NCBI GenBank assembly: GCA_020073705.1
Contig: JAIQES010000028.1
Coordinates: 1 to 53,133 of the forward strand
DNA length: 53,133 nucleotides
Reading direction: 5' to 3'
Source of the DNA: Terriglobia bacterium
GTDB taxonomy: Bacteria; Acidobacteriota; Terriglobia; Acidiferrales; UBA7541
The position numbers were made by a program, and so were the translations under genes. Of the stretch, positions 1 through 53,133 are shown piece after piece; within the stretch, counting starts at the first letter, position 1; the number at the start of each line of letters is the position of its first letter. The notes under the pieces are model-generated. The model ran no database searches. It saw only the letters and a program-made list of their open reading frames with translations, and was not told the origin of the DNA.

Positions 1-343
1 GGCGTGGCGGACGCTTCCAGCACGCCGATCGGCTAAGCAGTCGCGCGCCGTGTCTGGGAAATCGATGGGGGAAACCTCCGCTGCTTTCTCCTTTTCCCTT
101 TTGGTCACAGGAAGCGTACTCCGCGCAATCCGGCATTCGCCCGTGAAGGTGTTTCACGTCGAACGCCGCAACCATTTGGGACCGTAAACCTCTGTTCCAG
201 CTTTTCATTTCGTTTCGAAAGTGAGAGATGGTACCAGGCGCCGGATTCTGACCTGATAATCCAATGTCTCCGGTAGCGTGTTAATCTTCGGGGCAAGACC
301 ATCGTCTGATGACGAAAGCTCGTTTGACTAAAGGAGAAAGCGC
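1..343. other. Leading region, no complete gene
   Basis: No complete gene is visible. In plus frame 1 the window opens in a reading frame that stops with TAA at 34-36, so the first 36 bases could be the last codons of a gene cut by the window edge; this is too short to identify. The remainder up to the DinB start holds no convincing frame. The last bases contain a purine-rich ribosome binding site (AAAGGAG, about 331-337) for the next gene. Confidence 0.4.
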
Positions 344-880
344 ATGAATTACTATGGAGCCATGGAATTGGCCAGGAGTTTTCGCACCGTCCGCAAGAAT
401 ACGATCGCGATTGCTCAGGACTTTCCGGAAGAAAAATACGGTTTGCGGCCAGCCCCAAACACGCGAACCGTGGGTGAGCTGCTCGCACATATTGCACTGG
501 CGTACAACTTTCAGCACCAAGTTCACGCGCAGGAACGCCGGTCTTCCCTTGTAGGATTCGACTTCCCATCGTTGATGCAGCGTTTGGGGGCGGAAGAAAA
601 GGTCCAAAGGAGCAAGGATCAGACGCTTGAGATGCTCCGCAGCTCTGGCGAGAAATGGGCTGGTTGGCTGGAAGGACTTACGGAAAGTTTCCTGGCAGAG
701 CGTGTTGAGATGCCTGCAGGGGCGACCCCCACATCAAAATCGCGCTTCGAAATGATCCTTTCGGTCAAAGAACATGAAATGCACCACAGGGGCCAACTGA
801 TGCTCATAGAGCGGATGGTAGGCATCGTGCCCCATTTAACTCGCGAGATGCAGGTCCGCATGGGCATTGCCCGCACGTAA
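344..880 (+). CDS. DinB family protein
   Basis: A 178-residue protein of the DinB/YfiT-like four-helix-bundle superfamily, whose members bind a divalent metal through three histidines and often act as thiol-dependent enzymes; the substrate here is unknown. Visible support is the helix with GELLAHIALAYNFQH near residues 45-60 and a late HEMHHRGQL segment near residues 145-153, which supply the expected histidines, plus the usual length of about 150-180 residues. The ATG at 344 follows AAAGGAG at the right spacing. It appears to be monocistronic. No signal peptide or membrane segment is seen, so it should be cytoplasmic. A second, dissimilar DinB protein lies at 24487-25005. Confidence 0.85.
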   Translation: MNYYGAMELARSFRTVRKNTIAIAQDFPEEKYGLRPAPNTRTVGELLAHIALAYNFQHQVHAQERRSSLVGFDFPSLMQRLGAEEKVQRSKDQTLEMLRSSGEKWAGWLEGLTESFLAERVEMPAGATPTSKSRFEMILSVKEHEMHHRGQLMLIERMVGIVPHLTREMQVRMGIART

Positions 881-898
881 GATCAATAACTTACGTGC
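873..898 (+). terminator. Inverted repeat at the end of the DinB gene
   Basis: A perfect 9-bp inverted repeat (GCACGTAAG at 873-881, CTTACGTGC at 890-898) with an 8-base loop overlaps the DinB stop codon. It could stop or stabilise the transcript, but no T-run follows, so a classical intrinsic terminator is not shown. Confidence 0.35.
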
Positions 899-1155
899 AG
901 TTGCAACCGGGAGAGACATCGTGCCACAAGTGACCACGCCAAAAGGCGTTAGCATCGGTCAAACGATTCCGCGAAGGGCCCTCCGCCGAGATGTAGTGAA
1001 GATTTGTGGCGCTGGCAGGCGCCGCAGACAGCAGTCTGCCGCAGTCCACCGATTGTTGATGAATCTGGTTTCAGCAGGTTTACGTTGAGCAACGCCATAA
1101 GGCAAGCGTCCCGCCTGGAGCTTAGAATTCCGCAACGTTGCCGGTCACGTCGATG

Positions 1156-1171
1156 TGTGACGCCGATCACA
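1156..1171. promoter_or_regulatory. CRP/FNR-family operator-like palindrome
   Basis: TGTGA-N6-TCACA, with both half sites perfect, matches the consensus bound by CRP-type regulators. It lies in a gene-free stretch about 500 bp before the cysteine desulfurase and about 35-50 bp upstream of a hairpin and terminator, so it may control an unannotated short transcript. A class II arrangement (centre at -41.5) would put the transcription start near 1205. No regulator gene of this family is in the window. Confidence 0.5.
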
Positions 1172-1204
1172 TCTTTTTGCCAGGAACCGTTGTAAAAAGT
1201 TCGC

Positions 1205-1328
1205 AATATGGGGATGTCATTTCATCCCCGATATACCGCGCTTGCGACGTCAACCTCACACACCCATTTGATGTCGCACTCGTGGAACGCACTTGGGGGG
1301 GCCGCCCTCGGCCCCCCGTTCTGTTTTC
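1205..1328 (+). ncRNA. Candidate small RNA of unknown class
   Basis: This stretch has no credible reading frame but contains a perfect 7-bp hairpin (GGGGATG at 1210-1216, CATCCCC at 1223-1229, 6-base loop) and ends in a strong intrinsic terminator. A CRP-type palindrome lies just upstream. Together these look like a short independent transcription unit of about 120 nt. The 5' end is inferred from the palindrome position only. No known RNA family was recognised. Confidence 0.3.
1296..1328 (+). terminator. Strong intrinsic terminator in a gene-free region
   Basis: A perfect 9-bp all-GC stem (GGGGGGCCG at 1296-1304, CGGCCCCCC at 1309-1317) with a 4-base loop is followed by GTTCTGTTTT. No protein gene ends upstream within 400 bp, so it presumably terminates a non-coding transcript. 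It also insulates the riboswitch promoter that follows. Confidence 0.7.
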
Positions 1329-1396
1329 CGAAGCGTTCCCCCTGCTCTTTCCCTCCTACGCTTTGTGAAATAATCCCACCCACTTACATTTTTTTC

Positions 1397-1426
1397 TTGA
1401 CTAGGCCGTCTGGACATCGCTATGAT
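1397..1426 (+). promoter_or_regulatory. Sigma-70 type promoter of the riboswitch transcript
   Basis: TTGACT (1397-1402) and TATGAT (1421-1426) are separated by 18 bp, placing the transcription start near 1433, about 35 nt before the SAM-I aptamer. Each box differs from consensus by a single base. Confidence 0.7.
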
Positions 1427-1466
1427 TAGCGCCACTCGGGCGATTTCGCCTGAGGTAAGCCGTAGT

Positions 1467-1574
1467 CTCATGCAGAGTGGCTGAGGGTAACGGGCCCTTA
1501 GAAGCCACGACAACCGGATCAGAAAATCCTGATCGTCCGGTGCCAATTCCCGCCCGGTTCGCGGGGGACATGAG
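1467..1574 (+). promoter_or_regulatory. SAM-I riboswitch aptamer
   Basis: The conserved core of the S-box (SAM-I) aptamer is readable in order: closing stem CTCATG (1467-1472) with CATGAG (1569-1574), GGCTGAGGG, GGGCCC, AGCC, CAACCGG, then CCGGTGCCAA and TTCC. The P1 3' strand can instead pair with the terminator region: GGGGG...ATGAG (1563-1574) is complementary to CTCATCCCCC (1594-1603). This gives the expected switch: with SAM bound, P1 forms and the terminator folds; without SAM, the antiterminator forms and the cysteine desulfurase is transcribed. Confidence 0.92.
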
Positions 1575-1591
1575 ATTCGGTGATGGATTAC

Positions 1592-1626
1592 GCCTCATCC
1601 CCCAAATCCGGATGAGGCTTTTTTTT
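1592..1626 (+). terminator. Riboswitch-controlled intrinsic terminator
   Basis: GCCTCATC (1592-1599) pairs with GATGAGGC (1611-1618) and is followed by eight T residues (1619-1626). It lies 40 bp before the desulfurase start and overlaps the predicted antiterminator, making it the expression platform of the SAM-I riboswitch. Confidence 0.92.
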
Positions 1627-1665
1627 GGCGCGCAGGGCCCAGCGCAGCCTGCACGGAGAAGAACG

Positions 1666-2874
1666 ATGGCATCGCGCATTTACTTTGATCATTCGGCTAC
1701 TACACCTATTGACCCGCGGGTAATGGTTGCCATGGAGCCTTTTCTCAACGGCTCTTTTGGTAATCCCTCGAGTCTGCACCGCGAAGGCCGGAAGGCACGG
1801 GCGGCGGTTGAGAAGGCAAGAGCGCAGGTGGCGGCGCTACTCGGCGCTGATTCTTCAGAGATCGTCTTTACGGGCAGCGGCACCGAAGCCGATAACCTAG
1901 CAATCCTGGGCGCGGTCCCGGCGAACGATGGCCCAAGCCATGTCGTGACGAGTTCCATTGAGCACGCTGGCGTGCTCGAACCCTGCCGCTTTCTGGAACG
2001 GTTTGGGACGAAGGTTACCTATCTGCCAGTCGACAACTACGGAATGGTCGATCCTCAGAGCCTGCATCGGGCACTGTGTGCTGAGACGCGCCTGGTCTCC
2101 GTCATGGCGGCAAACAATGTGATTGGAACTCTCCAGCCTCTTGCTGAACTCGCGCGGATTACCAAACAGCATGGCGCACTGTTCCACACGGACGCCATCC
2201 AGGCAGCGGGGAAGATTCCTTTGGATGTGAACCAACTGCCGGCCGATTTAATCTCACTGTCAGCGCACAAACTGCATGGCCCCAAAGGTGTCGGCGTGCT
2301 CTATGTGCGCCGTGGCGTAGAACTGAACCCGATTGTGTTTGGAGGAGGACAAGAACGCGGTCTGCGTTCAGCCACCGAAAACGTGGCAGGGATCGTAGGC
2401 TTCGGAGCAGCGGCTGCCCTGGCAAGGGAAGAAATGAAAGAGGAAACCACTCAACTGGTAGGGCTGCGGGAACGGATCCTTGCACGCCTCCGAGTGACCG
2501 TGCCACATGCTTACCTGATTGGCCATCCGGTCAAACGGCTGCCCGGCCACCTTTGCCTGGGTTTCAAGGGCCTGGAAGGCGAGGTGCTCAAGATCTTGCT
2601 GGGTCTTGATGAGAAGGGTGTGGCCGTCTCCTCCGGCAGCGCTTGCAGCGCGCACCATGCGGGCAATCCCTCGGAGATACTTCTGGCCATGGGATTCGAT
2701 CCCGAGCGTGCCCGAGGCTCACTACGCGTTACTCTTGGGCGGTTCAGCACCGATGACGAAGTGAATCGTTTCCTGGAAATCCTGCCGCGAGTTTTGGACT
2801 CGCTGAAACCTGCAGGGAACCGTCGCGAACAGCCGTTAAATGTAGAGATTGGTGAGACACAAGCAGCCGGCTAA
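1666..2874 (+). CDS. Cysteine desulfurase family protein (NifS/IscS class)
   Basis: A 402-residue PLP-dependent class V aminotransferase that should remove sulfur from L-cysteine as an enzyme persulfide, giving alanine. The N-terminus YFDHSATTP is diagnostic. Other landmarks are H100 of SIEHAGV, the DAIQAAG stretch (176-182), the PLP lysine K202 in SAHKLHGPKG, and the active-site loop SSGSACSAH with the persulfide cysteine at 327. ATG 1666 is chosen because it begins the family N-terminus and follows GGAGAA; an in-frame upstream extension would run back through the riboswitch. Expression is predicted to be repressed by SAM. With cysK and cysE downstream, the context is sulfur assimilation and delivery, although this position could also suit a catabolic or thiolation role. 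Confidence 0.92.
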   Translation: MASRIYFDHSATTPIDPRVMVAMEPFLNGSFGNPSSLHREGRKARAAVEKARAQVAALLGADSSEIVFTGSGTEADNLAILGAVPANDGPSHVVTSSIEHAGVLEPCRFLERFGTKVTYLPVDNYGMVDPQSLHRALCAETRLVSVMAANNVIGTLQPLAELARITKQHGALFHTDAIQAAGKIPLDVNQLPADLISLSAHKLHGPKGVGVLYVRRGVELNPIVFGGGQERGLRSATENVAGIVGFGAAAALAREEMKEETTQLVGLRERILARLRVTVPHAYLIGHPVKRLPGHLCLGFKGLEGEVLKILLGLDEKGVAVSSGSACSAHHAGNPSEILLAMGFDPERARGSLRVTLGRFSTDDEVNRFLEILPRVLDSLKPAGNRREQPLNVEIGETQAAG

Positions 2875-3264
2875 GGACTGCATGCGCCGCTGGGGCGGCG
2901 CACCGCGATCAGCATTTTTCTATTTCCCCCGAGGGATCAAAGTGCTATCGTATGGCGGCGTGATCTTCTTCGATGGCCTCAAATCACTGCCGAGTGACTG
3001 GGCGTGCGCTTGTTGTACGCACCATAGCAGAGGTTGTGGGCTGCACGAGGAACCCGGCAATAACTAGAAACTGGTTGAACTAAGGATTCCTCAGCGGCCT
3101 GCGATCTCCGAATCGCAGGTCTTTTCATTTAGGGGGATAGGGAACAGGAAGTTTCGGATCATTAGTCGAAGTCGCGCACGTCAGCAATCGTAGGTGCAAG
3201 CCAAATTCAGCCCACCCGGCAGGCGCTTTCTCTGCTGCTTGCTTCTGGTGAAAAGGAGAAGAGG
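2875..3264 (+). other. Gene-free cysK leader with an internal terminator
   Basis: The 390 bp between the desulfurase and cysK hold a GC-rich hairpin just after the desulfurase (GCGCCGC at 2884-2890 with GCGGCGC), a GTGCG/CGCAC hairpin near 3003-3022, and an intrinsic terminator at 3098-3130. The short open frame at 2849-3067 overlaps the desulfurase end and has no ribosome site, so I do not call it. No SAM-I or T-box consensus is present here. It may be a second structured leader, or simply terminator plus promoter. Confidence 0.4.
3098..3130 (+). terminator. Intrinsic terminator upstream of cysK
   Basis: A perfect 8-bp stem (CCTGCGAT at 3098-3105, ATCGCAGG at 3112-3119) is followed by TCTTTTCATTT. 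It lies 224 bp after the desulfurase stop and 135 bp before cysK, so cysK-cysE is probably a separate transcript or is attenuated here. Confidence 0.8.
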
Positions 3265-4230
3265 ATGAAAGTCGCCAAGGATATTACCGAGTTGATCGGG
3301 AATACCCCGTTAGTTCAGTTGAATAAAGTTTCTGCAGGTAGCAAGGCCACCGTGCTGGCGAAGCTGGAAGGGTTCAACCCGAATGCGAACGTGAAAGATC
3401 GTATCGGGGTCAGCATGATTGCGGAAGCCGAGCAAGCTGGGAAAATTCATCCCGGCAAGACGGTGCTCATTGAACCAACAAGCGGCAATACCGGCATTGG
3501 CCTGGCGTTCGTGGCTGCGGTTAAGGGCTATAAACTCATCTTGACCATGCCCGAGACAATGAGCCTAGAACGCCGTGTTCTGCTGAAAGCATTCGGGGCC
3601 GACATTGTCTTGACTCCCGGCGCTAAAGGAATGAATGGTGCAATACAGAAAGCCGAGGAGCTCACGGCGGCCACACCGAACAGTTACATGCCTCAACAGT
3701 TTAATAACCCTGCGAATCCCAAGATTCATTTTGAAACGACCGGTCCTGAAATTTGGAACGACACCGACGGCAAAGTCGATTTTCTGGTCTCGGGCATCGG
3801 GACGGGCGGGACACTCACTGGCGTTGCTGGATTCATCAAGCCGAAAAAGCCTTCATTCAAGGCTATTGCCGTTGAACCGGCCGAAAGCCCGGTGCTTTCC
3901 GGCGGCAAGCCGTCTCCCCACAAAATCCAGGGACTCGGGGCTGGATTCGTGCCGAAGGTCCTGCGAACCGATTACATCGATGAGATTCTCCAGGTATCGA
4001 GCCAAGATTCCATCGAGATGGCGCGCCGCTTGGCCCTCGAAGAGGGTCTGTTGGTCGGCATTTCCTCAGGTGCCGCGGTAGTCGCTGCGCTGCGGATCGC
4101 ACACCGAGAAGAAAATGCGGGAAAATTCATCGTCGTCGTGTTGCCAGACTTTGGCGAACGCTATTTGAGCAGTGCTCTTTTCGAAAATATAGCAAATGAA
4201 GCCCGACAAATGACCGCCGTTGTGGGGTAA
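3265..4230 (+). CDS. cysK: Cysteine synthase (O-acetylserine sulfhydrylase)
   Basis: Makes L-cysteine from O-acetylserine and sulfide using PLP, in the cytoplasm. The 321-residue length is typical. K44 in NANVKDRIG is the PLP lysine, [10 protein letters not shown] is the substrate loop, and GIGTGGT is the phosphate-binding glycine loop. The C-terminal SSGAA motif and DFGERYLSS complete the fold. The start follows AAAAGGAGAAGAGG. The stop is immediately followed by the cysE start, so the two are translated together; the CysE product feeds this enzyme directly, and the two proteins commonly form a complex. CysM is a less likely alternative given the CysK-type motifs and partner. Confidence 0.95.
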
Positions 4231-4950
4231 GTGATGGGAGCTTTATTCAGTTCGATACGAGAGGAAGTCGCATCGGTCCTGGATCGCGACCCGGCCGCCA
4301 AGTCTGCGCTTGAGGTTGTATTGTGCTACCCGGGATTGCACGCAGTCTGGGCTTATCGGCTTACTCACTGGCTCTGGAACCACCACTTCAGGCTGCTTGC
4401 CCGATGGCTCTCACAGGTGGCAAGGTTGCTGACCGGGATCGAAATTCATCCGGGAGCGCAAATTGGGAGGCGATTGTTCATTGATCATGGCATGAGTGTT
4501 GTCATCGGAGAAACTTCGATCGTCGGCGATGACGTTACGTTGTATCAGGGCGCTACGCTCGGCGGTACCGGCAAGGAAAAGCTCAAGAGACATCCCACGA
4601 TTGGCAATGGAGTGGTCATCGGTGCGGGCGCTAAGGTTTTGGGCAACATTCGGGTGGGAGATAACTCCCGCGTGGGGGCCGGCTCCGTAGTCCTCCGGGA
4701 TGTCCCAGATGGTTCCACTGTCGTCGGAGTGCCTGGTCATATCATCCTGCGGCATGGCAAACGCGTCGTAATTACCGATCCGAAGCAGATCAATGATCCC
4801 CTGTCGGAAGCTCTCGTTGCTGTGGCATCCCAGGTGAAAAACTTAAGAGAAAGAGTTCAAAAGTTGGAAGGACACAAATCGATGGAACCAACGGAACCAG
4901 ATGTTCGGGACGAGCTTCAGGAAGTCATAGAAATCGATTACCAGATTTAG
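4231..4950 (+). CDS. cysE: Serine O-acetyltransferase
   Basis: Acetylates L-serine with acetyl-CoA to O-acetylserine, the substrate of the adjacent CysK. The 239-residue protein has the short N-terminal helical domain of the compact CysE type, then the left-handed beta-helix of hexapeptide repeats (about residues 75-180) containing [23 protein letters not shown] and [12 protein letters not shown], which carry the catalytic histidine and CoA loop. The junction reads TAAGTGATG: GTG 4231 directly abuts the cysK stop, and ATG 4234 is an equally possible start. The C-terminal tail after about residue 185 is longer than the minimal enzyme and includes a helical, possibly coiled stretch ([17 protein letters not shown]). 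Confidence 0.95.
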
Positions 4951-4991
4951 ACGCAGCGTGCCGACACTTCCGGTCCATCTCAAGACCCAAT

Positions 4992-5020
4992 TTGACGGAA
5001 GGAGAGAAGTCGCGTAATCT
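4992..5020 (+). promoter_or_regulatory. tRNA operon promoter
   Basis: TTGACG (4992-4997) and TAATCT (5015-5020) with a 17-bp spacer lie 28 bp before tRNA-Val, a good sigma-70 arrangement for the two tRNA genes that follow. Confidence 0.65.
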
Positions 5021-5047
5021 ACTGTACGCAAAGGGCTAAGAAACGAT

Positions 5048-5123
5048 GGGCGGTTAGCTCAGCGGTTAGAGCGTCCGGTTTACACCCGGAAGGTCGTCCG
5101 TTCAAATCGGACACTGCCCACCA
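5048..5123 (+). tRNA. tRNA-Val (anticodon TAC)
   Basis: A 76-nt cloverleaf with acceptor GGGCGGT/ACTGCCC, D arm GCTC...GAGC, anticodon stem TCCGG/CCGGA with loop TTTACAC, T loop TTCAAAT and an encoded CCA end. The anticodon at loop positions 3-5 is TAC. Confidence 0.96.
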
Positions 5124-5141
5124 ACCAGGAATCATCAAAGC

Positions 5142-5218
5142 GGGGCCGTAGTTCAGTCGGTTAGAACGCCTGCCTGTCACGCAGGAGGTCGCGAGTTCGA
5201 GTCTCGTCGGCCCCGCCA
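5142..5218 (+). tRNA. tRNA-Asp (anticodon GTC)
   Basis: A 77-nt cloverleaf with acceptor GGGGCCG/CGGCCCC, discriminator G, anticodon stem CCTGC/GCAGG with loop CTGTCAC, T loop TTCGAGT and an encoded CCA. It lies 18 bp after tRNA-Val and is probably co-transcribed. The 271 bp that follow hold nothing recognised apart from a TATAAT hexamer at 5438-5443 with no good -35 box. Confidence 0.96.
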
Positions 5219-5489
5219 TATCTTTCCAAGTAGAATCAGTGAAGGCCAAACTGAGTCACTGCCCATCACTTCCCGCCGCCACTTCTTCGTGCCTGCGTGC
5301 CGCGTTCGATAACTTCTTCCTCCTCAGCAATTCGCTCATGTTGTTCTTAATGCAAATGATCAACAGCGAATCCCAGGAACCTGCCAAATAATATTTATGA
5401 CTCCAAAGCGGTCTGAAACATCTCATACAGGGTATCGTATAATTTATGAAGGCTGGGAATTTGCTCTTTTAAGAGGCGATAGGAGATTG

Positions 5490-6626
5490 ATGTCCCGTCT
5501 GCGTAAATTGCTTATTTTGATGTTCAGTTCCGCCATGATGTTCGCCGGCTGCGCGAAGAAAGACCCGCCGGCCATGACACGCCCACCGGCGCCGGTGTCG
5601 GTAGTTGCCGCAGTGACCAGGGACGTGCCCGTCTACCTGGACGAGGTCGGCCGGTGCGTCGCGAGGGAAGTGGTTTCTGTCCAACCCGAGGTCTCCGGCC
5701 GGATCACGGAGATCCATTTCACCGATGGCGCGGACTTGAAAAAAGGCGACGTACTTTTTACGATCGACCCGCGACCCTTCCAGGCACAGGTCAATGCCGC
5801 CGAGGCCAACCTCGCGCAGTCGAAGGCTGCACTAGATCTCGCCAGGATTCAGTTTGCCCGCGTCCAGGATCTGGTCGAGTCGAGAGCCATCGCGAGGCAG
5901 GATTATGACACCCGGAAGAATGCCGTCGATGTAGGCGAGGCGCAGGTCAAACAAAACGAGGCTGCCCTCGAGTCCGCGCGCTTGAATCTGGAGTACACAT
6001 CGATCCGCTCGCCCATCGATGGCCGCGCGGGGCGCCGCCTGGTCGATGTCGGGAACGTCGTGACCGCGAACAACACCGCGCTGCTGAGCATCGAGCGGTT
6101 GGACCCGATCTATGCCGACTTCACGGTCACCGAAAATGATTTCTCAACGGTGCAGCACAATGTGGAGAAGCGAGTCCTAAGGGTTGAGGTGCGCCTGCCG
6201 GAAGAACCGGACAAACCGATCTTCGGACAACTCACGTTTCTCGATAACACGGTGCAAAGCAGCAGTGGCACAGTGATGCTTCGCGCCACGGCGCCGAACA
6301 GCGGCCACCGCCTATGGCCGGGGCAATTTGTGAATGTCCGGCTTGTGCTCGCGACCCTGCCGAAGGCCGTGCTTGTGCCCGCGGAAGCGCCGCAAGACTC
6401 ATCGAAGGGTGCGTTCGTATACGTTGTCAAGCAAGACTCGACCGCCGAATTGAGGCCTGTGAAGCTAGGACAGCGGCAGGGTAATTTGATTGTCGTCGAA
6501 CAGGGGCTCCAGCCCGGGGAACGCGTGGTCATCAACGGGCAAATCGGCGTAATCCCGGGCGGCAAGGTGCGCGTGGACGCGAGTTCGCCTGCGGCGCCGG
6601 CGGCTCCTGGAGCGGGGAAATCGTGA
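5490..6626 (+). CDS. RND efflux periplasmic adaptor (membrane fusion protein, lipoprotein)
   Basis: Periplasmic adaptor joining the inner-membrane RND pump to the outer-membrane channel. The start is set at ATG 5490, behind AGGAG (5481-5485). It gives a lipoprotein signal with lipobox FAGC and acylated Cys21; an in-frame upstream ATG at 5397 would bury that signal. After the signal come a barrel-sandwich segment, a long alpha-helical hairpin rich in Ala, Gln and Glu (roughly residues 100-165), the second lipoyl half (YTSIRSPIDGRAG) and beta-barrel and membrane-proximal domains, as in MdtA/AcrA. The 378-residue length is typical. The stop overlaps the RND permease start by 4 bp, so the genes are translationally coupled. 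Confidence 0.93.
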   Translation: MSRLRKLLILMFSSAMMFAGCAKKDPPAMTRPPAPVSVVAAVTRDVPVYLDEVGRCVAREVVSVQPEVSGRITEIHFTDGADLKKGDVLFTIDPRPFQAQVNAAEANLAQSKAALDLARIQFARVQDLVESRAIARQDYDTRKNAVDVGEAQVKQNEAALESARLNLEYTSIRSPIDGRAGRRLVDVGNVVTANNTALLSIERLDPIYADFTVTENDFSTVQHNVEKRVLRVEVRLPEEPDKPIFGQLTFLDNTVQSSSGTVMLRATAPNSGHRLWPGQFVNVRLVLATLPKAVLVPAEAPQDSSKGAFVYVVKQDSTAELRPVKLGQRQGNLIVVEQGLQPGERVVINGQIGVIPGGKVRVDASSPAAPAAPGAGKS

Positions 6627-9600
6627 ACCTATCGGAACCATTCATCCGCCGGCCGGTCATGACCGCGGTCCTGACCGTCTCCGTGATCGTTTTCGGCGTG
6701 CTCAGCTATCTGCGTCTTCCGGTAAACGATCTGCCGGTGGTGGACTACCCCGTGATTTCCGTGCAGGCAATCTATCCGGGCGCGAGTCCTGACACGGTTG
6801 CGAACAATATTGCCACGCCGCTCGAACGCCAATTCATGCAGATTAATGGATTGGAGCTGGTGACCTCGCAGAGTACCCAGGGACACGTGAACTTCACGCT
6901 CCAGTTTGCTTTGTCCAAGAGTATCGACGCGGCCGCCACGGATGTGCAGACGGCCATCTCGCAAGCCAGCGGCAGCCTTCCCATCGACCTGCCGGCGCCG
7001 CCGGCCTACACCAAGACGAATCCGAACGACCAGCCGATTTTGTACATCGCGCTCACCAGTGACTCGGTCACACCCGGTCGGCTCTTCGATTATGGAAGCA
7101 CCCAGATGGGCGAGAGAATCAGCATTTTGCCGGGTGTGAGCAGCGTGAATGTGTACGGCACGAAGTCCGCGATACGCATCAAAGTCGATCCTTCCGCGAT
7201 GTGGGCGCGCGGAATTTCGATCGATGATTTGGTTACTGCCGTGAAAAATGGCACCAGCTATACAGGCGCGGGCCAGTTTGACGGCGCGGCGGGCACAGCG
7301 CTGCTCCGGCCCAACGGCCAATTGGACAGCGCAGCGGCGTACGGAAATCTGATTGTCAGCAGCACCAATGGCGCTCCCGTGTATCTGCACGATGTTGCCC
7401 AAGTGGAGGACACGGTCCAGGATGAGCGGATCAAGATGAGATTCTGGGCTCGCGGATATGATGAGCCGGGAGCCACGGTCGTCGTTGCCGTCAACCGGCA
7501 AGCCGGTTCGAATGCCGTGGCCGTGGCAAAGAGCGTTCGAGACATGCTTCCCCTCATCAGCGCCGAGCTTCCAGGGTCGGTTCGCGTGACGATTATTCAC
7601 GACCGCTCCCAGACGATCGTCAATTCTGTTGACGACGTGCAAGCCACTCTGGCGATCGCATTCGTTCTGGTGGTCGCCGTGATCTTTGTGTTCCTCGGCA
7701 GAGCCACCGACACGCTGATCCCCGCCGTGGCTCTTCCCTTGTCGCTCTTGCTCACGTTCATGGTCATGCGCATCCTGGGATACAGCCTGGACAATCTCTC
7801 GCTGATGGCCCTGACCCTGGCCATAGGATTTTTGGTGGACGACGCCATCGTGTTTTTAGAGAACACGGTGCGGCTGATGGAAAAAGGTATGAAGGCGCTC
7901 GAAGCGACTCTTCAGAGCGCCAAGGAAATCAGCTTTACCATTCTTTCGATGACGATTTCCCTCGCGGCAGTGTTTCTTCCGCTGGTCTTCATGTCCGGGC
8001 TGATGGGGCGCATCTTCCGCGAATTCGCCATTACCATCGTGGTTTCCATCATCGCTTCCGGCCTGGTGTCGCTGACTCTGACTCCACTGATGTGCGCGAG
8101 GCTTCTGCAGGCCAGAGGGCAGGGCGCCAATCAGAACTGGATTGAGCGAAGGGCAGGCCGGATCGAGAAACGCGTTCTTGGCGTCTATGGCGCATCGCTT
8201 TGGTGGTTCCTGCGTCATCGCTGGATCTCCGCGCTCACATGGGCCGCTTGCATGGCCGGTACGATCATACTTTTTACCGCCGTTCCCAAGGCCTTCCTGC
8301 CTGTCGGGGATAGCAGCTTCATCTGGGGCGTCATGATCGGGAAGGAAGGTTCCTCCCCCCAGCAGATGCACGCCCTCCAGGATAAGGCAGAAAACATCTT
8401 GCGGCAGGACCCGAGCATTGGAGCAACTTTTACACTGACGGGGAACAGCCAGTTTCTCGCGTCCAATCAGGGGTTGGTGCTCGTGTTCCTCGAGCCGCCA
8501 CAGGTGCGCGCGCCCATTCAGATCGTGGCGGGTGGGTTGATGGGCAAGCTCGGCGCCATTCCTGGCGTTTTCGCGTTCCTCCGGCCTATGCCGGTCTTGA
8601 ACATCAGCACGGGCGCGACAAACCAAAACCAGGGGCAATATGCCTACTCCCTCTCCGGAGTGAATTCGCAGCAAGTCTACGACGTGGCGCAGAAGCTCAT
8701 GACGCGGCTGCGGGAATACCCGGGATTCGCAACCATTTCTTCGGACTATTTTGCTAACACGCCGAATCTTGAAATTGATATCCGGCGCGACCAAGCCCGC
8801 ATCTATGGGGTCTCGGAGACGCGAATCCTGACACTTCTCCGGAATGCGTATTCGCAGAATTACCTCTACCTGATCAAGAAACCCGAGGATCAGTATCAGG
8901 TGATCCTAGAGGTCAAGGATTCCGAGCGTTCCAAGCCCTCAGACCTGTCGCTGCTGTATATCAAGTCGGACGACGGAAAAAATCTTGTGCCGCTGGACGC
9001 GCTCGTCACCTGGAAGCAATTTCTGAGCGCTCAAACCGTAAATCACTTGAACCAATTCACCAGCGTCACCATCTTCTTCAACCTGAAGCCGGAAGTGGCT
9101 ATCGGGGACGCGACCAACTTCATCAGCAAGGCCGAGGCGGAAATCGTGCCGCCCACCGTGCGCGCGAGCCTCCAGGGGGAAGCCCTGACGTTCCGAGATA
9201 CGGTCCGCGACTTGACCATCTTGATGGCGCTCGCCGTATTCGTCATGTACGTAATCCTGGCCATTCTCTACGAGAGCTACGTGCATCCGCTGACAGTGCT
9301 CTCCACGCTTCCAACCGCGCTGGTGGGAGGATTGCTGACCTTGTATTTACTTGGAGAGCAGGCCTCGCTCTACGCGTTCGTCGGCATGTTCATGCTGATG
9401 GGAATCGTGAAGAAGAACGGAATCATGATCGTCGACTTTGCGCGCCAGCGTGTGTACGCCGGTGAAACGGCGGAGCAAGCCATCCATGACGCGAGCATGG
9501 ACCGTTTCCGGCCGATCATCATGACCACACTCGCTGCCGTCATCGGTGCTATCCCGATCGCCGCAGGTTACGGAGCTGATGGAGCCTCGCGCCGGCCTCT

Positions 9601-9790
9601 CGGGATGGTGATCGTCGGGGGGCTGGTGGTGTCGCAGTTCATCACGTTATACATCACGCCCGTCATCTACCTTTACCTCGAGCAGTTCCAGGAAAAAGTA
9701 TTGAACCGCACGTCCTTCTTCCATTCGGGACACTCGCAAATTCCTTCCGCGGACGGCTCAATTGCGGCGCAGGATGGGGTGGGAGACTAG
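6623..9790 (+). CDS. RND multidrug efflux permease (HAE1 family, MdtB/MdtC/AcrB-like)
   Basis: A 1055-residue proton-driven inner-membrane pump, the normal HAE1 length. The N-terminus LSEPFIRRPVMTAVL is typical of the family. The protein has the duplicated plan of one TM helix, a large periplasmic loop and then TM2-6, repeated twice. The proton-relay acidic pair is in LVDDAIVFLEN of TM4, and the second half carries GIVKKNGIMIVDFA. It lies between its adaptor (4-bp overlap) and outer-membrane channel (6 bp downstream), giving a complete tripartite system. Substrates cannot be read from sequence; organic drugs or bile-salt-like compounds are usual for this branch, while a heavy-metal (HME) pump is unlikely from the motif pattern. 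Confidence 0.95.
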   Translation: MNLSEPFIRRPVMTAVLTVSVIVFGVLSYLRLPVNDLPVVDYPVISVQAIYPGASPDTVANNIATPLERQFMQINGLELVTSQSTQGHVNFTLQFALSKSIDAAATDVQTAISQASGSLPIDLPAPPAYTKTNPNDQPILYIALTSDSVTPGRLFDYGSTQMGERISILPGVSSVNVYGTKSAIRIKVDPSAMWARGISIDDLVTAVKNGTSYTGAGQFDGAAGTALLRPNGQLDSAAAYGNLIVSSTNGAPVYLHDVAQVEDTVQDERIKMRFWARGYDEPGATVVVAVNRQAGSNAVAVAKSVRDMLPLISAELPGSVRVTIIHDRSQTIVNSVDDVQATLAIAFVLVVAVIFVFLGRATDTLIPAVALPLSLLLTFMVMRILGYSLDNLSLMALTLAIGFLVDDAIVFLENTVRLMEKGMKALEATLQSAKEISFTILSMTISLAAVFLPLVFMSGLMGRIFREFAITIVVSIIASGLVSLTLTPLMCARLLQARGQGANQNWIERRAGRIEKRVLGVYGASLWWFLRHRWISALTWAACMAGTIILFTAVPKAFLPVGDSSFIWGVMIGKEGSSPQQMHALQDKAENILRQDPSIGATFTLTGNSQFLASNQGLVLVFLEPPQVRAPIQIVAGGLMGKLGAIPGVFAFLRPMPVLNISTGATNQNQGQYAYSLSGVNSQQVYDVAQKLMTRLREYPGFATISSDYFANTPNLEIDIRRDQARIYGVSETRILTLLRNAYSQNYLYLIKKPEDQYQVILEVKDSERSKPSDLSLLYIKSDDGKNLVPLDALVTWKQFLSAQTVNHLNQFTSVTIFFNLKPEVAIGDATNFISKAEAEIVPPTVRASLQGEALTFRDTVRDLTILMALAVFVMYVILAILYESYVHPLTVLSTLPTALVGGLLTLYLLGEQASLYAFVGMFMLMGIVKKNGIMIVDFARQRVYAGETAEQAIHDASMDRFRPIIMTTLAAVIGAIPIAAGYGADGASRRPLGMVIVGGLVVSQFITLYITPVIYLYLEQFQEKVLNRTSFFHSGHSQIPSADGSIAAQDGVGD

Positions 9791-9796
9791 AGCCTC

Positions 9797-11224
9797 ATGA
9801 GAATGCGTTTCCGCAGCGATAGCATCGCGCGGTTATTTCCGGTCATTTTCTGCGCGGCGGGCCTTGTTCTCACCGGCTGCGCCGTCGGACCAAATTACAA
9901 GCGGCCCAGCACGGATGTTCCCGCCACCTACCGGATAACGGCGGACGTGGATGCGGCCAACGCCTCCCCCGCCTCGCTCGGAGACCAGAAGTGGTGGGAT
10001 GTTTTCCGGGACCCGCAACTGCAACAGTTGATTCGCACCGCGCTCCAGCAGAATTACGATGTGCGCATCGCGGCGGCCCGCGTCCTTGAAGCCCAGGCGC
10101 AAGTCGGCATCACCCGCGCGGATCAATTTCCAAATGTGAGTGCCAGTGGCAGCGGCACCAATCTGCACAATCCGGCGACGGGCCCCATTCCGTCATACGG
10201 GTTCACATTCGGCCGCATCACCGCGACCGCTGCCTGGGATCTCGACTTCTGGGGGAAGTATCGCCGGGCATCGGAAGCGGCCCGGGCGCAACTGCTCGCC
10301 AGCGAATGGGCGCGCCAGGAAGTGGACGCCACTCTGGTAGCGAACGTGGCCAGCGCTTATTTTCAGCTTGAAGAACTAGACCTCGAATTGGACATTTCGA
10401 AACGCGCGCTGGCATCGCGCAACGAGTCCTTGGATCTGACAAAGACGCTTGAGGAACATGGCATCAATTCCATACTGGACGTTCGCCAGGCGGAACAGTT
10501 GGTGTACACCGCCGCGGCGGGAATCGCTGACTTGGAGAGGCGCATCGGGCAACAGGAAGATCTCCTCAGCATCCTGCTGGGAAATAATCCGGCCTCGGTC
10601 TCGCGCGGGATGAACCTCATCGACCAACCACATGCCCCACAGGTTCCGGCAGGGCTCCCCTCGGCGCTACTGGAACGCCGCCCGGATATCCGGCAGGCCG
10701 AGCAGCAATTGATCGCGGCCAACGCCCGAATCGGGGTTGCGAGGGCCGCTTACTTTCCTGGCATTTCACTGACGGCGACGTCCGGTTTACAGAGTCCGGC
10801 GCTCACGAATCTGTTTAGCGGTTCTGCCGGGCTGTGGACGTTTGCCGGAGCGGTTACACAGCCCATCTTCACGGCTGGACGACTTCGCTCGAATGTCCAA
10901 TTGGCGCGGGAGCAGCAGCAGGAAGCCGTCTTGACCTATCAACAGGCGATTCAAGGAGCGTTTCGGGATGTTTCCGACGCCTTGATCGCCTATCAGAAAG
11001 ATCAAGAATTCCGCGCACAGCAGGAACTCCTAGCTCGCTCCGCACAGGATGCGGCGCAACTTTCCGGCATGCGGTATAAGGCCGGTACCACAAACTACCT
11101 GGAAGTGCTTACCAACGAAACGAACTACTTATTGGCCGATCTCGGCCTGGCGCAAGCCCGGCTCAACGAACTCCTTGCTCTGGTCCAAATCTACAAAGCC
11201 CTCGGCGGCGGCTGGCAGCAGTAG
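9797..11224 (+). CDS. Efflux outer membrane lipoprotein (OprM/NodT family channel)
   Basis: The trimeric outer-membrane exit duct of the preceding adaptor and pump. The 475-residue protein has a lipoprotein signal with LTGC lipobox (Cys28) and then the characteristic start CAVGPNYKRP. Two repeats of the outer membrane efflux domain follow, the second beginning near ERRPDIRQAEQQL. The helices forming the periplasmic tunnel are long and rich in Gln, Ala and Arg. The start ATG 9797 is only 6 bp after the permease stop. The gene ends the operon; an inverted repeat at 11315-11343 probably stops transcription. Confidence 0.94.
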   Translation: MRMRFRSDSIARLFPVIFCAAGLVLTGCAVGPNYKRPSTDVPATYRITADVDAANASPASLGDQKWWDVFRDPQLQQLIRTALQQNYDVRIAAARVLEAQAQVGITRADQFPNVSASGSGTNLHNPATGPIPSYGFTFGRITATAAWDLDFWGKYRRASEAARAQLLASEWARQEVDATLVANVASAYFQLEELDLELDISKRALASRNESLDLTKTLEEHGINSILDVRQAEQLVYTAAAGIADLERRIGQQEDLLSILLGNNPASVSRGMNLIDQPHAPQVPAGLPSALLERRPDIRQAEQQLIAANARIGVARAAYFPGISLTATSGLQSPALTNLFSGSAGLWTFAGAVTQPIFTAGRLRSNVQLAREQQQEAVLTYQQAIQGAFRDVSDALIAYQKDQEFRAQQELLARSAQDAAQLSGMRYKAGTTNYLEVLTNETNYLLADLGLAQARLNELLALVQIYKALGGGWQQ

Positions 11225-11300
11225 CGCCCTCGTGTTCGCGCGCAATCGGCGTATCTCGACGTTCCAACAAGCCGAACGGCTGCCTCTCCCGAAAAGCGGG

Positions 11301-11350
11301 CGGTTCACCGAGGACGTTCTCCGTGAACGGTTCACCGAGAACGTTTATCC
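11301..11350 (+). terminator. Inverted and direct repeat after the efflux operon
   Basis: CGTTCTC.GTGAA (11315-11327) pairs with TTCAC.GAGAACG (11331-11343), a 12-bp stem with one mismatch and a 3-base loop, followed by TTTATCC: a likely terminator. The same stretch is built of two near-identical direct copies, CGGTTCACCGAGGACGTT at 11301 and CGGTTCACCGAGAACGTT at 11328, 27 bp apart. Confidence 0.55.
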
Positions 11351-11495
11351 CTAGGCGAGTCTCAGGGCCACCAAAATATCATTGCGCGTCACTTTCTCAG
11401 ATGGCCGTCACTTGGTTCCCATGCCGCCATTCGTAAGGTATTCAAGTGTTGGGTCGGGACCGGGTTCCACGACCAGGCGACCCTGGATCTTAGAA

Positions 11496-12944
11496 CTAGG
11501 GGATCACCGGCGGGGCGTAAGGGAAGGTCCGCGCGAAAAACCACATGAAAAAGAGAACCAACACTGAGTTAGCGAGAAAGTAGAGCAGCCCGTAACCGAT
11601 CAGGTCCCGCGCGCGCACTTTTAGGATTCCCAGAAGCGGGAGCATCCAGAACGGGTTGACCAGATTCGGCAAAGCTTCGGACGTGTTGTAGATCTGCACC
11701 ACCCAGCCGAGGTTCACGTGAAGGTCCTTGGCCGCCTGCAATACATAAGGCGCTTCAATGATCCATTTGCTGCCCCCCGAAGGCACGAACATCCCCAGGA
11801 TTCCCGAATAAATCGAAATAAGAATCGGATACGTGCCCGTCGAAGAGAAAGTCACGAAAAAGTGGGCCAATTGCCCTGAGATCGGCGACATCGTGATAAT
11901 GCCGAAGATTCCTCCGTAAAACGGAAATTGGATGAGAACTCCCGCGGTGGCCGGGACCGCATCGTTAACCGCCCGCATGAACGACCGTGGCCTCCAATGC
12001 AGCAGCAGTCCCACCATCAAGAATAAGAGATTGTATGTGTTCAAATCTAGCGCGGCGAGAGGACCTCGCTTGGCAAGAACTTGCGCAAGATACGCTAGGC
12101 CGATCACGCCAACCACAACCGAAAGTACCGGCGTATATTCCAGCCACTCGGCAGGGGTGCGACGCTCCTCCAGCTTCTGCAGTTCGAGTTCGTCCGTAAT
12201 CCCGAACGATTCCGCTGTCTTCGAAGAGTTGGCTGGCGCAGACAAGTACGCCACGATCACACAAGAGATCATCAGGATGGCTGCGGTCGAGATGCTTTGC
12301 CAGGTGTAAATCGTTTGGCTCAGAGGAATCACCCCGCTGATCCTGAGCAGCGCGGAGGGAATTGACGAAGGTGTCGCCATTACCAGGGCCGCGGAAGAGG
12401 ACAGCCCAAGGGCCCAAACGCTGCCAGTACCCAAATAACCGGCTGCTCCGATTGCACGGTAGTCAATTCCGCGCACGGTCTTCACGATTTCTCGCACCAA
12501 GATGCCGCTGAATATCAAACTGAGGCCCCAGCTAATCAATGAAGTCGCCATCGAGAAAAAGGCCACGAATGCCACCGCACCACGAGGGGTACGGGGTATG
12601 CGCGCAAGCCAACGAATCAGTCCGTGGATCGGTGGAGACGTCGCGACGACATAGCCGCCCACGATGATGATAGCCATCTGCATCGTGAACGGAATCAGGC
12701 TCCAGAAGCCCTCGCCAAAATACTGGACGAGGTCCCGCATGGCAGTTCCCATGAACAAACCGGCCACGAAGACGATGACCAGGGCTCCGAGAGCGAAAAC
12801 AAAAGCGTCTGGGAACCACCGCTGTGACCAATCGGCCAGCGCCATGCCCAGTCGCGCAAGTCTCCCTGCTGAGGCATTCCCGGTTTCGCGCTCGTCGTTG
12901 CGCCCTGGGCGCTCCGGACCCGGCACCATCTGCCCTCCAATCAT
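11496..12944 (-). CDS. Short-chain fatty acid transporter (AtoE family)
   Basis: A 482-residue polytopic inner-membrane protein of the AtoE family, whose namesake is associated with uptake of short-chain fatty acids such as acetoacetate or butyrate. About ten to twelve hydrophobic segments are visible, with the family-like stretches ADWSQRWFPDAFVFAL near the N-terminus, FGEGFWSLIPFTMQMA, and FVPSGGSKWIIEAPYV in the second half. The first 30 residues are polar and rich in Arg and Gly, so the true start may be the internal Met near residue 34 rather than 12944. It is the last of three minus-strand genes. Transporters of other carboxylates are possible. Confidence 0.88.
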   Translation of the reverse strand: MIGGQMVPGPERPGRNDERETGNASAGRLARLGMALADWSQRWFPDAFVFALGALVIVFVAGLFMGTAMRDLVQYFGEGFWSLIPFTMQMAIIIVGGYVVATSPPIHGLIRWLARIPRTPRGAVAFVAFFSMATSLISWGLSLIFSGILVREIVKTVRGIDYRAIGAAGYLGTGSVWALGLSSSAALVMATPSSIPSALLRISGVIPLSQTIYTWQSISTAAILMISCVIVAYLSAPANSSKTAESFGITDELELQKLEERRTPAEWLEYTPVLSVVVGVIGLAYLAQVLAKRGPLAALDLNTYNLLFLMVGLLLHWRPRSFMRAVNDAVPATAGVLIQFPFYGGIFGIITMSPISGQLAHFFVTFSSTGTYPILISIYSGILGMFVPSGGSKWIIEAPYVLQAAKDLHVNLGWVVQIYNTSEALPNLVNPFWMLPLLGILKVRARDLIGYGLLYFLANSVLVLFFMWFFARTFPYAPPVIP

Positions 12945-13071
12945 TCGATGTGTATTTTAGGCGCGCACGACACGCCACTGGTGGCCCAGATTATATGGCA
13001 TCCCGGGCACCAAGCGACGGTCCAAACGCTGCGAAGAGTGGGACGCTCCCTGAATTTGGTCTGGGCAGACC

Positions 13072-14565
13072 TCAGGTTGTCAGGAACGCTGCCAGTTTGC
13101 TTATGTCGGGTGCAGTGTCGAGAGATTTTACGACGGCAATGACCGCCCCGGTCTTTGCAGCAGGCCACTTGGCAAATTCAGCGCAGCCTCTGAATTTGTC
13201 TGCCACCTCATCGTAGCTCATGGGATTTGACGGACTTCCCTTCGCAAATTCAGCGTGTCCTGAAATAACTTTGCCACCCTTTAAATGGATTTTGAGGATA
13301 CTGGTCATCTTGTCGAGCCCGGCCTGTTCGGCCTCGGGGTCGATGTAAAAGTTCACCCGGTTGATCATGTCTTGCACATCGGCGCGTTGCACTACGGCAT
13401 CTTGATATTCGTTCAGCCCCGCTTTGCGCTCCAGGAGCAGGATGCTCATGCAAAATTCCATGCTGAATTTGCCCTGAAGCCCTGTGACCGGGTGATGGTG
13501 TAGGAGTGACGTCGTCATAGCGTGGTTCGCTCCCACATCCACCTTTTCAACCTCTGCGGCCTTGATATTGTTCTCGCGAATTAGACGCAGCATTTCGCCC
13601 ATGGCCGGATGTGACAACGATCCGGACGGGTGAGGCTTGATGGATACGCCAGGCGAAGCGAAGGTCCAAGGTTTGCCAAGGCGGCCTACGATAGCGTCCG
13701 GGTCAAAACCACCGCCCGCGGCCTGAAAAAATCCAAGCGGCGCTTCCAGTATATTGTCAGCGGCTGTCCAACCGAGCGCCGCGAGATCGGCGGCCACGGT
13801 CCCGTTTTCGGCGGCGTGCCCTGCATGGAAAGGCTTGGTCATGGAGCCAAAGTTGTCGCGGAAGCCTCCTCCCTCCGTTGCGGCGATGCCGAGGGTATAG
13901 GTTGTTTGCATTGCATTCAGGCCACGCAGCTTGGCGCAAGCCGCAGCGCTGCCGAAGGTTCCGCAAGTGCCTGTCGTATGAAAACCCTCATCGTAATGGC
14001 GGGGCGAAATGGCCTCGGCAATTTTGCATTCGACCTCCACGCCGACGTGGTAGGCCAGCATCAAGTCTTTTCCTGTGCGCTTTCCCAATTCGCAGAGTGC
14101 GAATGCCGGCGGAAGAACCGCTACCGTGGGGTGCGTCAGCAGCCCGTAGATGCGATCTTTAGCCGCGGCAAGTTGGGTGTCGTCGAAATCATCGGCGTGA
14201 ATGGAAACTCCATTGGCAAGCGACGCGAAGCGGGGATGAGCCTTCATTCCGGTGCCGATGATGCTGGCTTTGACGTCACTCGATCCAAGCGATTGCACGT
14301 ACTGACGTACGAGAGGCCCCATAGCCGACGCCGAGCCCGCGAGCGCCAGACCAAGACCGTCCAGGATCGACTTCTTGCCCAAATCCAAAACGTCTGCCGG
14401 AATATCCGCATACTTTGTGCTGACGATAAACTCAGCGACGGACTTGGTGAGACCTGGCGCTCTTGGAAATTCCGCAGCCGAACTCGGTGAAGCCAATGCC
14501 TTTCCAGGACCCAACGCCAGTGCAGACATCGCCAGCGAATTCTTGAATAAGTCACGCCGATTCAT
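13072..14565 (-). CDS. MmgE/PrpD family protein with Tat-like leader
   Basis: A 497-residue member of the family that includes 2-methylcitrate dehydratase (PrpD), cis-aconitate decarboxylase and MmgE. Family landmarks are KKSILDGLGLALAG near the start of the domain, the SIHADDFDDTQ stretch, and GFRDNFGSMTKPFHAGHAAE, followed by the second helical domain. Unusually, the N-terminus MNRRDLFKNSLAMSALAL resembles a twin-arginine signal, predicting export of the folded protein; canonical PrpD is cytoplasmic, so this is likely a divergent periplasmic paralogue with unknown substrate. It is followed on the same strand by the AtoE-type transporter, so a role in carboxylic acid use is plausible. The start is well supported by the leader. 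Confidence 0.85.
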   Translation of the reverse strand: MNRRDLFKNSLAMSALALGPGKALASPSSAAEFPRAPGLTKSVAEFIVSTKYADIPADVLDLGKKSILDGLGLALAGSASAMGPLVRQYVQSLGSSDVKASIIGTGMKAHPRFASLANGVSIHADDFDDTQLAAAKDRIYGLLTHPTVAVLPPAFALCELGKRTGKDLMLAYHVGVEVECKIAEAISPRHYDEGFHTTGTCGTFGSAAACAKLRGLNAMQTTYTLGIAATEGGGFRDNFGSMTKPFHAGHAAENGTVAADLAALGWTAADNILEAPLGFFQAAGGGFDPDAIVGRLGKPWTFASPGVSIKPHPSGSLSHPAMGEMLRLIRENNIKAAEVEKVDVGANHAMTTSLLHHHPVTGLQGKFSMEFCMSILLLERKAGLNEYQDAVVQRADVQDMINRVNFYIDPEAEQAGLDKMTSILKIHLKGGKVISGHAEFAKGSPSNPMSYDEVADKFRGCAEFAKWPAAKTGAVIAVVKSLDTAPDISKLAAFLTT

Positions 14566-14669
14566 CTGATTTCACCTCCAGAATCGCAGAAACTCTTGGG
14601 AAAGACCGTAGAGACCGCTTCGGCAAGGATGAGTTGCTACGTGAAATGATTTTCATTATTTTCTAAAAG

Positions 14670-15767
14670 TCACTTGTTCGCCACATTTGAAGAGGATGCG
14701 GCAGGCATACCATAAATGTGAAGAACATTTTCCGTCCCGATCTTGCGCCTCAAATCGCTCGGAAGCTGGTTGAACAGGAGCACTACGGTCTGCCAGCGCT
14801 GCTGTGAGCCCTTCGGTTCCGGGTAATGTTGGTCGGTCCCGATAATAAAACGGTCGGGAAAATCCTGAAAGAGCTTAAGCCATTCCGGCTTGAGTTTGCC
14901 ATCGGCGAGAGGGTAATTCTTGCCAGGACTCAGGGGATCGGTCTTGATTTCCATGTATAAGTTGGAATGTGCCTGCAGCAGGCGGCGGCAAAGGTCGGGC
15001 GTCCGATATCCTGTGCCGTCCGCACCAGCGTGCGCCCAGATGATCTTAGCGCGCGAATTGTGCGCCAACAGCCGCTCGAAGGCTGTGATGTTTTCATGGA
15101 GCTGCGGCGCATTGGGTGGCGACTTCAGGCCGGCGGGAAGTGGCATCGTTTCAGGAACAGCTTCCATGTGAAGGTCGATGGGGACGTTATGTTGCGCCGC
15201 TATATCCGCAAGCAAGAGGAAGAGCGGGTGGTCCGCCGGGGCGTATTGATAAGGCGTCGCACCATCGAAATGTTCGGCCGCCATTTCGCCGAAACCTACC
15301 ACTCCTTCGCGAAGGAGTTCTTCCGCACGGTCCTTAAACTTCCTTTGGACTTCGGGGCCCGCATTGCCCGAAGCCACCGATTGTTGAATCATCGCATTCA
15401 GAGTGCCGCCGCCCCCGAGAACAGCCAGCTTGTTAGGATATTTCTTGGCGGCAGCAAGAATCACCTCGGCGTCAAAATGTCCCGGATGATCGAATGTATC
15501 TGGAGGCATCAGGAGAAGAATCTTCGCGGCGTTCTGGCGGCCCAATGCCGCTAGCGCGGCCCGGATGGCGCCGTCGGCATCGTGCTGGTCAAAGTGAGTG
15601 TGAGCATCTATATAAGGGGTCAAGGCCGGAACCGGCTCCACGTCTGCAGGCGACTTCTCCCCGGGCTGTGCCTGCCCCGCGAACAAAACGTGCACGGCAA
15701 GCGCAACTACGATCCCCACCATCGAGAACGCCACACCCATCGTAATCTTTCTTGATGATCGAATCAT
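14670..15767 (-). CDS. Exported amidohydrolase-family protein
   Basis: A 365-residue metal-dependent hydrolase with a TIM-barrel fold of the amidohydrolase-2 (ACMSD-like) type. A single hydrophobic N-terminal segment (about residues 9-31) acts as signal peptide or anchor, so it should work in the periplasm. The first metal motif is YIDAHTHFDQ, further metal histidines are expected in DLHMEAVP and IIWAHAGADG, and FIIGTDQHYPEP carries the late aspartate. It is encoded 104 bp upstream of the MmgE/PrpD gene on the same strand and may share its pathway. The substrate is unknown; decarboxylation as well as hydrolysis is possible in this group. Confidence 0.82.
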   Translation of the reverse strand: MIRSSRKITMGVAFSMVGIVVALAVHVLFAGQAQPGEKSPADVEPVPALTPYIDAHTHFDQHDADGAIRAALAALGRQNAAKILLLMPPDTFDHPGHFDAEVILAAAKKYPNKLAVLGGGGTLNAMIQQSVASGNAGPEVQRKFKDRAEELLREGVVGFGEMAAEHFDGATPYQYAPADHPLFLLLADIAAQHNVPIDLHMEAVPETMPLPAGLKSPPNAPQLHENITAFERLLAHNSRAKIIWAHAGADGTGYRTPDLCRRLLQAHSNLYMEIKTDPLSPGKNYPLADGKLKPEWLKLFQDFPDRFIIGTDQHYPEPKGSQQRWQTVVLLFNQLPSDLRRKIGTENVLHIYGMPAASSSNVANK

Positions 15768-15971
15768 TGCGGTGCCCTCTCGCGCTTGATCAAAAAGTGC
15801 CCTAGCGGTTCAAACACGCACACCGCGATTCTGGCTTTTGTCCGCGGCTGAAGGCAAGCAATTTCTTCTCGTGAGTGAGCGCCCCAACCGTTGGAATGAC
15901 TGCGACGCTTTCCGCAGATAATTCCGTACTGTTTTCAGTCGATGCTAAAATGCAAGGTAGGGAGGCCCAAA

Positions 15972-16373
15972 ATGAGTGCAAAGGTTCGCAAGACGGACGC
16001 CGAATGGCGGCAGTTGCTGACACCAGAACAATACCAAGTGACCAGGCGCAAAGGCACCGAGCCGCCGGGTACCGGCGAGTATGAAGACACGGACGCTCCA
16101 GGCACGTACATCTGCGTATGCTGCGGTCAACCGCTCTTCAGCTCGGCATCCAAGTTTCATTCCGGGTCCGGATGGCCGAGCTTCTCGGCGCCCATCGATG
16201 ACGCCAAGATAGAAGTCGAACGGGACTCCAGTCACGGGTTGACTCGTGAGGAAGTAGTCTGCAGCAGTTGCGACGCCCACCTCGGTCATGTTTTCCCCGA
16301 CGGTCCGCAGCCTACCGGCCTCCGCTACTGCATCAATTCCGCCGCGCTGAATTTCATCGAGAAGGATAAATGA
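15972..16373 (+). CDS. msrB: Peptide-methionine (R)-S-oxide reductase
   Basis: Repairs the R epimer of methionine sulfoxide in proteins. The 133-residue enzyme has all MsrB features: two structural zinc pairs (C48/C51 in CVCC and C97/C100 in CSSC), [16 protein letters not shown], and the catalytic Cys120 in [12 protein letters not shown] 15972 is chosen over an in-frame ATG at 15942 because AGGGAGG lies at the right distance before it. No signal peptide, so it is cytoplasmic. The stop overlaps the next gene by 4 bp. The matching S-epimer enzyme, MsrA, is encoded separately at 26200-26880. Confidence 0.96.
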
Positions 16374-17392
16374 TTAGCGAATTGAGGATTTCCTGGTGTT
16401 CGCCTCGCAGTCTTGGCGGCGCGTCGCGTCATGCGCGATCCGTCAGAATCCTGGTGTTCCTCGCAGCTGCCTTCTTGTGTGCGCCTCCGGCTGCATGGGC
16501 TTGGGGGTGCGAGGGTCACCAAGTCGTGGCCTTAATTGCGGAACGGAACCTTACACCGCACGCTCTCGCGATGGTCAAACAGATTTTGAATGATAGTCCG
16601 ATTGATCCTAGCCTTGACCGCTACTGCAAGAATGGCGACGTTGATGCGATGGCTGATGCTTCCACCTGGGCAGACGACATTCGGAATCTTAGGCCTGAGA
16701 CGGCGCCCTGGCATTTCGTGGACATTCCGCTTGGCACTTCTCATGGCGATATGGCCCAGTTCTGTGGACTACCGGAAAGTTGTCTAACGTGGGCAATCAC
16801 CGGCCAGATCGCCACGCTGCGCGCGCAGGGGATTGATCCGAAGAAAAGAGCGGACGCGCTGCGTTTCCTCATCCATTTTGTGGCCGACTTGCACCAGCCA
16901 CTGCATACCGTCACCAACAATGACCAGGGCGGGAATTGTGTACCGGTGGCATATTTCGACGCTCTGCCACAATTGAGGAATTCGGTAACGGAAATCTACG
17001 CGCCAAACCTTCATGGCATCTGGGATACGAACATCCTTGAGAGAATGACGGCCAGCAAAACTCCTGAGCAGGTCGCCGTTGAATTGGAACGCTCGTTCCG
17101 ATGGAAGATTGCTCGCTGGCAACGGAGTACCGCGGACGTGAACCAGTGGGCTTGGGAAAGCCATAAGATTGCGCAGGAAACCGTCTATCGGAAGTTGCCG
17201 GTACCGATTCGCGCGGCGCCTCCGCAACCCATAAAGTCATGCGCGGACGACAATCATATCGCGACCCGGATGCTCAAACTGCATGAGTGGTTGGAACAAC
17301 CCTATCAAAACGTTGCGACGCCGGTCGTTCAACAACAGCTCGCGAAAGCCGGGACCAGACTTGGCCTGCTGCTGAATCAGCTCTGGCCGTAG
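16370..17392 (+). CDS. Secreted S1/P1-type nuclease
   Basis: A zinc-dependent nuclease of the S1/P1 family, which cleaves single-stranded DNA or RNA and 3'-nucleotides to 5' products. The signal peptide is visible (hydrophobic stretch at residues 27-43) with predicted cleavage at AWA|WGCEGH, leaving Trp as the mature N-terminus, whose amino group and carbonyl bind zinc in this family. The remaining zinc ligands are recognisable in order: GH (residue 50), [25 protein letters not shown] and NLHGIWDT. It is translationally coupled to msrB by an ATGA overlap, which is a chance-looking pairing. The likely role is scavenging phosphate or nucleotides from extracellular nucleic acid. Confidence 0.93.
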
Positions 17393-17493
17393 ACTCTCGA
17401 ACCCACACAACCAGCAGCTCGTTCCGCATAGACCCACTCACTGCAAACAGCGCCGCGTCTATTTCTCGTATGCCGTCAACGAAGCGCTGAATA

Positions 17494-17703
17494 CTACGCT
17501 CTTGCCGCTCGCGTCTCGGCTTCATCCTTGAGCATTGATCGTATCTGCTCGCGGAGCTGAGGAGTATTTTCGTGTCCGTGGACGGTCGTGGCGTGAAGCA
17601 CGGCCAGATCCAAGACTTCTTCTTCCGTACCTGAAATCGCCACAGTGCAGGTAATTTCGCTCGGGAAGTTTCTGCAGTCGATTACTTTGCGCTTTCCAGC
17701 CAT
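17494..17703 (-). CDS. DUF1059 domain small protein
   Basis: A 69-residue cytoplasmic protein of the DUF1059 family, whose function is not known. The domain is seen in KVIDCRNFPSE at the start, the central acidic stretch GTEEEVLDLAVLHATTVHGH, and the C-terminal amphipathic helix LREQIRSMLKDE. The start at 17703 is preceded by GGAGGCCACCCC and, further up, by a clear promoter; an open frame extends upstream to 17901 but runs through that promoter and is not homologous. The protein has the size of a complete DUF1059 domain. It stands alone on the minus strand. Confidence 0.85.
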   Translation of the reverse strand: MAGKRKVIDCRNFPSEITCTVAISGTEEEVLDLAVLHATTVHGHENTPQLREQIRSMLKDEAETRAARA

Positions 17704-17735
17704 GGGGTGGCCTCCTTCGGTGAGAATTTGACACA

Positions 17736-17765
17736 AGAATAGTCCCTTCTGAAGGTGACTTGCAA
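17736..17765 (-). promoter_or_regulatory. Promoter of the DUF1059 gene
   Basis: Read on the minus strand, TTGCAA (17765-17760) and TATTCT (17741-17736) are separated by 18 bp, about 33 bp before the start codon. Confidence 0.55.
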
Positions 17766-18066
17766 ACGGAATTTTCCAATCGGGAGATTCCTTCTGGCGA
17801 ACCGGTCTCCACCGCGCGATCCCGCCCTTTCTGGGCTCGCAAACTCCGACCATCTTGCGCCCGTTTGCTACCCACTGCCGGCCAAAATTCGGCGCCATCA
17901 CATTGACAGCATCAATGCTGCCAGAGGCAAGCGCTTTCCATCACCATTTGCGCTCTTGCCGTTTCTGATGCCCCAATCGAGAATTACTCAACTATTACAA
18001 AGAACATCAGGCTGTCGTGCTAAGTTCGAAGTACGGGCGGCATGACTCTTTACAGAGGCTAGGTTA
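17766..18066. other. Intergenic region between DUF1059 and the desaturase
   Basis: No gene or known RNA is seen. A TTGACA hexamer near 17903 lacks a convincing -10 box at normal spacing. The desaturase must start transcription somewhere in this divergent region. Confidence 0.4.
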
Positions 18067-18975
18067 ATGACAAACTTCTTTCGGCGCGACAAGACGTTTA
18101 CACGTCCCATCAATTGGATTACGACGTCGTTCATGGTGGCATTCCACATCGGCGCAATTGCAGCATTATTCATGTTCGGTTGGAAGCCATTCCTCGTGGC
18201 GGTTGTACTCTGGTGGGTTGCAGGGAGTCTCGGCATCGGCATGGGCTATCACCGGCTCCTCACGCACCGCGGCTATAAGACGCCAAAATGGGTCGAGTAT
18301 TTCCTGACAACCTGCGGCACGCTTGCTCTCGAGGGTGGACCAATCTTCTGGGTGGCCACCCATCGAATGCATCACCAGAACACCGATAAAGAGGGCGATC
18401 CGCACTCCCCGCGCGACGGGGGTTTGTGGGCCCATATGGGATGGATTTTGACCGGACAGGCGATGCACAACAAGTCCTCGGGGCTGTTGCCCTATGTTCC
18501 CGATCTTCGCAAAGATAAATTCCATGTTTGGATCAGTGAGTGGCACTGGGTGCCATTGACGGTGCTTGGCGTTCTCCTCCTCATCCTCGGAGGATGGCCG
18601 TACTTAATGTGGGGAATGTTCGTCAGAACTGTCGTCGGCCTGCACTCCACGTGGCTGGTAAACTCGGCCACACACATGTGGGGCTCGCAGCGATTTATGA
18701 CTGGCGATACCTCTACGAACAGCTTCTGGGTCGCCATACTTACCTTCGGCGAAGGCTGGCACAACAACCACCATGCAATGCCTCGGTCGGCTCGCCATGG
18801 CCTGGCCTGGTACGAGATCGATCCGAACTGGTATGGGATCTGCACACTGCGTGCAGTCGGCCTCGCATGGGATATTTCTCTCCCCAAGTTTGGATCAGCG
18901 AGGGCCACCAGCACTTTGTTTTCATACAAGGGCCCCGAGGAAGAGACGCTTCCGCAAGAAGCATTGGGAGACTAG
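18067..18975 (+). CDS. Acyl-CoA desaturase (membrane fatty acid desaturase)
   Basis: A 302-residue integral-membrane di-iron desaturase that introduces a double bond (probably delta-9) into acyl chains. All three histidine boxes are present: HRLLTH (62-67), HRMHH (99-103) and HNNHH (232-236), with four hydrophobic segments (about 17-35, 41-57, 160-180, 183-200) in the usual places. It has the compact bacterial length without a fused cytochrome b5. It is monocistronic and ends at a strong terminator. In bacteria such enzymes adjust membrane fluidity. The two-component system immediately downstream is on the same strand but separated by the terminator. Confidence 0.94.
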   Translation: MTNFFRRDKTFTRPINWITTSFMVAFHIGAIAALFMFGWKPFLVAVVLWWVAGSLGIGMGYHRLLTHRGYKTPKWVEYFLTTCGTLALEGGPIFWVATHRMHHQNTDKEGDPHSPRDGGLWAHMGWILTGQAMHNKSSGLLPYVPDLRKDKFHVWISEWHWVPLTVLGVLLLILGGWPYLMWGMFVRTVVGLHSTWLVNSATHMWGSQRFMTGDTSTNSFWVAILTFGEGWHNNHHAMPRSARHGLAWYEIDPNWYGICTLRAVGLAWDISLPKFGSARATSTLFSYKGPEEETLPQEALGD

Positions 18976-19011
18976 ATCACGCTCTGGCAGAGTTCTCGGA
19001 AGGAAATTATG

Positions 19012-19045
19012 AACAGCGGGGCAATCCCCCCGCTGTTTCTTTTTT
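19012..19045 (+). terminator. Intrinsic terminator of the desaturase
   Basis: AACAGCGGGG (19012-19021) pairs perfectly with CCCCGCTGTT (19028-19037) and is followed by a TCTTTTTTG run to 19045. Confidence 0.92.
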
Positions 19046-19083
19046 GTGCGGGCCTCATCTAGTATAGTTTGAACGGTCTCGTG

Positions 19084-19989
19084 ATGCGCATTACCAGTCG
19101 TACCAAGAAGATCGCGTTCTTCGTGACCCTGGGCGCCTGCCTGGTTGGATTGGCGGTGGCGCTTAACGTTACGTGGGTCGTCCTCAACTGGCGAGAGGTC
19201 GTTCCACTGGTACTCGGCATCATTTTTTTCGGATTGATCATTGCGGGCCTCATCCTCTACACCGTTTTCCTCGTTCGCGAAATCCACAGAAATGAACAGC
19301 AGGATAGCTTCCTCAACGCGGTCACCCACGAACTCAAGACCCCCATCGCTTCGATTCGCTTGTACCTGGAGACTCTGGAAAGCCGGCAACTCAACGAACC
19401 GCGGCGTCATGAATTCTATCGGATCATGCTGGAAGACACCGACCGGCTCCTTGGCACCGTTGAGCAAATACTGAAAGCGGGCGAAGCACGTCACGGAACC
19501 AACAAAAAACAGTGGCAAGAAGTTGACCTCTCCAGCATTGTTCTGGAAACGATTGAACTCACTCGTTTGCGCCACCACTTGCCGCCTGAAGCGCTGCGGC
19601 TTGGCAGCCAGCCGACAGAGACAATGTTGCTGAGGGGAAATCCCGCAGAACTTCGGACTGCGGTTTTCAACCTCGTTGAAAACGCGGTGAAGTATTCGGG
19701 AGAGAAAAAGGACGTCGTGGTGGACGTTCTTGCTCCAGGCATCGACACGGTCTTGCTGCGAGTGCGGGATCACGGTATCGGAATTCCTCCTTCCGAGCTG
19801 AAAAGCATTTTCAAGCGCTTCTACAGGGTGGCAAGCTCTGCAAACGGCCGGGTAAAGGGGACGGGCCTCGGTCTGTTCATCGTGCGTTCGATTGCCCGGC
19901 GGCACGGCGGCGACGCATTTGCCGAAAGTGAAGGCCTAGGGCGGGGCAGCACCTTCACGTTGCGATTGCCGAGGGTGTATCACGTATGA
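19084..19989 (+). CDS. Sensor histidine kinase
   Basis: A 301-residue inner-membrane kinase that autophosphorylates and passes phosphate to the overlapping response regulator. Two TM helices (about 11-31 and 41-64) are separated by only about ten residues, so there is almost no periplasmic sensor domain and the stimulus may be within the membrane. The DHp domain has its phospho-accepting His82 in THELKTPIAS. The ATP-binding domain shows NLVENAVKYS (N box), DHGIGIP and GTGLGLFI (G boxes). ATG 19084 is preferred; GTG 19081 and TTG 19069 are also possible. A TATAGT hexamer at 19063-19068 suggests a nearly leaderless mRNA. Confidence 0.93.
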   Translation: MRITSRTKKIAFFVTLGACLVGLAVALNVTWVVLNWREVVPLVLGIIFFGLIIAGLILYTVFLVREIHRNEQQDSFLNAVTHELKTPIASIRLYLETLESRQLNEPRRHEFYRIMLEDTDRLLGTVEQILKAGEARHGTNKKQWQEVDLSSIVLETIELTRLRHHLPPEALRLGSQPTETMLLRGNPAELRTAVFNLVENAVKYSGEKKDVVVDVLAPGIDTVLLRVRDHGIGIPPSELKSIFKRFYRVASSANGRVKGTGLGLFIVRSIARRHGGDAFAESEGLGRGSTFTLRLPRVYHV

Positions 19990-20735
19990 AGCGGATCCTC
20001 GTCGTAGAAGATGAAGCCCATCTCGCGGAGGGACTGCGCTTCAATCTCGAGGAGGAAGGCTATTCCGTGCAGGTCAGCGGCACGGGTGAGGACGCATTGA
20101 AACGGCTGTTAAAGGACAAAGAAGACTTCGATGCGCTTCTCCTGGACGTGATGTTGCCCGGCAAGGATGGGTTCGCCGTCGCCCGCGCGTTGCGCGCAGC
20201 GCACAATTACATCCCGCTGCTGATGCTGACGGCTCGTGCTCGCCCAGAAGATGTTCTCCAAGGATTTGAATCGGGCGCCGATGACTATTTGCCCAAGCCG
20301 TTCAATCTGGCCATTCTCATCGCGCGGGTTGGAAGCCTGCTGCGGCGCAAAACCTGGCTGCACGGGTCAAATCTATCTTCGACCAAACCCACCCGCGGCG
20401 CGGATTCCTCTGACACGTTTCGTTTCGACGACAAAGTCTTTGACTTCCAGAACCTTCGGCTACAAGTGGGGAACCAGACCCTCCAACTGACTCTCATGGA
20501 ATCAGAACTCCTTCGGTATTTGATCCAAAACACCGGGCGTCCCGTTTCCCGAAAAGCAATCCTCGCGGACGTATGGAACCTACGCGAGGATACGGACACT
20601 CGCGCTATCGACAATTTCATCGTGCGTTTGCGCCGATATATTGAGGATAAACCCTCCCAGCCCCGCCACTTGATAACGGTTCGAGGTCTCGGTTACGAGT
20701 TCGTGCCCTTCCCCGATAAGAAGGCCGCGAAATAG
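19986..20735 (+). CDS. OmpR/PhoB-family response regulator
   Basis: A 249-residue transcription factor and partner of the preceding kinase (ATGA overlap). The receiver domain has the acidic pocket (E8, D9), the phosphorylated Asp54 in LLLDVMLPG, and Lys104 in LPKPFN. A linker rich in Ser and Thr leads to the C-terminal winged helix with LTLMESELLRYL, the recognition region DTRAIDNFIVRLRRYIE and the terminal hairpin RGLGYEFVP. Targets cannot be read directly, but the RND permease starting 156 bp downstream on the same strand is the obvious candidate. No direct-repeat operator was identified with confidence in that gap. Confidence 0.95.
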   Translation: MKRILVVEDEAHLAEGLRFNLEEEGYSVQVSGTGEDALKRLLKDKEDFDALLLDVMLPGKDGFAVARALRAAHNYIPLLMLTARARPEDVLQGFESGADDYLPKPFNLAILIARVGSLLRRKTWLHGSNLSSTKPTRGADSSDTFRFDDKVFDFQNLRLQVGNQTLQLTLMESELLRYLIQNTGRPVSRKAILADVWNLREDTDTRAIDNFIVRLRRYIEDKPSQPRHLITVRGLGYEFVPFPDKKAAK

Positions 20736-20891
20736 AAAAGTCCGGCGTCTTATCTTCACCAACACTGGAGGTGCTGGGGAGGGCTGCCCGTTCTGATGGT
20801 CAACAACGCTAGTTTTGTTGAAACCAAGAAATGGCTTCTATCCCTCTAAGATTGTAGATTTAGGGCTTAGGCGGGAGCTGGGTTAGCGACG

Positions 20892-23800
20892 ATGCACATT
20901 TCAGCGCCTTTTATTCGACGACCTGTGGCGACCTCGCTGTTGAGTGTTGCTATCCTGTTGGCTGGTGCAGTTGCATTTTACTTCCTGCCGGTGGCAGCGC
21001 TACCCCAGGTGGATTTTCCCACGATCTCAATCTCTGGCAGATTGCCGGGAGCAAGCCCGGAAACTATGGCTTCATCGGTGGCGACACCGCTGGAACGCTT
21101 TTTCGGCCGGATTGCAGGCGTCACCGAAATGACGTCCAGCAGCCAGCTCGGCTCCACAAATGTCACCCTCCAGTTTGACATGGACCGCGATATCAACGCG
21201 GCTTCTCGCGACGTGCAGGCGGCGATCAACGCGGCCGCGGGGCAGTTGCCCGCCGGGATGCCCAGCTTGCCCCGTTACCGCAGAGCCAATCCGGCCGATT
21301 CGCCCATCCTGGGATTGGCTGTGTCCTCGGACATCATCCCAAGGAGCGATCTCTACGACTTTTGTGATTCCATCCTCGGTCAAAAGATTTCTCAGGTAAA
21401 TGGTGTGGGCCAGATCTTTATTAGTGGCGGGGCGAAGCCAGCAACTCGGATAGACGTGAATCCGAACGCCCTGGCTCATTACGGTATTGGGCTGGAAAAT
21501 GTTCGGTTCGCGCTGAGGTCGGCGAATGCGAACACCCCCAAGGGAAGCTTGCAAGACGGGCAGAACCGCTGGACCTTGTTCGCAACCGACCAATTGCTGA
21601 AGTCCGAACAATACGCGCCGCTGATCGTCGCCTACCGAAACGGCGCGCCTGTCCGCGTCAGTGACGTCGCAAATGTGACCGAGGGAATCGAAGATCTCCG
21701 CAACTCGGGATATGCCAACGGCAAGCCTGCTGTCGGAATATACATATTTCGGGAACCCGGCGCCAACGTTATAGGAACTGTTGACCGGCTCAAGGCACTG
21801 TTGCCGGAATTGCGTGCCTCGATTCCGCCCGCCGCCACGATCGCTATCACGTCCGATCGCACCACCACCATTCGCGCTTCGGTCCGGGATATTGAATTGG
21901 CACTGATGCTCACTGTTGCGTTGGTGGTGATGGTTATTTTTCTGTTCTTGCGCAACGCCTGGGCAACGGTGATTCCGAGCATTTCGGTGCCGTTGTCGAT
22001 CATCGGCACATTTGGAGTAATGTATTTGCTCCACTATAGCATCGACAATCTCTCCCTAATGGCGCTGGCGATCTGCACGGGCTTCGTCGTGGACGATGCC
22101 ATTGTCGTGATCGAGAACATCACGAGGTATCTGGAGGCCGGGGATTCGCCGCTGGGGGCGGCCATGAAGGGGTCCCGCGAAATCGGGTTCACCGTGCTAT
22201 CGATGAGCACTTCTTTGACTGCGGTTTTTATTCCCATTCTGCTGATGGGAGGCATCGTGGGAAGGCTTTTTCGCGAGTTTGCGGTGACCTTGAGCGTGGC
22301 GATCGCCGTTTCTCTTTGTGTTTCGCTTACCATGACTCCGATGATGTGCGCCCGATTCCTCAAATCTCAACGCGACCAGAAACATGGAAAGCTCTACCGG
22401 GGCAGCGAACGAGCATTTCAATGGAGCTTGGACACATACTCGGCTGGGTTGCGCTGGGTCCTGCGTCACCAGCCTTTCATGCTTGCCGTGACGGGCGCGA
22501 CAATTTGTCTGAGCGTTTACCTGTATGTCGTGATTCCAAAGGGTTTCTTTCCACAGCAGGATACTGGGCGGCTGAGTGGGGCAATCGAGGGTGCGCAGGA
22601 TGTCTCATTCCCAGTCATGCAGGAGAAGTTGAAGCAATTCACCGATATCGTAATGAGCGATCCCGCCGTCGCGAATATATCCAGTTATACCGGCGGCGGA
22701 GCGGAAAATACCGGCCGCGTGCAGATCGACTTGAAGCCGATCGGGGTTCGAAAGGTCACTATCGATCAAGTGATCGCGCGGCTGCGGCGGAAACTGTCTG
22801 TGGTTCCCGGGGCTAGGCTATTTCTTCGATCCATTCAGGACATCACCGTCGGCGGACGGTTCACCAGTTCACAATATCAATACACGCTCGAAAGCGAAAA
22901 TTTGAAGGACCTCAATGAGTGGGCGCCGCGAGTGCTGGCCAGGCTCCAGCGGTTATCTATGTTGCGCGATGTGGGCACGGACCAGCAGACACGCGGGCTA
23001 CAGGCAAGTCTGGTGATTGACAGGGACACGGCAGGACGGCTGGGCGTCCGGCCCAATGCAATCGATAACACGCTGTATGACGCGTTCGGGCAGCGCCAGG
23101 TATCCACGATTTATACGCAGTTGAATCAGTATCACGTGGTGATGGAAGTCGATTCGGCCTTCCGGAACAGCACGGATGCGATCCAGAGCCTCTACGTGAC
23201 CTCATCGACGGGAAGACAGGTGCCGCTCAGCGCATTCACCCATTTTGAGATGAAGACCACGGCATTGGCTGTGAACCACCAGGGGCAATTTCCCGCTGTG
23301 ACAATTTCGTTTAACCTGGGAGAGGGAGTAGCTCTGGGTGACGCGGTGAATGAGATTGAAGCAGCGGTCCTGCAACTCGGGCTCCCATCCGACATTCATC
23401 CCAGGTTCCAGGGCAATGCGCAGGCTTTCCAGACCTCGTTGGCGAACCAGCCATGGCTGATTTTGGCGGCAGTTGTGTCAGTGTATATCGTGTTGGGCAT
23501 CTTGTATGAAAGCTACATCCATCCGGTGACGATTCTCTCAACGCTACCGTCGGCCGGTGTGGGGGCGCTTCTGGCCTTATTGGCATTTCACACGGAGCTG
23601 AGTGTTATCGCCCTGATTGGAATTATTCTCTTGATCGGCATCGTCAAGAAGAACGCGATCATGATGATTGACTTCGCGGTCGGGGCAGAGCGGTCCGGGA
23701 AGACACCTAAGGAATCAATCTATCAAGCGTGCTTACTGAGGTTCCGACCGATCATGATGACGACGATGGCGGCGTTGCTGGGCGGTTTGCCGCTGGCGGT

Positions 23801-24017
23801 GGCGGGCGGAACGGGAGCGGAATTGCGCCGCCCGCTCGGAATCAGCATCGTGGGCGGCTTGATGGTGAGCCAAGTCCTCACACTGTACACAACTCCCGTC
23901 ATCTACCTCTATATGGACAGACTGCGGCTCCCGTTTGTGAAGCGCAAACAGGCGCGCCATGTCACAGGTGAAGTGCCTCCGCATTCTGTCCCCGTGAAGC
24001 GCGCGCCCATCGCCTGA
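20892..24017 (+). CDS. RND efflux permease without an adjacent adaptor (MdtC-like)
   Basis: A 1041-residue HAE1-type proton-driven pump with the N-terminus ISAPFIRRPVATSLL, the TM4 acidic pair in VVDDAIVVIEN, and the second-half motif GIVKKNAIMMIDFAV. It is full length and intact, and is similar in plan to, but clearly diverged from, the pump at 6623-9790. No membrane fusion protein or outer-membrane channel lies next to it, so it must borrow partners, for example the adaptor and channel 10 kb upstream, or form a heteromeric pump as MdtB/MdtC do. A two-component system lies directly upstream on the same strand and may control it. Confidence 0.95.
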   Translation: MHISAPFIRRPVATSLLSVAILLAGAVAFYFLPVAALPQVDFPTISISGRLPGASPETMASSVATPLERFFGRIAGVTEMTSSSQLGSTNVTLQFDMDRDINAASRDVQAAINAAAGQLPAGMPSLPRYRRANPADSPILGLAVSSDIIPRSDLYDFCDSILGQKISQVNGVGQIFISGGAKPATRIDVNPNALAHYGIGLENVRFALRSANANTPKGSLQDGQNRWTLFATDQLLKSEQYAPLIVAYRNGAPVRVSDVANVTEGIEDLRNSGYANGKPAVGIYIFREPGANVIGTVDRLKALLPELRASIPPAATIAITSDRTTTIRASVRDIELALMLTVALVVMVIFLFLRNAWATVIPSISVPLSIIGTFGVMYLLHYSIDNLSLMALAICTGFVVDDAIVVIENITRYLEAGDSPLGAAMKGSREIGFTVLSMSTSLTAVFIPILLMGGIVGRLFREFAVTLSVAIAVSLCVSLTMTPMMCARFLKSQRDQKHGKLYRGSERAFQWSLDTYSAGLRWVLRHQPFMLAVTGATICLSVYLYVVIPKGFFPQQDTGRLSGAIEGAQDVSFPVMQEKLKQFTDIVMSDPAVANISSYTGGGAENTGRVQIDLKPIGVRKVTIDQVIARLRRKLSVVPGARLFLRSIQDITVGGRFTSSQYQYTLESENLKDLNEWAPRVLARLQRLSMLRDVGTDQQTRGLQASLVIDRDTAGRLGVRPNAIDNTLYDAFGQRQVSTIYTQLNQYHVVMEVDSAFRNSTDAIQSLYVTSSTGRQVPLSAFTHFEMKTTALAVNHQGQFPAVTISFNLGEGVALGDAVNEIEAAVLQLGLPSDIHPRFQGNAQAFQTSLANQPWLILAAVVSVYIVLGILYESYIHPVTILSTLPSAGVGALLALLAFHTELSVIALIGIILLIGIVKKNAIMMIDFAVGAERSGKTPKESIYQACLLRFRPIMMTTMAALLGGLPLAVAGGTGAELRRPLGISIVGGLMVSQVLTLYTTPVIYLYMDRLRLPFVKRKQARHVTGEVPPHSVPVKRAPIA

Positions 24018-24028
24018 CTCGCTTGTCA

Positions 24029-24139
24029 TTTGTCGGCGACGCCTGGGAATGGGCCGACAGTCCCCGGTATCCCGAACGCGCTGCTTCGCCCGCGTATCGC
24101 ATCGGCATCAACTACATCATTTATGGAATGACGCACTAA
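24029..24139 (+). pseudogene. C-terminal remnant of a DUF4159-like protein
   Basis: Starting 12 bp after the RND stop, a frame of 36 codons reads FVGDAWEWADSPRYPER and then AYRIGINYIIYGMTH before a TAA at 24137-24139. The ending Y-x-IGINY-x-x-Y-x-MTH is what I know as the C-terminus of DUF4159 proteins, common in Acidobacteriota. There is no start codon or ribosome site, and the frame upstream runs into the RND gene in another phase, so only the tail survives. The identification is from memory of the family; a coincidence is unlikely but not excluded. Confidence 0.55.
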
Positions 24140-24486
24140 TTCTGTCCGTCGCCTGAAACCACAGCAGCATATTGCTCGTTGTGCGCAGAATAACTAATAA
24201 CGTGGCCTTGTATGCGGTCGCCCGGGTAGTGGGTCACTTTACGAGAAAAGGACTTCTCGAGACTAATCCGATTCCGAGAATCCGATTTATAGGGAGGTGG
24301 CAGCAGTAGAGGAAGTGGAAGGTCAGTGCTATTACTTCTTCCTATTCCCCCTGCCTTTCGCTCGTACACCGATTTAAATCCATTCATGGAATGTAGCGAG
24401 CGTGGTCTCCAGGGCCCTACAGTTGCACGGATTGGTGTCGTAGAATGTTATCGCTATGGATCAATGTCTGAGATTGGAGGAATCGT
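24140..24486. other. Intergenic region before the second DinB gene
   Basis: No gene or known RNA is visible. The final bases carry TTGGAGG before the DinB start. A possible promoter is TTGGTG, 17 bp, TATGGA, near 24433-24461, which is weak. Confidence 0.4.
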
Positions 24487-25005
24487 ATGACGCAGATACG
24501 AACCCAACAGCTGCTAGCGCTACTCGACGAAGGTTTCCAAAGAGCTGCGTGGCACGGACCGAACCTGCGCAGCGCGTTGCGTGGCGTCACCTGGCAGCAG
24601 GCTCGATGGCGACCGACCGTAGGCGCACACAACATCTGGGAACTCGCTGTGCACACCGCCTACTGGAAATATGTGGTAAGGCGGCGCCTGCTCGGAGAGA
24701 CAGGGCGCGGTTTTCCGGAGACCGGACGAAACTGGTTTGCCCGGCCCTCAACAAACCAAAAAAGAGCGAGTGATAGAGTCGCACCGCAGAAAGCCTGGAA
24801 GCGTGACATGGCCTTACTAGTCGGCGTGCACCGTGAGTTGCGAGCGACAGTTGCACCACTCGACGACATGACGCTCGACCAGCCTGCTCGCGGCAGCCGC
24901 CAAACACCCGCTCAGATAATAACGGGCATTGCATTGCACGACGTTTACCACGCGGGCCAGATTCAACTCCTCAAACGACTCTATGCTAAGCGTCGTGGCG
25001 CTTGA
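24487..25005 (+). CDS. DinB family protein
   Basis: A 172-residue DinB/YfiT-like four-helix protein. The metal-binding histidines are expected in IWELAVHTAYWKY (near residue 57) and in ITGIALHDVYHAGQI (about residues 148-160); HDVYHAGQIQLLKR is the signature C-terminal helix of the superfamily. ATG 24487 follows TTGGAGGAATCGT, a good ribosome site. The protein is cytoplasmic and its gene appears monocistronic. Family members include damage-inducible proteins and bacillithiol- or mycothiol-dependent transferases; which applies here cannot be said. It shares little sequence with the DinB protein at 344-880 beyond the motif positions. Confidence 0.85.
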   Translation: MTQIRTQQLLALLDEGFQRAAWHGPNLRSALRGVTWQQARWRPTVGAHNIWELAVHTAYWKYVVRRRLLGETGRGFPETGRNWFARPSTNQKRASDRVAPQKAWKRDMALLVGVHRELRATVAPLDDMTLDQPARGSRQTPAQIITGIALHDVYHAGQIQLLKRLYAKRRGA

Positions 25006-25176
25006 CATGTTGCTGACCCACTGGAAGGGCATCCTTTCCCAACCTACTCCAAACGGAAGCCTGCGGACAGGACAAGTCCTTCCATGAGAAACGCATTATC
25101 GGTAACTGGCCCACCACTGTTGCCCGGCCTGGCTTGTGTTATGCGTCATGCTACTTCATAATGCAGATTAACCGAA

Positions 25177-26076
25177 ATGTCCAAAATCTACATTCGAAGG
25201 GGCATGTTGCTGTTAGCTGGAGCACTTGCTCTAGTTGGCACTGTTCTTGCCGTGCGCCGCGAAAAAGCTTTGAAGCGAAGCACGCCTGTCGCCGCCACGG
25301 AGCAACCGGCCGCGTCATCGGGTGACGGCGGCTCAGCTGTTATCCGGTTCGTGAAGAACCCGGAGATGGCCCCACCCTTCGAGGCCCGCGATATTTCCGG
25401 AAAAGTTGTCTCAGGGGCTGGCTGGGGCGGCAAGGTGGTGCTGCTGAATTTCTGGGCCACTTGGTGTCCCCCGTGCCGCGAGGAAATTCCCGAACTGATT
25501 ACGCTGCAAAAGCAATACAAAGATCGTTTGGAAGTTATTGGCCTTTCAGAAGACGATGATGCGCCAGAGAAGGTTTTGAAATTTGCGCAGCAAGAAGGGA
25601 TCAACTACCCGATTGTCATGGCCACTCCGCAGTTAATCGGGGCATATGGAGGAGTCCCGGCACTGCCCACTTCGTTTCTGATCGATACCCAGGGGCGCGT
25701 GGTCCTCAAGCACAGCGGCTTGTATCCTCTTGAGGGTTATGTTCGGGAAATTCGAGCGCTGCTGGGCCTCCCGGTCGAGGCACGCATTGAGACCTTCGTA
25801 GATACTGGTCAAGTGTTCCTGAAGAACGCCGCGAACGCCACCGAATTGCCCGGTGTGGATTTTACCGGCCTGACCGCAGAACAGAAGAAGATCGCTCTGC
25901 ATCGCCTCAATGCGGAAGGCTGCACATGCGGATGTGGTCTGACGCTTTCTCAATGCAGGGTCAATGATACTACATGCCCGATCAGCAGCGAGCTTGCCGC
26001 GCAAATAGTGAAAGAAGTTAATCATGGCGGCAAGCCCGGGCGGGCACCGGCGCGCAGAACCGTGACTTCCGATTAA
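25177..26076 (+). CDS. TlpA-like membrane-anchored thiol-disulfide redoxin with a C-terminal cysteine cluster
   Basis: A 299-residue protein with an N-terminal anchor (about 9-26) and a periplasmic AhpC/TSA-TlpA thioredoxin domain. The active site is WCPPC (C97, C100) in NFWATWCPPCREE, and the cis-proline loop is in ALPTSFLID. Such proteins reduce or oxidise disulfides during cytochrome c maturation or supply reductant to periplasmic enzymes. Beyond residue 200 is an extra domain ending in a five-cysteine cluster, CTCGCGLTLSQCRVNDTTC (C249, C251, C253, C260, C267), which is not part of the usual fold and could bind a metal. It lies 123 bp before msrA, so supplying electrons to that exported reductase is an attractive guess. 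Confidence 0.88.
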   Translation: MSKIYIRRGMLLLAGALALVGTVLAVRREKALKRSTPVAATEQPAASSGDGGSAVIRFVKNPEMAPPFEARDISGKVVSGAGWGGKVVLLNFWATWCPPCREEIPELITLQKQYKDRLEVIGLSEDDDAPEKVLKFAQQEGINYPIVMATPQLIGAYGGVPALPTSFLIDTQGRVVLKHSGLYPLEGYVREIRALLGLPVEARIETFVDTGQVFLKNAANATELPGVDFTGLTAEQKKIALHRLNAEGCTCGCGLTLSQCRVNDTTCPISSELAAQIVKEVNHGGKPGRAPARRTVTSD

Positions 26077-26199
26077 CAACTATTGATGGAAAAACGATAG
26101 TGGCTTGACGATGTTTCCTGGTTTGCCGGGGCCGTCTGGCCTGCGGCCAGTGGAACTCAACGATAGCGTATCAGCAGGCGCTTGAAAGGAGGATGTCAC

Positions 26200-26880
26200 G
26201 TGCTTCGAATTCTTGTCCGCGGCTGTGCCGTCCTCGCTGCTGCGCTCCCGCTCGGACGGGGAGCAGCTTGCAATGCGGCCGGTGATGTGGTGTCTATCCC
26301 AAATCCCACCGTTGACTCTCCCTTAGCCACGACACGAGGCCAGGAAACCCTCGTGCTGGCCGGTGGTTGTTTTTGGGGGATTCAGGCCGTATTCGAACAC
26401 GTCAAGGGTGTGATCAAGGCTACGTCGGGATATGCCGGCGGGTCAGCAGACACGGCGCAATACGAGAGTGTGAGTACAGGCCGGACTGGACATGCAGAAT
26501 CTGTCCAAGTCACTTACGATTTGTCCCAGATCTCCTGCGGCCAACTTCTGAAGGTGTTTTTCTCAGTTGCGCATGACCCGACGCAGTTGAACCAGCAAGG
26601 ACCAGACGTAGGCACCCAATATCGCTCGGCCATTTTTTATTCTTCAGAAGACCAGAAACGAATTGCGCAAGCCTATGTGGACCTACTGAATCAGGCCAAA
26701 GTGTTTCAGCGGCCCATCGTCACTCAGGTTGTCGCGCTGAAGGCCTTTTATCCCGCAGAGGATTACCACCAGGATTACGCCCTCCACCATCCCGAAAATT
26801 TATACATTGCCATCAATGATCTGCCCAAGGTCGATCATCTTCGCAAGCAATTTCCGGAGTATTATGTGGAAAAGAAGTGA
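26200..26880 (+). CDS. msrA: Exported peptide-methionine (S)-S-oxide reductase
   Basis: Reduces the S epimer of methionine sulfoxide. The catalytic motif is AGGCFWG (Cys57), followed by GVIKATSGYAGG, the Glu and Asp residues typical of the active site, and VAHDPTQLNQQGPDVGTQYRS cut across the family core. GTG 26200 is chosen because AAAGGAGG (26185-26192) lies exactly 7 bases before it; an in-frame TTG at 26182 would precede that site. The N-terminus has a positively charged start and a hydrophobic stretch, so the enzyme is probably exported, unlike the cytoplasmic MsrB at 15972. The redoxin upstream may regenerate it. The gene ends 12 bp before the left repeat of the tRNA-Phe insert. Confidence 0.94.
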   Translation: MLRILVRGCAVLAAALPLGRGAACNAAGDVVSIPNPTVDSPLATTRGQETLVLAGGCFWGIQAVFEHVKGVIKATSGYAGGSADTAQYESVSTGRTGHAESVQVTYDLSQISCGQLLKVFFSVAHDPTQLNQQGPDVGTQYRSAIFYSSEDQKRIAQAYVDLLNQAKVFQRPIVTQVVALKAFYPAEDYHQDYALHHPENLYIAINDLPKVDHLRKQFPEYYVEKK

Positions 26881-26892
26881 AATAGACCGGAG

Positions 26893-26916
26893 ATGGTGCC
26901 GGGGGGCAGAGTCGGA
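26893..26916 (+). repeat. Left attachment repeat (tRNA-Phe 3' fragment)
   Basis: A 24-bp sequence identical to 28443-28466. Read on the minus strand it is the 3' half of the T arm, the acceptor strand and CCA of tRNA-Phe, with no further tRNA similarity, so it is the detached copy left by integration. Confidence 0.85.
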
Positions 26917-26996
26917 TTAAGAACCGGCATTCAAAACATGGAACTTCCTGAAAACAAAAAAGCGTGAAAAGCAGGAATGTCGCAAATTGGACGTTT

Positions 26997-27018
26997 TCAG
27001 GTACGTAATAGGTACACG
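26997..27018 (+). repeat. Inner 22-bp repeat, left copy
   Basis: Identical to 28379-28400. It contains two AGGTAC hexamers with an 11-bp period, matching the arm-type sites of lambda-like integrases. Its right edge also overlaps the -35 position of a possible promoter (-10 TATAAA at 27036-27041) for the gene starting at 27053. Confidence 0.75.
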
Positions 27019-27052
27019 CGAAATTCGATCTTCGGTATAAAATCCACTCACT

Positions 27053-27688
27053 ATGACCAACCACCAGTTCTTCTGGTACATGGTTGTGCAAGTTCTCGTC
27101 GCCGTTGGGACTGTCGGCGCGGTGGTCGCTACACTTGTACAAGCGTTCCGAGGAAAACTCTGGCCGCCAAAACTCAGTCTCTTTCTCCGATCTGAGGTTG
27201 GGGAAAAGACAAGATATAGCAATCCGGCACCCGGTCATGCACCAGACGTTCGTTACTATCATCTATGCGTGACGAATGAGCGTTCATGGTCACCTGCCAG
27301 AGATTTGAGCGTTCATCTGATGAGAATTGACCAGCCCGGCCCCGACGATAAATTCCAGATAAAGTGGTCTGGTGATGTTCCTATTTGTTGTAGAGATCAA
27401 CAGATTTATCCCCTAAAACAAACCATTGGTAGCCCGATTGAATATGATATTTGCTGTGTGGGTAAGAATCCTTGTGTCCTACGGATATTACCGATCATTG
27501 CTCCGAACAATCTAACGACTCAATGGACAGGTCCGGTGAAGATCAATCTCTTGCTCCAAGTGAAATGTTCAGAGAACAGCTCGGCCAGAGCTTCAGTTCA
27601 AATTTCGTGGGACGGGACTTGGGATGACGGCGACGCTGAGATGAAAAAGCATTTCAAGATCAAAGTCTCTGAAACGACTCAAACATAG
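27053..27688 (+). CDS. Membrane-anchored protein of unknown function in the tRNA-Phe insert
   Basis: I do not recognise this 211-residue protein. One hydrophobic helix (about residues 6-28, FFWYMVVQVLVAVGTVGAVV) is followed by a soluble domain of about 180 residues, probably beta-rich, with scattered cysteines (DVPICCRD, YDICCVGKNPC). Such an anchor-plus-domain plan is seen in accessory proteins of mobile elements and defence islands, but no function follows from that. A TATAAA hexamer at 27036-27041 would start transcription only a few bases before ATG 27053, so the mRNA may be leaderless; no ribosome site is visible. Its codon use is more AT-rich than in neighbouring core genes. It overlaps the YopX-like gene tail to tail by 10 bp. 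Confidence 0.65.
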   Translation: MTNHQFFWYMVVQVLVAVGTVGAVVATLVQAFRGKLWPPKLSLFLRSEVGEKTRYSNPAPGHAPDVRYYHLCVTNERSWSPARDLSVHLMRIDQPGPDDKFQIKWSGDVPICCRDQQIYPLKQTIGSPIEYDICCVGKNPCVLRILPIIAPNNLTTQWTGPVKINLLLQVKCSENSSARASVQISWDGTWDDGDAEMKKHFKIKVSETTQT

Positions 27689-28065
27689 TTACGTTGCTTT
27701 TGTGCCTTGAACAGTTCAGGATTTTCGTAGATATTGCCGATGACTTCGATGTTGCTCCATTTGCTCAAACATTCCCATCCATAATGTCTTGTAAAGATTC
27801 CGAAACATCCATCTCGCAACTCAATCAGATATCTCATTTTACCTTTTTGTACAACATCTCCTTCATAAATGTCTTTGTGATTTTTGTCCTTTGCGTGCGC
27901 CAACTGCATTAGTTCATATTCTTCGGGACGCTTCAGGGCATATCCCCAGAAACTCCAGTCGTCTTGTAGGTGCATTTTACCTTTGAAATCAGTCGTACCT
28001 TCGCTGGAAGAAAGAAGAACCCCTGGTTTCTCCCAGATTCTAAACTTTATTTCCCTTTTTTCCAT
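27679..28065 (-). CDS. YopX-like phage-type protein
   Basis: A 128-residue protein resembling the YopX family found in phages and prophages of many bacteria; its biochemical role is unknown. Recognisable features are the N-terminal KREIKFRIWEK, the central HKDIYEGDVVQKGK (the family D-x-x-IYEGD signature) and the C-terminal IEVIGNIYENPEL. The length is normal for the family, so it looks intact. The gene is AT-rich relative to the chromosome and contains a run of lysine and asparagine codons, supporting recent arrival. It converges on the unknown membrane protein, and both sit inside the tRNA-Phe insert. No ribosome site is evident before the ATG at 28065. Confidence 0.82.
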   Translation of the reverse strand: MEKREIKFRIWEKPGVLLSSSEGTTDFKGKMHLQDDWSFWGYALKRPEEYELMQLAHAKDKNHKDIYEGDVVQKGKMRYLIELRDGCFGIFTRHYGWECLSKWSNIEVIGNIYENPELFKAQKQRNYV

Positions 28066-28378
28066 TTTATTGATTTAGGAATGATTCTCTGATGGTGGAG
28101 CGCAGTATTTCTGGCAGGCGGTGGCGTTCGCATCCACTTGCGTCCATGCGCTACGGGCTGCATCACTGCAAATGCTTCTTCGCCAGATTCTCGTACGTCT
28201 ACTTCCGCGCCCCCATCAAGGAACCTTTCCATAATCAAACCACACCCGCAGAATCTTGCAAGTCACGCCCTGTGGATAGCGAACGCACAGCGAACAACAA
28301 GCCACAAAAGCTATAGAGATCGTGAAATGCAGAATTGGCGATGCCGCAACCGACATTATTTGAGGCGATTACAGACGC
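28066..28378. other. Gene-free part of the tRNA-Phe insert
   Basis: No convincing coding frame is seen between the YopX-like start and the right inner repeat. Small frames exist on both strands but lack ribosome sites and recognisable sequence. The stretch is a candidate location for a lost recombinase gene, of which no trace was recognised. Confidence 0.4.
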
Positions 28379-28400
28379 TCAGGTACGTAATAGGTACACG
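28379..28400 (+). repeat. Inner 22-bp repeat, right copy
   Basis: Identical in sequence and orientation to 26997-27018, lying 43 bp inside the right attachment repeat. Contains AGGTAC twice with an 11-bp period. Confidence 0.75.
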
Positions 28401-28413
28401 AAGATTTAGCGTC

Positions 28414-28431
28414 CCTAATCATCTGATTAGG
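28414..28431. promoter_or_regulatory. Perfect palindrome between the inner repeat and tRNA-Phe
   Basis: CCTAATCA-TC-TGATTAGG is a perfect 8-bp inverted repeat with a 2-bp centre, just downstream of the tRNA 3' end. It has no T-run on the minus strand, so it is not an obvious terminator; it could be an operator or an excisionase or integrase accessory site. Confidence 0.4.
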
Positions 28432-28442
28432 AGGGAATAAAA

Positions 28443-28466
28443 ATGGTGCCGGGGGGCAGAGTCGGA
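28443..28466 (+). repeat. Right attachment repeat within tRNA-Phe
   Basis: The copy of the 24-bp repeat that forms the 3' end of the intact tRNA-Phe gene (one base beyond CCA, through the T loop). Confidence 0.85.
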
Positions 28467-28518
28467 CTGCCTACGCCGGCCTTTTCAGGGCCGCGCTCTA
28501 CCGGTGAGCTACCCCGGC
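28444..28518 (-). tRNA. tRNA-Phe (anticodon GAA)
   Basis: A 75-nt cloverleaf on the minus strand: acceptor GCCGGGG/CCCCGGC, discriminator A with encoded CCA, D arm GCTC...GAGC, anticodon stem CGGCC/GGCCG with loop CTGAAAA (anticodon GAA), T stem GGCAG/CTGCC. The T loop reads TCCGACT, so the nearly universal T55 is C. This change lies inside the 24-bp attachment core shared with the left repeat, so element and host copy agree. The tRNA-Val and tRNA-Asp genes in this window have normal TTC loops. Confidence 0.92.
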
Positions 28519-28734
28519 ACCGGGGCAGTCCACGATTCTACGGATGCGATGCAGGGGTGTCAATTAAGGAATCGTTTTTCTGGCAGATGAGTGCGGATCT
28601 TTCGACTGAAGTGAATACTCGCTGCGAATCGCTTATACCAAAGAAAGTCTGTTCCTACCGCGGGCAAGGCAGGAGGGAGCTAGAGAGTTGCAATCCTACG
28701 CTGGCTATCTTTATGAGGTTCCGCCGACGGCACA

Positions 28735-31053
28735 TTATTTCAGCGAGGCGTCGAACTCTCGCATCCAGTCTTTTCCCTTGAGGACCTCGCGCGGCTTGGT
28801 TCCGTCCGCGGGGCCCACAATGCCGTCCTTTTCCATGATGTCGATCAGGCGCGCAGCGCGGCCGTAGCCGACTCGCAAACGCCGTTGGAGAGTGGAAGTA
28901 GACGCGCGGCCCATCTCACAGACCACGCGCACGGCGTCCTGGTACAGAGCGTCATCGATCTCTTCGCCGCCAGGCTCTCCATCGGAGGCTGCAGCGTTCT
29001 CATCCTTCGGGGCTTCGAGCAGGCGCTCGTTATATACGGCCTTTGCTTGCGACCGCCAGTGGTCGCACACCGCGGTGATTTCATCTTCGGCGACGAACGG
29101 TCCATGCATCCGGTTCAGCCGGGCCGAGCCGGCGGGCAGGTACAACATGTCGCCGCGCCCTAGAAGTGATTCGGATCCGTTGGCGTCGAGAATCGTGCGT
29201 GAATCCACCTTGCTCGCCACCCGGAATGAAATGCGGGCAGGGAAGTTGGCCTTGATCAAGCCGGTGATGACGTCCACGGAGGGCCGTTGCGTGGCAAGAA
29301 TCAGATGAATGCCGACCGCGCGCGCCATCTGTGCAAGCCGGGTGATCGATTCTTCGACGTTGCTGGTGTCCACCATCATCAAATCAGCCAGCTCGTCGAT
29401 GACGATCACGATGTAGGGCAGCGGCTTATGCGGGGAGTTTTCAAGGTCGTCAAACAGCGATAAGGACTGGCCCTTCTGAAACGTCCGGTTGTACTGGTCG
29501 ATGTTCCGGACGCCGCGCTCGGCCAGCAGCTTCAGTCGCGATTCCATTTCACGGGTGGCGTTCCGGAGAACGTTGGAGGCGATTTTCGGGTCGGTGACCA
29601 CCGGCGCCAACAGGTGCGGGATGTCTCCGTAGAGGCCGAGTTCCAGGCGTTTCGGGTCTACCAGGACGAGTTTCAATTCGTCGGGCGTGGCCTTATAGAG
29701 CATCGAAAGAATCAAGGAGTTAAGAAATACGCTCTTGCCTGTTCCCGTTGATCCGGCGATGAGCAGGTGCGGCATCTGCGCGAGGTCGGAGACGCGGTTG
29801 CGGCCGATGAGATCCTTCCCAAGCGCGAGAGTCAGTTTCGAGGGGGAGCCAACGAACTCGGCCGACTCGAGCTGTTCACGAAGCGCGATTGTCTGGCGAT
29901 GGACGTTCGGGACTTCGATGCCGACCGTGGACTTGCCAGGGATACGCTCGATGAGAATGGACTCTGCCTTTAGCGCAAGGCACAGATCGTCGGCAAGGCT
30001 CGTAATCCGGCTGTATTTGATGCCCGCTTCGGGCTTGAATTCATAGGTCGTGACGACCGGACCGGGATTGATCTGGGTGATGCGGCCACCGATATCGAAC
30101 TCCTGGCATTTCTGCTCAATGGCGTGCGCGCATTCCTTGAGGTCGTCCTCGTGTATTCTCTCACTACGCTCCGGCAAGCGAAGCAGGCTGGGGGAGGGAA
30201 GACGGAAGTTGGTGGCTCCCTTGGCAATTCGGGGGGTAGACGATGACTTCGGGGGGGTCTTCTTCTTCTCTTCCACGCCGCCAGACACAACGGCGTACGG
30301 GCGTTCGGATTCTTCGGGCTGGGCCTCGTGCTCCTCTTGTTCGGTGAGGGCATTCGTGTCGCCTTTGGTCACGGCCTGCGACGAGATCGGCGGACGGCCG
30401 TCAATCTTGATTTGTTCGAGCTTCTTGCGCATGCGTTCCTGTTCGCGCGTCTCGCGCCAGGCTGAATAGCAGGCTTTCAGCGGGCTGATCGGATTTAATT
30501 TGCTGAGCGGACCGCGCAGCCATTCATGAGTCTCGATGAACGAGAATTTTGTCGCCAGGAATAGTCCGGCGAAAAACGTGGCGAGTGCGACCAGATTCGC
30601 TCCAGCCGTGTTGAACGCGGCGCGCAGGCCTGCCGAGACCAGATCTCCCAGCAGCCCGCCAGGCGGAATCACGCCGCGGACGTCCGGCGTATGCCAGAGC
30701 GTGAGCAGCGTCGGAACCATCAACAAGAGCATCGAGTAGCCGGCGACTTTGATGGCCGGTGAGTCCACCGTCTCGCTTCGGAACCAGCGTAGCCCGAGCA
30801 CAAAAATGCCCACTGGCAGAAGGAAGACGGCATAGCCGAAGCCCTGAAAGAGCAAGTCCGCGCCATAGGCGCCGACTGGGCCAATCCAGTTGCGGGCCGC
30901 ATGGAGATCAGGGGATTCGGCCGAGACGTTGAACGATGGATCGTGAGGGCTGTAGGAAAGCAGCGCCAAGGCCATCAGGATGGCAATCGTTACGCCCAGA
31001 AAACCAATCAATTCATTGAAACGATGATTTTCCGTTGGAGTCAGAACGCGCAC
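28735..31053 (-). CDS. ftsK: DNA translocase FtsK/SpoIIIE
   Basis: Septum-located ATP-driven DNA pump that clears chromosome ends and activates dimer resolution at cell division. The 772-residue protein has an N-terminal membrane domain with about four TM helices (first 180 residues), a charged linker rich in Glu, Lys and Pro, then the motor. Visible motifs are the alpha-domain YEFKPEAGIKYSRI, Walker A AGSTGTGKS, Walker B VIVIDELADLMM, and ILATQRPSVDVITGLIK. The C-terminal winged-helix gamma domain (LQRRLRVGYGRAARLID) reads polar KOPS-like sequences in known homologues. The start at 31053 fits. The gene is monocistronic between the tRNA-Phe locus and uppP. Confidence 0.96.
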   Translation of the reverse strand: MRVLTPTENHRFNELIGFLGVTIAILMALALLSYSPHDPSFNVSAESPDLHAARNWIGPVGAYGADLLFQGFGYAVFLLPVGIFVLGLRWFRSETVDSPAIKVAGYSMLLLMVPTLLTLWHTPDVRGVIPPGGLLGDLVSAGLRAAFNTAGANLVALATFFAGLFLATKFSFIETHEWLRGPLSKLNPISPLKACYSAWRETREQERMRKKLEQIKIDGRPPISSQAVTKGDTNALTEQEEHEAQPEESERPYAVVSGGVEEKKKTPPKSSSTPRIAKGATNFRLPSPSLLRLPERSERIHEDDLKECAHAIEQKCQEFDIGGRITQINPGPVVTTYEFKPEAGIKYSRITSLADDLCLALKAESILIERIPGKSTVGIEVPNVHRQTIALREQLESAEFVGSPSKLTLALGKDLIGRNRVSDLAQMPHLLIAGSTGTGKSVFLNSLILSMLYKATPDELKLVLVDPKRLELGLYGDIPHLLAPVVTDPKIASNVLRNATREMESRLKLLAERGVRNIDQYNRTFQKGQSLSLFDDLENSPHKPLPYIVIVIDELADLMMVDTSNVEESITRLAQMARAVGIHLILATQRPSVDVITGLIKANFPARISFRVASKVDSRTILDANGSESLLGRGDMLYLPAGSARLNRMHGPFVAEDEITAVCDHWRSQAKAVYNERLLEAPKDENAAASDGEPGGEEIDDALYQDAVRVVCEMGRASTSTLQRRLRVGYGRAARLIDIMEKDGIVGPADGTKPREVLKGKDWMREFDASLK

Positions 31054-31243
31054 ACAATTCTCCTTGCTGGGGAAGGTGCTCGTCGCAGGGAGGGTAGCGC
31101 GGGCGCTAACGCGCGAATCCCATCTGGAAGTACGCGAGCATCGAAACGACTATACCAAAGATGATGGGGTAGGCAACAAAGATATGCAGAGTATGTGTTT
31201 GCAAATAGCACAAGCAGGAAGTAAGGGTGGAATGTCAGGGCGG

Positions 31244-32137
31244 TTACCGCCCCAGTCTTGACACCCAAAGCAAGACTACAATTCCCAGGACAATTCGATA
31301 CACCGCAAAAGGCGCGAACCCCCGCCGCCTCACATGGGCCATGAACCACGCGACAGCGCCGTAGGCGACGACATACGAAACCATGAAACCAATCGCCAGA
31401 ATTAACCATCCATGTGCGTCAATCTGCGATACCCCGATGGGGTTTTCTGCCTTTCCCGTGAGCGATTTCAGCAAGTCGTAGCAGGTGGCCACCACCATCG
31501 TAGGAATGGACAGGAAGAACGAGAATTCCAAAGCCGAAGCGCGTGACATTCCTGCTAATTGTCCGGCCCCGATCGTCGACATCGATCGGGAAGTTCCCGG
31601 GAACACAGCCGAAAGAATCTGGCACGCGCCAATCCAGATCGACTGGCTCAAGCTCATGTCTTCCATGTGCCAGGTGTGAATACGGTTTCCCGAAGCGCCG
31701 GGCCCAGCCGCTTCCGACTTGGCGTTCCTTGCGTCAATGATCCACATCACGATTCCGCCGGCCAACAGGGAAGTACCCATAAGGTACAAGCTCTCCAGAT
31801 GCTTGCCGATGACCTTAACCAGCAAAAACGCCGGAATCGCGGTGACCACGAATGCGACGACGGTAAGGCTCAGGGGGTGCGTCAGGAAAGTTCGGTCGCC
31901 GCGTTCGCCGCGCGGAAATGTAGACACAAATTTCGCGATGCGCTCACGGAAATAAACGGGCAGGCAAAGGATCGCGCCCAGTTGGATCACGATGGAGTAC
32001 ATTTTCCAATAGCCGCTCGACAAGTCTATGTTCATCAGCGCCTCGGCGATGCGCAAGTGTGCGGTCGAGCTGACGGGCAAGAATTCTGTAAGTCCTTCGA
32101 TGATGCCGAGCAGCAGGGACAGCAGATATTCGTTCAA
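31244..32137 (-). CDS. uppP: Undecaprenyl-diphosphatase (UppP/BacA)
   Basis: Integral-membrane phosphatase that recycles undecaprenyl diphosphate to the monophosphate carrier used for peptidoglycan and surface polysaccharide, and gives bacitracin tolerance when abundant. The 297-residue protein carries both family motifs: EGLTEFLPVSSTAH (residues 14-27) and FPGTSRS in the middle, with about eight hydrophobic helices. Length is slightly above the usual 265-275 residues because of an extended loop around residues 135-165 (DARNAKSEAAGPGASG). The start at 32137 is conventional for the family. It is followed by ftsK on the same strand, a cell-envelope pairing. Confidence 0.95.
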   Translation of the reverse strand: MNEYLLSLLLGIIEGLTEFLPVSSTAHLRIAEALMNIDLSSGYWKMYSIVIQLGAILCLPVYFRERIAKFVSTFPRGERGDRTFLTHPLSLTVVAFVVTAIPAFLLVKVIGKHLESLYLMGTSLLAGGIVMWIIDARNAKSEAAGPGASGNRIHTWHMEDMSLSQSIWIGACQILSAVFPGTSRSMSTIGAGQLAGMSRASALEFSFFLSIPTMVVATCYDLLKSLTGKAENPIGVSQIDAHGWLILAIGFMVSYVVAYGAVAWFMAHVRRRGFAPFAVYRIVLGIVVLLWVSRLGR

Positions 32138-32290
32138 ATGTCCTCCCGGATGCGCCCCGTTGAATCGAGGGAACTGTTGTTGTAGAACCTGCTGCCGAAA
32201 GTATCGTGTAGATTGCCAGAACGTTCCTGCTTATCCCCATGCGTGCTGCGCCAACCCCAGGGAGACGGAGATGTACCCGTTAAAAACGGT

Positions 32291-32770
32291 CTAATTTGGG
32301 TCGGTGTGAGACATAGCGCCCAAGGGCTTGTACATTTCGAAGGCATCGAGACCCCGGCCGTAATAATTCTTCACGGTCCCGGATTTACGATAGCCGTGGT
32401 GTTCCCATAAGGCAATCTCAGGTTTGTTGTCTGTTGCGGTTTCGAGATACATGCGCTTCACACCATGGGAGGCCGCTTCCTGTTCGGCGGCGCGCAGCAG
32501 TGAAGAGCCGACGCGCTGGCGGCGGTGGGCTTCCAGCACATCGAGTGTGACGATGTGCCCGAGTTTCCCGGATCGCCCGGTCAGGATAAATCCCGCAACT
32601 TCGTTGCCGACCACCGCCAGCAGGCAGTGAGAGCCATCGCAGCGAAGGTAGCTTTTCAACTCGTCGCGCCCGTAGGCGATCCCCCTCGGAAAGCAGGCTT
32701 GGTCAATCCTGTAAAGCATCTCGAAATCGGAAGGACGGTACAGGCGCAGAGTTATTTCGGGAGCGGCCAC
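32291..32770 (-). CDS. GNAT family N-acetyltransferase (RimI-like)
   Basis: A 159-residue acetyl-CoA-dependent transferase with the standard GNAT fold. The acetyl-CoA pyrophosphate loop is in VLEAHRRQRVGSSLL (the Q/R-x-x-G-x-G/A pattern), preceded by the beta-4 strand GHIVTLDV and followed by MYLETATDNKPEIALWEHHGYRKSG cut into its usual parts: a strand, the NKPEIALWEHHGY helix and the final strand. The NYYGRGLDAFEMYKPL tail resembles RimI and archaeal Ard1/Nat proteins, so N-terminal protein acetylation is most likely. The gene lies 9 bp after the RNase J stop on the same strand, so they share a transcript. Other small-molecule substrates cannot be excluded. Confidence 0.87.
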   Translation of the reverse strand: MAAPEITLRLYRPSDFEMLYRIDQACFPRGIAYGRDELKSYLRCDGSHCLLAVVGNEVAGFILTGRSGKLGHIVTLDVLEAHRRQRVGSSLLRAAEQEAASHGVKRMYLETATDNKPEIALWEHHGYRKSGTVKNYYGRGLDAFEMYKPLGAMSHTDPN

Positions 32771-32779
32771 ACTGCCAGC

Positions 32780-34444
32780 TTATAGTTCGAGAATCACCGG
32801 GAGGATCAGAGGACGCTTTGAGGTTTGTTTCTTGAGGTAGCGTCTCAGGTCCACACGAATCTTTTCCTTAATGACGCTCCAATCAGTCTTCTCTTCAGGG
32901 TTCGATTGTTCCACGGTACGGAGAACGACATCGCGCGCTCCGGCGAGCAGTCCCTGACCGTTTTCCGACGGGAGGAATCCGCGCGTTACAATTTCCGGCT
33001 GCGATTCGATCTGACCGGTGTGTTTATCGATGGCGATGATCGGCACGACCACGCCGTCTTCGGAAAGATGCTGGCGATCGCGAATGACGAATTCTTCTAT
33101 CTCCTCGAGCGAGCCAGAATCGACGCAGACGCGTCCCGCCGTCACGGCTTCGCGCCGGTAGGCAACGTCGTCAATAAATTCGATCGGCTGGCCGTCTTCG
33201 ATGAGAAGAATTTCGCCGGACACTGTGCCAACCGTATGCGCGAGCGCGGCATGGCGGAACAACTGGCGGTACTCGCCGTGAACGGGAATGAAGTAGCGCG
33301 GTCGAACGAGGTTCAATAGAAGTTTTTGCTCTTCCTGGCTCGCGTGGCCGGACACATGAATCACGCCGCCGTCATTGTCATAATAGACCAATGCGCGTTT
33401 GCGAAACATGTGGTCGAGCATGCGGAAGATGGCTTTGTCGTTGCCGGGAATGATGCGTGCGGAGAGGATCACCGTATCGCGCTCGTCGAGCGTGAGCAGA
33501 CGGTGGTTATCCACAGCCATCCGCGACAGAGAAGACATCGGCTCGGCCTGGCTGCCGCCTACCAGGACAACCAACTTTTCCGCCGGGAAGGACGCGATGT
33601 CCTGCGTGCGAACAACCAGGCCATCGGGAATGTTCAGGCGGTTCATGCCGTGCGCAATCTCGACGTTATCCACCATGCTGCGGCCGATGAAAGCGACTTT
33701 GCGCCCCGCGGCCGCGGCGATGTTCACGACCTGCTGGATGCGCGGAATCGAGGACGCAAAGCAGGAGACAATGACCTTGCGCGTCGCCGCGCGCGTGAGT
33801 TCCTCAATGCGGGGCCGGACCGTCCGCTCCGAGGGCGTGTAGCCGGGACGCTCAGCGTTGGTGCTGTCGCTGAACATCGCGAGCACGCCTTGCTCCCCAT
33901 AGCGCGCGAATGTGTGCAGGTCAAACGGTTGGCCATCGGTCGGCGTGGGGTCCATCTTGAAGTCACCCGTGTGAATCACAATTCCCACGGGGGTATGGAT
34001 GGCTAGCGCGACGCAGTCAATCGTACTGTGTGTTACACTTATGAACTCGATTTCGAACGGCCCGACTTCAAGCTTTCGTCCCGGGATGACTTCGCGCAGG
34101 TCAGCCCTGTCGAGCAGCGCGTGTTCTTCCAGGCGCTTGTGCACTAGAGCGAGCGTAAAGCGCGTGCCGTAAATGGGCACATTCAGGTCGCGCAAAATAT
34201 AGGGAAGCGCGCCAATGTGATCTTCATGTCCATGGGTCAGCAGGATGGCCCTCAGGTGCTGGCGATTCTGCTTCAGGTAGGTAATGTCCGGTATCACGAT
34301 GTCCACGCCGAGAAGTTCGGCCTCGGGAAACATCATGCCCGCGTCGATCAGAATCATGTCGTCGCCTGTGCGTAAGACGAGCATGTTCATGCCGAACTCG
34401 CCCAGTCCGCCCAGAGGAATTGCTAAAAGAGAAGGTTTGTCCAA
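32780..34444 (-). CDS. rnj: Ribonuclease J
   Basis: Metallo-beta-lactamase fold RNase with 5'-3' exonuclease and endonuclease activity in mRNA decay and rRNA maturation. The 554-residue length is typical. The zinc site is LTHGHEDHIGALPY, with the downstream ligands in HTGDFKMDPTP; the beta-CASP domain includes DSTNAERPG and SGHASQEEQKLL, followed by FIPVHGEYRQL. A C-terminal domain with WSVIKEKIRVDLRRYLKKQ is present. The start at 34444 gives the family N-terminus LLAIPLGGLGEFGMNM. It heads a minus-strand operon with the GNAT gene; uppP and ftsK follow after larger gaps. Confidence 0.95.
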   Translation of the reverse strand: MDKPSLLAIPLGGLGEFGMNMLVLRTGDDMILIDAGMMFPEAELLGVDIVIPDITYLKQNRQHLRAILLTHGHEDHIGALPYILRDLNVPIYGTRFTLALVHKRLEEHALLDRADLREVIPGRKLEVGPFEIEFISVTHSTIDCVALAIHTPVGIVIHTGDFKMDPTPTDGQPFDLHTFARYGEQGVLAMFSDSTNAERPGYTPSERTVRPRIEELTRAATRKVIVSCFASSIPRIQQVVNIAAAAGRKVAFIGRSMVDNVEIAHGMNRLNIPDGLVVRTQDIASFPAEKLVVLVGGSQAEPMSSLSRMAVDNHRLLTLDERDTVILSARIIPGNDKAIFRMLDHMFRKRALVYYDNDGGVIHVSGHASQEEQKLLLNLVRPRYFIPVHGEYRQLFRHAALAHTVGTVSGEILLIEDGQPIEFIDDVAYRREAVTAGRVCVDSGSLEEIEEFVIRDRQHLSEDGVVVPIIAIDKHTGQIESQPEIVTRGFLPSENGQGLLAGARDVVLRTVEQSNPEEKTDWSVIKEKIRVDLRRYLKKQTSKRPLILPVILEL

Positions 34445-34789
34445 TGCAGCTCACGTCCTTGCGCGCGGCCCTTCATCGTATCACAATGGCTTGTGGGAAA
34501 TTGGAGAAGCGGAGAGGTCTTGGCTGAGGATGCAGGCCTGGGAGTCTCGGTCAGATCTGAACATGGAGATGATGTCCGCGTTCCGCGGAGTTGCAGGTGG
34601 GTTCATCGTAGAGGGGCCCCTCGTCAAAATGCATCCAGCACATGATCCTGTGACTCAGGTCGCAGCGACATCGCTTGCCGGTAGCGTGCAGCGCGAGGGG
34701 GTGAGATTGTGCGGCTCTGGAAATTCGCGAAGTCCGCACAAATTCAGACCAGTAGAGTCGTTCGAACGGGACAGGCTAGGGCTTTTTTC
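34445..34789. other. Divergent intergenic region
   Basis: This 345-bp gap separates RNase J (minus) from the nitronate monooxygenase (plus). A GTG-started extension of the downstream gene to 34709 is possible. No RNA gene, strong hairpin with T-run or recognisable gene fragment was found. Confidence 0.4.
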
Positions 34790-36211
34790 ATGAACAGCAA
34801 TCCCATGATTATTCAGGGCGGGATGGGTGCGGGTATCTCAAATTGGCGGCTTGCGCACGCTGTATCCCAGATGGGTCAGCTAGGGGTCGTGTCGGGAACC
34901 GCCCTGGACCAGATCCTTGCCAGGCGGCTGCAGGATGGCGACAAGGGCGGGCACATGCGCCGCGGCCTCGATCATTTTCCTTTCCCATCAATGGGCGAGC
35001 GCATCTGGCAAAGCTACTACATCAAAGGGGGCAAACCGGAGAACGGATCCTATAAGACTCTGCCGATGCATAAAAAGGACAGCCCACGCGAACTCACGGA
35101 GCTTTGCATCGTGGCCAACTTTGTCGAGGTCTATTTGGCGAGGGAAGGCCACGACAATCCCGTGGGAATCAACTATCTGGAAAAGATTCAGATTCCCCAC
35201 TTGGCTTCGATCTACGGAGCCATGCTCGCAGGTGTTGGTTACATTTTAATGGGTGCAGGTGTCCCAGTAAAGATTCCCGGCGTGCTCGATCAGTTCACCC
35301 ATCACGATCCTGCGACGTATCCCCTGCACGTTACAGGTTCGCAGGAGGGGGATGACACGACGATGACGTTTGATCCGCGAAAATTTATGGAGGCTGATCT
35401 GCCGCCGCTGACACGGCCGAAATTCTTCGCCATCGTTTCTTCCAATACGCTGGCCACAACAATGGTGAAGAAGGCGACCGGCAAGGTGGATGGATTCATC
35501 ATCGAGAGGCCCACGGCTGGGGGGCACAATGCGCCGCCTCGTGGAAAACTTCAGCTCGATAAAGCAGGCGAACCGATCTATGGAGAGCGCGACAATGTGG
35601 ACCTCGAAAAGATACGCGAACTAGGGTTGCCATTCTGGCTCGCTGGCGGGTATGGATCACACGAGAAGCTTCGCGAAGCCTTGGCCCTCGGCGCTGCAGG
35701 TGTGCAGGTAGGAACAGCATTCGCATACTGCGAGGAGTCGGGTTTGAGGGACGACTACAAGCAGGCGCTGCTAAGGAAAGTTGTCTCTTGCGATGCTCGA
35801 GTATGCACGGATCCGGTGGCCTCTCCCACGAGTTTCCCGTTCAAGGTTGCGCGTTTGGAGGGCACGATCTCGGAGGATGATGTGTATTTGGCCCGGCCCC
35901 GCATCTGCGATCTCGGCTTTCTGCGTGAGGCTTACAGGACTCCTGAGGGCACGATTGACTACCGCTGCGCGGCGGAGCCGGTAAGTACATACATCGCAAA
36001 GGGCGGAAAACTGGAAAGCACTCTGGGGAAGAAATGCCTGTGCAATGCACTGCTGTCAACGATCGGATATTCCCAAGTCCGGTGCGGCAAATATGTTGAA
36101 AACGGCCTGGTGACATCCGGGGACGATCTGATCGGGATTTCTCGTTTCTTTCCGGCAAACGGAACGTCTTACACCGCAAAAGACGTGCTGGCAAAACTGA
36201 TGAACGGTTGA
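34790..36211 (+). CDS. Nitronate monooxygenase/PfaD-family flavoprotein
   Basis: A 473-residue FMN-dependent TIM-barrel protein of the 2-nitropropane dioxygenase superfamily. The N-terminus NPMIIQGGMGAGISNWRLA and the stretches GFIIERPTAGGHNAPP and LPFWLAGGYGSHEKLREAL, with GAAGVQVGTAFAYCEE, form the FMN phosphate site. It is longer than simple nitronate monooxygenases (about 320-380 residues) and its C-terminal extension contains clustered cysteines (YRCAAEPV, GKKCLCNALL, QVRCGKY), so an enoyl-reductase-like PfaD role or a metal site is possible. ATG 34790 is chosen from the conserved start; ribosome site evidence is weak and an in-frame GTG lies at 34709. Confidence 0.83.
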   Translation: MNSNPMIIQGGMGAGISNWRLAHAVSQMGQLGVVSGTALDQILARRLQDGDKGGHMRRGLDHFPFPSMGERIWQSYYIKGGKPENGSYKTLPMHKKDSPRELTELCIVANFVEVYLAREGHDNPVGINYLEKIQIPHLASIYGAMLAGVGYILMGAGVPVKIPGVLDQFTHHDPATYPLHVTGSQEGDDTTMTFDPRKFMEADLPPLTRPKFFAIVSSNTLATTMVKKATGKVDGFIIERPTAGGHNAPPRGKLQLDKAGEPIYGERDNVDLEKIRELGLPFWLAGGYGSHEKLREALALGAAGVQVGTAFAYCEESGLRDDYKQALLRKVVSCDARVCTDPVASPTSFPFKVARLEGTISEDDVYLARPRICDLGFLREAYRTPEGTIDYRCAAEPVSTYIAKGGKLESTLGKKCLCNALLSTIGYSQVRCGKYVENGLVTSGDDLIGISRFFPANGTSYTAKDVLAKLMNG

Positions 36212-36229
36212 CTCCGCAATCAGCAGTAT

Positions 36230-36303
36230 AAACCCGCATTTCCGTTTTGAAAGTTGCAGGCAAATCTTCCGGCGCTATTCATCATCTGCATTTATGCGGG
36301 TTT
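36230..36303. repeat. Long-loop inverted repeat after the nitronate monooxygenase
   Basis: AAACCCGCAT (36230-36239) is perfectly complementary to ATGCGGGTTT (36294-36303) with 54 bases between. It begins 19 bp after the stop codon and may stabilise or end the transcript; no clear T-run follows. Confidence 0.4.
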
Positions 36304-36368
36304 GAGCGCGATCAGAACGGCCAAAACTAGTCACACTACCACCCCAAAGGGGCCAGCGCGGCTTGCGT

Positions 36369-36397
36369 TTGACACGATGGGACAGGAGGGCTAGGCT
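36369..36397 (+). promoter_or_regulatory. Promoter of the CocE/NonD hydrolase
   Basis: A perfect TTGACA (36369-36374) and TAGGCT (36392-36397), spaced 17 bp apart, lie about 137 bp before the TTG start. No other element was identified in this 322-bp gap except the upstream inverted repeat. Confidence 0.5.
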
Positions 36398-36533
36398 TTC
36401 GGGCGAACGGGGAAGCTCAAAACGGAAATTCCGGATTATTCGAAAGCGCTAGACCGCGCGAAGACTGCCAACTGATTCGCACTTCGCGGCGCCAAGCTGT
36501 GTCCAATTTTTGTGCGCCCCGAAAGGAGTAAAC

Positions 36534-38495
36534 TTGTCCAGGAACCGGCCCAGGCTGGAATATTTCATTACGGTCGTACTTCTCGTCCTGCTCGCGCAAG
36601 CTCGATCAACGAACGCTCAGGCGCCCGCGGCAACGCCTGATCCTCAATACGACGTCGTCGTTGCCAAAAACGTAATGGTCGCGATGAGGGATGGCGTGAA
36701 GCTGGCAACGGACATCTATCTTCCGGCGCGCGACGGCGTTGCGGCGTCAGGAAAGTTTCCCGTGCTCGTCTGCCGGACGCCCTACGGGAAAAATCCTCCT
36801 CCTATTACCTCAGCAACAAATCCAATGGCAGAAAAAGAGATGAATGCGGCCAGCTACTTCGCGAAGAATGGTTACGTGGTTGTGCTGCAAGACGTTCGAG
36901 GGCGCTTCGACTCCGAGGGCAAATTTTATTTCGCAATCAATGAGGGTCCGGACGGTTACGACACCGTGGAATGGGCCGCGAGCCAGCCCTGGTCCAACGG
37001 GAAAGTCGGCACCTACGGCGCATCTTATATGGCGCACGTCCAGAACGCGATGGCCGTGCTGCGACCGCCGCATCTAAGCGCCATGTTCATCACGGTGGGA
37101 GCAGGGAATTATTTCGAAGAAGGCGCATGGCGTGGCGGCGCGTTTATGCTCCTTCACAACGTCTTTTACGCCTTAACCTCGCTTGCCATGACGAGCCATG
37201 AAGCTCGCGCAAATCCGGTTACGCTGGCGGCCTTGACTCAGGCTGCTCACCAGGATCTCGGCTCGTGGCTCCTCGCTTATCCTTATCGATCCGCCGCGAC
37301 TCCCTTCAGCTCGGCGCCCGCATACGAGAAATGGTTTCAGGACTATGTAGACCACTACACCTACGATGATTATTGGAAGCAAAACGGTCTGAATGCTGAA
37401 GTTTCTTACGACAAATATCCGGACATCCCGATGTACTTCACTACAGGCTGGTACGATTTTTTTGAGCGTGGAAGCCTAAACAACTTTAAGGCCATGGCGT
37501 CACGGCACAAGTCTCCGACAAAACTGCTCGTCGGCCCGTGGGAGCACAGTGTCAATGGCCCGCGCTTCACTGGTGACGTTGACTTCGGACCAACAGCCGA
37601 GTTCGATATGTTCGCGGAGCAATTGCGTTGGTTCAATCAAACATTAAAGGGCGAAGAAACGGGAATCTTGCACGAACCGCCGGTAAGAGTTTTCGTCATG
37701 GGCGGGGGAAGCGGCTCGAAATCGGAAGCCGGTAGAATGCAGGACGGCGGCCAATGGATCGCCACAACGGCATGGCCACCACCCGGCGCGGTTTCCCGCT
37801 CCTATTACCTCCACAGCGACGGTTCGCTTTCCGAACGATCTCCCGAGGCGGAGGCCCCGAGTGTTTACGAGTACGATCCCGCTCATCCGGTTCCTTCCAT
37901 CGGCGGCCAGATGAACGGCGGCGTCGGACCTGCATTTCCGGCCGATGGACCGCGCGACCAGGTTTGTAGCGTCAAGACTTTTGGCTGCGACAATGATTTG
38001 CCGTTGGCCTCTCGTCGCGATGTGCGCGTTTTTCAGACCCCGCCACTCGAATCGGATGTCGAGATTGCCGGTCCTGTATCCGTCGATCTTTGGATTTCAT
38101 CTTCGGCTCCGGACACGGACTTCACGGCGAAGCTCGTGGACGTCGCGCCGCCGAGCAAGGACTACCCCTTCGGCTTCGCCATGAATATTGAAGACCGGAT
38201 TATTCGCGTGCGCTGGAGCCAGGGTCTGGATAAGCCAGCTCCCCTGAAAGCCGGAGAAGTACGAATGGTAACCATTGACCTAATCGCAGCAGGGAATCGC
38301 TTCACCAAGGGCCACCGCATACGTGTGGACATTTCCAGCAGCAATTTCCCGTACTTCGATCTCAACCCCAATACAGGCGAGCGGCCGGGCTATTCAACTC
38401 ATATGGAAAAAGCGTTGAATATGGTCTATCACGATAGCGGACATCCATCGCACCTGAACCTCACCGTGATGCCGTCAAATTCCGTGTCACCGTAA
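36534..38495 (+). CDS. Secreted CocE/NonD-family hydrolase (X-Pro dipeptidyl-peptidase S15 superfamily)
   Basis: A 653-residue serine hydrolase of the family with cocaine esterase and glutaryl-7-ACA acylase, probably an exported esterase, amidase or peptidase. The start is TTG 36534, placed 5 bases after AAAGGAG (36522-36528); it gives a signal peptide with a hydrophobic core (YFITVVLLVLLAQ) ending near TNAQA. The alpha/beta hydrolase domain begins with VMVAMRDGVKLATDIYLP; the nucleophile elbow is TYGASYMAH (Ser in G-x-S-x), slightly different from the common G-x-S-Y-x-G. GPWEH is near the expected catalytic His. The C-terminal jelly-roll is seen in EIAGPVSVDLWISSSAPDTD and RIRVDISSSNFPYFDLNPNTG cut to its core. 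It is monocistronic. Confidence 0.88.
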   Translation: MSRNRPRLEYFITVVLLVLLAQARSTNAQAPAATPDPQYDVVVAKNVMVAMRDGVKLATDIYLPARDGVAASGKFPVLVCRTPYGKNPPPITSATNPMAEKEMNAASYFAKNGYVVVLQDVRGRFDSEGKFYFAINEGPDGYDTVEWAASQPWSNGKVGTYGASYMAHVQNAMAVLRPPHLSAMFITVGAGNYFEEGAWRGGAFMLLHNVFYALTSLAMTSHEARANPVTLAALTQAAHQDLGSWLLAYPYRSAATPFSSAPAYEKWFQDYVDHYTYDDYWKQNGLNAEVSYDKYPDIPMYFTTGWYDFFERGSLNNFKAMASRHKSPTKLLVGPWEHSVNGPRFTGDVDFGPTAEFDMFAEQLRWFNQTLKGEETGILHEPPVRVFVMGGGSGSKSEAGRMQDGGQWIATTAWPPPGAVSRSYYLHSDGSLSERSPEAEAPSVYEYDPAHPVPSIGGQMNGGVGPAFPADGPRDQVCSVKTFGCDNDLPLASRRDVRVFQTPPLESDVEIAGPVSVDLWISSSAPDTDFTAKLVDVAPPSKDYPFGFAMNIEDRIIRVRWSQGLDKPAPLKAGEVRMVTIDLIAAGNRFTKGHRIRVDISSSNFPYFDLNPNTGERPGYSTHMEKALNMVYHDSGHPSHLNLTVMPSNSVSP

Positions 38496-38678
38496 ACGAC
38501 GCGCCGCCCGAATGCTTCCACTCTCAGCGCAAACGCGCTTCCTATTTCCAAATTCAAGCGCGGAGCGGAAAGTCAACTTATTAAGACCACAAAATAGCGA
38601 GCAAGCGAATCAGCGCATCGGCAACGCTTGAGAGGAGATTCTCTCGAAGTACTCACGGAAAGTAATTTCCTCATAAGA

Positions 38679-38951
38679 TCAATTGCCGCCGGCGAACAGA
38701 CGCGCGACGACTACGAGCAGGACGGCGCCGAGCGTTGCAGCGGCAATGCTGTATAGTACGCCGCCGCCGAAAATGCCAAGCCTTGTGAAAATCCAACCGC
38801 CAAGAACGGCGCCCACCAGTCCAAGGAAGACATCGGCAATGCAGCCGAATCCCCGGCCGCGCGAGACCTTCCCCGCAAGCCAGCCCGCAATCAGACCCAC
38901 GAGCAGCCATCCCAGCAAAGAACTTGGCACGCTGAAGAATATGAAGTGCAT
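38679..38951 (-). CDS. GlsB/YeaQ/YmgE-type small membrane protein
   Basis: A 90-residue inner-membrane protein of the family called transglycosylase-associated or GlsB/YeaQ/YmgE, often induced by stress; its biochemical function is unknown. Three hydrophobic helices are visible (about 5-24, 38-58 and 65-86). The glycine-rich signature GLIAGWLAGKVSRGRGFG links helices 1 and 2, and GLVGAVLGGWIF lies in the second helix, as in family members. The protein is complete. It lies 13 bp downstream of aguA on the same strand, so it may be read through from the polyamine operon, but no functional tie is known. Confidence 0.88.
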   Translation of the reverse strand: MHFIFFSVPSSLLGWLLVGLIAGWLAGKVSRGRGFGCIADVFLGLVGAVLGGWIFTRLGIFGGGVLYSIAAATLGAVLLVVVARLFAGGN

Positions 38952-38964
38952 GGAGCGCTCCTCT

Positions 38965-40044
38965 CTACGCGGGTTCCTGTTGCGTCATACAGTGTAGCGT
39001 ACCCAAGCCGAGAACGAGATCAAGACATGCGATTCCGAAGACCTTGCGGGCTGGAAATAAGTCAGCAAGTTTGGCGAGGGCCGCGGCGTCGTTAGGATCA
39101 TTGAATGTTGGCGCCAAAACGATTTGGTTCGCAATATAGAAATTTGCGTAGCTGGCGGGAAGGCGCTGCCCGTCGAAATAAACGGGCGCCGGCATAGGTA
39201 GCGTTTCGATGCGGAGCGCCTGGCCATTCTGATCTTTCATTTCGCGAAGCAGCGCGAGATTTTCCTTTAAGGGCTGGCGGTTCACCTCTGACGGATCGTC
39301 TTCTACGACGGTAACCACCGTGGTTGGATTCACAAATCGTGCGACGTCGTCCACGTGGCCGTGGGTGTCATCGCCTGCGATGCCGTTTTTGAGCCAAAGG
39401 ACTTGCTTGATGCCGAGGTAGTCGCGGAAGATCTTTTCTAACTCTTCGCGGGATAGACCCGGATTGCGCGCCTGAATTGGGCTGAGGAGGCACTCCTCGG
39501 TCGTAAGCAGGGAGCCGCAGCCATTTACCTCGATGCTGCCGCCCTCGAGGACAACGCGGCGACCGTGCAACTCGGGATGCCACTGTCGCCACATGAGTTT
39601 ACGAGCGAGTTTGTCGTTCGCGGCATCGTCCTTCTTCCAATCGTCGTATTTAGCCCACGCGTTGAAGCGCCAATTCGTGACGGCAATTTCACCCTTGCCG
39701 TTGCGGACGAAAATCGGCCCGAAATCACGGGTCCACCCGCGATTTGTTGGAATGTGGAAGAAATCCACGGCAGATAGATTCGCGCCGGCCTTTTTCAGAG
39801 TGCGCCGGATGGCGCGCTCCGCGCCGGCATGCTCAACCAGAATTCGTACGCGCTCGACCTGCGAAAGGCGGCGCACAATGTCCGCATAGACCCACGGAAT
39901 CGGAGCAAACTTCCCAGGCCAATCGGTCGTTTCATGGGGCCAAGCGAGCCATGTGGCTGCGTGCGGCTCCCACTCCGCAGGCATCCGGTAGCCGAGTTCA
40001 AAGGGAGTGGCTGAACTAGCGCGCGGGGGGTTCACTCGAGCCAT
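38965..40044 (-). CDS. aguA: Agmatine deiminase
   Basis: Hydrolyses agmatine to N-carbamoylputrescine and ammonia in the cytoplasm. The 359-residue protein has the guanidino-group-modifying pentein fold. Visible family signatures are MPAEWEPHAATWLAWPH at the start, RDFGPIFVRN, the central VLEGGSIEVNG, AGDDTHGHVDD with catalytic His and Asp, and the nucleophilic cysteine at the very end in LGTLHCMTQQ. The gene start overlaps the end of aguB by 13 bp, giving translational coupling. With aguB and the pyruvoyl arginine decarboxylase upstream it completes a route from arginine to putrescine. It is not arginine deiminase, whose motifs differ. Confidence 0.95.
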   Translation of the reverse strand: MARVNPPRASSATPFELGYRMPAEWEPHAATWLAWPHETTDWPGKFAPIPWVYADIVRRLSQVERVRILVEHAGAERAIRRTLKKAGANLSAVDFFHIPTNRGWTRDFGPIFVRNGKGEIAVTNWRFNAWAKYDDWKKDDAANDKLARKLMWRQWHPELHGRRVVLEGGSIEVNGCGSLLTTEECLLSPIQARNPGLSREELEKIFRDYLGIKQVLWLKNGIAGDDTHGHVDDVARFVNPTTVVTVVEDDPSEVNRQPLKENLALLREMKDQNGQALRIETLPMPAPVYFDGQRLPASYANFYIANQIVLAPTFNDPNDAAALAKLADLFPARKVFGIACLDLVLGLGTLHCMTQQEPA

Positions 40045-40910
40045 CGCTCCAGGATGGGAGAGTAGGCGTCAATACGGCGGTCCCGCAGAAACGGCCAGTT
40101 CCGTCGAACGTCTTCGACGCGGCTTGGATCGCATTCAACCAGCAGGATTTCTTCCTTATCCGCAGACCCTTCGGCGAGAACCTGGCCGAACGGATCGGAA
40201 ACAAAAGAGTGGCCCCAGAATTCGAGGCCATTTGGGGGGGTGCCTTCGATCCCGACGCGATTCACCGCTGCCACGAATACGCCATTCGCGATGGCATGGG
40301 AACGCTGGATCGTGCGCCAGGCATCGAGCTGGGCGGCGCCGAATTCCTGTTTCTCGAACGGATGCCAGCCAATCGCTGTCGGATAAAAGAGAATGTTTGC
40401 GCCGCCGAGGCTGGCGAGGCGCGCCGCCTCCGGATACCACTGGTCCCAACACACAAGCACACCGATGCGAGCGAAGCGCGTGTTGAAATTGGGGAAGCCA
40501 AGATCGCCCGGCGTGAAATAAAACTTTTCGTAATAAAGCGGGTCGTCCGGGATGTGCATCTTGCGGTACTTGCCGAGCAGCGATCCGTCAGCGTCAAGAA
40601 TCGCGGCGGTGTTGTGATAGATGCCGGTGGCGCGGCGCTCGAAAAGCGAGCCGACGATGACGACGTTCAGGCTGCGCGCGAGTTTCGAAAGGGCCTCGGT
40701 GGACGGGCCCGGAATCGGCTCCGCAAGCTCGAACAGCTCCGCATTTTCTTCCCGGCAGAAATATTGCGTCCGGAACAATTCCTGCAGGCAAATGATCTGA
40801 GCGCCCTGCCCGGCAGCTTCCCGAATGCGCGTTTCAGCCTTGGCAATGTTCTCCCGCGGATCGGGAGAGCAGCTCATCTGGATCAGGCCGACAGTGAATT
40901 TCCCCGCCAT
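40032..40910 (-). CDS. aguB: N-carbamoylputrescine amidase
   Basis: Nitrilase-superfamily amidase that converts N-carbamoylputrescine to putrescine, CO2 and ammonia. The Glu-Lys-Cys triad is readable: Glu in ICLQELFRTQYF, Lys in GKYRKMHIPDD, and Cys in IGVLVCWDQWYPEAARL. The 292-residue length and the AguB-type stretches GAQIICLQELF and NGVFVAAVNRVG fit this branch better than general nitrilases. The start at 40910 is conventional. The gene overlaps aguA by 13 bp and lies 155 bp after the arginine decarboxylase gene on the same strand. The order in transcription (decarboxylase, aguB, aguA) does not follow the pathway order for the last two steps. Confidence 0.95.
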   Translation of the reverse strand: MAGKFTVGLIQMSCSPDPRENIAKAETRIREAAGQGAQIICLQELFRTQYFCREENAELFELAEPIPGPSTEALSKLARSLNVVIVGSLFERRATGIYHNTAAILDADGSLLGKYRKMHIPDDPLYYEKFYFTPGDLGFPNFNTRFARIGVLVCWDQWYPEAARLASLGGANILFYPTAIGWHPFEKQEFGAAQLDAWRTIQRSHAIANGVFVAAVNRVGIEGTPPNGLEFWGHSFVSDPFGQVLAEGSADKEEILLVECDPSRVEDVRRNWPFLRDRRIDAYSPILERWLE

Positions 40911-41065
40911 GCTCGAATCATAGCATCATCTTTTTAGTTTTGACGCGCAGACATTTCTCGGAAAGATGTTTTGCCGGTGAATCAGGACAAACCAAGGGGA
41001 AAGGCGGGACCCACTTCGGGGGATGACAGGGAAGGACCTTATCGGGTTTGAGACGCGCGAACGGT

Positions 41066-41623
41066 TCAGTCGTCTTCACCAATCATGATGGCAGCGGCAA
41101 GCACGGTCGTCCAAAGTCCGCGCTTATCGCCGACGGCGGACTGTGTGATGTTCATCGTGCGGACGATTTTGTTGGAAATGCGGTAGACCTCTTTTTTCTC
41201 GTCCCAGGAAAGATCGGGGTCGAATTCCACATTGAGCGTGGTGGCCAGCATCTCTGCGGCCAGCTCTTCGGTGTATTCGCCCGCAACCTCTTCGGTTTCG
41301 CCGAACGAATGATGCTCGGAGAGATAGCCGTACATCGATTTGTCGGCCGGAAGCGCCAAGCCAATGCCCGTGGCGATCAGCCGGTGCGCCTCACGCGTCG
41401 AGTTTTCGCTGATGACAGTGAACGCTACCTGGCCCGGTTTGATGTGCTTCAAACCTTCACTGCGCGAAATCAGTTTGCAGTTGGGAGGAAATATGGAAGA
41501 CACGCGGACAATGTTGCACGCCGCGATACCCGCGCTGCGCAGCGCCAGCTCAAAGCTCGAGAGCCGCTCGCGATGCTTTCCGACGCCTTTTGTGAGAAAA
41601 ATCTTTTTAGCGACAAATGCCAT
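41066..41623 (-). CDS. Pyruvoyl-dependent arginine decarboxylase
   Basis: Decarboxylates arginine to agmatine with a pyruvoyl group formed by self-cleavage instead of PLP. The 185-residue proenzyme has the expected cleavage site in NIVRVSSIFPPNC, where the second serine becomes the pyruvoyl at the new N-terminus of the beta subunit. Further family segments are ISENSTREAHRLIATGIGLA, with the first part containing the active-site Glu region, and GYLSEHHSFGETEEVAGEYTEELA cut across the acidic helix. Length matches archaeal and bacterial homologues. It heads the agu genes, providing their substrate. The start at 41623 has only a poorly spaced ribosome site (GGAGG about 20 bases upstream). Confidence 0.92.
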   Translation of the reverse strand: MAFVAKKIFLTKGVGKHRERLSSFELALRSAGIAACNIVRVSSIFPPNCKLISRSEGLKHIKPGQVAFTVISENSTREAHRLIATGIGLALPADKSMYGYLSEHHSFGETEEVAGEYTEELAAEMLATTLNVEFDPDLSWDEKKEVYRISNKIVRTMNITQSAVGDKRGLWTTVLAAAIMIGEDD

Positions 41624-41957
41624 GAGGGTGCCGGAGTGCGGTGCCTCCTAAACTGTTTCCGAGACTCGCGTGAAAACTTTTACGCGAGCGGAAAAGTAAC
41701 AAGAACACTGGATGCTGTCAATCAATTTCCCGCTCGAACGCGGATGTCTGTGCCGATTTTGCCAGCCGCCATTGCGTCGTATCCGAGTGCGCTCATCACG
41801 AGCATCGTGCAGTTCGTCTTGTCCGTATCCTTCCGCGCGAAATAGCAGGCGCGGGAAGTGCGTTGCATGGTTCTCCGGAATCGAGTAGCAGGACATTGGG
41901 CCGAGAAACGCAATCAAAATTGTGATTCCGGACAAGCGTCGTTAATGTTTCACTGGA
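41624..41957. other. Intergenic region between the arginine decarboxylase and the GAF gene
   Basis: A minus-strand frame in this 334-bp gap reads MLVMSALGYDAMAAGKIGTD, which has protein-like composition but no family I can name; it may be a gene remnant. Near the decarboxylase, GGAGG lies about 20 bases before its start. No terminator with a T-run is apparent. Confidence 0.35.
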
Positions 41958-42491
41958 TTAACCAGCCCGGCAAAGCTTGAGGAAACGCTCCAAGGCAGGA
42001 GACAGCGAAGTCAGAATGCGCAAGTCTTTTTGTGCGAAGTCCGGTCCGGAGTCGGACGCGGACTGGCCCTTGCGCGATATCTGGATGACGCCCACGACGT
42101 TGCTGCCATCCATGATCGGAGCGCTCATGATCTTGTGGATGAGTTCTTCTCGGCGACGGCCGAGAGGCACGCCTTCGAATACGGTCGCATGGCGTGACGC
42201 GCTGAAATTGTTGATCAATTCGGCCTTCCGTTCCCGCGCGGTACGCGCCGCCAGAGCGCTCGTGCTGGTCAAAGGGATGGTGCCCACAACGGCCAATTTT
42301 TCGGGGATGACAAACCTGAGGGTCTTGTTCTTTGGGTTGAGCGTGAGAATCGCCACTTCGTCGGAAGCGACGCCGAAAAGTTTTGCCAAGGTCTGCGCCA
42401 GTTGTGCGAGCCCCTCCGTACCGGGTGTTTGGCCAGAACGAACCATGGCGTCCACCAGAGACCCGAGTTCTGTCACTTGCCGCTCGATCAT
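41958..42491 (-). CDS. GAF domain protein
   Basis: A 177-residue cytoplasmic protein made almost entirely of one GAF-like sensory domain. After a short N-terminal helix (residues 1-35) come the beta strands VAILTLNPKNKTLRFVIPE, the loop with LTSTSALAARTARERKAELINN cut at its helix, and the late strands MSAPIMDGSNVVGVIQISRKG that typify GAF domains. A C-terminal helix ends the protein. No kinase, cyclase or DNA-binding domain is attached, so it probably binds a small ligand and acts on a partner elsewhere. It is adjacent to the polyamine genes on the same strand but 334 bp away, and divergent from the sdh operon. Confidence 0.78.
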   Translation of the reverse strand: MIERQVTELGSLVDAMVRSGQTPGTEGLAQLAQTLAKLFGVASDEVAILTLNPKNKTLRFVIPEKLAVVGTIPLTSTSALAARTARERKAELINNFSASRHATVFEGVPLGRRREELIHKIMSAPIMDGSNVVGVIQISRKGQSASDSGPDFAQKDLRILTSLSPALERFLKLCRAG

Positions 42492-42575
42492 GAATACGCT
42501 CCAACGACGATTCAGGCTTGGCCATTATATCCAGAACTAGCGCCGCATTTTTGCAAAATTCTTATTTATGTTGTC

Positions 42576-42604
42576 TTGAAATCTTGTGGAGAATTACCTA
42601 TACT
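42576..42604 (+). promoter_or_regulatory. sdh operon promoter
   Basis: TTGAAA (42576-42581), 17 bp, TATACT (42599-42604): a strong sigma-70 type promoter about 200 bp before the first sdh gene. Confidence 0.7.
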
Positions 42605-42802
42605 GTCGCTTCTGTTCAAGCTGGGTCGGAGCCAGGATGCCCGCGACTGAAGTCGACGCAACATCACAAGAGCGCAGTACCGTCCGCTTGGCGGGCAATT
42701 CGCCTGCGGCGCGGATGGGCCAAGCGTAGGTGACGCGGCCATCGCGGTTTTGATCCTTAGGCGTACCAGCGATTCATAATTAATCATTGTTAGGAGGATT
42801 TC
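42605..42802 (+). other. Long 5' leader of the sdh operon
   Basis: If the promoter at 42576-42604 is used, the sdh mRNA has a leader of about 190 nt. It contains small hairpins and ends with the ribosome site TTAGGAGGATTTC. No known riboswitch consensus and no terminator was found in it. Confidence 0.4.
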
Positions 42803-43582
42803 ATGGCTCAGGTTGACGTTCCACTGGTGCGCTCGCGGTTTGGAGAAACCTCGCGAGCGGATCATTGGTGGGTACAGCCAGTCGCTGTTTTTCTCGGACT
42901 CTCCGCCTTCATAGTCTATTCCACCTGGGCTGCACTGCAAGGCCAGCATTACCGATTCGGCGCATATCTCTCGCCAATGTATTCACCGGAATTGTTTGGG
43001 GATCCCCTGCACGCCTGGTTCGGAGCAAAAGCATCGTGGATGCCAGCGTGGGTCACTGGGGCGATGCTTATCCTTTGGGCTCCTGGCGGGTTCCGGGTGA
43101 CGTGTTATTACTATCGCGGAGCCTATTACAAGGCTTTTTGGGCAGACCCTCCCTCCTGCACTGTGGGCGAACCCCGCAAGACATATCTCGGTGAGCGGTC
43201 GTTTCCCTTGATTATTCAGAATATCCATCGGTACTTCATGTACCTTGCGTTGGCGATTCTGGTCATTCTTGCGCGCGACGCGTGGGATGCTCTTTGGTTT
43301 GACGGTCACTTCGGCATCGGCGTCGGCACACTCGTCCTAGTGACGAATGTGGTGCTGCTGAGCTGCTATACGTTCGGGTGCCACTCGCTTCGCCATCTTG
43401 TCGGAGGAATTCGCGACCGGATTTCGGGAGCGCCGGTCCGTAAGCAGGCCTACGATTGCGTCAGTTGCCTCAATCGCCGCCATATGCTTTTTGCGTGGTG
43501 CAGCCTTTTCTGGGTCGCGTTTTCAGACCTTTACGTTCGGATGTGCTCGATGGGCGTGTGGAGCGATTGGAGGATCTTCTAG
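42803..43582 (+). CDS. sdhC: Succinate dehydrogenase membrane (cytochrome b) subunit
   Basis: A 259-residue integral-membrane subunit that anchors the flavoprotein and iron-sulfur subunits and should carry heme b and the quinone site. Five or so hydrophobic segments are visible (for example residues 27-45, 77-92, 144-160 and 173-191), with candidate heme histidines in ADHWWVQP, QNIHRYFMYLAL and FGCHSLRHLVGG. The single long subunit resembles the large cytochrome b type rather than separate small SdhC and SdhD. It is identified mainly by its place directly before sdhA and sdhB; similarity to known anchors is limited. ATG 42803 follows TTAGGAGGATTTC. The stop overlaps the sdhA GTG by one base. 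Confidence 0.85.
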   Translation: MAQVDVPLVRSRFGETSRADHWWVQPVAVFLGLSAFIVYSTWAALQGQHYRFGAYLSPMYSPELFGDPLHAWFGAKASWMPAWVTGAMLILWAPGGFRVTCYYYRGAYYKAFWADPPSCTVGEPRKTYLGERSFPLIIQNIHRYFMYLALAILVILARDAWDALWFDGHFGIGVGTLVLVTNVVLLSCYTFGCHSLRHLVGGIRDRISGAPVRKQAYDCVSCLNRRHMLFAWCSLFWVAFSDLYVRMCSMGVWSDWRIF

Positions 43583-45393
43583 TGGCTGAGTACTTGACGC
43601 ATGAGCACGATGTTCTGGTCATTGGAGCTGGAGGCGCCGGTCTGCGGGCTGCGGTGGAAGCTTCGGCTGCTGGTGTTAAAGTCGCCCTCGTTTCGAAATC
43701 TCTACTCGGCAAAGCGCATACCGTAATGGCCGAAGGCGGGATCGCCGCCGCGCTTGCGGACGTCGACGATAGGGATAACTGGCGCGTCCACTTCGCCGAC
43801 ACGATGCGTGGTGGCCAATACGTGAATAGCTGGCGAATGGCCGAGCTGCACGCCAAAGAGGCGCCAGCGCGCGTCCGGGAGTTGGAAGCGTGGGGCGCGG
43901 TGTTCGATCGCACGGTCGATGGCCGGATCCTGCAACGAAACTTCGGCGGCCACCGGTATCCGCGACTAGCGCATGTGGGTGACCGCACAGGTCTGGAGAT
44001 GATCCGCACCTTGCAGGACCACGGGATACACCTCGGTCTAGACGTTTTCATGGAGCATACGATCCTGATCTTGCTGAAGGACGGCGATCGCGTGGTGGGC
44101 GCGTTTGGATACGACCGGGAGCGCGGGAGATTTCATCTTTTCCGCGCCAAAGCGGTGGTGTTGGCAACAGGCGGCGTTGGCAGGGCTTATAAAATCACGA
44201 GCAATAGCTGGGAGTACACGGGCGACGGTCACTCGCTCGCCTATCATGCTGGAGCGGCGCTGACCGACATGGAATTCTTGCAGTTCCATCCGACCGGAAT
44301 GATCTGGCCGCCCAGCGTTCGCGGACTTCTGATCACCGAAGCAGTACGCGGTGAGGGGGGAGTGCTTCGTAACAAGGACGGACGGCGGTTTATGTTCGAT
44401 GACATTCCACCACTATACGCAAATCAAACTGCGGACAACGAAGAGGAAGGGTGGCGATATGTGCAAGGGGACAAGAACGCGCGCCGTCCGCCGGATCTGC
44501 TCACCCGCGACCATGTTGCCCGTTGCATTCGGCGTGAGGTGCGAGAGGGACGCGGGAGCCCGCATGGAGGCGTTTTCCTCGACATCGCTTGGATTAAAGA
44601 GAAAATTCCCAACGCCGCTGAACACATCAAGAAGAAGCTGCCAAGCATGTATCACCAATTTAAGCAACTGGCGGACATCGACATCACGCAGGTGCCGATG
44701 GAGGTGGGCCCGACGACACACTACATGATGGGCGGCGTTCGCGTAGACCCCGATTCTCAGATGGCCAGTGTGCCCGGGCTATTTGCAGCCGGAGAATGCG
44801 CGGCGGGACTGCATGGCGCGAACCGCCTGGGAGGAAATTCGCTGTCGGACCTTGTGGTGTTCGGCAAGCGGGCAGGCGAATATGCGGCGCGCTTCGCCAA
44901 GAACAACTCGTTGGGTAAGGTGAATCCAGAGCAACTCGCGGTAGCAGAGCGAGGGGCGCTGAAACCGTTCGAACGTGAAGGTGCGGAAGGGCCGTATGCA
45001 GTTCAATACGCACTGCAGGCCATGATGCAGGATCTAGTGGGCATCGTTCGTCAGGAACAGGAAATGTTGCAGGCGCTTGATCACATTCAAGAGTTGAAAG
45101 CGCGCACCGGGCGCGTCGGCGTGTCGGGGCATCGCGAATACAATAACAGCTGGCATACCGCGATTGATTTGAACAATCTGCTGACAGTGTCGGAAATCAT
45201 CACCAGGGCGGCCCTCGAGCGAAAGGAAAGTCGGGGAGCCCATTTCCGTGAAGATTATCCTGCCAAGGACGAGCAGTTCGGCCAGCTTAACATCGTGATC
45301 CAGAAGGGCGCAGACGGTGAGGTGCAGTTGCGGCGAGAGCCGATCCCACCGATGCCTGCGGAGCTAAAGCAAATCATTCAGGAGATGAAGTAA
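43582..45393 (+). CDS. sdhA: Succinate dehydrogenase/fumarate reductase flavoprotein subunit
   Basis: Oxidises succinate to fumarate with covalently bound FAD. GTG 43582 is chosen: it overlaps the sdhC stop (TAGTG), follows GGAGG at 43570-43574, and gives the family N-terminus HDVLVIGAGGAGLRAAV; an in-frame ATG at 43456 would lie inside sdhC. The protein is 603 residues. GKAHTVMAEGGIAAAL carries the histidine for the covalent FAD link, QFHPTGM the substrate threonine region, and GECAAGLHGANRLGGNSL the second FAD motif. The C-terminal domain includes the family tyrosine- and arginine-rich helices. It is joined to sdhB by TAATG. Confidence 0.96.
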   Translation: MAEYLTHEHDVLVIGAGGAGLRAAVEASAAGVKVALVSKSLLGKAHTVMAEGGIAAALADVDDRDNWRVHFADTMRGGQYVNSWRMAELHAKEAPARVRELEAWGAVFDRTVDGRILQRNFGGHRYPRLAHVGDRTGLEMIRTLQDHGIHLGLDVFMEHTILILLKDGDRVVGAFGYDRERGRFHLFRAKAVVLATGGVGRAYKITSNSWEYTGDGHSLAYHAGAALTDMEFLQFHPTGMIWPPSVRGLLITEAVRGEGGVLRNKDGRRFMFDDIPPLYANQTADNEEEGWRYVQGDKNARRPPDLLTRDHVARCIRREVREGRGSPHGGVFLDIAWIKEKIPNAAEHIKKKLPSMYHQFKQLADIDITQVPMEVGPTTHYMMGGVRVDPDSQMASVPGLFAAGECAAGLHGANRLGGNSLSDLVVFGKRAGEYAARFAKNNSLGKVNPEQLAVAERGALKPFEREGAEGPYAVQYALQAMMQDLVGIVRQEQEMLQALDHIQELKARTGRVGVSGHREYNNSWHTAIDLNNLLTVSEIITRAALERKESRGAHFREDYPAKDEQFGQLNIVIQKGADGEVQLRREPIPPMPAELKQIIQEMK

Positions 45394-46142
45394 TGGCGAC
45401 CGCAACGTTTCGCATCTGGCGTGGAGAAAAAGGCGGAGGAGAATTTCGAGATTACTCTACCGAAATCACTGATGGGATGGTGGTGCTCGACGCCGTGCAC
45501 CAGATCCAAGCCGAGCAAACAGGAGACCTCTCCGTCCGATGGAACTGTAAAGCGGGGAAGTGCGGCTCCTGCTCCGCGGAAATCAACGGAATGCCGAAGC
45601 TGATGTGCATGACGCGTCTAAATTCGCTTCCGCTCCAACAACCAGTGACGATCGAACCGATGAAGACTTTCCCGCACATAAGGGATTTGGTTACGGACGT
45701 TTCCTGGAATTTTCGGGTGAAGGAGCGTATTGCAAAGTTCAAGCCGCGCCGTCCCGACGCACCGGACGGGACATGGCGTACGGCGCAGGTGGACGCCGAT
45801 CGCGTCCAGGAGTTTCGGAAATGTATTGAGTGTTTTCTTTGCCAGGACGTCTGCCACGTGCTGCGCGACCATCACATGCACGAAGAATTCATCGGGCCGC
45901 GTTTTCTCGTCTATACGGCCGCACTGGAAATGCAACCCCTGGATGAAGGCGATCGCTTGCAGGATCTGAAATCGCAGTTCGGCATCGGGCTATGCAATAT
46001 AACGAAGTGCTGCACGAAGGTGTGCCCCGAAAACATCACGATCACCGACAATGCGATCATTCCCCTGAAGGAACGTGTCGTGGATCGCTACTATGATCCG
46101 CTGGGGAAATTGTTCCGTATGTTCAGCCCGCGCGGAACCTAG
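45393..46142 (+). CDS. sdhB: Succinate dehydrogenase iron-sulfur subunit
   Basis: Passes electrons from FAD to the membrane quinone through three iron-sulfur centres. The 249-residue protein shows the [2Fe-2S] cysteines in CKAGKCGSCSAEINGM with MC after it, and two ferredoxin-like sets, CIECFLCQDVCHV and CNITKCCTKVCPENI, for the [4Fe-4S] and [3Fe-4S] centres. The start ATG 45393 overlaps the sdhA stop by one base (TAATG). It ends the operon. Together with mdh and icd about 3-5 kb away, this gives three TCA-cycle functions in 9 kb. Confidence 0.96.
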   Translation: MATATFRIWRGEKGGGEFRDYSTEITDGMVVLDAVHQIQAEQTGDLSVRWNCKAGKCGSCSAEINGMPKLMCMTRLNSLPLQQPVTIEPMKTFPHIRDLVTDVSWNFRVKERIAKFKPRRPDAPDGTWRTAQVDADRVQEFRKCIECFLCQDVCHVLRDHHMHEEFIGPRFLVYTAALEMQPLDEGDRLQDLKSQFGIGLCNITKCCTKVCPENITITDNAIIPLKERVVDRYYDPLGKLFRMFSPRGT

Positions 46143-46262
46143 GCCGGAGTGACCCGTCAGGCTATCTGGCAGGTTCTGTTCGGCTTGTTTTCAAGGTAGC
46201 CCGGCCGCGCTTCACCGTTCGTCGGCGAGCGGCGGCACACGGATTGTCGCCTATTTCCTTCC

Positions 46263-46523
46263 ATGCTTAAGCACACTGACGACATTTTCTCGCGGGCGCG
46301 CCAAATTCAGTTTTCCAGTATCGTCGTCGGTGCACACGCTGACACTCCTCAGCGATTCCTGTTCGATCATAAGGCAGCGTCGAAATTCCCGAAGATTACA
46401 GAGACGCTGCTGCGGCGCGGGTGTTCGGAGCCGGGTATACCGAAGATCCTGGGTGAGCATACGCTTCGCATGACGGCCGAAAGGGAACGGGTCGCCTGCG
46501 CTTTACAGGCCGGGAAATGCTAG
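46263..46523 (+). pseudogene. Internally deleted membrane dipeptidase (M19) remnant
   Basis: An 86-codon frame joins what look like the two ends of an M19 (renal dipeptidase type) protein: the N-terminal RQIQFSSIVVGAHADTPQRF, with its metal-site H-x-D, and the C-terminal KITETLLRRGCSEPGIPKIL followed by GEHTLR. A normal enzyme has about 300 residues between them; here they are fused in frame near residues 36-42. All other metal ligands and the barrel are missing, so no dipeptidase activity is possible. Assignment rests on my recognition of both family ends. Confidence 0.65.
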
Positions 46524-46580
46524 TCAGAGACGGAAAATCACGGCATAATGTTGGCCGTCACTCTCGAATGGAGAAACTAC

Positions 46581-47327
46581 ATGCGCCACCACAATAAGAT
46601 CCTAATCCTTGCATGTCTTTCGATTACGGTTTCAGCATCCGCACAGGGCCAGACCGCCAACAAGGCTCCCGCGAAGATGCCGGAAATGGCATCTCAGGCG
46701 CCCGGCGCAACGAAGGCCGCTCCTTTTGATCCGGCGCTGCTACAGCCTGCGACGCTACGTGCGAAAGCCCCTGAGGTTTATGAGGTCAAGTTCGTTACGA
46801 CAGCGGGGGACTTTGTGATCAGAGTCACGCGTGCGTGGGCGCCGGCCGGAGCCGACCGTTTCTATAACCTTGTTCTCCATCATTTCTACGATGGGGCCAG
46901 TTTCTTCCGCGTCCTGCCGGGATTCATGGCTCAGTTTGGCCTAAGTCCATACCCTGAAGTTTCGAGGGCGTGGGACCAGGCCGCCATCAAGGACGATCCT
47001 GTCGTGAAAAGCAATCACCGCGGGTACATCTCTTTCGCGATGGCGGGACCAAATACGCGGACGACACAGGTGTTCATTAATTACGGCAATAACGAACGCC
47101 TGGACAGCAGTGGGTTTTCAGCTTTCGGGATGGTCACCGATGGTATGAAAGTCGTGGATAAATTCTATAGCGGCTACGGCGAAGGCGCTCCGGGGGGTCA
47201 TGGCCCGAGTCAGGGGCTGATCGCGAATCGTGGACGTTCGTATCTCGAGCAGGACTTTCCGAAGCTCGATAGCATCAAGACCGCAACGTTGGTCCCTGCT
47301 GCGGAAAAGCAACCTGAGGCCCAGTGA
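46581..47327 (+). CDS. Exported cyclophilin-type peptidyl-prolyl isomerase
   Basis: Catalyses cis-trans isomerisation of prolyl bonds, probably assisting folding in the periplasm. ATG 46581 is preferred to an in-frame ATG at 46548 because it follows TGGAG and gives a signal peptide (HNKILILACLSITVSASAQG). After a proline- and alanine-rich linker (about residues 25-60) comes the cyclophilin domain: VTTAGDFVIRV, FYDGASFFRVLPGFMAQFG with the catalytic arginine, GYISFAMAGPNTRTTQVFIN, and FSAFGMVTDGMKVVDKFYSG with its usual GxV. About 248 residues. It appears monocistronic and sits between the dipeptidase remnant and the GT39 gene. Confidence 0.93.
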   Translation: MRHHNKILILACLSITVSASAQGQTANKAPAKMPEMASQAPGATKAAPFDPALLQPATLRAKAPEVYEVKFVTTAGDFVIRVTRAWAPAGADRFYNLVLHHFYDGASFFRVLPGFMAQFGLSPYPEVSRAWDQAAIKDDPVVKSNHRGYISFAMAGPNTRTTQVFINYGNNERLDSSGFSAFGMVTDGMKVVDKFYSGYGEGAPGGHGPSQGLIANRGRSYLEQDFPKLDSIKTATLVPAAEKQPEAQ

Positions 47328-47438
47328 CGAGGGCCAGAATAACAGGATAACGAGACCGAAACCGTTTCCATGATTGATCGCGTTCCTTTCCGCTGATTTA
47401 CCTTTGACGGATTCCTGGATGTAGGATCGGCTCGAAAT

Positions 47439-49052
47439 ATGGGATTTGTGGGCCTGCGAAAGACGGGAATGGTAGTCCCAGAATCTTTGGGCGCCGTGGC
47501 GCAGGTACGTGCGGAGCGCCTCGCCGGAGGCGCGTGGCTCGAAAGAGATCAGGCAGTAGCCGTCTGCTTTGCAATCACCGCTTGCGTTGTTCACTTCTTG
47601 TTTAACGGCCGTTATGGTTATTTCCGAGACGAGCTCTACTACGTGGCTTGCGGGCAACATCTTGCCTGGGGATACGTGGACCAGGCCCCGCTGATCGCCG
47701 TGGTGGCGCGATTGTCGCGTGCGCTTTTCGGTGACTCACTCCACGCACTGCGGTTTTTCCCGGCCTTGTCTTCGGGCGCGAAGATCCTCCTGACGGGCTG
47801 GATGGTCCATGAACTGGGTGGACGCCGCTGCGCGCAAGTGCTGGCTGGTACGGCGATGCTGTTATGCCCCATCTATCTGACCATGGACAACTTCCTTTCC
47901 ATGAACGCCTTTGAACCCGTGCTGTGGATGCTTTGCGCGGCGATCGCCCTTCGAATTGTCAAAACAGGCCATCAACGACTTTGGCTGTTGTTCGGGCTGG
48001 TAGCGGGGATCGGGATATTGAACAAGCATTCGATGCTTTTTTTTGGATTTGGATTGTTTCTTGCGCTGCTGGTGACCCGGCAGCGGCGCGTGTTGCGCGG
48101 GATGTGGATTTGGGCTGGGGGACTGCTTGCGTTTGCGATTTTTCTGCCGAACCTGATTTGGGAGATCCATAACCACTGGCCCACGATCGAGATCCTCCGA
48201 AATGTGGACCGCGTCAAGAACGCGCACGTGTCCTGGCTTGAGTTTATTGCCCAGCAGGCGCTATTGGTGCATCCGTTGGGCACGCCAATTTGTCTGGCAG
48301 GGCTGTGGTATTTTCTGCGGAGTCGCGAGGGTGATGCGTACCGCTTTCTTGGATGGACTTACGTGTTCCTCCTCCTCCAGTTTCTGATTTTTCGAGGGCG
48401 CATTTATTATCTGGCTCCGGCATACCCCATGCTTTTTGCCGCAGGTGCGGTGGCGATCGAGGCGTCGATCGAGCGCCACGGCAGGAATTGGATCAAAACG
48501 GCGATCCTTGCTCCTCTCGCCGTAGGTGGCCTGGTCGCAACGCCGCTGGCCTTGCCGATCCTCCCCCTGGACGCCGCTGTCGCATACGCCAATTTCTGGG
48601 ACGTGAAACGCGTTCGAGTGGAGAGCGAATCGAGCGGGAAATTGCCCCAGCTTTACGCGGACATGATGGGATGGCCGCAGCAAGTGAAAGTTGTTGCAGG
48701 TGTTTTTCGGTCGCTGCCGGCGGAGGACCAGCCGAAAGCAGCGATACTCGCCAAAAACTATGGCGAAGCGGGCGCCATTGATTATTTCGGGCCGTCCTAC
48801 GGGCTGCCGAACGCGATCAGCGCACACAACAACTACTACCTCTGGGGGCCTCAGCAATACACAGGTGAAGTGGTGATCAGCGTGGGGTTTCCGATCGGGG
48901 AGTTGCAGCCGATTTTTGGGCGCATCGAGCCAGCCGCGGCCATTTGGAACGAGTACGCGATACCCAGCGAAAACAATTTGCCGATTTATATCTGCCGGGA
49001 GCCGAAGATGACGCTCCGAAACGCCTGGGCGCGGCTGAAATTCTATGGATAA
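47439..49052 (+). CDS. GT39-like membrane glycosyltransferase
   Basis: A 537-residue polytopic inner-membrane protein of the ArnT/PMT (dolichyl-phosphate-mannose-protein mannosyltransferase) GT-C superfamily, expected to move a sugar from a polyprenyl-phosphate donor onto lipid or protein at the periplasmic face. The catalytic acidic pair is in GYFRDELYYVACGQHLAWGYV cut here to its family core RDELYY, followed by DQAPL. About ten TM helices span residues 40-410, and a soluble C-terminal domain follows (about 415-537). The N-terminal 35 residues are not hydrophobic, and the true start may be internal. It converges on mdh with a 32-bp gap. Acceptor and sugar are unknown. Confidence 0.88.
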   Translation: MGFVGLRKTGMVVPESLGAVAQVRAERLAGGAWLERDQAVAVCFAITACVVHFLFNGRYGYFRDELYYVACGQHLAWGYVDQAPLIAVVARLSRALFGDSLHALRFFPALSSGAKILLTGWMVHELGGRRCAQVLAGTAMLLCPIYLTMDNFLSMNAFEPVLWMLCAAIALRIVKTGHQRLWLLFGLVAGIGILNKHSMLFFGFGLFLALLVTRQRRVLRGMWIWAGGLLAFAIFLPNLIWEIHNHWPTIEILRNVDRVKNAHVSWLEFIAQQALLVHPLGTPICLAGLWYFLRSREGDAYRFLGWTYVFLLLQFLIFRGRIYYLAPAYPMLFAAGAVAIEASIERHGRNWIKTAILAPLAVGGLVATPLALPILPLDAAVAYANFWDVKRVRVESESSGKLPQLYADMMGWPQQVKVVAGVFRSLPAEDQPKAAILAKNYGEAGAIDYFGPSYGLPNAISAHNNYYLWGPQQYTGEVVISVGFPIGELQPIFGRIEPAAAIWNEYAIPSENNLPIYICREPKMTLRNAWARLKFYG

Positions 49053-49084
49053 GGTTTGAGCCGCGCCTCAGCGGGGATTCCGCG

Positions 49085-50038
<954 letters not shown>

Positions 50039-50106
50039 CTATTCCACTCAAGATAGATTTAGGTACTTGGCTTTCTTGTCCGTACAGCAGCCTGCAAGTG
50101 CAGCCG

Positions 50107-51528
50107 CTACTTGGCCACAGCTTGCATCTGCATATTTTCGATAATCGCGGTCGCAAATTCCGAAGTGTGCAACTTCGTCGCGCCTTCCATCAAGCGTTCG
50201 AGATCGTACGTGACGCGCTTCTGGCCGATCGTGCGCTCAATCCCGGCTTCGATCAGCCGTCCCGCCTCCGGCCAACCCATGAAGTCAAACATCATCACAC
50301 CCGAGAGCATCACCGAACTTGGGTTGATGACATCTTTGTCGGCATACTTCGGCGCGGTGCCGTGCGTGGCCTCGAAAACGCCGAATCCGTCGCCGATATT
50401 CGCGCCCGGCGCCATGCCCAATCCTCCAATTTGAGCGGCGCAGGCATCGGAAATGTAGTCACCGTTCAAGTTGGGTGCGGCGAGCACATCGTATTCGTCG
50501 GCGCGCGTCACCACCTGCTGGAAAATCGAGTCCGCGATGCGATCGTTGATCATGAGCTTTTGCTTCCACTTGCCCTGCCCGTGCGTCGCATAAATCTTAT
50601 CCAGCACCGACTTCACTTCGTCGCAGATGGATTTGCGGAAAGCTTCGGTCGCCCGGTCGAGTCCCGGCTCGATCATAGCGGCGTTCAGCTCGATGGTAAG
50701 TTGAGGGTTGCGATCGCGATTATCAATGATCCAGCTCTCGCGCTCGGTGACAACTTCGTTGCGGAATTCGTCCTTCGCCAGTTCGTAGCCCCAATCGCGG
50801 AACGCGCCTTCGGTGAACTTCATGATATTGCCCTTGTGCACGAGGGTTACGACGCGCCGCTTGTGATCGAGCGCGTATTGAATCGCGCGGCGGACCAGCC
50901 GCTTTGTTCCCGTGGGCGAAATCGGCTTGATGGCCACGCCGGAATCGGCGCGGATTTGCTTCGGCCCTCCACCCAGCATTTCCTTGTTGAGGAAGTCGAG
51001 CAGTTTTTTTGCCTCGGGCGTGCCGGATTTCCACTCGATTCCCATGTACACATCTTCGGTGTTCTCACGGTAGATAACAACGTTCATCCGCTCGGGATGC
51101 TTCACCGGAGAAGGAACCCCGGCGAAATAGCGCACCGGGCGCACACAGGCGTAGAGATCAAGAAGCTGCCGCAAGGCGACGTTCAGCGAGCGGATTCCGC
51201 CGCCGACCGGGGTTGTCAGAGGTCCCTTAATTGCTATGCGAAAATCGCGGATGGCATCGACGGTTTCGTCGGGAAGCCACTGCTTGAATTCGTTAAACGC
51301 CTTCTCTCCCGCGAAAACCTCATACCAAACCAGCTTGCGCTTGCCGCCGTAGGCCCGCTCGACCGCGGCGTCAAAGACGCGCCGCGATGCTTTCCAAATG
51401 TCACGCCCGGTGCCGTCGCCCTCGATAAAGGGAATGATGGGCCGGTCAGGTACCTGAAATGCCCCGCCTGTGTACTCGATTGGTTTTCCGTCTTGCGGGA
51501 TAGGCCTGCCGTTATACGATTGCTTCAT
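50107..51528 (-). CDS. icd: Isocitrate dehydrogenase (NADP-dependent)
   Basis: Oxidative decarboxylation of isocitrate to 2-oxoglutarate. The protein is 473 residues from ATG 51528, which is preceded by AAGGGG; a longer frame exists but runs through the promoter and terminator region and has no homology. Visible motifs are the substrate loop [17 protein letters not shown] with the serine phosphorylated by AceK in enteric bacteria, [31 protein letters not shown], and [15 protein letters not shown], which binds cofactor. The 473-residue length is longer than E. coli Icd (416), with the extra part spread over internal insertions. A TTATAT or TATTCT hexamer near 51560-51580 (minus strand) may be its -10 box. 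Confidence 0.96.
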
Positions 51529-51550
51529 GTCTATGCCCCTTAGTAGGTTG

Positions 51551-52216
51551 TCACGCCAAGCATATAAGTGGGAGAGAATAACACAGTCGGCGGGTCCGCG
51601 ACAGCGCGAAACAACAGTTTGAAACAAAGACGGCGCGGGCCATGATTCGAAAGAAAAGCGCCCCGACAGGATCGGGGCGCTTTGCACATCGCGGGGCAGC
51701 CTCATTCACGCCGGAGGCAAAGGCGATCTCCCGGTGAAACAGCACCGCGCTCACCCGGGGGAAAAGGGCTGCGACGAAAAGCGCGATGGCCACTGCGTAT
51801 GCCGCCGTGACGACGAGGTCCGTTCGGGAGAGGGAATACACGCTCCCCCACAGAATTCCGAATGCGTCCTTTGACGGGACCCCGGCCTTGTAGATCACGG
51901 CAAACGCAAGCCCGATGGTGAGGACCATGAAGAACGTCGCAGCATATCCAAGAGTCAGGCCTGATTCCCGGGCCACCCGGGCGATGGCGATGATGGCCAG
52001 CACATCAAGAGCGAGGCCGGCGAAAAGCGGGTCCACGTGAAGGGCGAGCCCGACCGCGGCGCCGAGCAGGGCCGCATGCATGAGCGTGAAGCGCAGGGTA
52101 ACGAGATTCAGCCGAAGGATGAATACCCCGGCCATCGGGAAGAAACAGCCGGCGATGACGAGGGCAAGGAATCCCCTGAGGATGGGCGGATACGAGAACG
52201 CCTGGGCGATGTTCAC
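51551..52216 (-). CDS. Metal-type ABC transporter permease, C-terminally truncated
   Basis: The frame encodes 221 residues. Residues 1 to about 173 look like the ABC-3 (ZnuB/MntB-type) permease, from [20 protein letters not shown] through [18 protein letters not shown] to [13 protein letters not shown], with five to six TM helices. After residue about 173 (near 51698) similarity stops, and the remaining 48 residues ([15 protein letters not shown] and onward) are the translation of a terminator hairpin and the icd upstream region. A full permease needs roughly 90-100 more residues, including the last TM helices, so it is probably not functional. The start lies 9 bp after the ATPase stop. Zinc, manganese or iron are likely substrates of the intact parent. 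Confidence 0.8.
51649..51683 (-). terminator. Minus-strand intrinsic terminator upstream of icd
   Basis: A perfect 12-bp stem (51655-51666 with 51672-51683; core GCGCCCCGA/TCGGGGCGC, 5-base loop), followed on the minus strand by TTTTCTTTC. It must end a gene or RNA transcribed toward icd, yet the only upstream reading frame, the truncated permease, passes straight through it. Confidence 0.85.
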
Positions 52217-52225
52217 CCTGTGAGC

Positions 52226-52888
52226 TCAGGCAAAGCTGCCTGCCTCCATGCGCTCGATCCTCCACGTTGTCTCCGACAACGCCTGGGAGTCGTGCGACAC
52301 CATGACGATCGTCAGCCCCTGCTTCTCGTTCAGGCTCCGAAGGATCTCCATGACTTCCCTCCGTGAGGCGGGGTCCAGCGAGGAGGTCGGCTCGTCGAGC
52401 AGGAGGACGGCCGGATCCTGGCAGAGGCAGCGGGCAATCGAGAGCTTCTGCTTCTCTCCCCCGGAGAGTCGAGCGTACATCCTGTGCTGGAGGTGGCTGC
52501 ATCCCATGGCGGCCATGGCATCCAGGATGCGACGCCTCTTCTCGCGTTTTCGCAGTGGCAGCGTGCACGCGCCGATCTCCACCACCTCCCTGCCCGAAAT
52601 AGGGAAGTCCACGGAGATCGCCTCCTGGTTCACGTAGCCGACCTTCCTCCTGTGCCGCCACCATTCTCTTGATCCCACGGGAGCGCCCAGGACCTGCAGG
52701 GTCCCGGTGCTCCACCGCTGCAGCCCGAGAATCACTTTGAGCAGCGTTGTTTTCCCGGCGCCGTTGGGTCCGGCCACGATGACGCGCTCCCCGCAGGAAA
52801 CGGAAAGGCAGAGGTCCCGCAGGATATGATGGCCGTCGATTGCCACGTTGACGCCCTCCGCGGTGATGCAGGCATCGGCTCGCGACAT
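52226..52888 (-). CDS. Metal-type ABC transporter ATP-binding protein (ZnuC-like)
   Basis: A 220-residue cytoplasmic ATPase that would power the permease encoded 9 bp downstream. All motifs are intact: Walker A GPNGAGKTTL, Q loop in VGYVNQEAISVDFP, signature LSGGEKQK, Walker B AVLLLDEPTSSLD, and the switch histidine in MVSHDSQALSE. It is a little shorter than ZnuC (about 250) but complete for the domain. The start at 52888 has a modest ribosome site. No substrate-binding lipoprotein gene is near, as expected if this is only part of a larger operon. Codon third positions are richer in G and C than in the icd and mdh genes. Confidence 0.88.
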   Translation of the reverse strand: MSRADACITAEGVNVAIDGHHILRDLCLSVSCGERVIVAGPNGAGKTTLLKVILGLQRWSTGTLQVLGAPVGSREWWRHRRKVGYVNQEAISVDFPISGREVVEIGACTLPLRKREKRRRILDAMAAMGCSHLQHRMYARLSGGEKQKLSIARCLCQDPAVLLLDEPTSSLDPASRREVMEILRSLNEKQGLTIVMVSHDSQALSETTWRIERMEAGSFA

Positions 52889-53001
52889 GACTCATGAGAG
52901 ATACATGCCCCAGAGGGGAATGTCAACTCGCGTCCTGCAGTCGGTGGCGGATCGTTGCCGGGCCTGTCCAAACAGCGTAGATTCTGCAGGGAGGCTCCCG
53001 T

Positions 53002-53133
53002 ATGAAGGCGATCGTCGTTCATGAGTTCGGTGACCCGGACGTGATGAAGCTGGACGAGGTGCCTGTGCCGCAGGTTGGGCCCGGCCAGGTCCTGGTCCGC
53101 ATCAAGGCAGCCGGAGTGAACCCGGCGGACACG
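53002..53133 (+). CDS. Quinone oxidoreductase/zinc-type alcohol dehydrogenase (MDR family), 5' part
   Basis: The first 44 residues of a medium-chain dehydrogenase/reductase, cut by the window end. The N-terminus MKAIVVHEFGDPDVMKLDEV, then PVPQVGPGQVLVRIKAAGVN and PADT, is the standard beginning of NADPH:quinone reductases (QOR/zeta-crystallin type), lacking the zinc cysteine of classical alcohol dehydrogenases. ATG 53002 follows GCAGGGAGGC (52987-52996), a good ribosome site. It is divergent from the ABC ATPase with a 113-bp gap that must contain both promoters. The C-terminal domain and cofactor site are outside the window, so the substrate cannot be judged. Confidence 0.88.
   Translation, partial: MKAIVVHEFGDPDVMKLDEVPVPQVGPGQVLVRIKAAGVNPADT

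Follow-up and report, generated by a model that had tools for sequence, protein, structure and literature searches.

Integrase-less genomic islands that carry attachment (att) sites are known as cis-mobilizable elements (CIMEs), a term defined in excerpts of PMC5704250 and proposed, in excerpts of PMC3146451, for 15 Dehalococcoides islands in ssrA that lack integration modules. The miniature elements described here resemble CIMEs in that attL and attR are retained, integrase and transfer genes are absent and the site is the 3' end of a tRNA gene or ssrA. The same excerpts present CIMEs as decay products moving in cis by accretion, whereas here a miniature form of common architecture, with an end motif and complete arm sites, is found repeatedly in two target genes and three genera. 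Other transposase- or integrase-less hitchers, the MITEs and CALINs (excerpts of PMC11389934), have ends on which an enzyme from another locus acts, as would also apply to the miniature elements; they rely on IS transposases or integron integrases, whereas the miniature elements would use a tyrosine integrase that has arm sites and targets tRNA genes.

Two further systems are close. The microcin H47 island of E. coli is likewise a mobile island flanked by direct repeats and without its own integrase, but it measures 13 kb and has extensive imperfect repeats, and none of 16 tested site-specific recombinases of E. coli K12 appeared to be involved (excerpts of PMC3191183 and PMC5426353). Phage satellites, of which PICMI is a small type, are likewise small islands in the chromosome that depend on a helper and bring accessory genes with them. 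Known satellites are said to need an integrase of their own for excision, and int, alpA and a primase are present in PICMIs (excerpts of PMC10803314); none of these was found in the present insert. In an open-literature search for integrase-less satellites and islands, no comparable miniature family appeared among the matches listed, as far as their excerpts extend.

Anatomy of the tRNA-Phe insert

The window, meaning the whole 53,133-bp stretch of DNA analysed, belongs to contig C53 of a 97% complete, 78-contig assembly of 3.79 Mb (G000). In it, msrA (26182-26880) and ftsK (28735-31053) bracket an insert of 1550 bp, the features of which are collected in Table 1. A preliminary description made from the letters alone had reported identical 24-bp and 22-bp repeats, the latter with AGGTAC twice at 11 bp, together with an intact tRNA-Phe gene, an AT-rich interior, a YopX-like gene and no recombinase. 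All of this was corroborated: the repeat copies are identical, ARAGORN and Rfam both recovered the tRNA, and the GC content in 500-bp windows is 43-50% inside the insert versus 52-63% in the flanks shown. The tRNA is the sole tRNA-Phe gene match in the host assembly, and Rfam found nothing else in the insert. Among 2000 simple base shuffles of the insert, only 3 contained an exact direct repeat as long as 14 nt, and repeats of 24 and 22 bp are not expected by chance.

Table 1. Features of the insert between msrA and ftsK (positions in the window)
Feature	Position	Strand	Basis
Left att core, 24 bp, displaced 3' end of tRNA-Phe	26893..26916		Exact repeat; tRNA positions 53-75 only
Left integrase arm site (putative), AGGTAC twice with 11-bp period; GGTAC start to core 106 bp	26997..27018	+	22-bp repeat
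ORF1, 211 aa, cargo, predicted N-terminal helix	27053..27688	+	Relatives in 4 other class genomes
YopX-family protein, 128 aa	27679..28065	-	PF09643 / phrog_98 / TIGR01671
Small ORF, 63 aa with TTG as first codon, located between the motif and YopX, whose start it overlaps	28047..28238	-	ORF list
Conserved end motif AATCAAACCACACCCNNAGAAT...GCAAG, common to the mini-elements found	28233..28263		Sequence comparison
Right integrase arm site (putative), same letters as left; GGTAC start to core 62 bp	28379..28400	+	22-bp repeat
Right att core, 24 bp, 3' end of intact tRNA-Phe	28443..28466		Exact repeat
tRNA-Phe(GAA), regenerated target gene	28444..28518	-	ARAGORN; Rfam tRNA

The insert has the boundaries of a tyrosine-recombinase tRNA/tmRNA genomic island, namely a regenerated tDNA and a displaced 3' fragment. 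No recombinase was recognised among its ORFs with Pfam or PHROGs, and C53 has no PF00589 match. With att sites present and genes for integration and transfer absent, it agrees with this part of the definition of a CIME; as regards the other part, descent by decay from an ICE or IME and movement by accretion with a neighbour, neither an integrase remnant in the insert nor a PF00589 integrase on C53 was found. The integrase and the regulator or primase that would mark a phage satellite were not found in the insert, in which no replication or packaging gene was recognised either.

Regarding the cargo, the YopX identification rests on matches to PF09643 (6e-15) and to phrog_98 in PHROGs; three relatives in the PDB all lack a functional name. 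ORF1 remained below every cut-off (best Pfam value 0.095; none in PHROGs, PADLOC or NCBIfam), and its low-confidence structure model, which has an N-terminal helix, was too poor for a fold search (mean pLDDT 48). The possibility that all relatives carry the same insert, raised in the preliminary description, was not borne out, as ORF1 relatives occur in only 5 of 399 class genomes, its own included. Neither a tRNA nor the end motif was found in the stretches around the four others; at the relative in G171, a GGTACA pair resembling the arms is present at a distance of about 0.65 kb. The 63-aa ORF gave no Pfam match. PADLOC, run on 10 proteins, returned one weak match, Csx19 (E 0.002), to a small protein of contig C67.

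Sister elements, their shared motif and empty sites

The tRNA-Phe loci of 20 relatives were surveyed in longer stretches, allowing up to 4 mismatches in the repeated core, and such a core was found at one of them, 1488 bp away, in congener G005. The order in the G005 insert is core, arm pair, plus-strand gene, minus-strand YopX, a motif of about 30 bp, arm pair and tRNA-Phe. Its YopX protein matches PF09643 at 2.7e-18, and its plus-strand gene is hydrophobic by eye, without a Pfam match. The left and right arms of G005 are the same as each other and unlike those of the window element.

The motif lies near the right end of all mini-elements found and is apparently non-coding. With up to 3 mismatches it occurs at five places in 4 of the 399 class genomes, every one beside the 3' end of tRNA-Phe or ssrA: in the tRNA-Phe elements of the window and G005, and within about 165 bp of the ssrA 3' end on G000 contig C67 and in G205 and G303. 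An exact scan of 84,980 genomes returned five matches, on four Acidobacteriota contigs and one Spirochaetales contig. Two of the four (palsa_189, which is G303, and palsa_188, locus L179) are near-identical by eye, and the Spirochaetales match (L178) was judged a probable chance occurrence, being coding-like by eye with no tRNA found. Exact copies were absent from the viral contigs scanned.

The G205 element, from another genus, spans 1824 bp in ssrA and has its own arm pairs and other cargo. On C67 the left end and arm are degenerate and lie 6.1 kb away, and in G303 no left core was recovered, nor any exact pair at the right arm position. Miniature elements with both ends thus number only three, the other members being partly decayed; they occupy two target genes in three genera.

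Two identities considered for the motif were rejected. As an integrase C-terminus, it was missing from the ends of the G000 integrases examined and, on the plus strand with up to 6 mismatches, from the 7 of 8 integrase stretches in which it was sought (L250, where no RNA gene was found, was left out); in addition, the reading frames upstream are not conserved by eye. As a sigma-70 promoter, it showed no promoter-like site, and the counts for the region were the same as in shuffles. The motif, which lies upstream of the minus-strand cargo, may have a regulatory or terminal function common to the elements.

The left flank of the G205 element continues through the core into an intact ssrA in congener G183 (215 columns at 78% in one alignment), and in G016, also a congener of G205, the same flank reaches an intact ssrA with a gap before the core. 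By these alignments, the ssrA genes of G183 and G016 are empty sites for the G205 element. This comparison covered 15 of the 17 ssrA loci over the cut-off, L190 and L200 being left out as holders of elements. For the window element, an empty tRNA-Phe site in related genomes, as envisaged in the preliminary description, did not emerge in strictly orthologous form; msrA and tRNA-Phe are 7.9-11.1 kb apart in congeners G001, G002 and G004.

Integrase islands and the geometry of cores and arms

A total of 46 tRNA-Phe and ssrA loci, a set to which the window locus does not belong, were scanned for a pair of 11-bp period near the RNA 3' end; little downstream sequence was available at three of them (L189, L042 and L055). 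Five carried an arm pair: three mini-elements and two integrase islands, G033 and G007. In these islands long integrase frames of 394 and 402 codons, respectively, run through the arms, and the G033 integrase matches Phage_integrase (PF00589, 1.6e-17). This tyrosine-recombinase family is present in 40 of the 89 family genomes (E<=1e-20).

Thirty integrase loci, drawn from a longer match list, were examined for the same signal. In 17 of them an 11-bp-period pair (at least 6 nt exact) lies 74-94 bp before the expected C-terminus of the integrase, and two such pairs were seen elsewhere in the stretches; the remaining 13 have no exact pair at the expected place. The pairs are of GGTACAC type at 11 of the 17 loci, and 15 of the 17 adjoin tmRNA, tRNA-Lys, -Leu, -Cys or -Ser. 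A search for both ends used 8 of 12 longer integrase stretches and located them in two, G033 (16,712 bp, ssrA) and G242 (14,429 bp, tRNA-Lys); a second core (up to 5 mismatches) was not found in five, and one had no RNA gene. The full G033 island carries FRG, ArdC, kinase-TPR and CAP12/Pycsar-type TIR genes.

Core-to-arm distances on the left and right are 106 and 62 bp in the window element, 106 and 65 in G005, 104 and 67 in G205, 103 and 66 in island G033 and 105 and 63 in island G242, so that the two distances total 168-171 bp in three mini-elements and two full islands. The arms of the insert accordingly stand at distances conserved for the integrase family. In an alignment of left ends the arm position falls in the same columns for seven independently cut ends, that of C67 being degenerate; the rows for G287 and G187 were cut by an assumed distance and do not test it. 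Several left ends also carry AAGTTATTGATTC at 45-48 bp, exactly in G242, with 1 mismatch in G033 and G005 and with 4 in G205, and it was not seen by eye in the left end of the window element. Because the full islands have the same att layout as the mini-elements, the enzyme class missing from the latter can be identified, at the level of sequence, as this tRNA/tmRNA-targeting tyrosine-recombinase family. Integrases of the Tn916 type similarly use directly repeated arm (DR-2) sites in pairs near both ends, as in the mini-elements; unlike these, Tn916 is a conjugative transposon that encodes Int and Xis and is not tRNA-specific.

Across the 3.79 Mb of the host genome the arm 19-mer GGTACGTAATAGGTACACG has three copies, both arms of the insert and one at C43:25000. 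The preliminary description had suggested looking in relatives for the 22-bp repeat next to an integrase gene; the 19-mer was absent from the 60 other genomes searched (up to 2 mismatches) and, in exact form, from the viral contigs scanned. On C43 (L024:4895-5018) a fragment resembling the 3' end of tRNA-Ser is followed, 105 bp from its start, by the exact 19-mer, a layout by which C43 is read as carrying a left end of the window element's type at another tRNA. A tRNA-Ser(GCT) gene lies 7.86 kb to the right of this scar, and the interval is doubtful as a full element, since no right arm copy was found in it and G001 and G005 have only the tRNA there in common. A stretch of about 200 bp just left of the tRNA-Ser of C43 (L024:12547-12744) is 75% identical to one just left of the C67 left core (L172:4038-4231); the two may represent a dispersed repeat or another type of end.

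Arm letters vary among the mini-elements (GGTACGTAATAGGTACACG, GGTACGTTTTTGGTACG, GACACG.. and GGAACAC..), a divergence which suggests that different lineages may track different integrases. The pattern GGTACGTNNTNGGTACR, built from the arms of the window and G005 elements, occurs five times in 89 genomes, solely in these two elements and the C43 left end, compared with two occurrences of a reversed-pattern control. The family integrase was not found in G000, G205 or G303 (E<=1e-20). G005 holds one, 68% identical, with no arm pair found beside it. Contig C68 of G000 (L034, complement, about 5044) retains a short C-terminal remnant of a family integrase (at most 50% over about 60 aa), followed by TTGCACAAATATTGCACG, a different pair of 11-bp period; the sequence just beyond appears to resemble the end of RNase P RNA.

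Several other pairs were noted. In G163 (L260, C60, complement 8141 and 8309) the distance between arm pairs is 168 bp, with integrase fragments nearby; such a spacing would be expected at a junction of tandem elements. A different integrase directly follows tRNA-Ser(GGA) on G000 contig C47 (L185:272-1447); the pair CGGGTTACGCGCGGGTTACG, similar to an arm site, lies some 50 bp from the end of that tRNA. Pairs of the GGTACAGTTTCGGTACA type are scattered, with a tRNA or integrase found nearby solely in G103, and G257 has a GGTACAAAATAGGTACA pair 53 bp after tRNA-Asp in opposite orientation.

Collapsed remnant, phage satellite or trans-mobilised element

The insert is probably a non-autonomous integrative element of miniature size that is mobilised in trans and corresponds, among tRNA islands, to a MITE. 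It would consist of two or three cargo genes between complete att ends for one tyrosine-recombinase family, with no recombinase of its own. Mobilisation in trans is supported by an end layout equal to that of two full integrase islands of 14-17 kb, by sisters with a common motif and by the empty ssrA sites of one sister. The preliminary description had set a remnant against an element mobilised in trans and had taken the paired arms to favour the latter; this preference is supported by the sisters, the empty sites, the geometry of the islands and the lack of a detected integrase remnant, although none of the integrases found has arms that match and could thus be named as helper.

Each element might instead be what remains of an inactive full-length island after deletion of the integrase and most of the cargo, its att ends surviving passively, a CIME in the strict sense, which we regard as unlikely. 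Shrinkage does appear to occur in the integrase family: in G287 two arm pairs 1710 bp apart enclose an integrase C-terminal remnant matched by 24 of the 30 integrases at E<=1e-3 (best 1.6e-23), at a place where neither an RNA gene nor a left core was found. G000 is without an intact family integrase, and C43 and C67 look decayed, as collapse would have it. However, in G033, G007 and G242 the integrase frame extends through the right arm; a simple collapse should therefore leave some of the gene behind, yet no remnant was detected in six mini-element stretches with the 30 integrases (best E 0.069; G287 was the positive control). Collapse also accords poorly with the similar size and gene layout of the three both-ended elements, with arms that are still identical on the left and right in the window and G005, and with their common end motif, which was not found in the 7 of 8 integrase-bearing stretches searched for it. 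The absence of an integrase remnant, together with the shared motif, the two target genes across three genera and the empty sites for one element, favours a lineage of integrase-less elements.

Excision and packaging of the element by a temperate acidobacterial phage carrying a family integrase, which would also be a sub-case of mobilisation in trans, seems improbable as a separate explanation. The integrase family was found in 14 IMG/VR contigs (28-51% identity) and in Tunturiibacter phage Tunturi_4 (35%), and viral contigs commonly carry YopX genes. The idea gained weight from L283 (IMGVR_UViG_3300009092_000004), a viral contig of 58.9 kb in which the integrase is followed, at 5192-5318, by the left-end layout of the islands: a core resembling a tRNA 3' end, then AAGTTACTGATTC at 48 bp, then the pair TACACGGCTGCTACACGGC, whose GGTAC-equivalent starts at 106 bp. 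L283 is therefore a candidate phage user of this att system, and a phage helper is possible. On the other hand, the L283 arms are unlike those of the window and no clean right arm pair was seen there, the other 14 of 15 phage loci do not show this layout, the viral contigs scanned hold neither the exact end motif nor the window arm 19-mer, and the insert has no recognised replication or packaging gene. At another phage locus, L279, two unlike pairs lie 167 bp apart.

A decayed tandem tRNA duplication, which the preliminary description had considered, or chance repeats without recombination can be set aside as scarcely credible: nothing but the short core match speaks for either, the 24-bp match reaches no further than the final 23 bases of the tRNA and is thus not a decayed tandem tRNA, and there are arm pairs, a geometry common to the integrase islands and empty sites for a sister.

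For an element mobilised in trans, the family integrase would come from an island or phage, either resident in the same cell or newly arriving, and would bind the arm pairs; it would excise the element as a circle of about 1.55 kb, which would re-integrate at the 3' end of tRNA-Phe. More tentatively, and with slightly less than even confidence, we propose a family of recombinase-less tRNA/tmRNA elements of 1.5-1.8 kb that would persist by fitting their arms to any available integrase from one large acidobacterial family, MITE-like parasites of tRNA-island (perhaps phage) integrases with interchangeable small cargo and a common end sequence.

Islands without an integrase are easily dismissed as debris. 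The present elements offer a candidate minimal parts list, in less than 2 kb, for mobilisation in trans by a tRNA integrase: a core, two arm pairs at fixed distances and one end motif. If active, they would move accessory genes while eluding integrase-based searches and would represent compact cargo vehicles. Additionally, the divergence of their arms makes the specificity between integrase and arm open to a comparative test.

A last observation concerns the target gene. The T-loop of the host tRNA-Phe reads TCCGACT, whereas all 29 relatives compared begin the loop with TTC; T (psi55) is near-universal at the position where the host has C. The left att copy of the insert has the same T-loop letters as the host tRNA-Phe, and GTCGGA or ATCGGA is found in the left copies of elements G033, G205 and G242. 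Since left att copies carry matching unusual letters, the element core may have overwritten the T-loop of tRNA-Phe.
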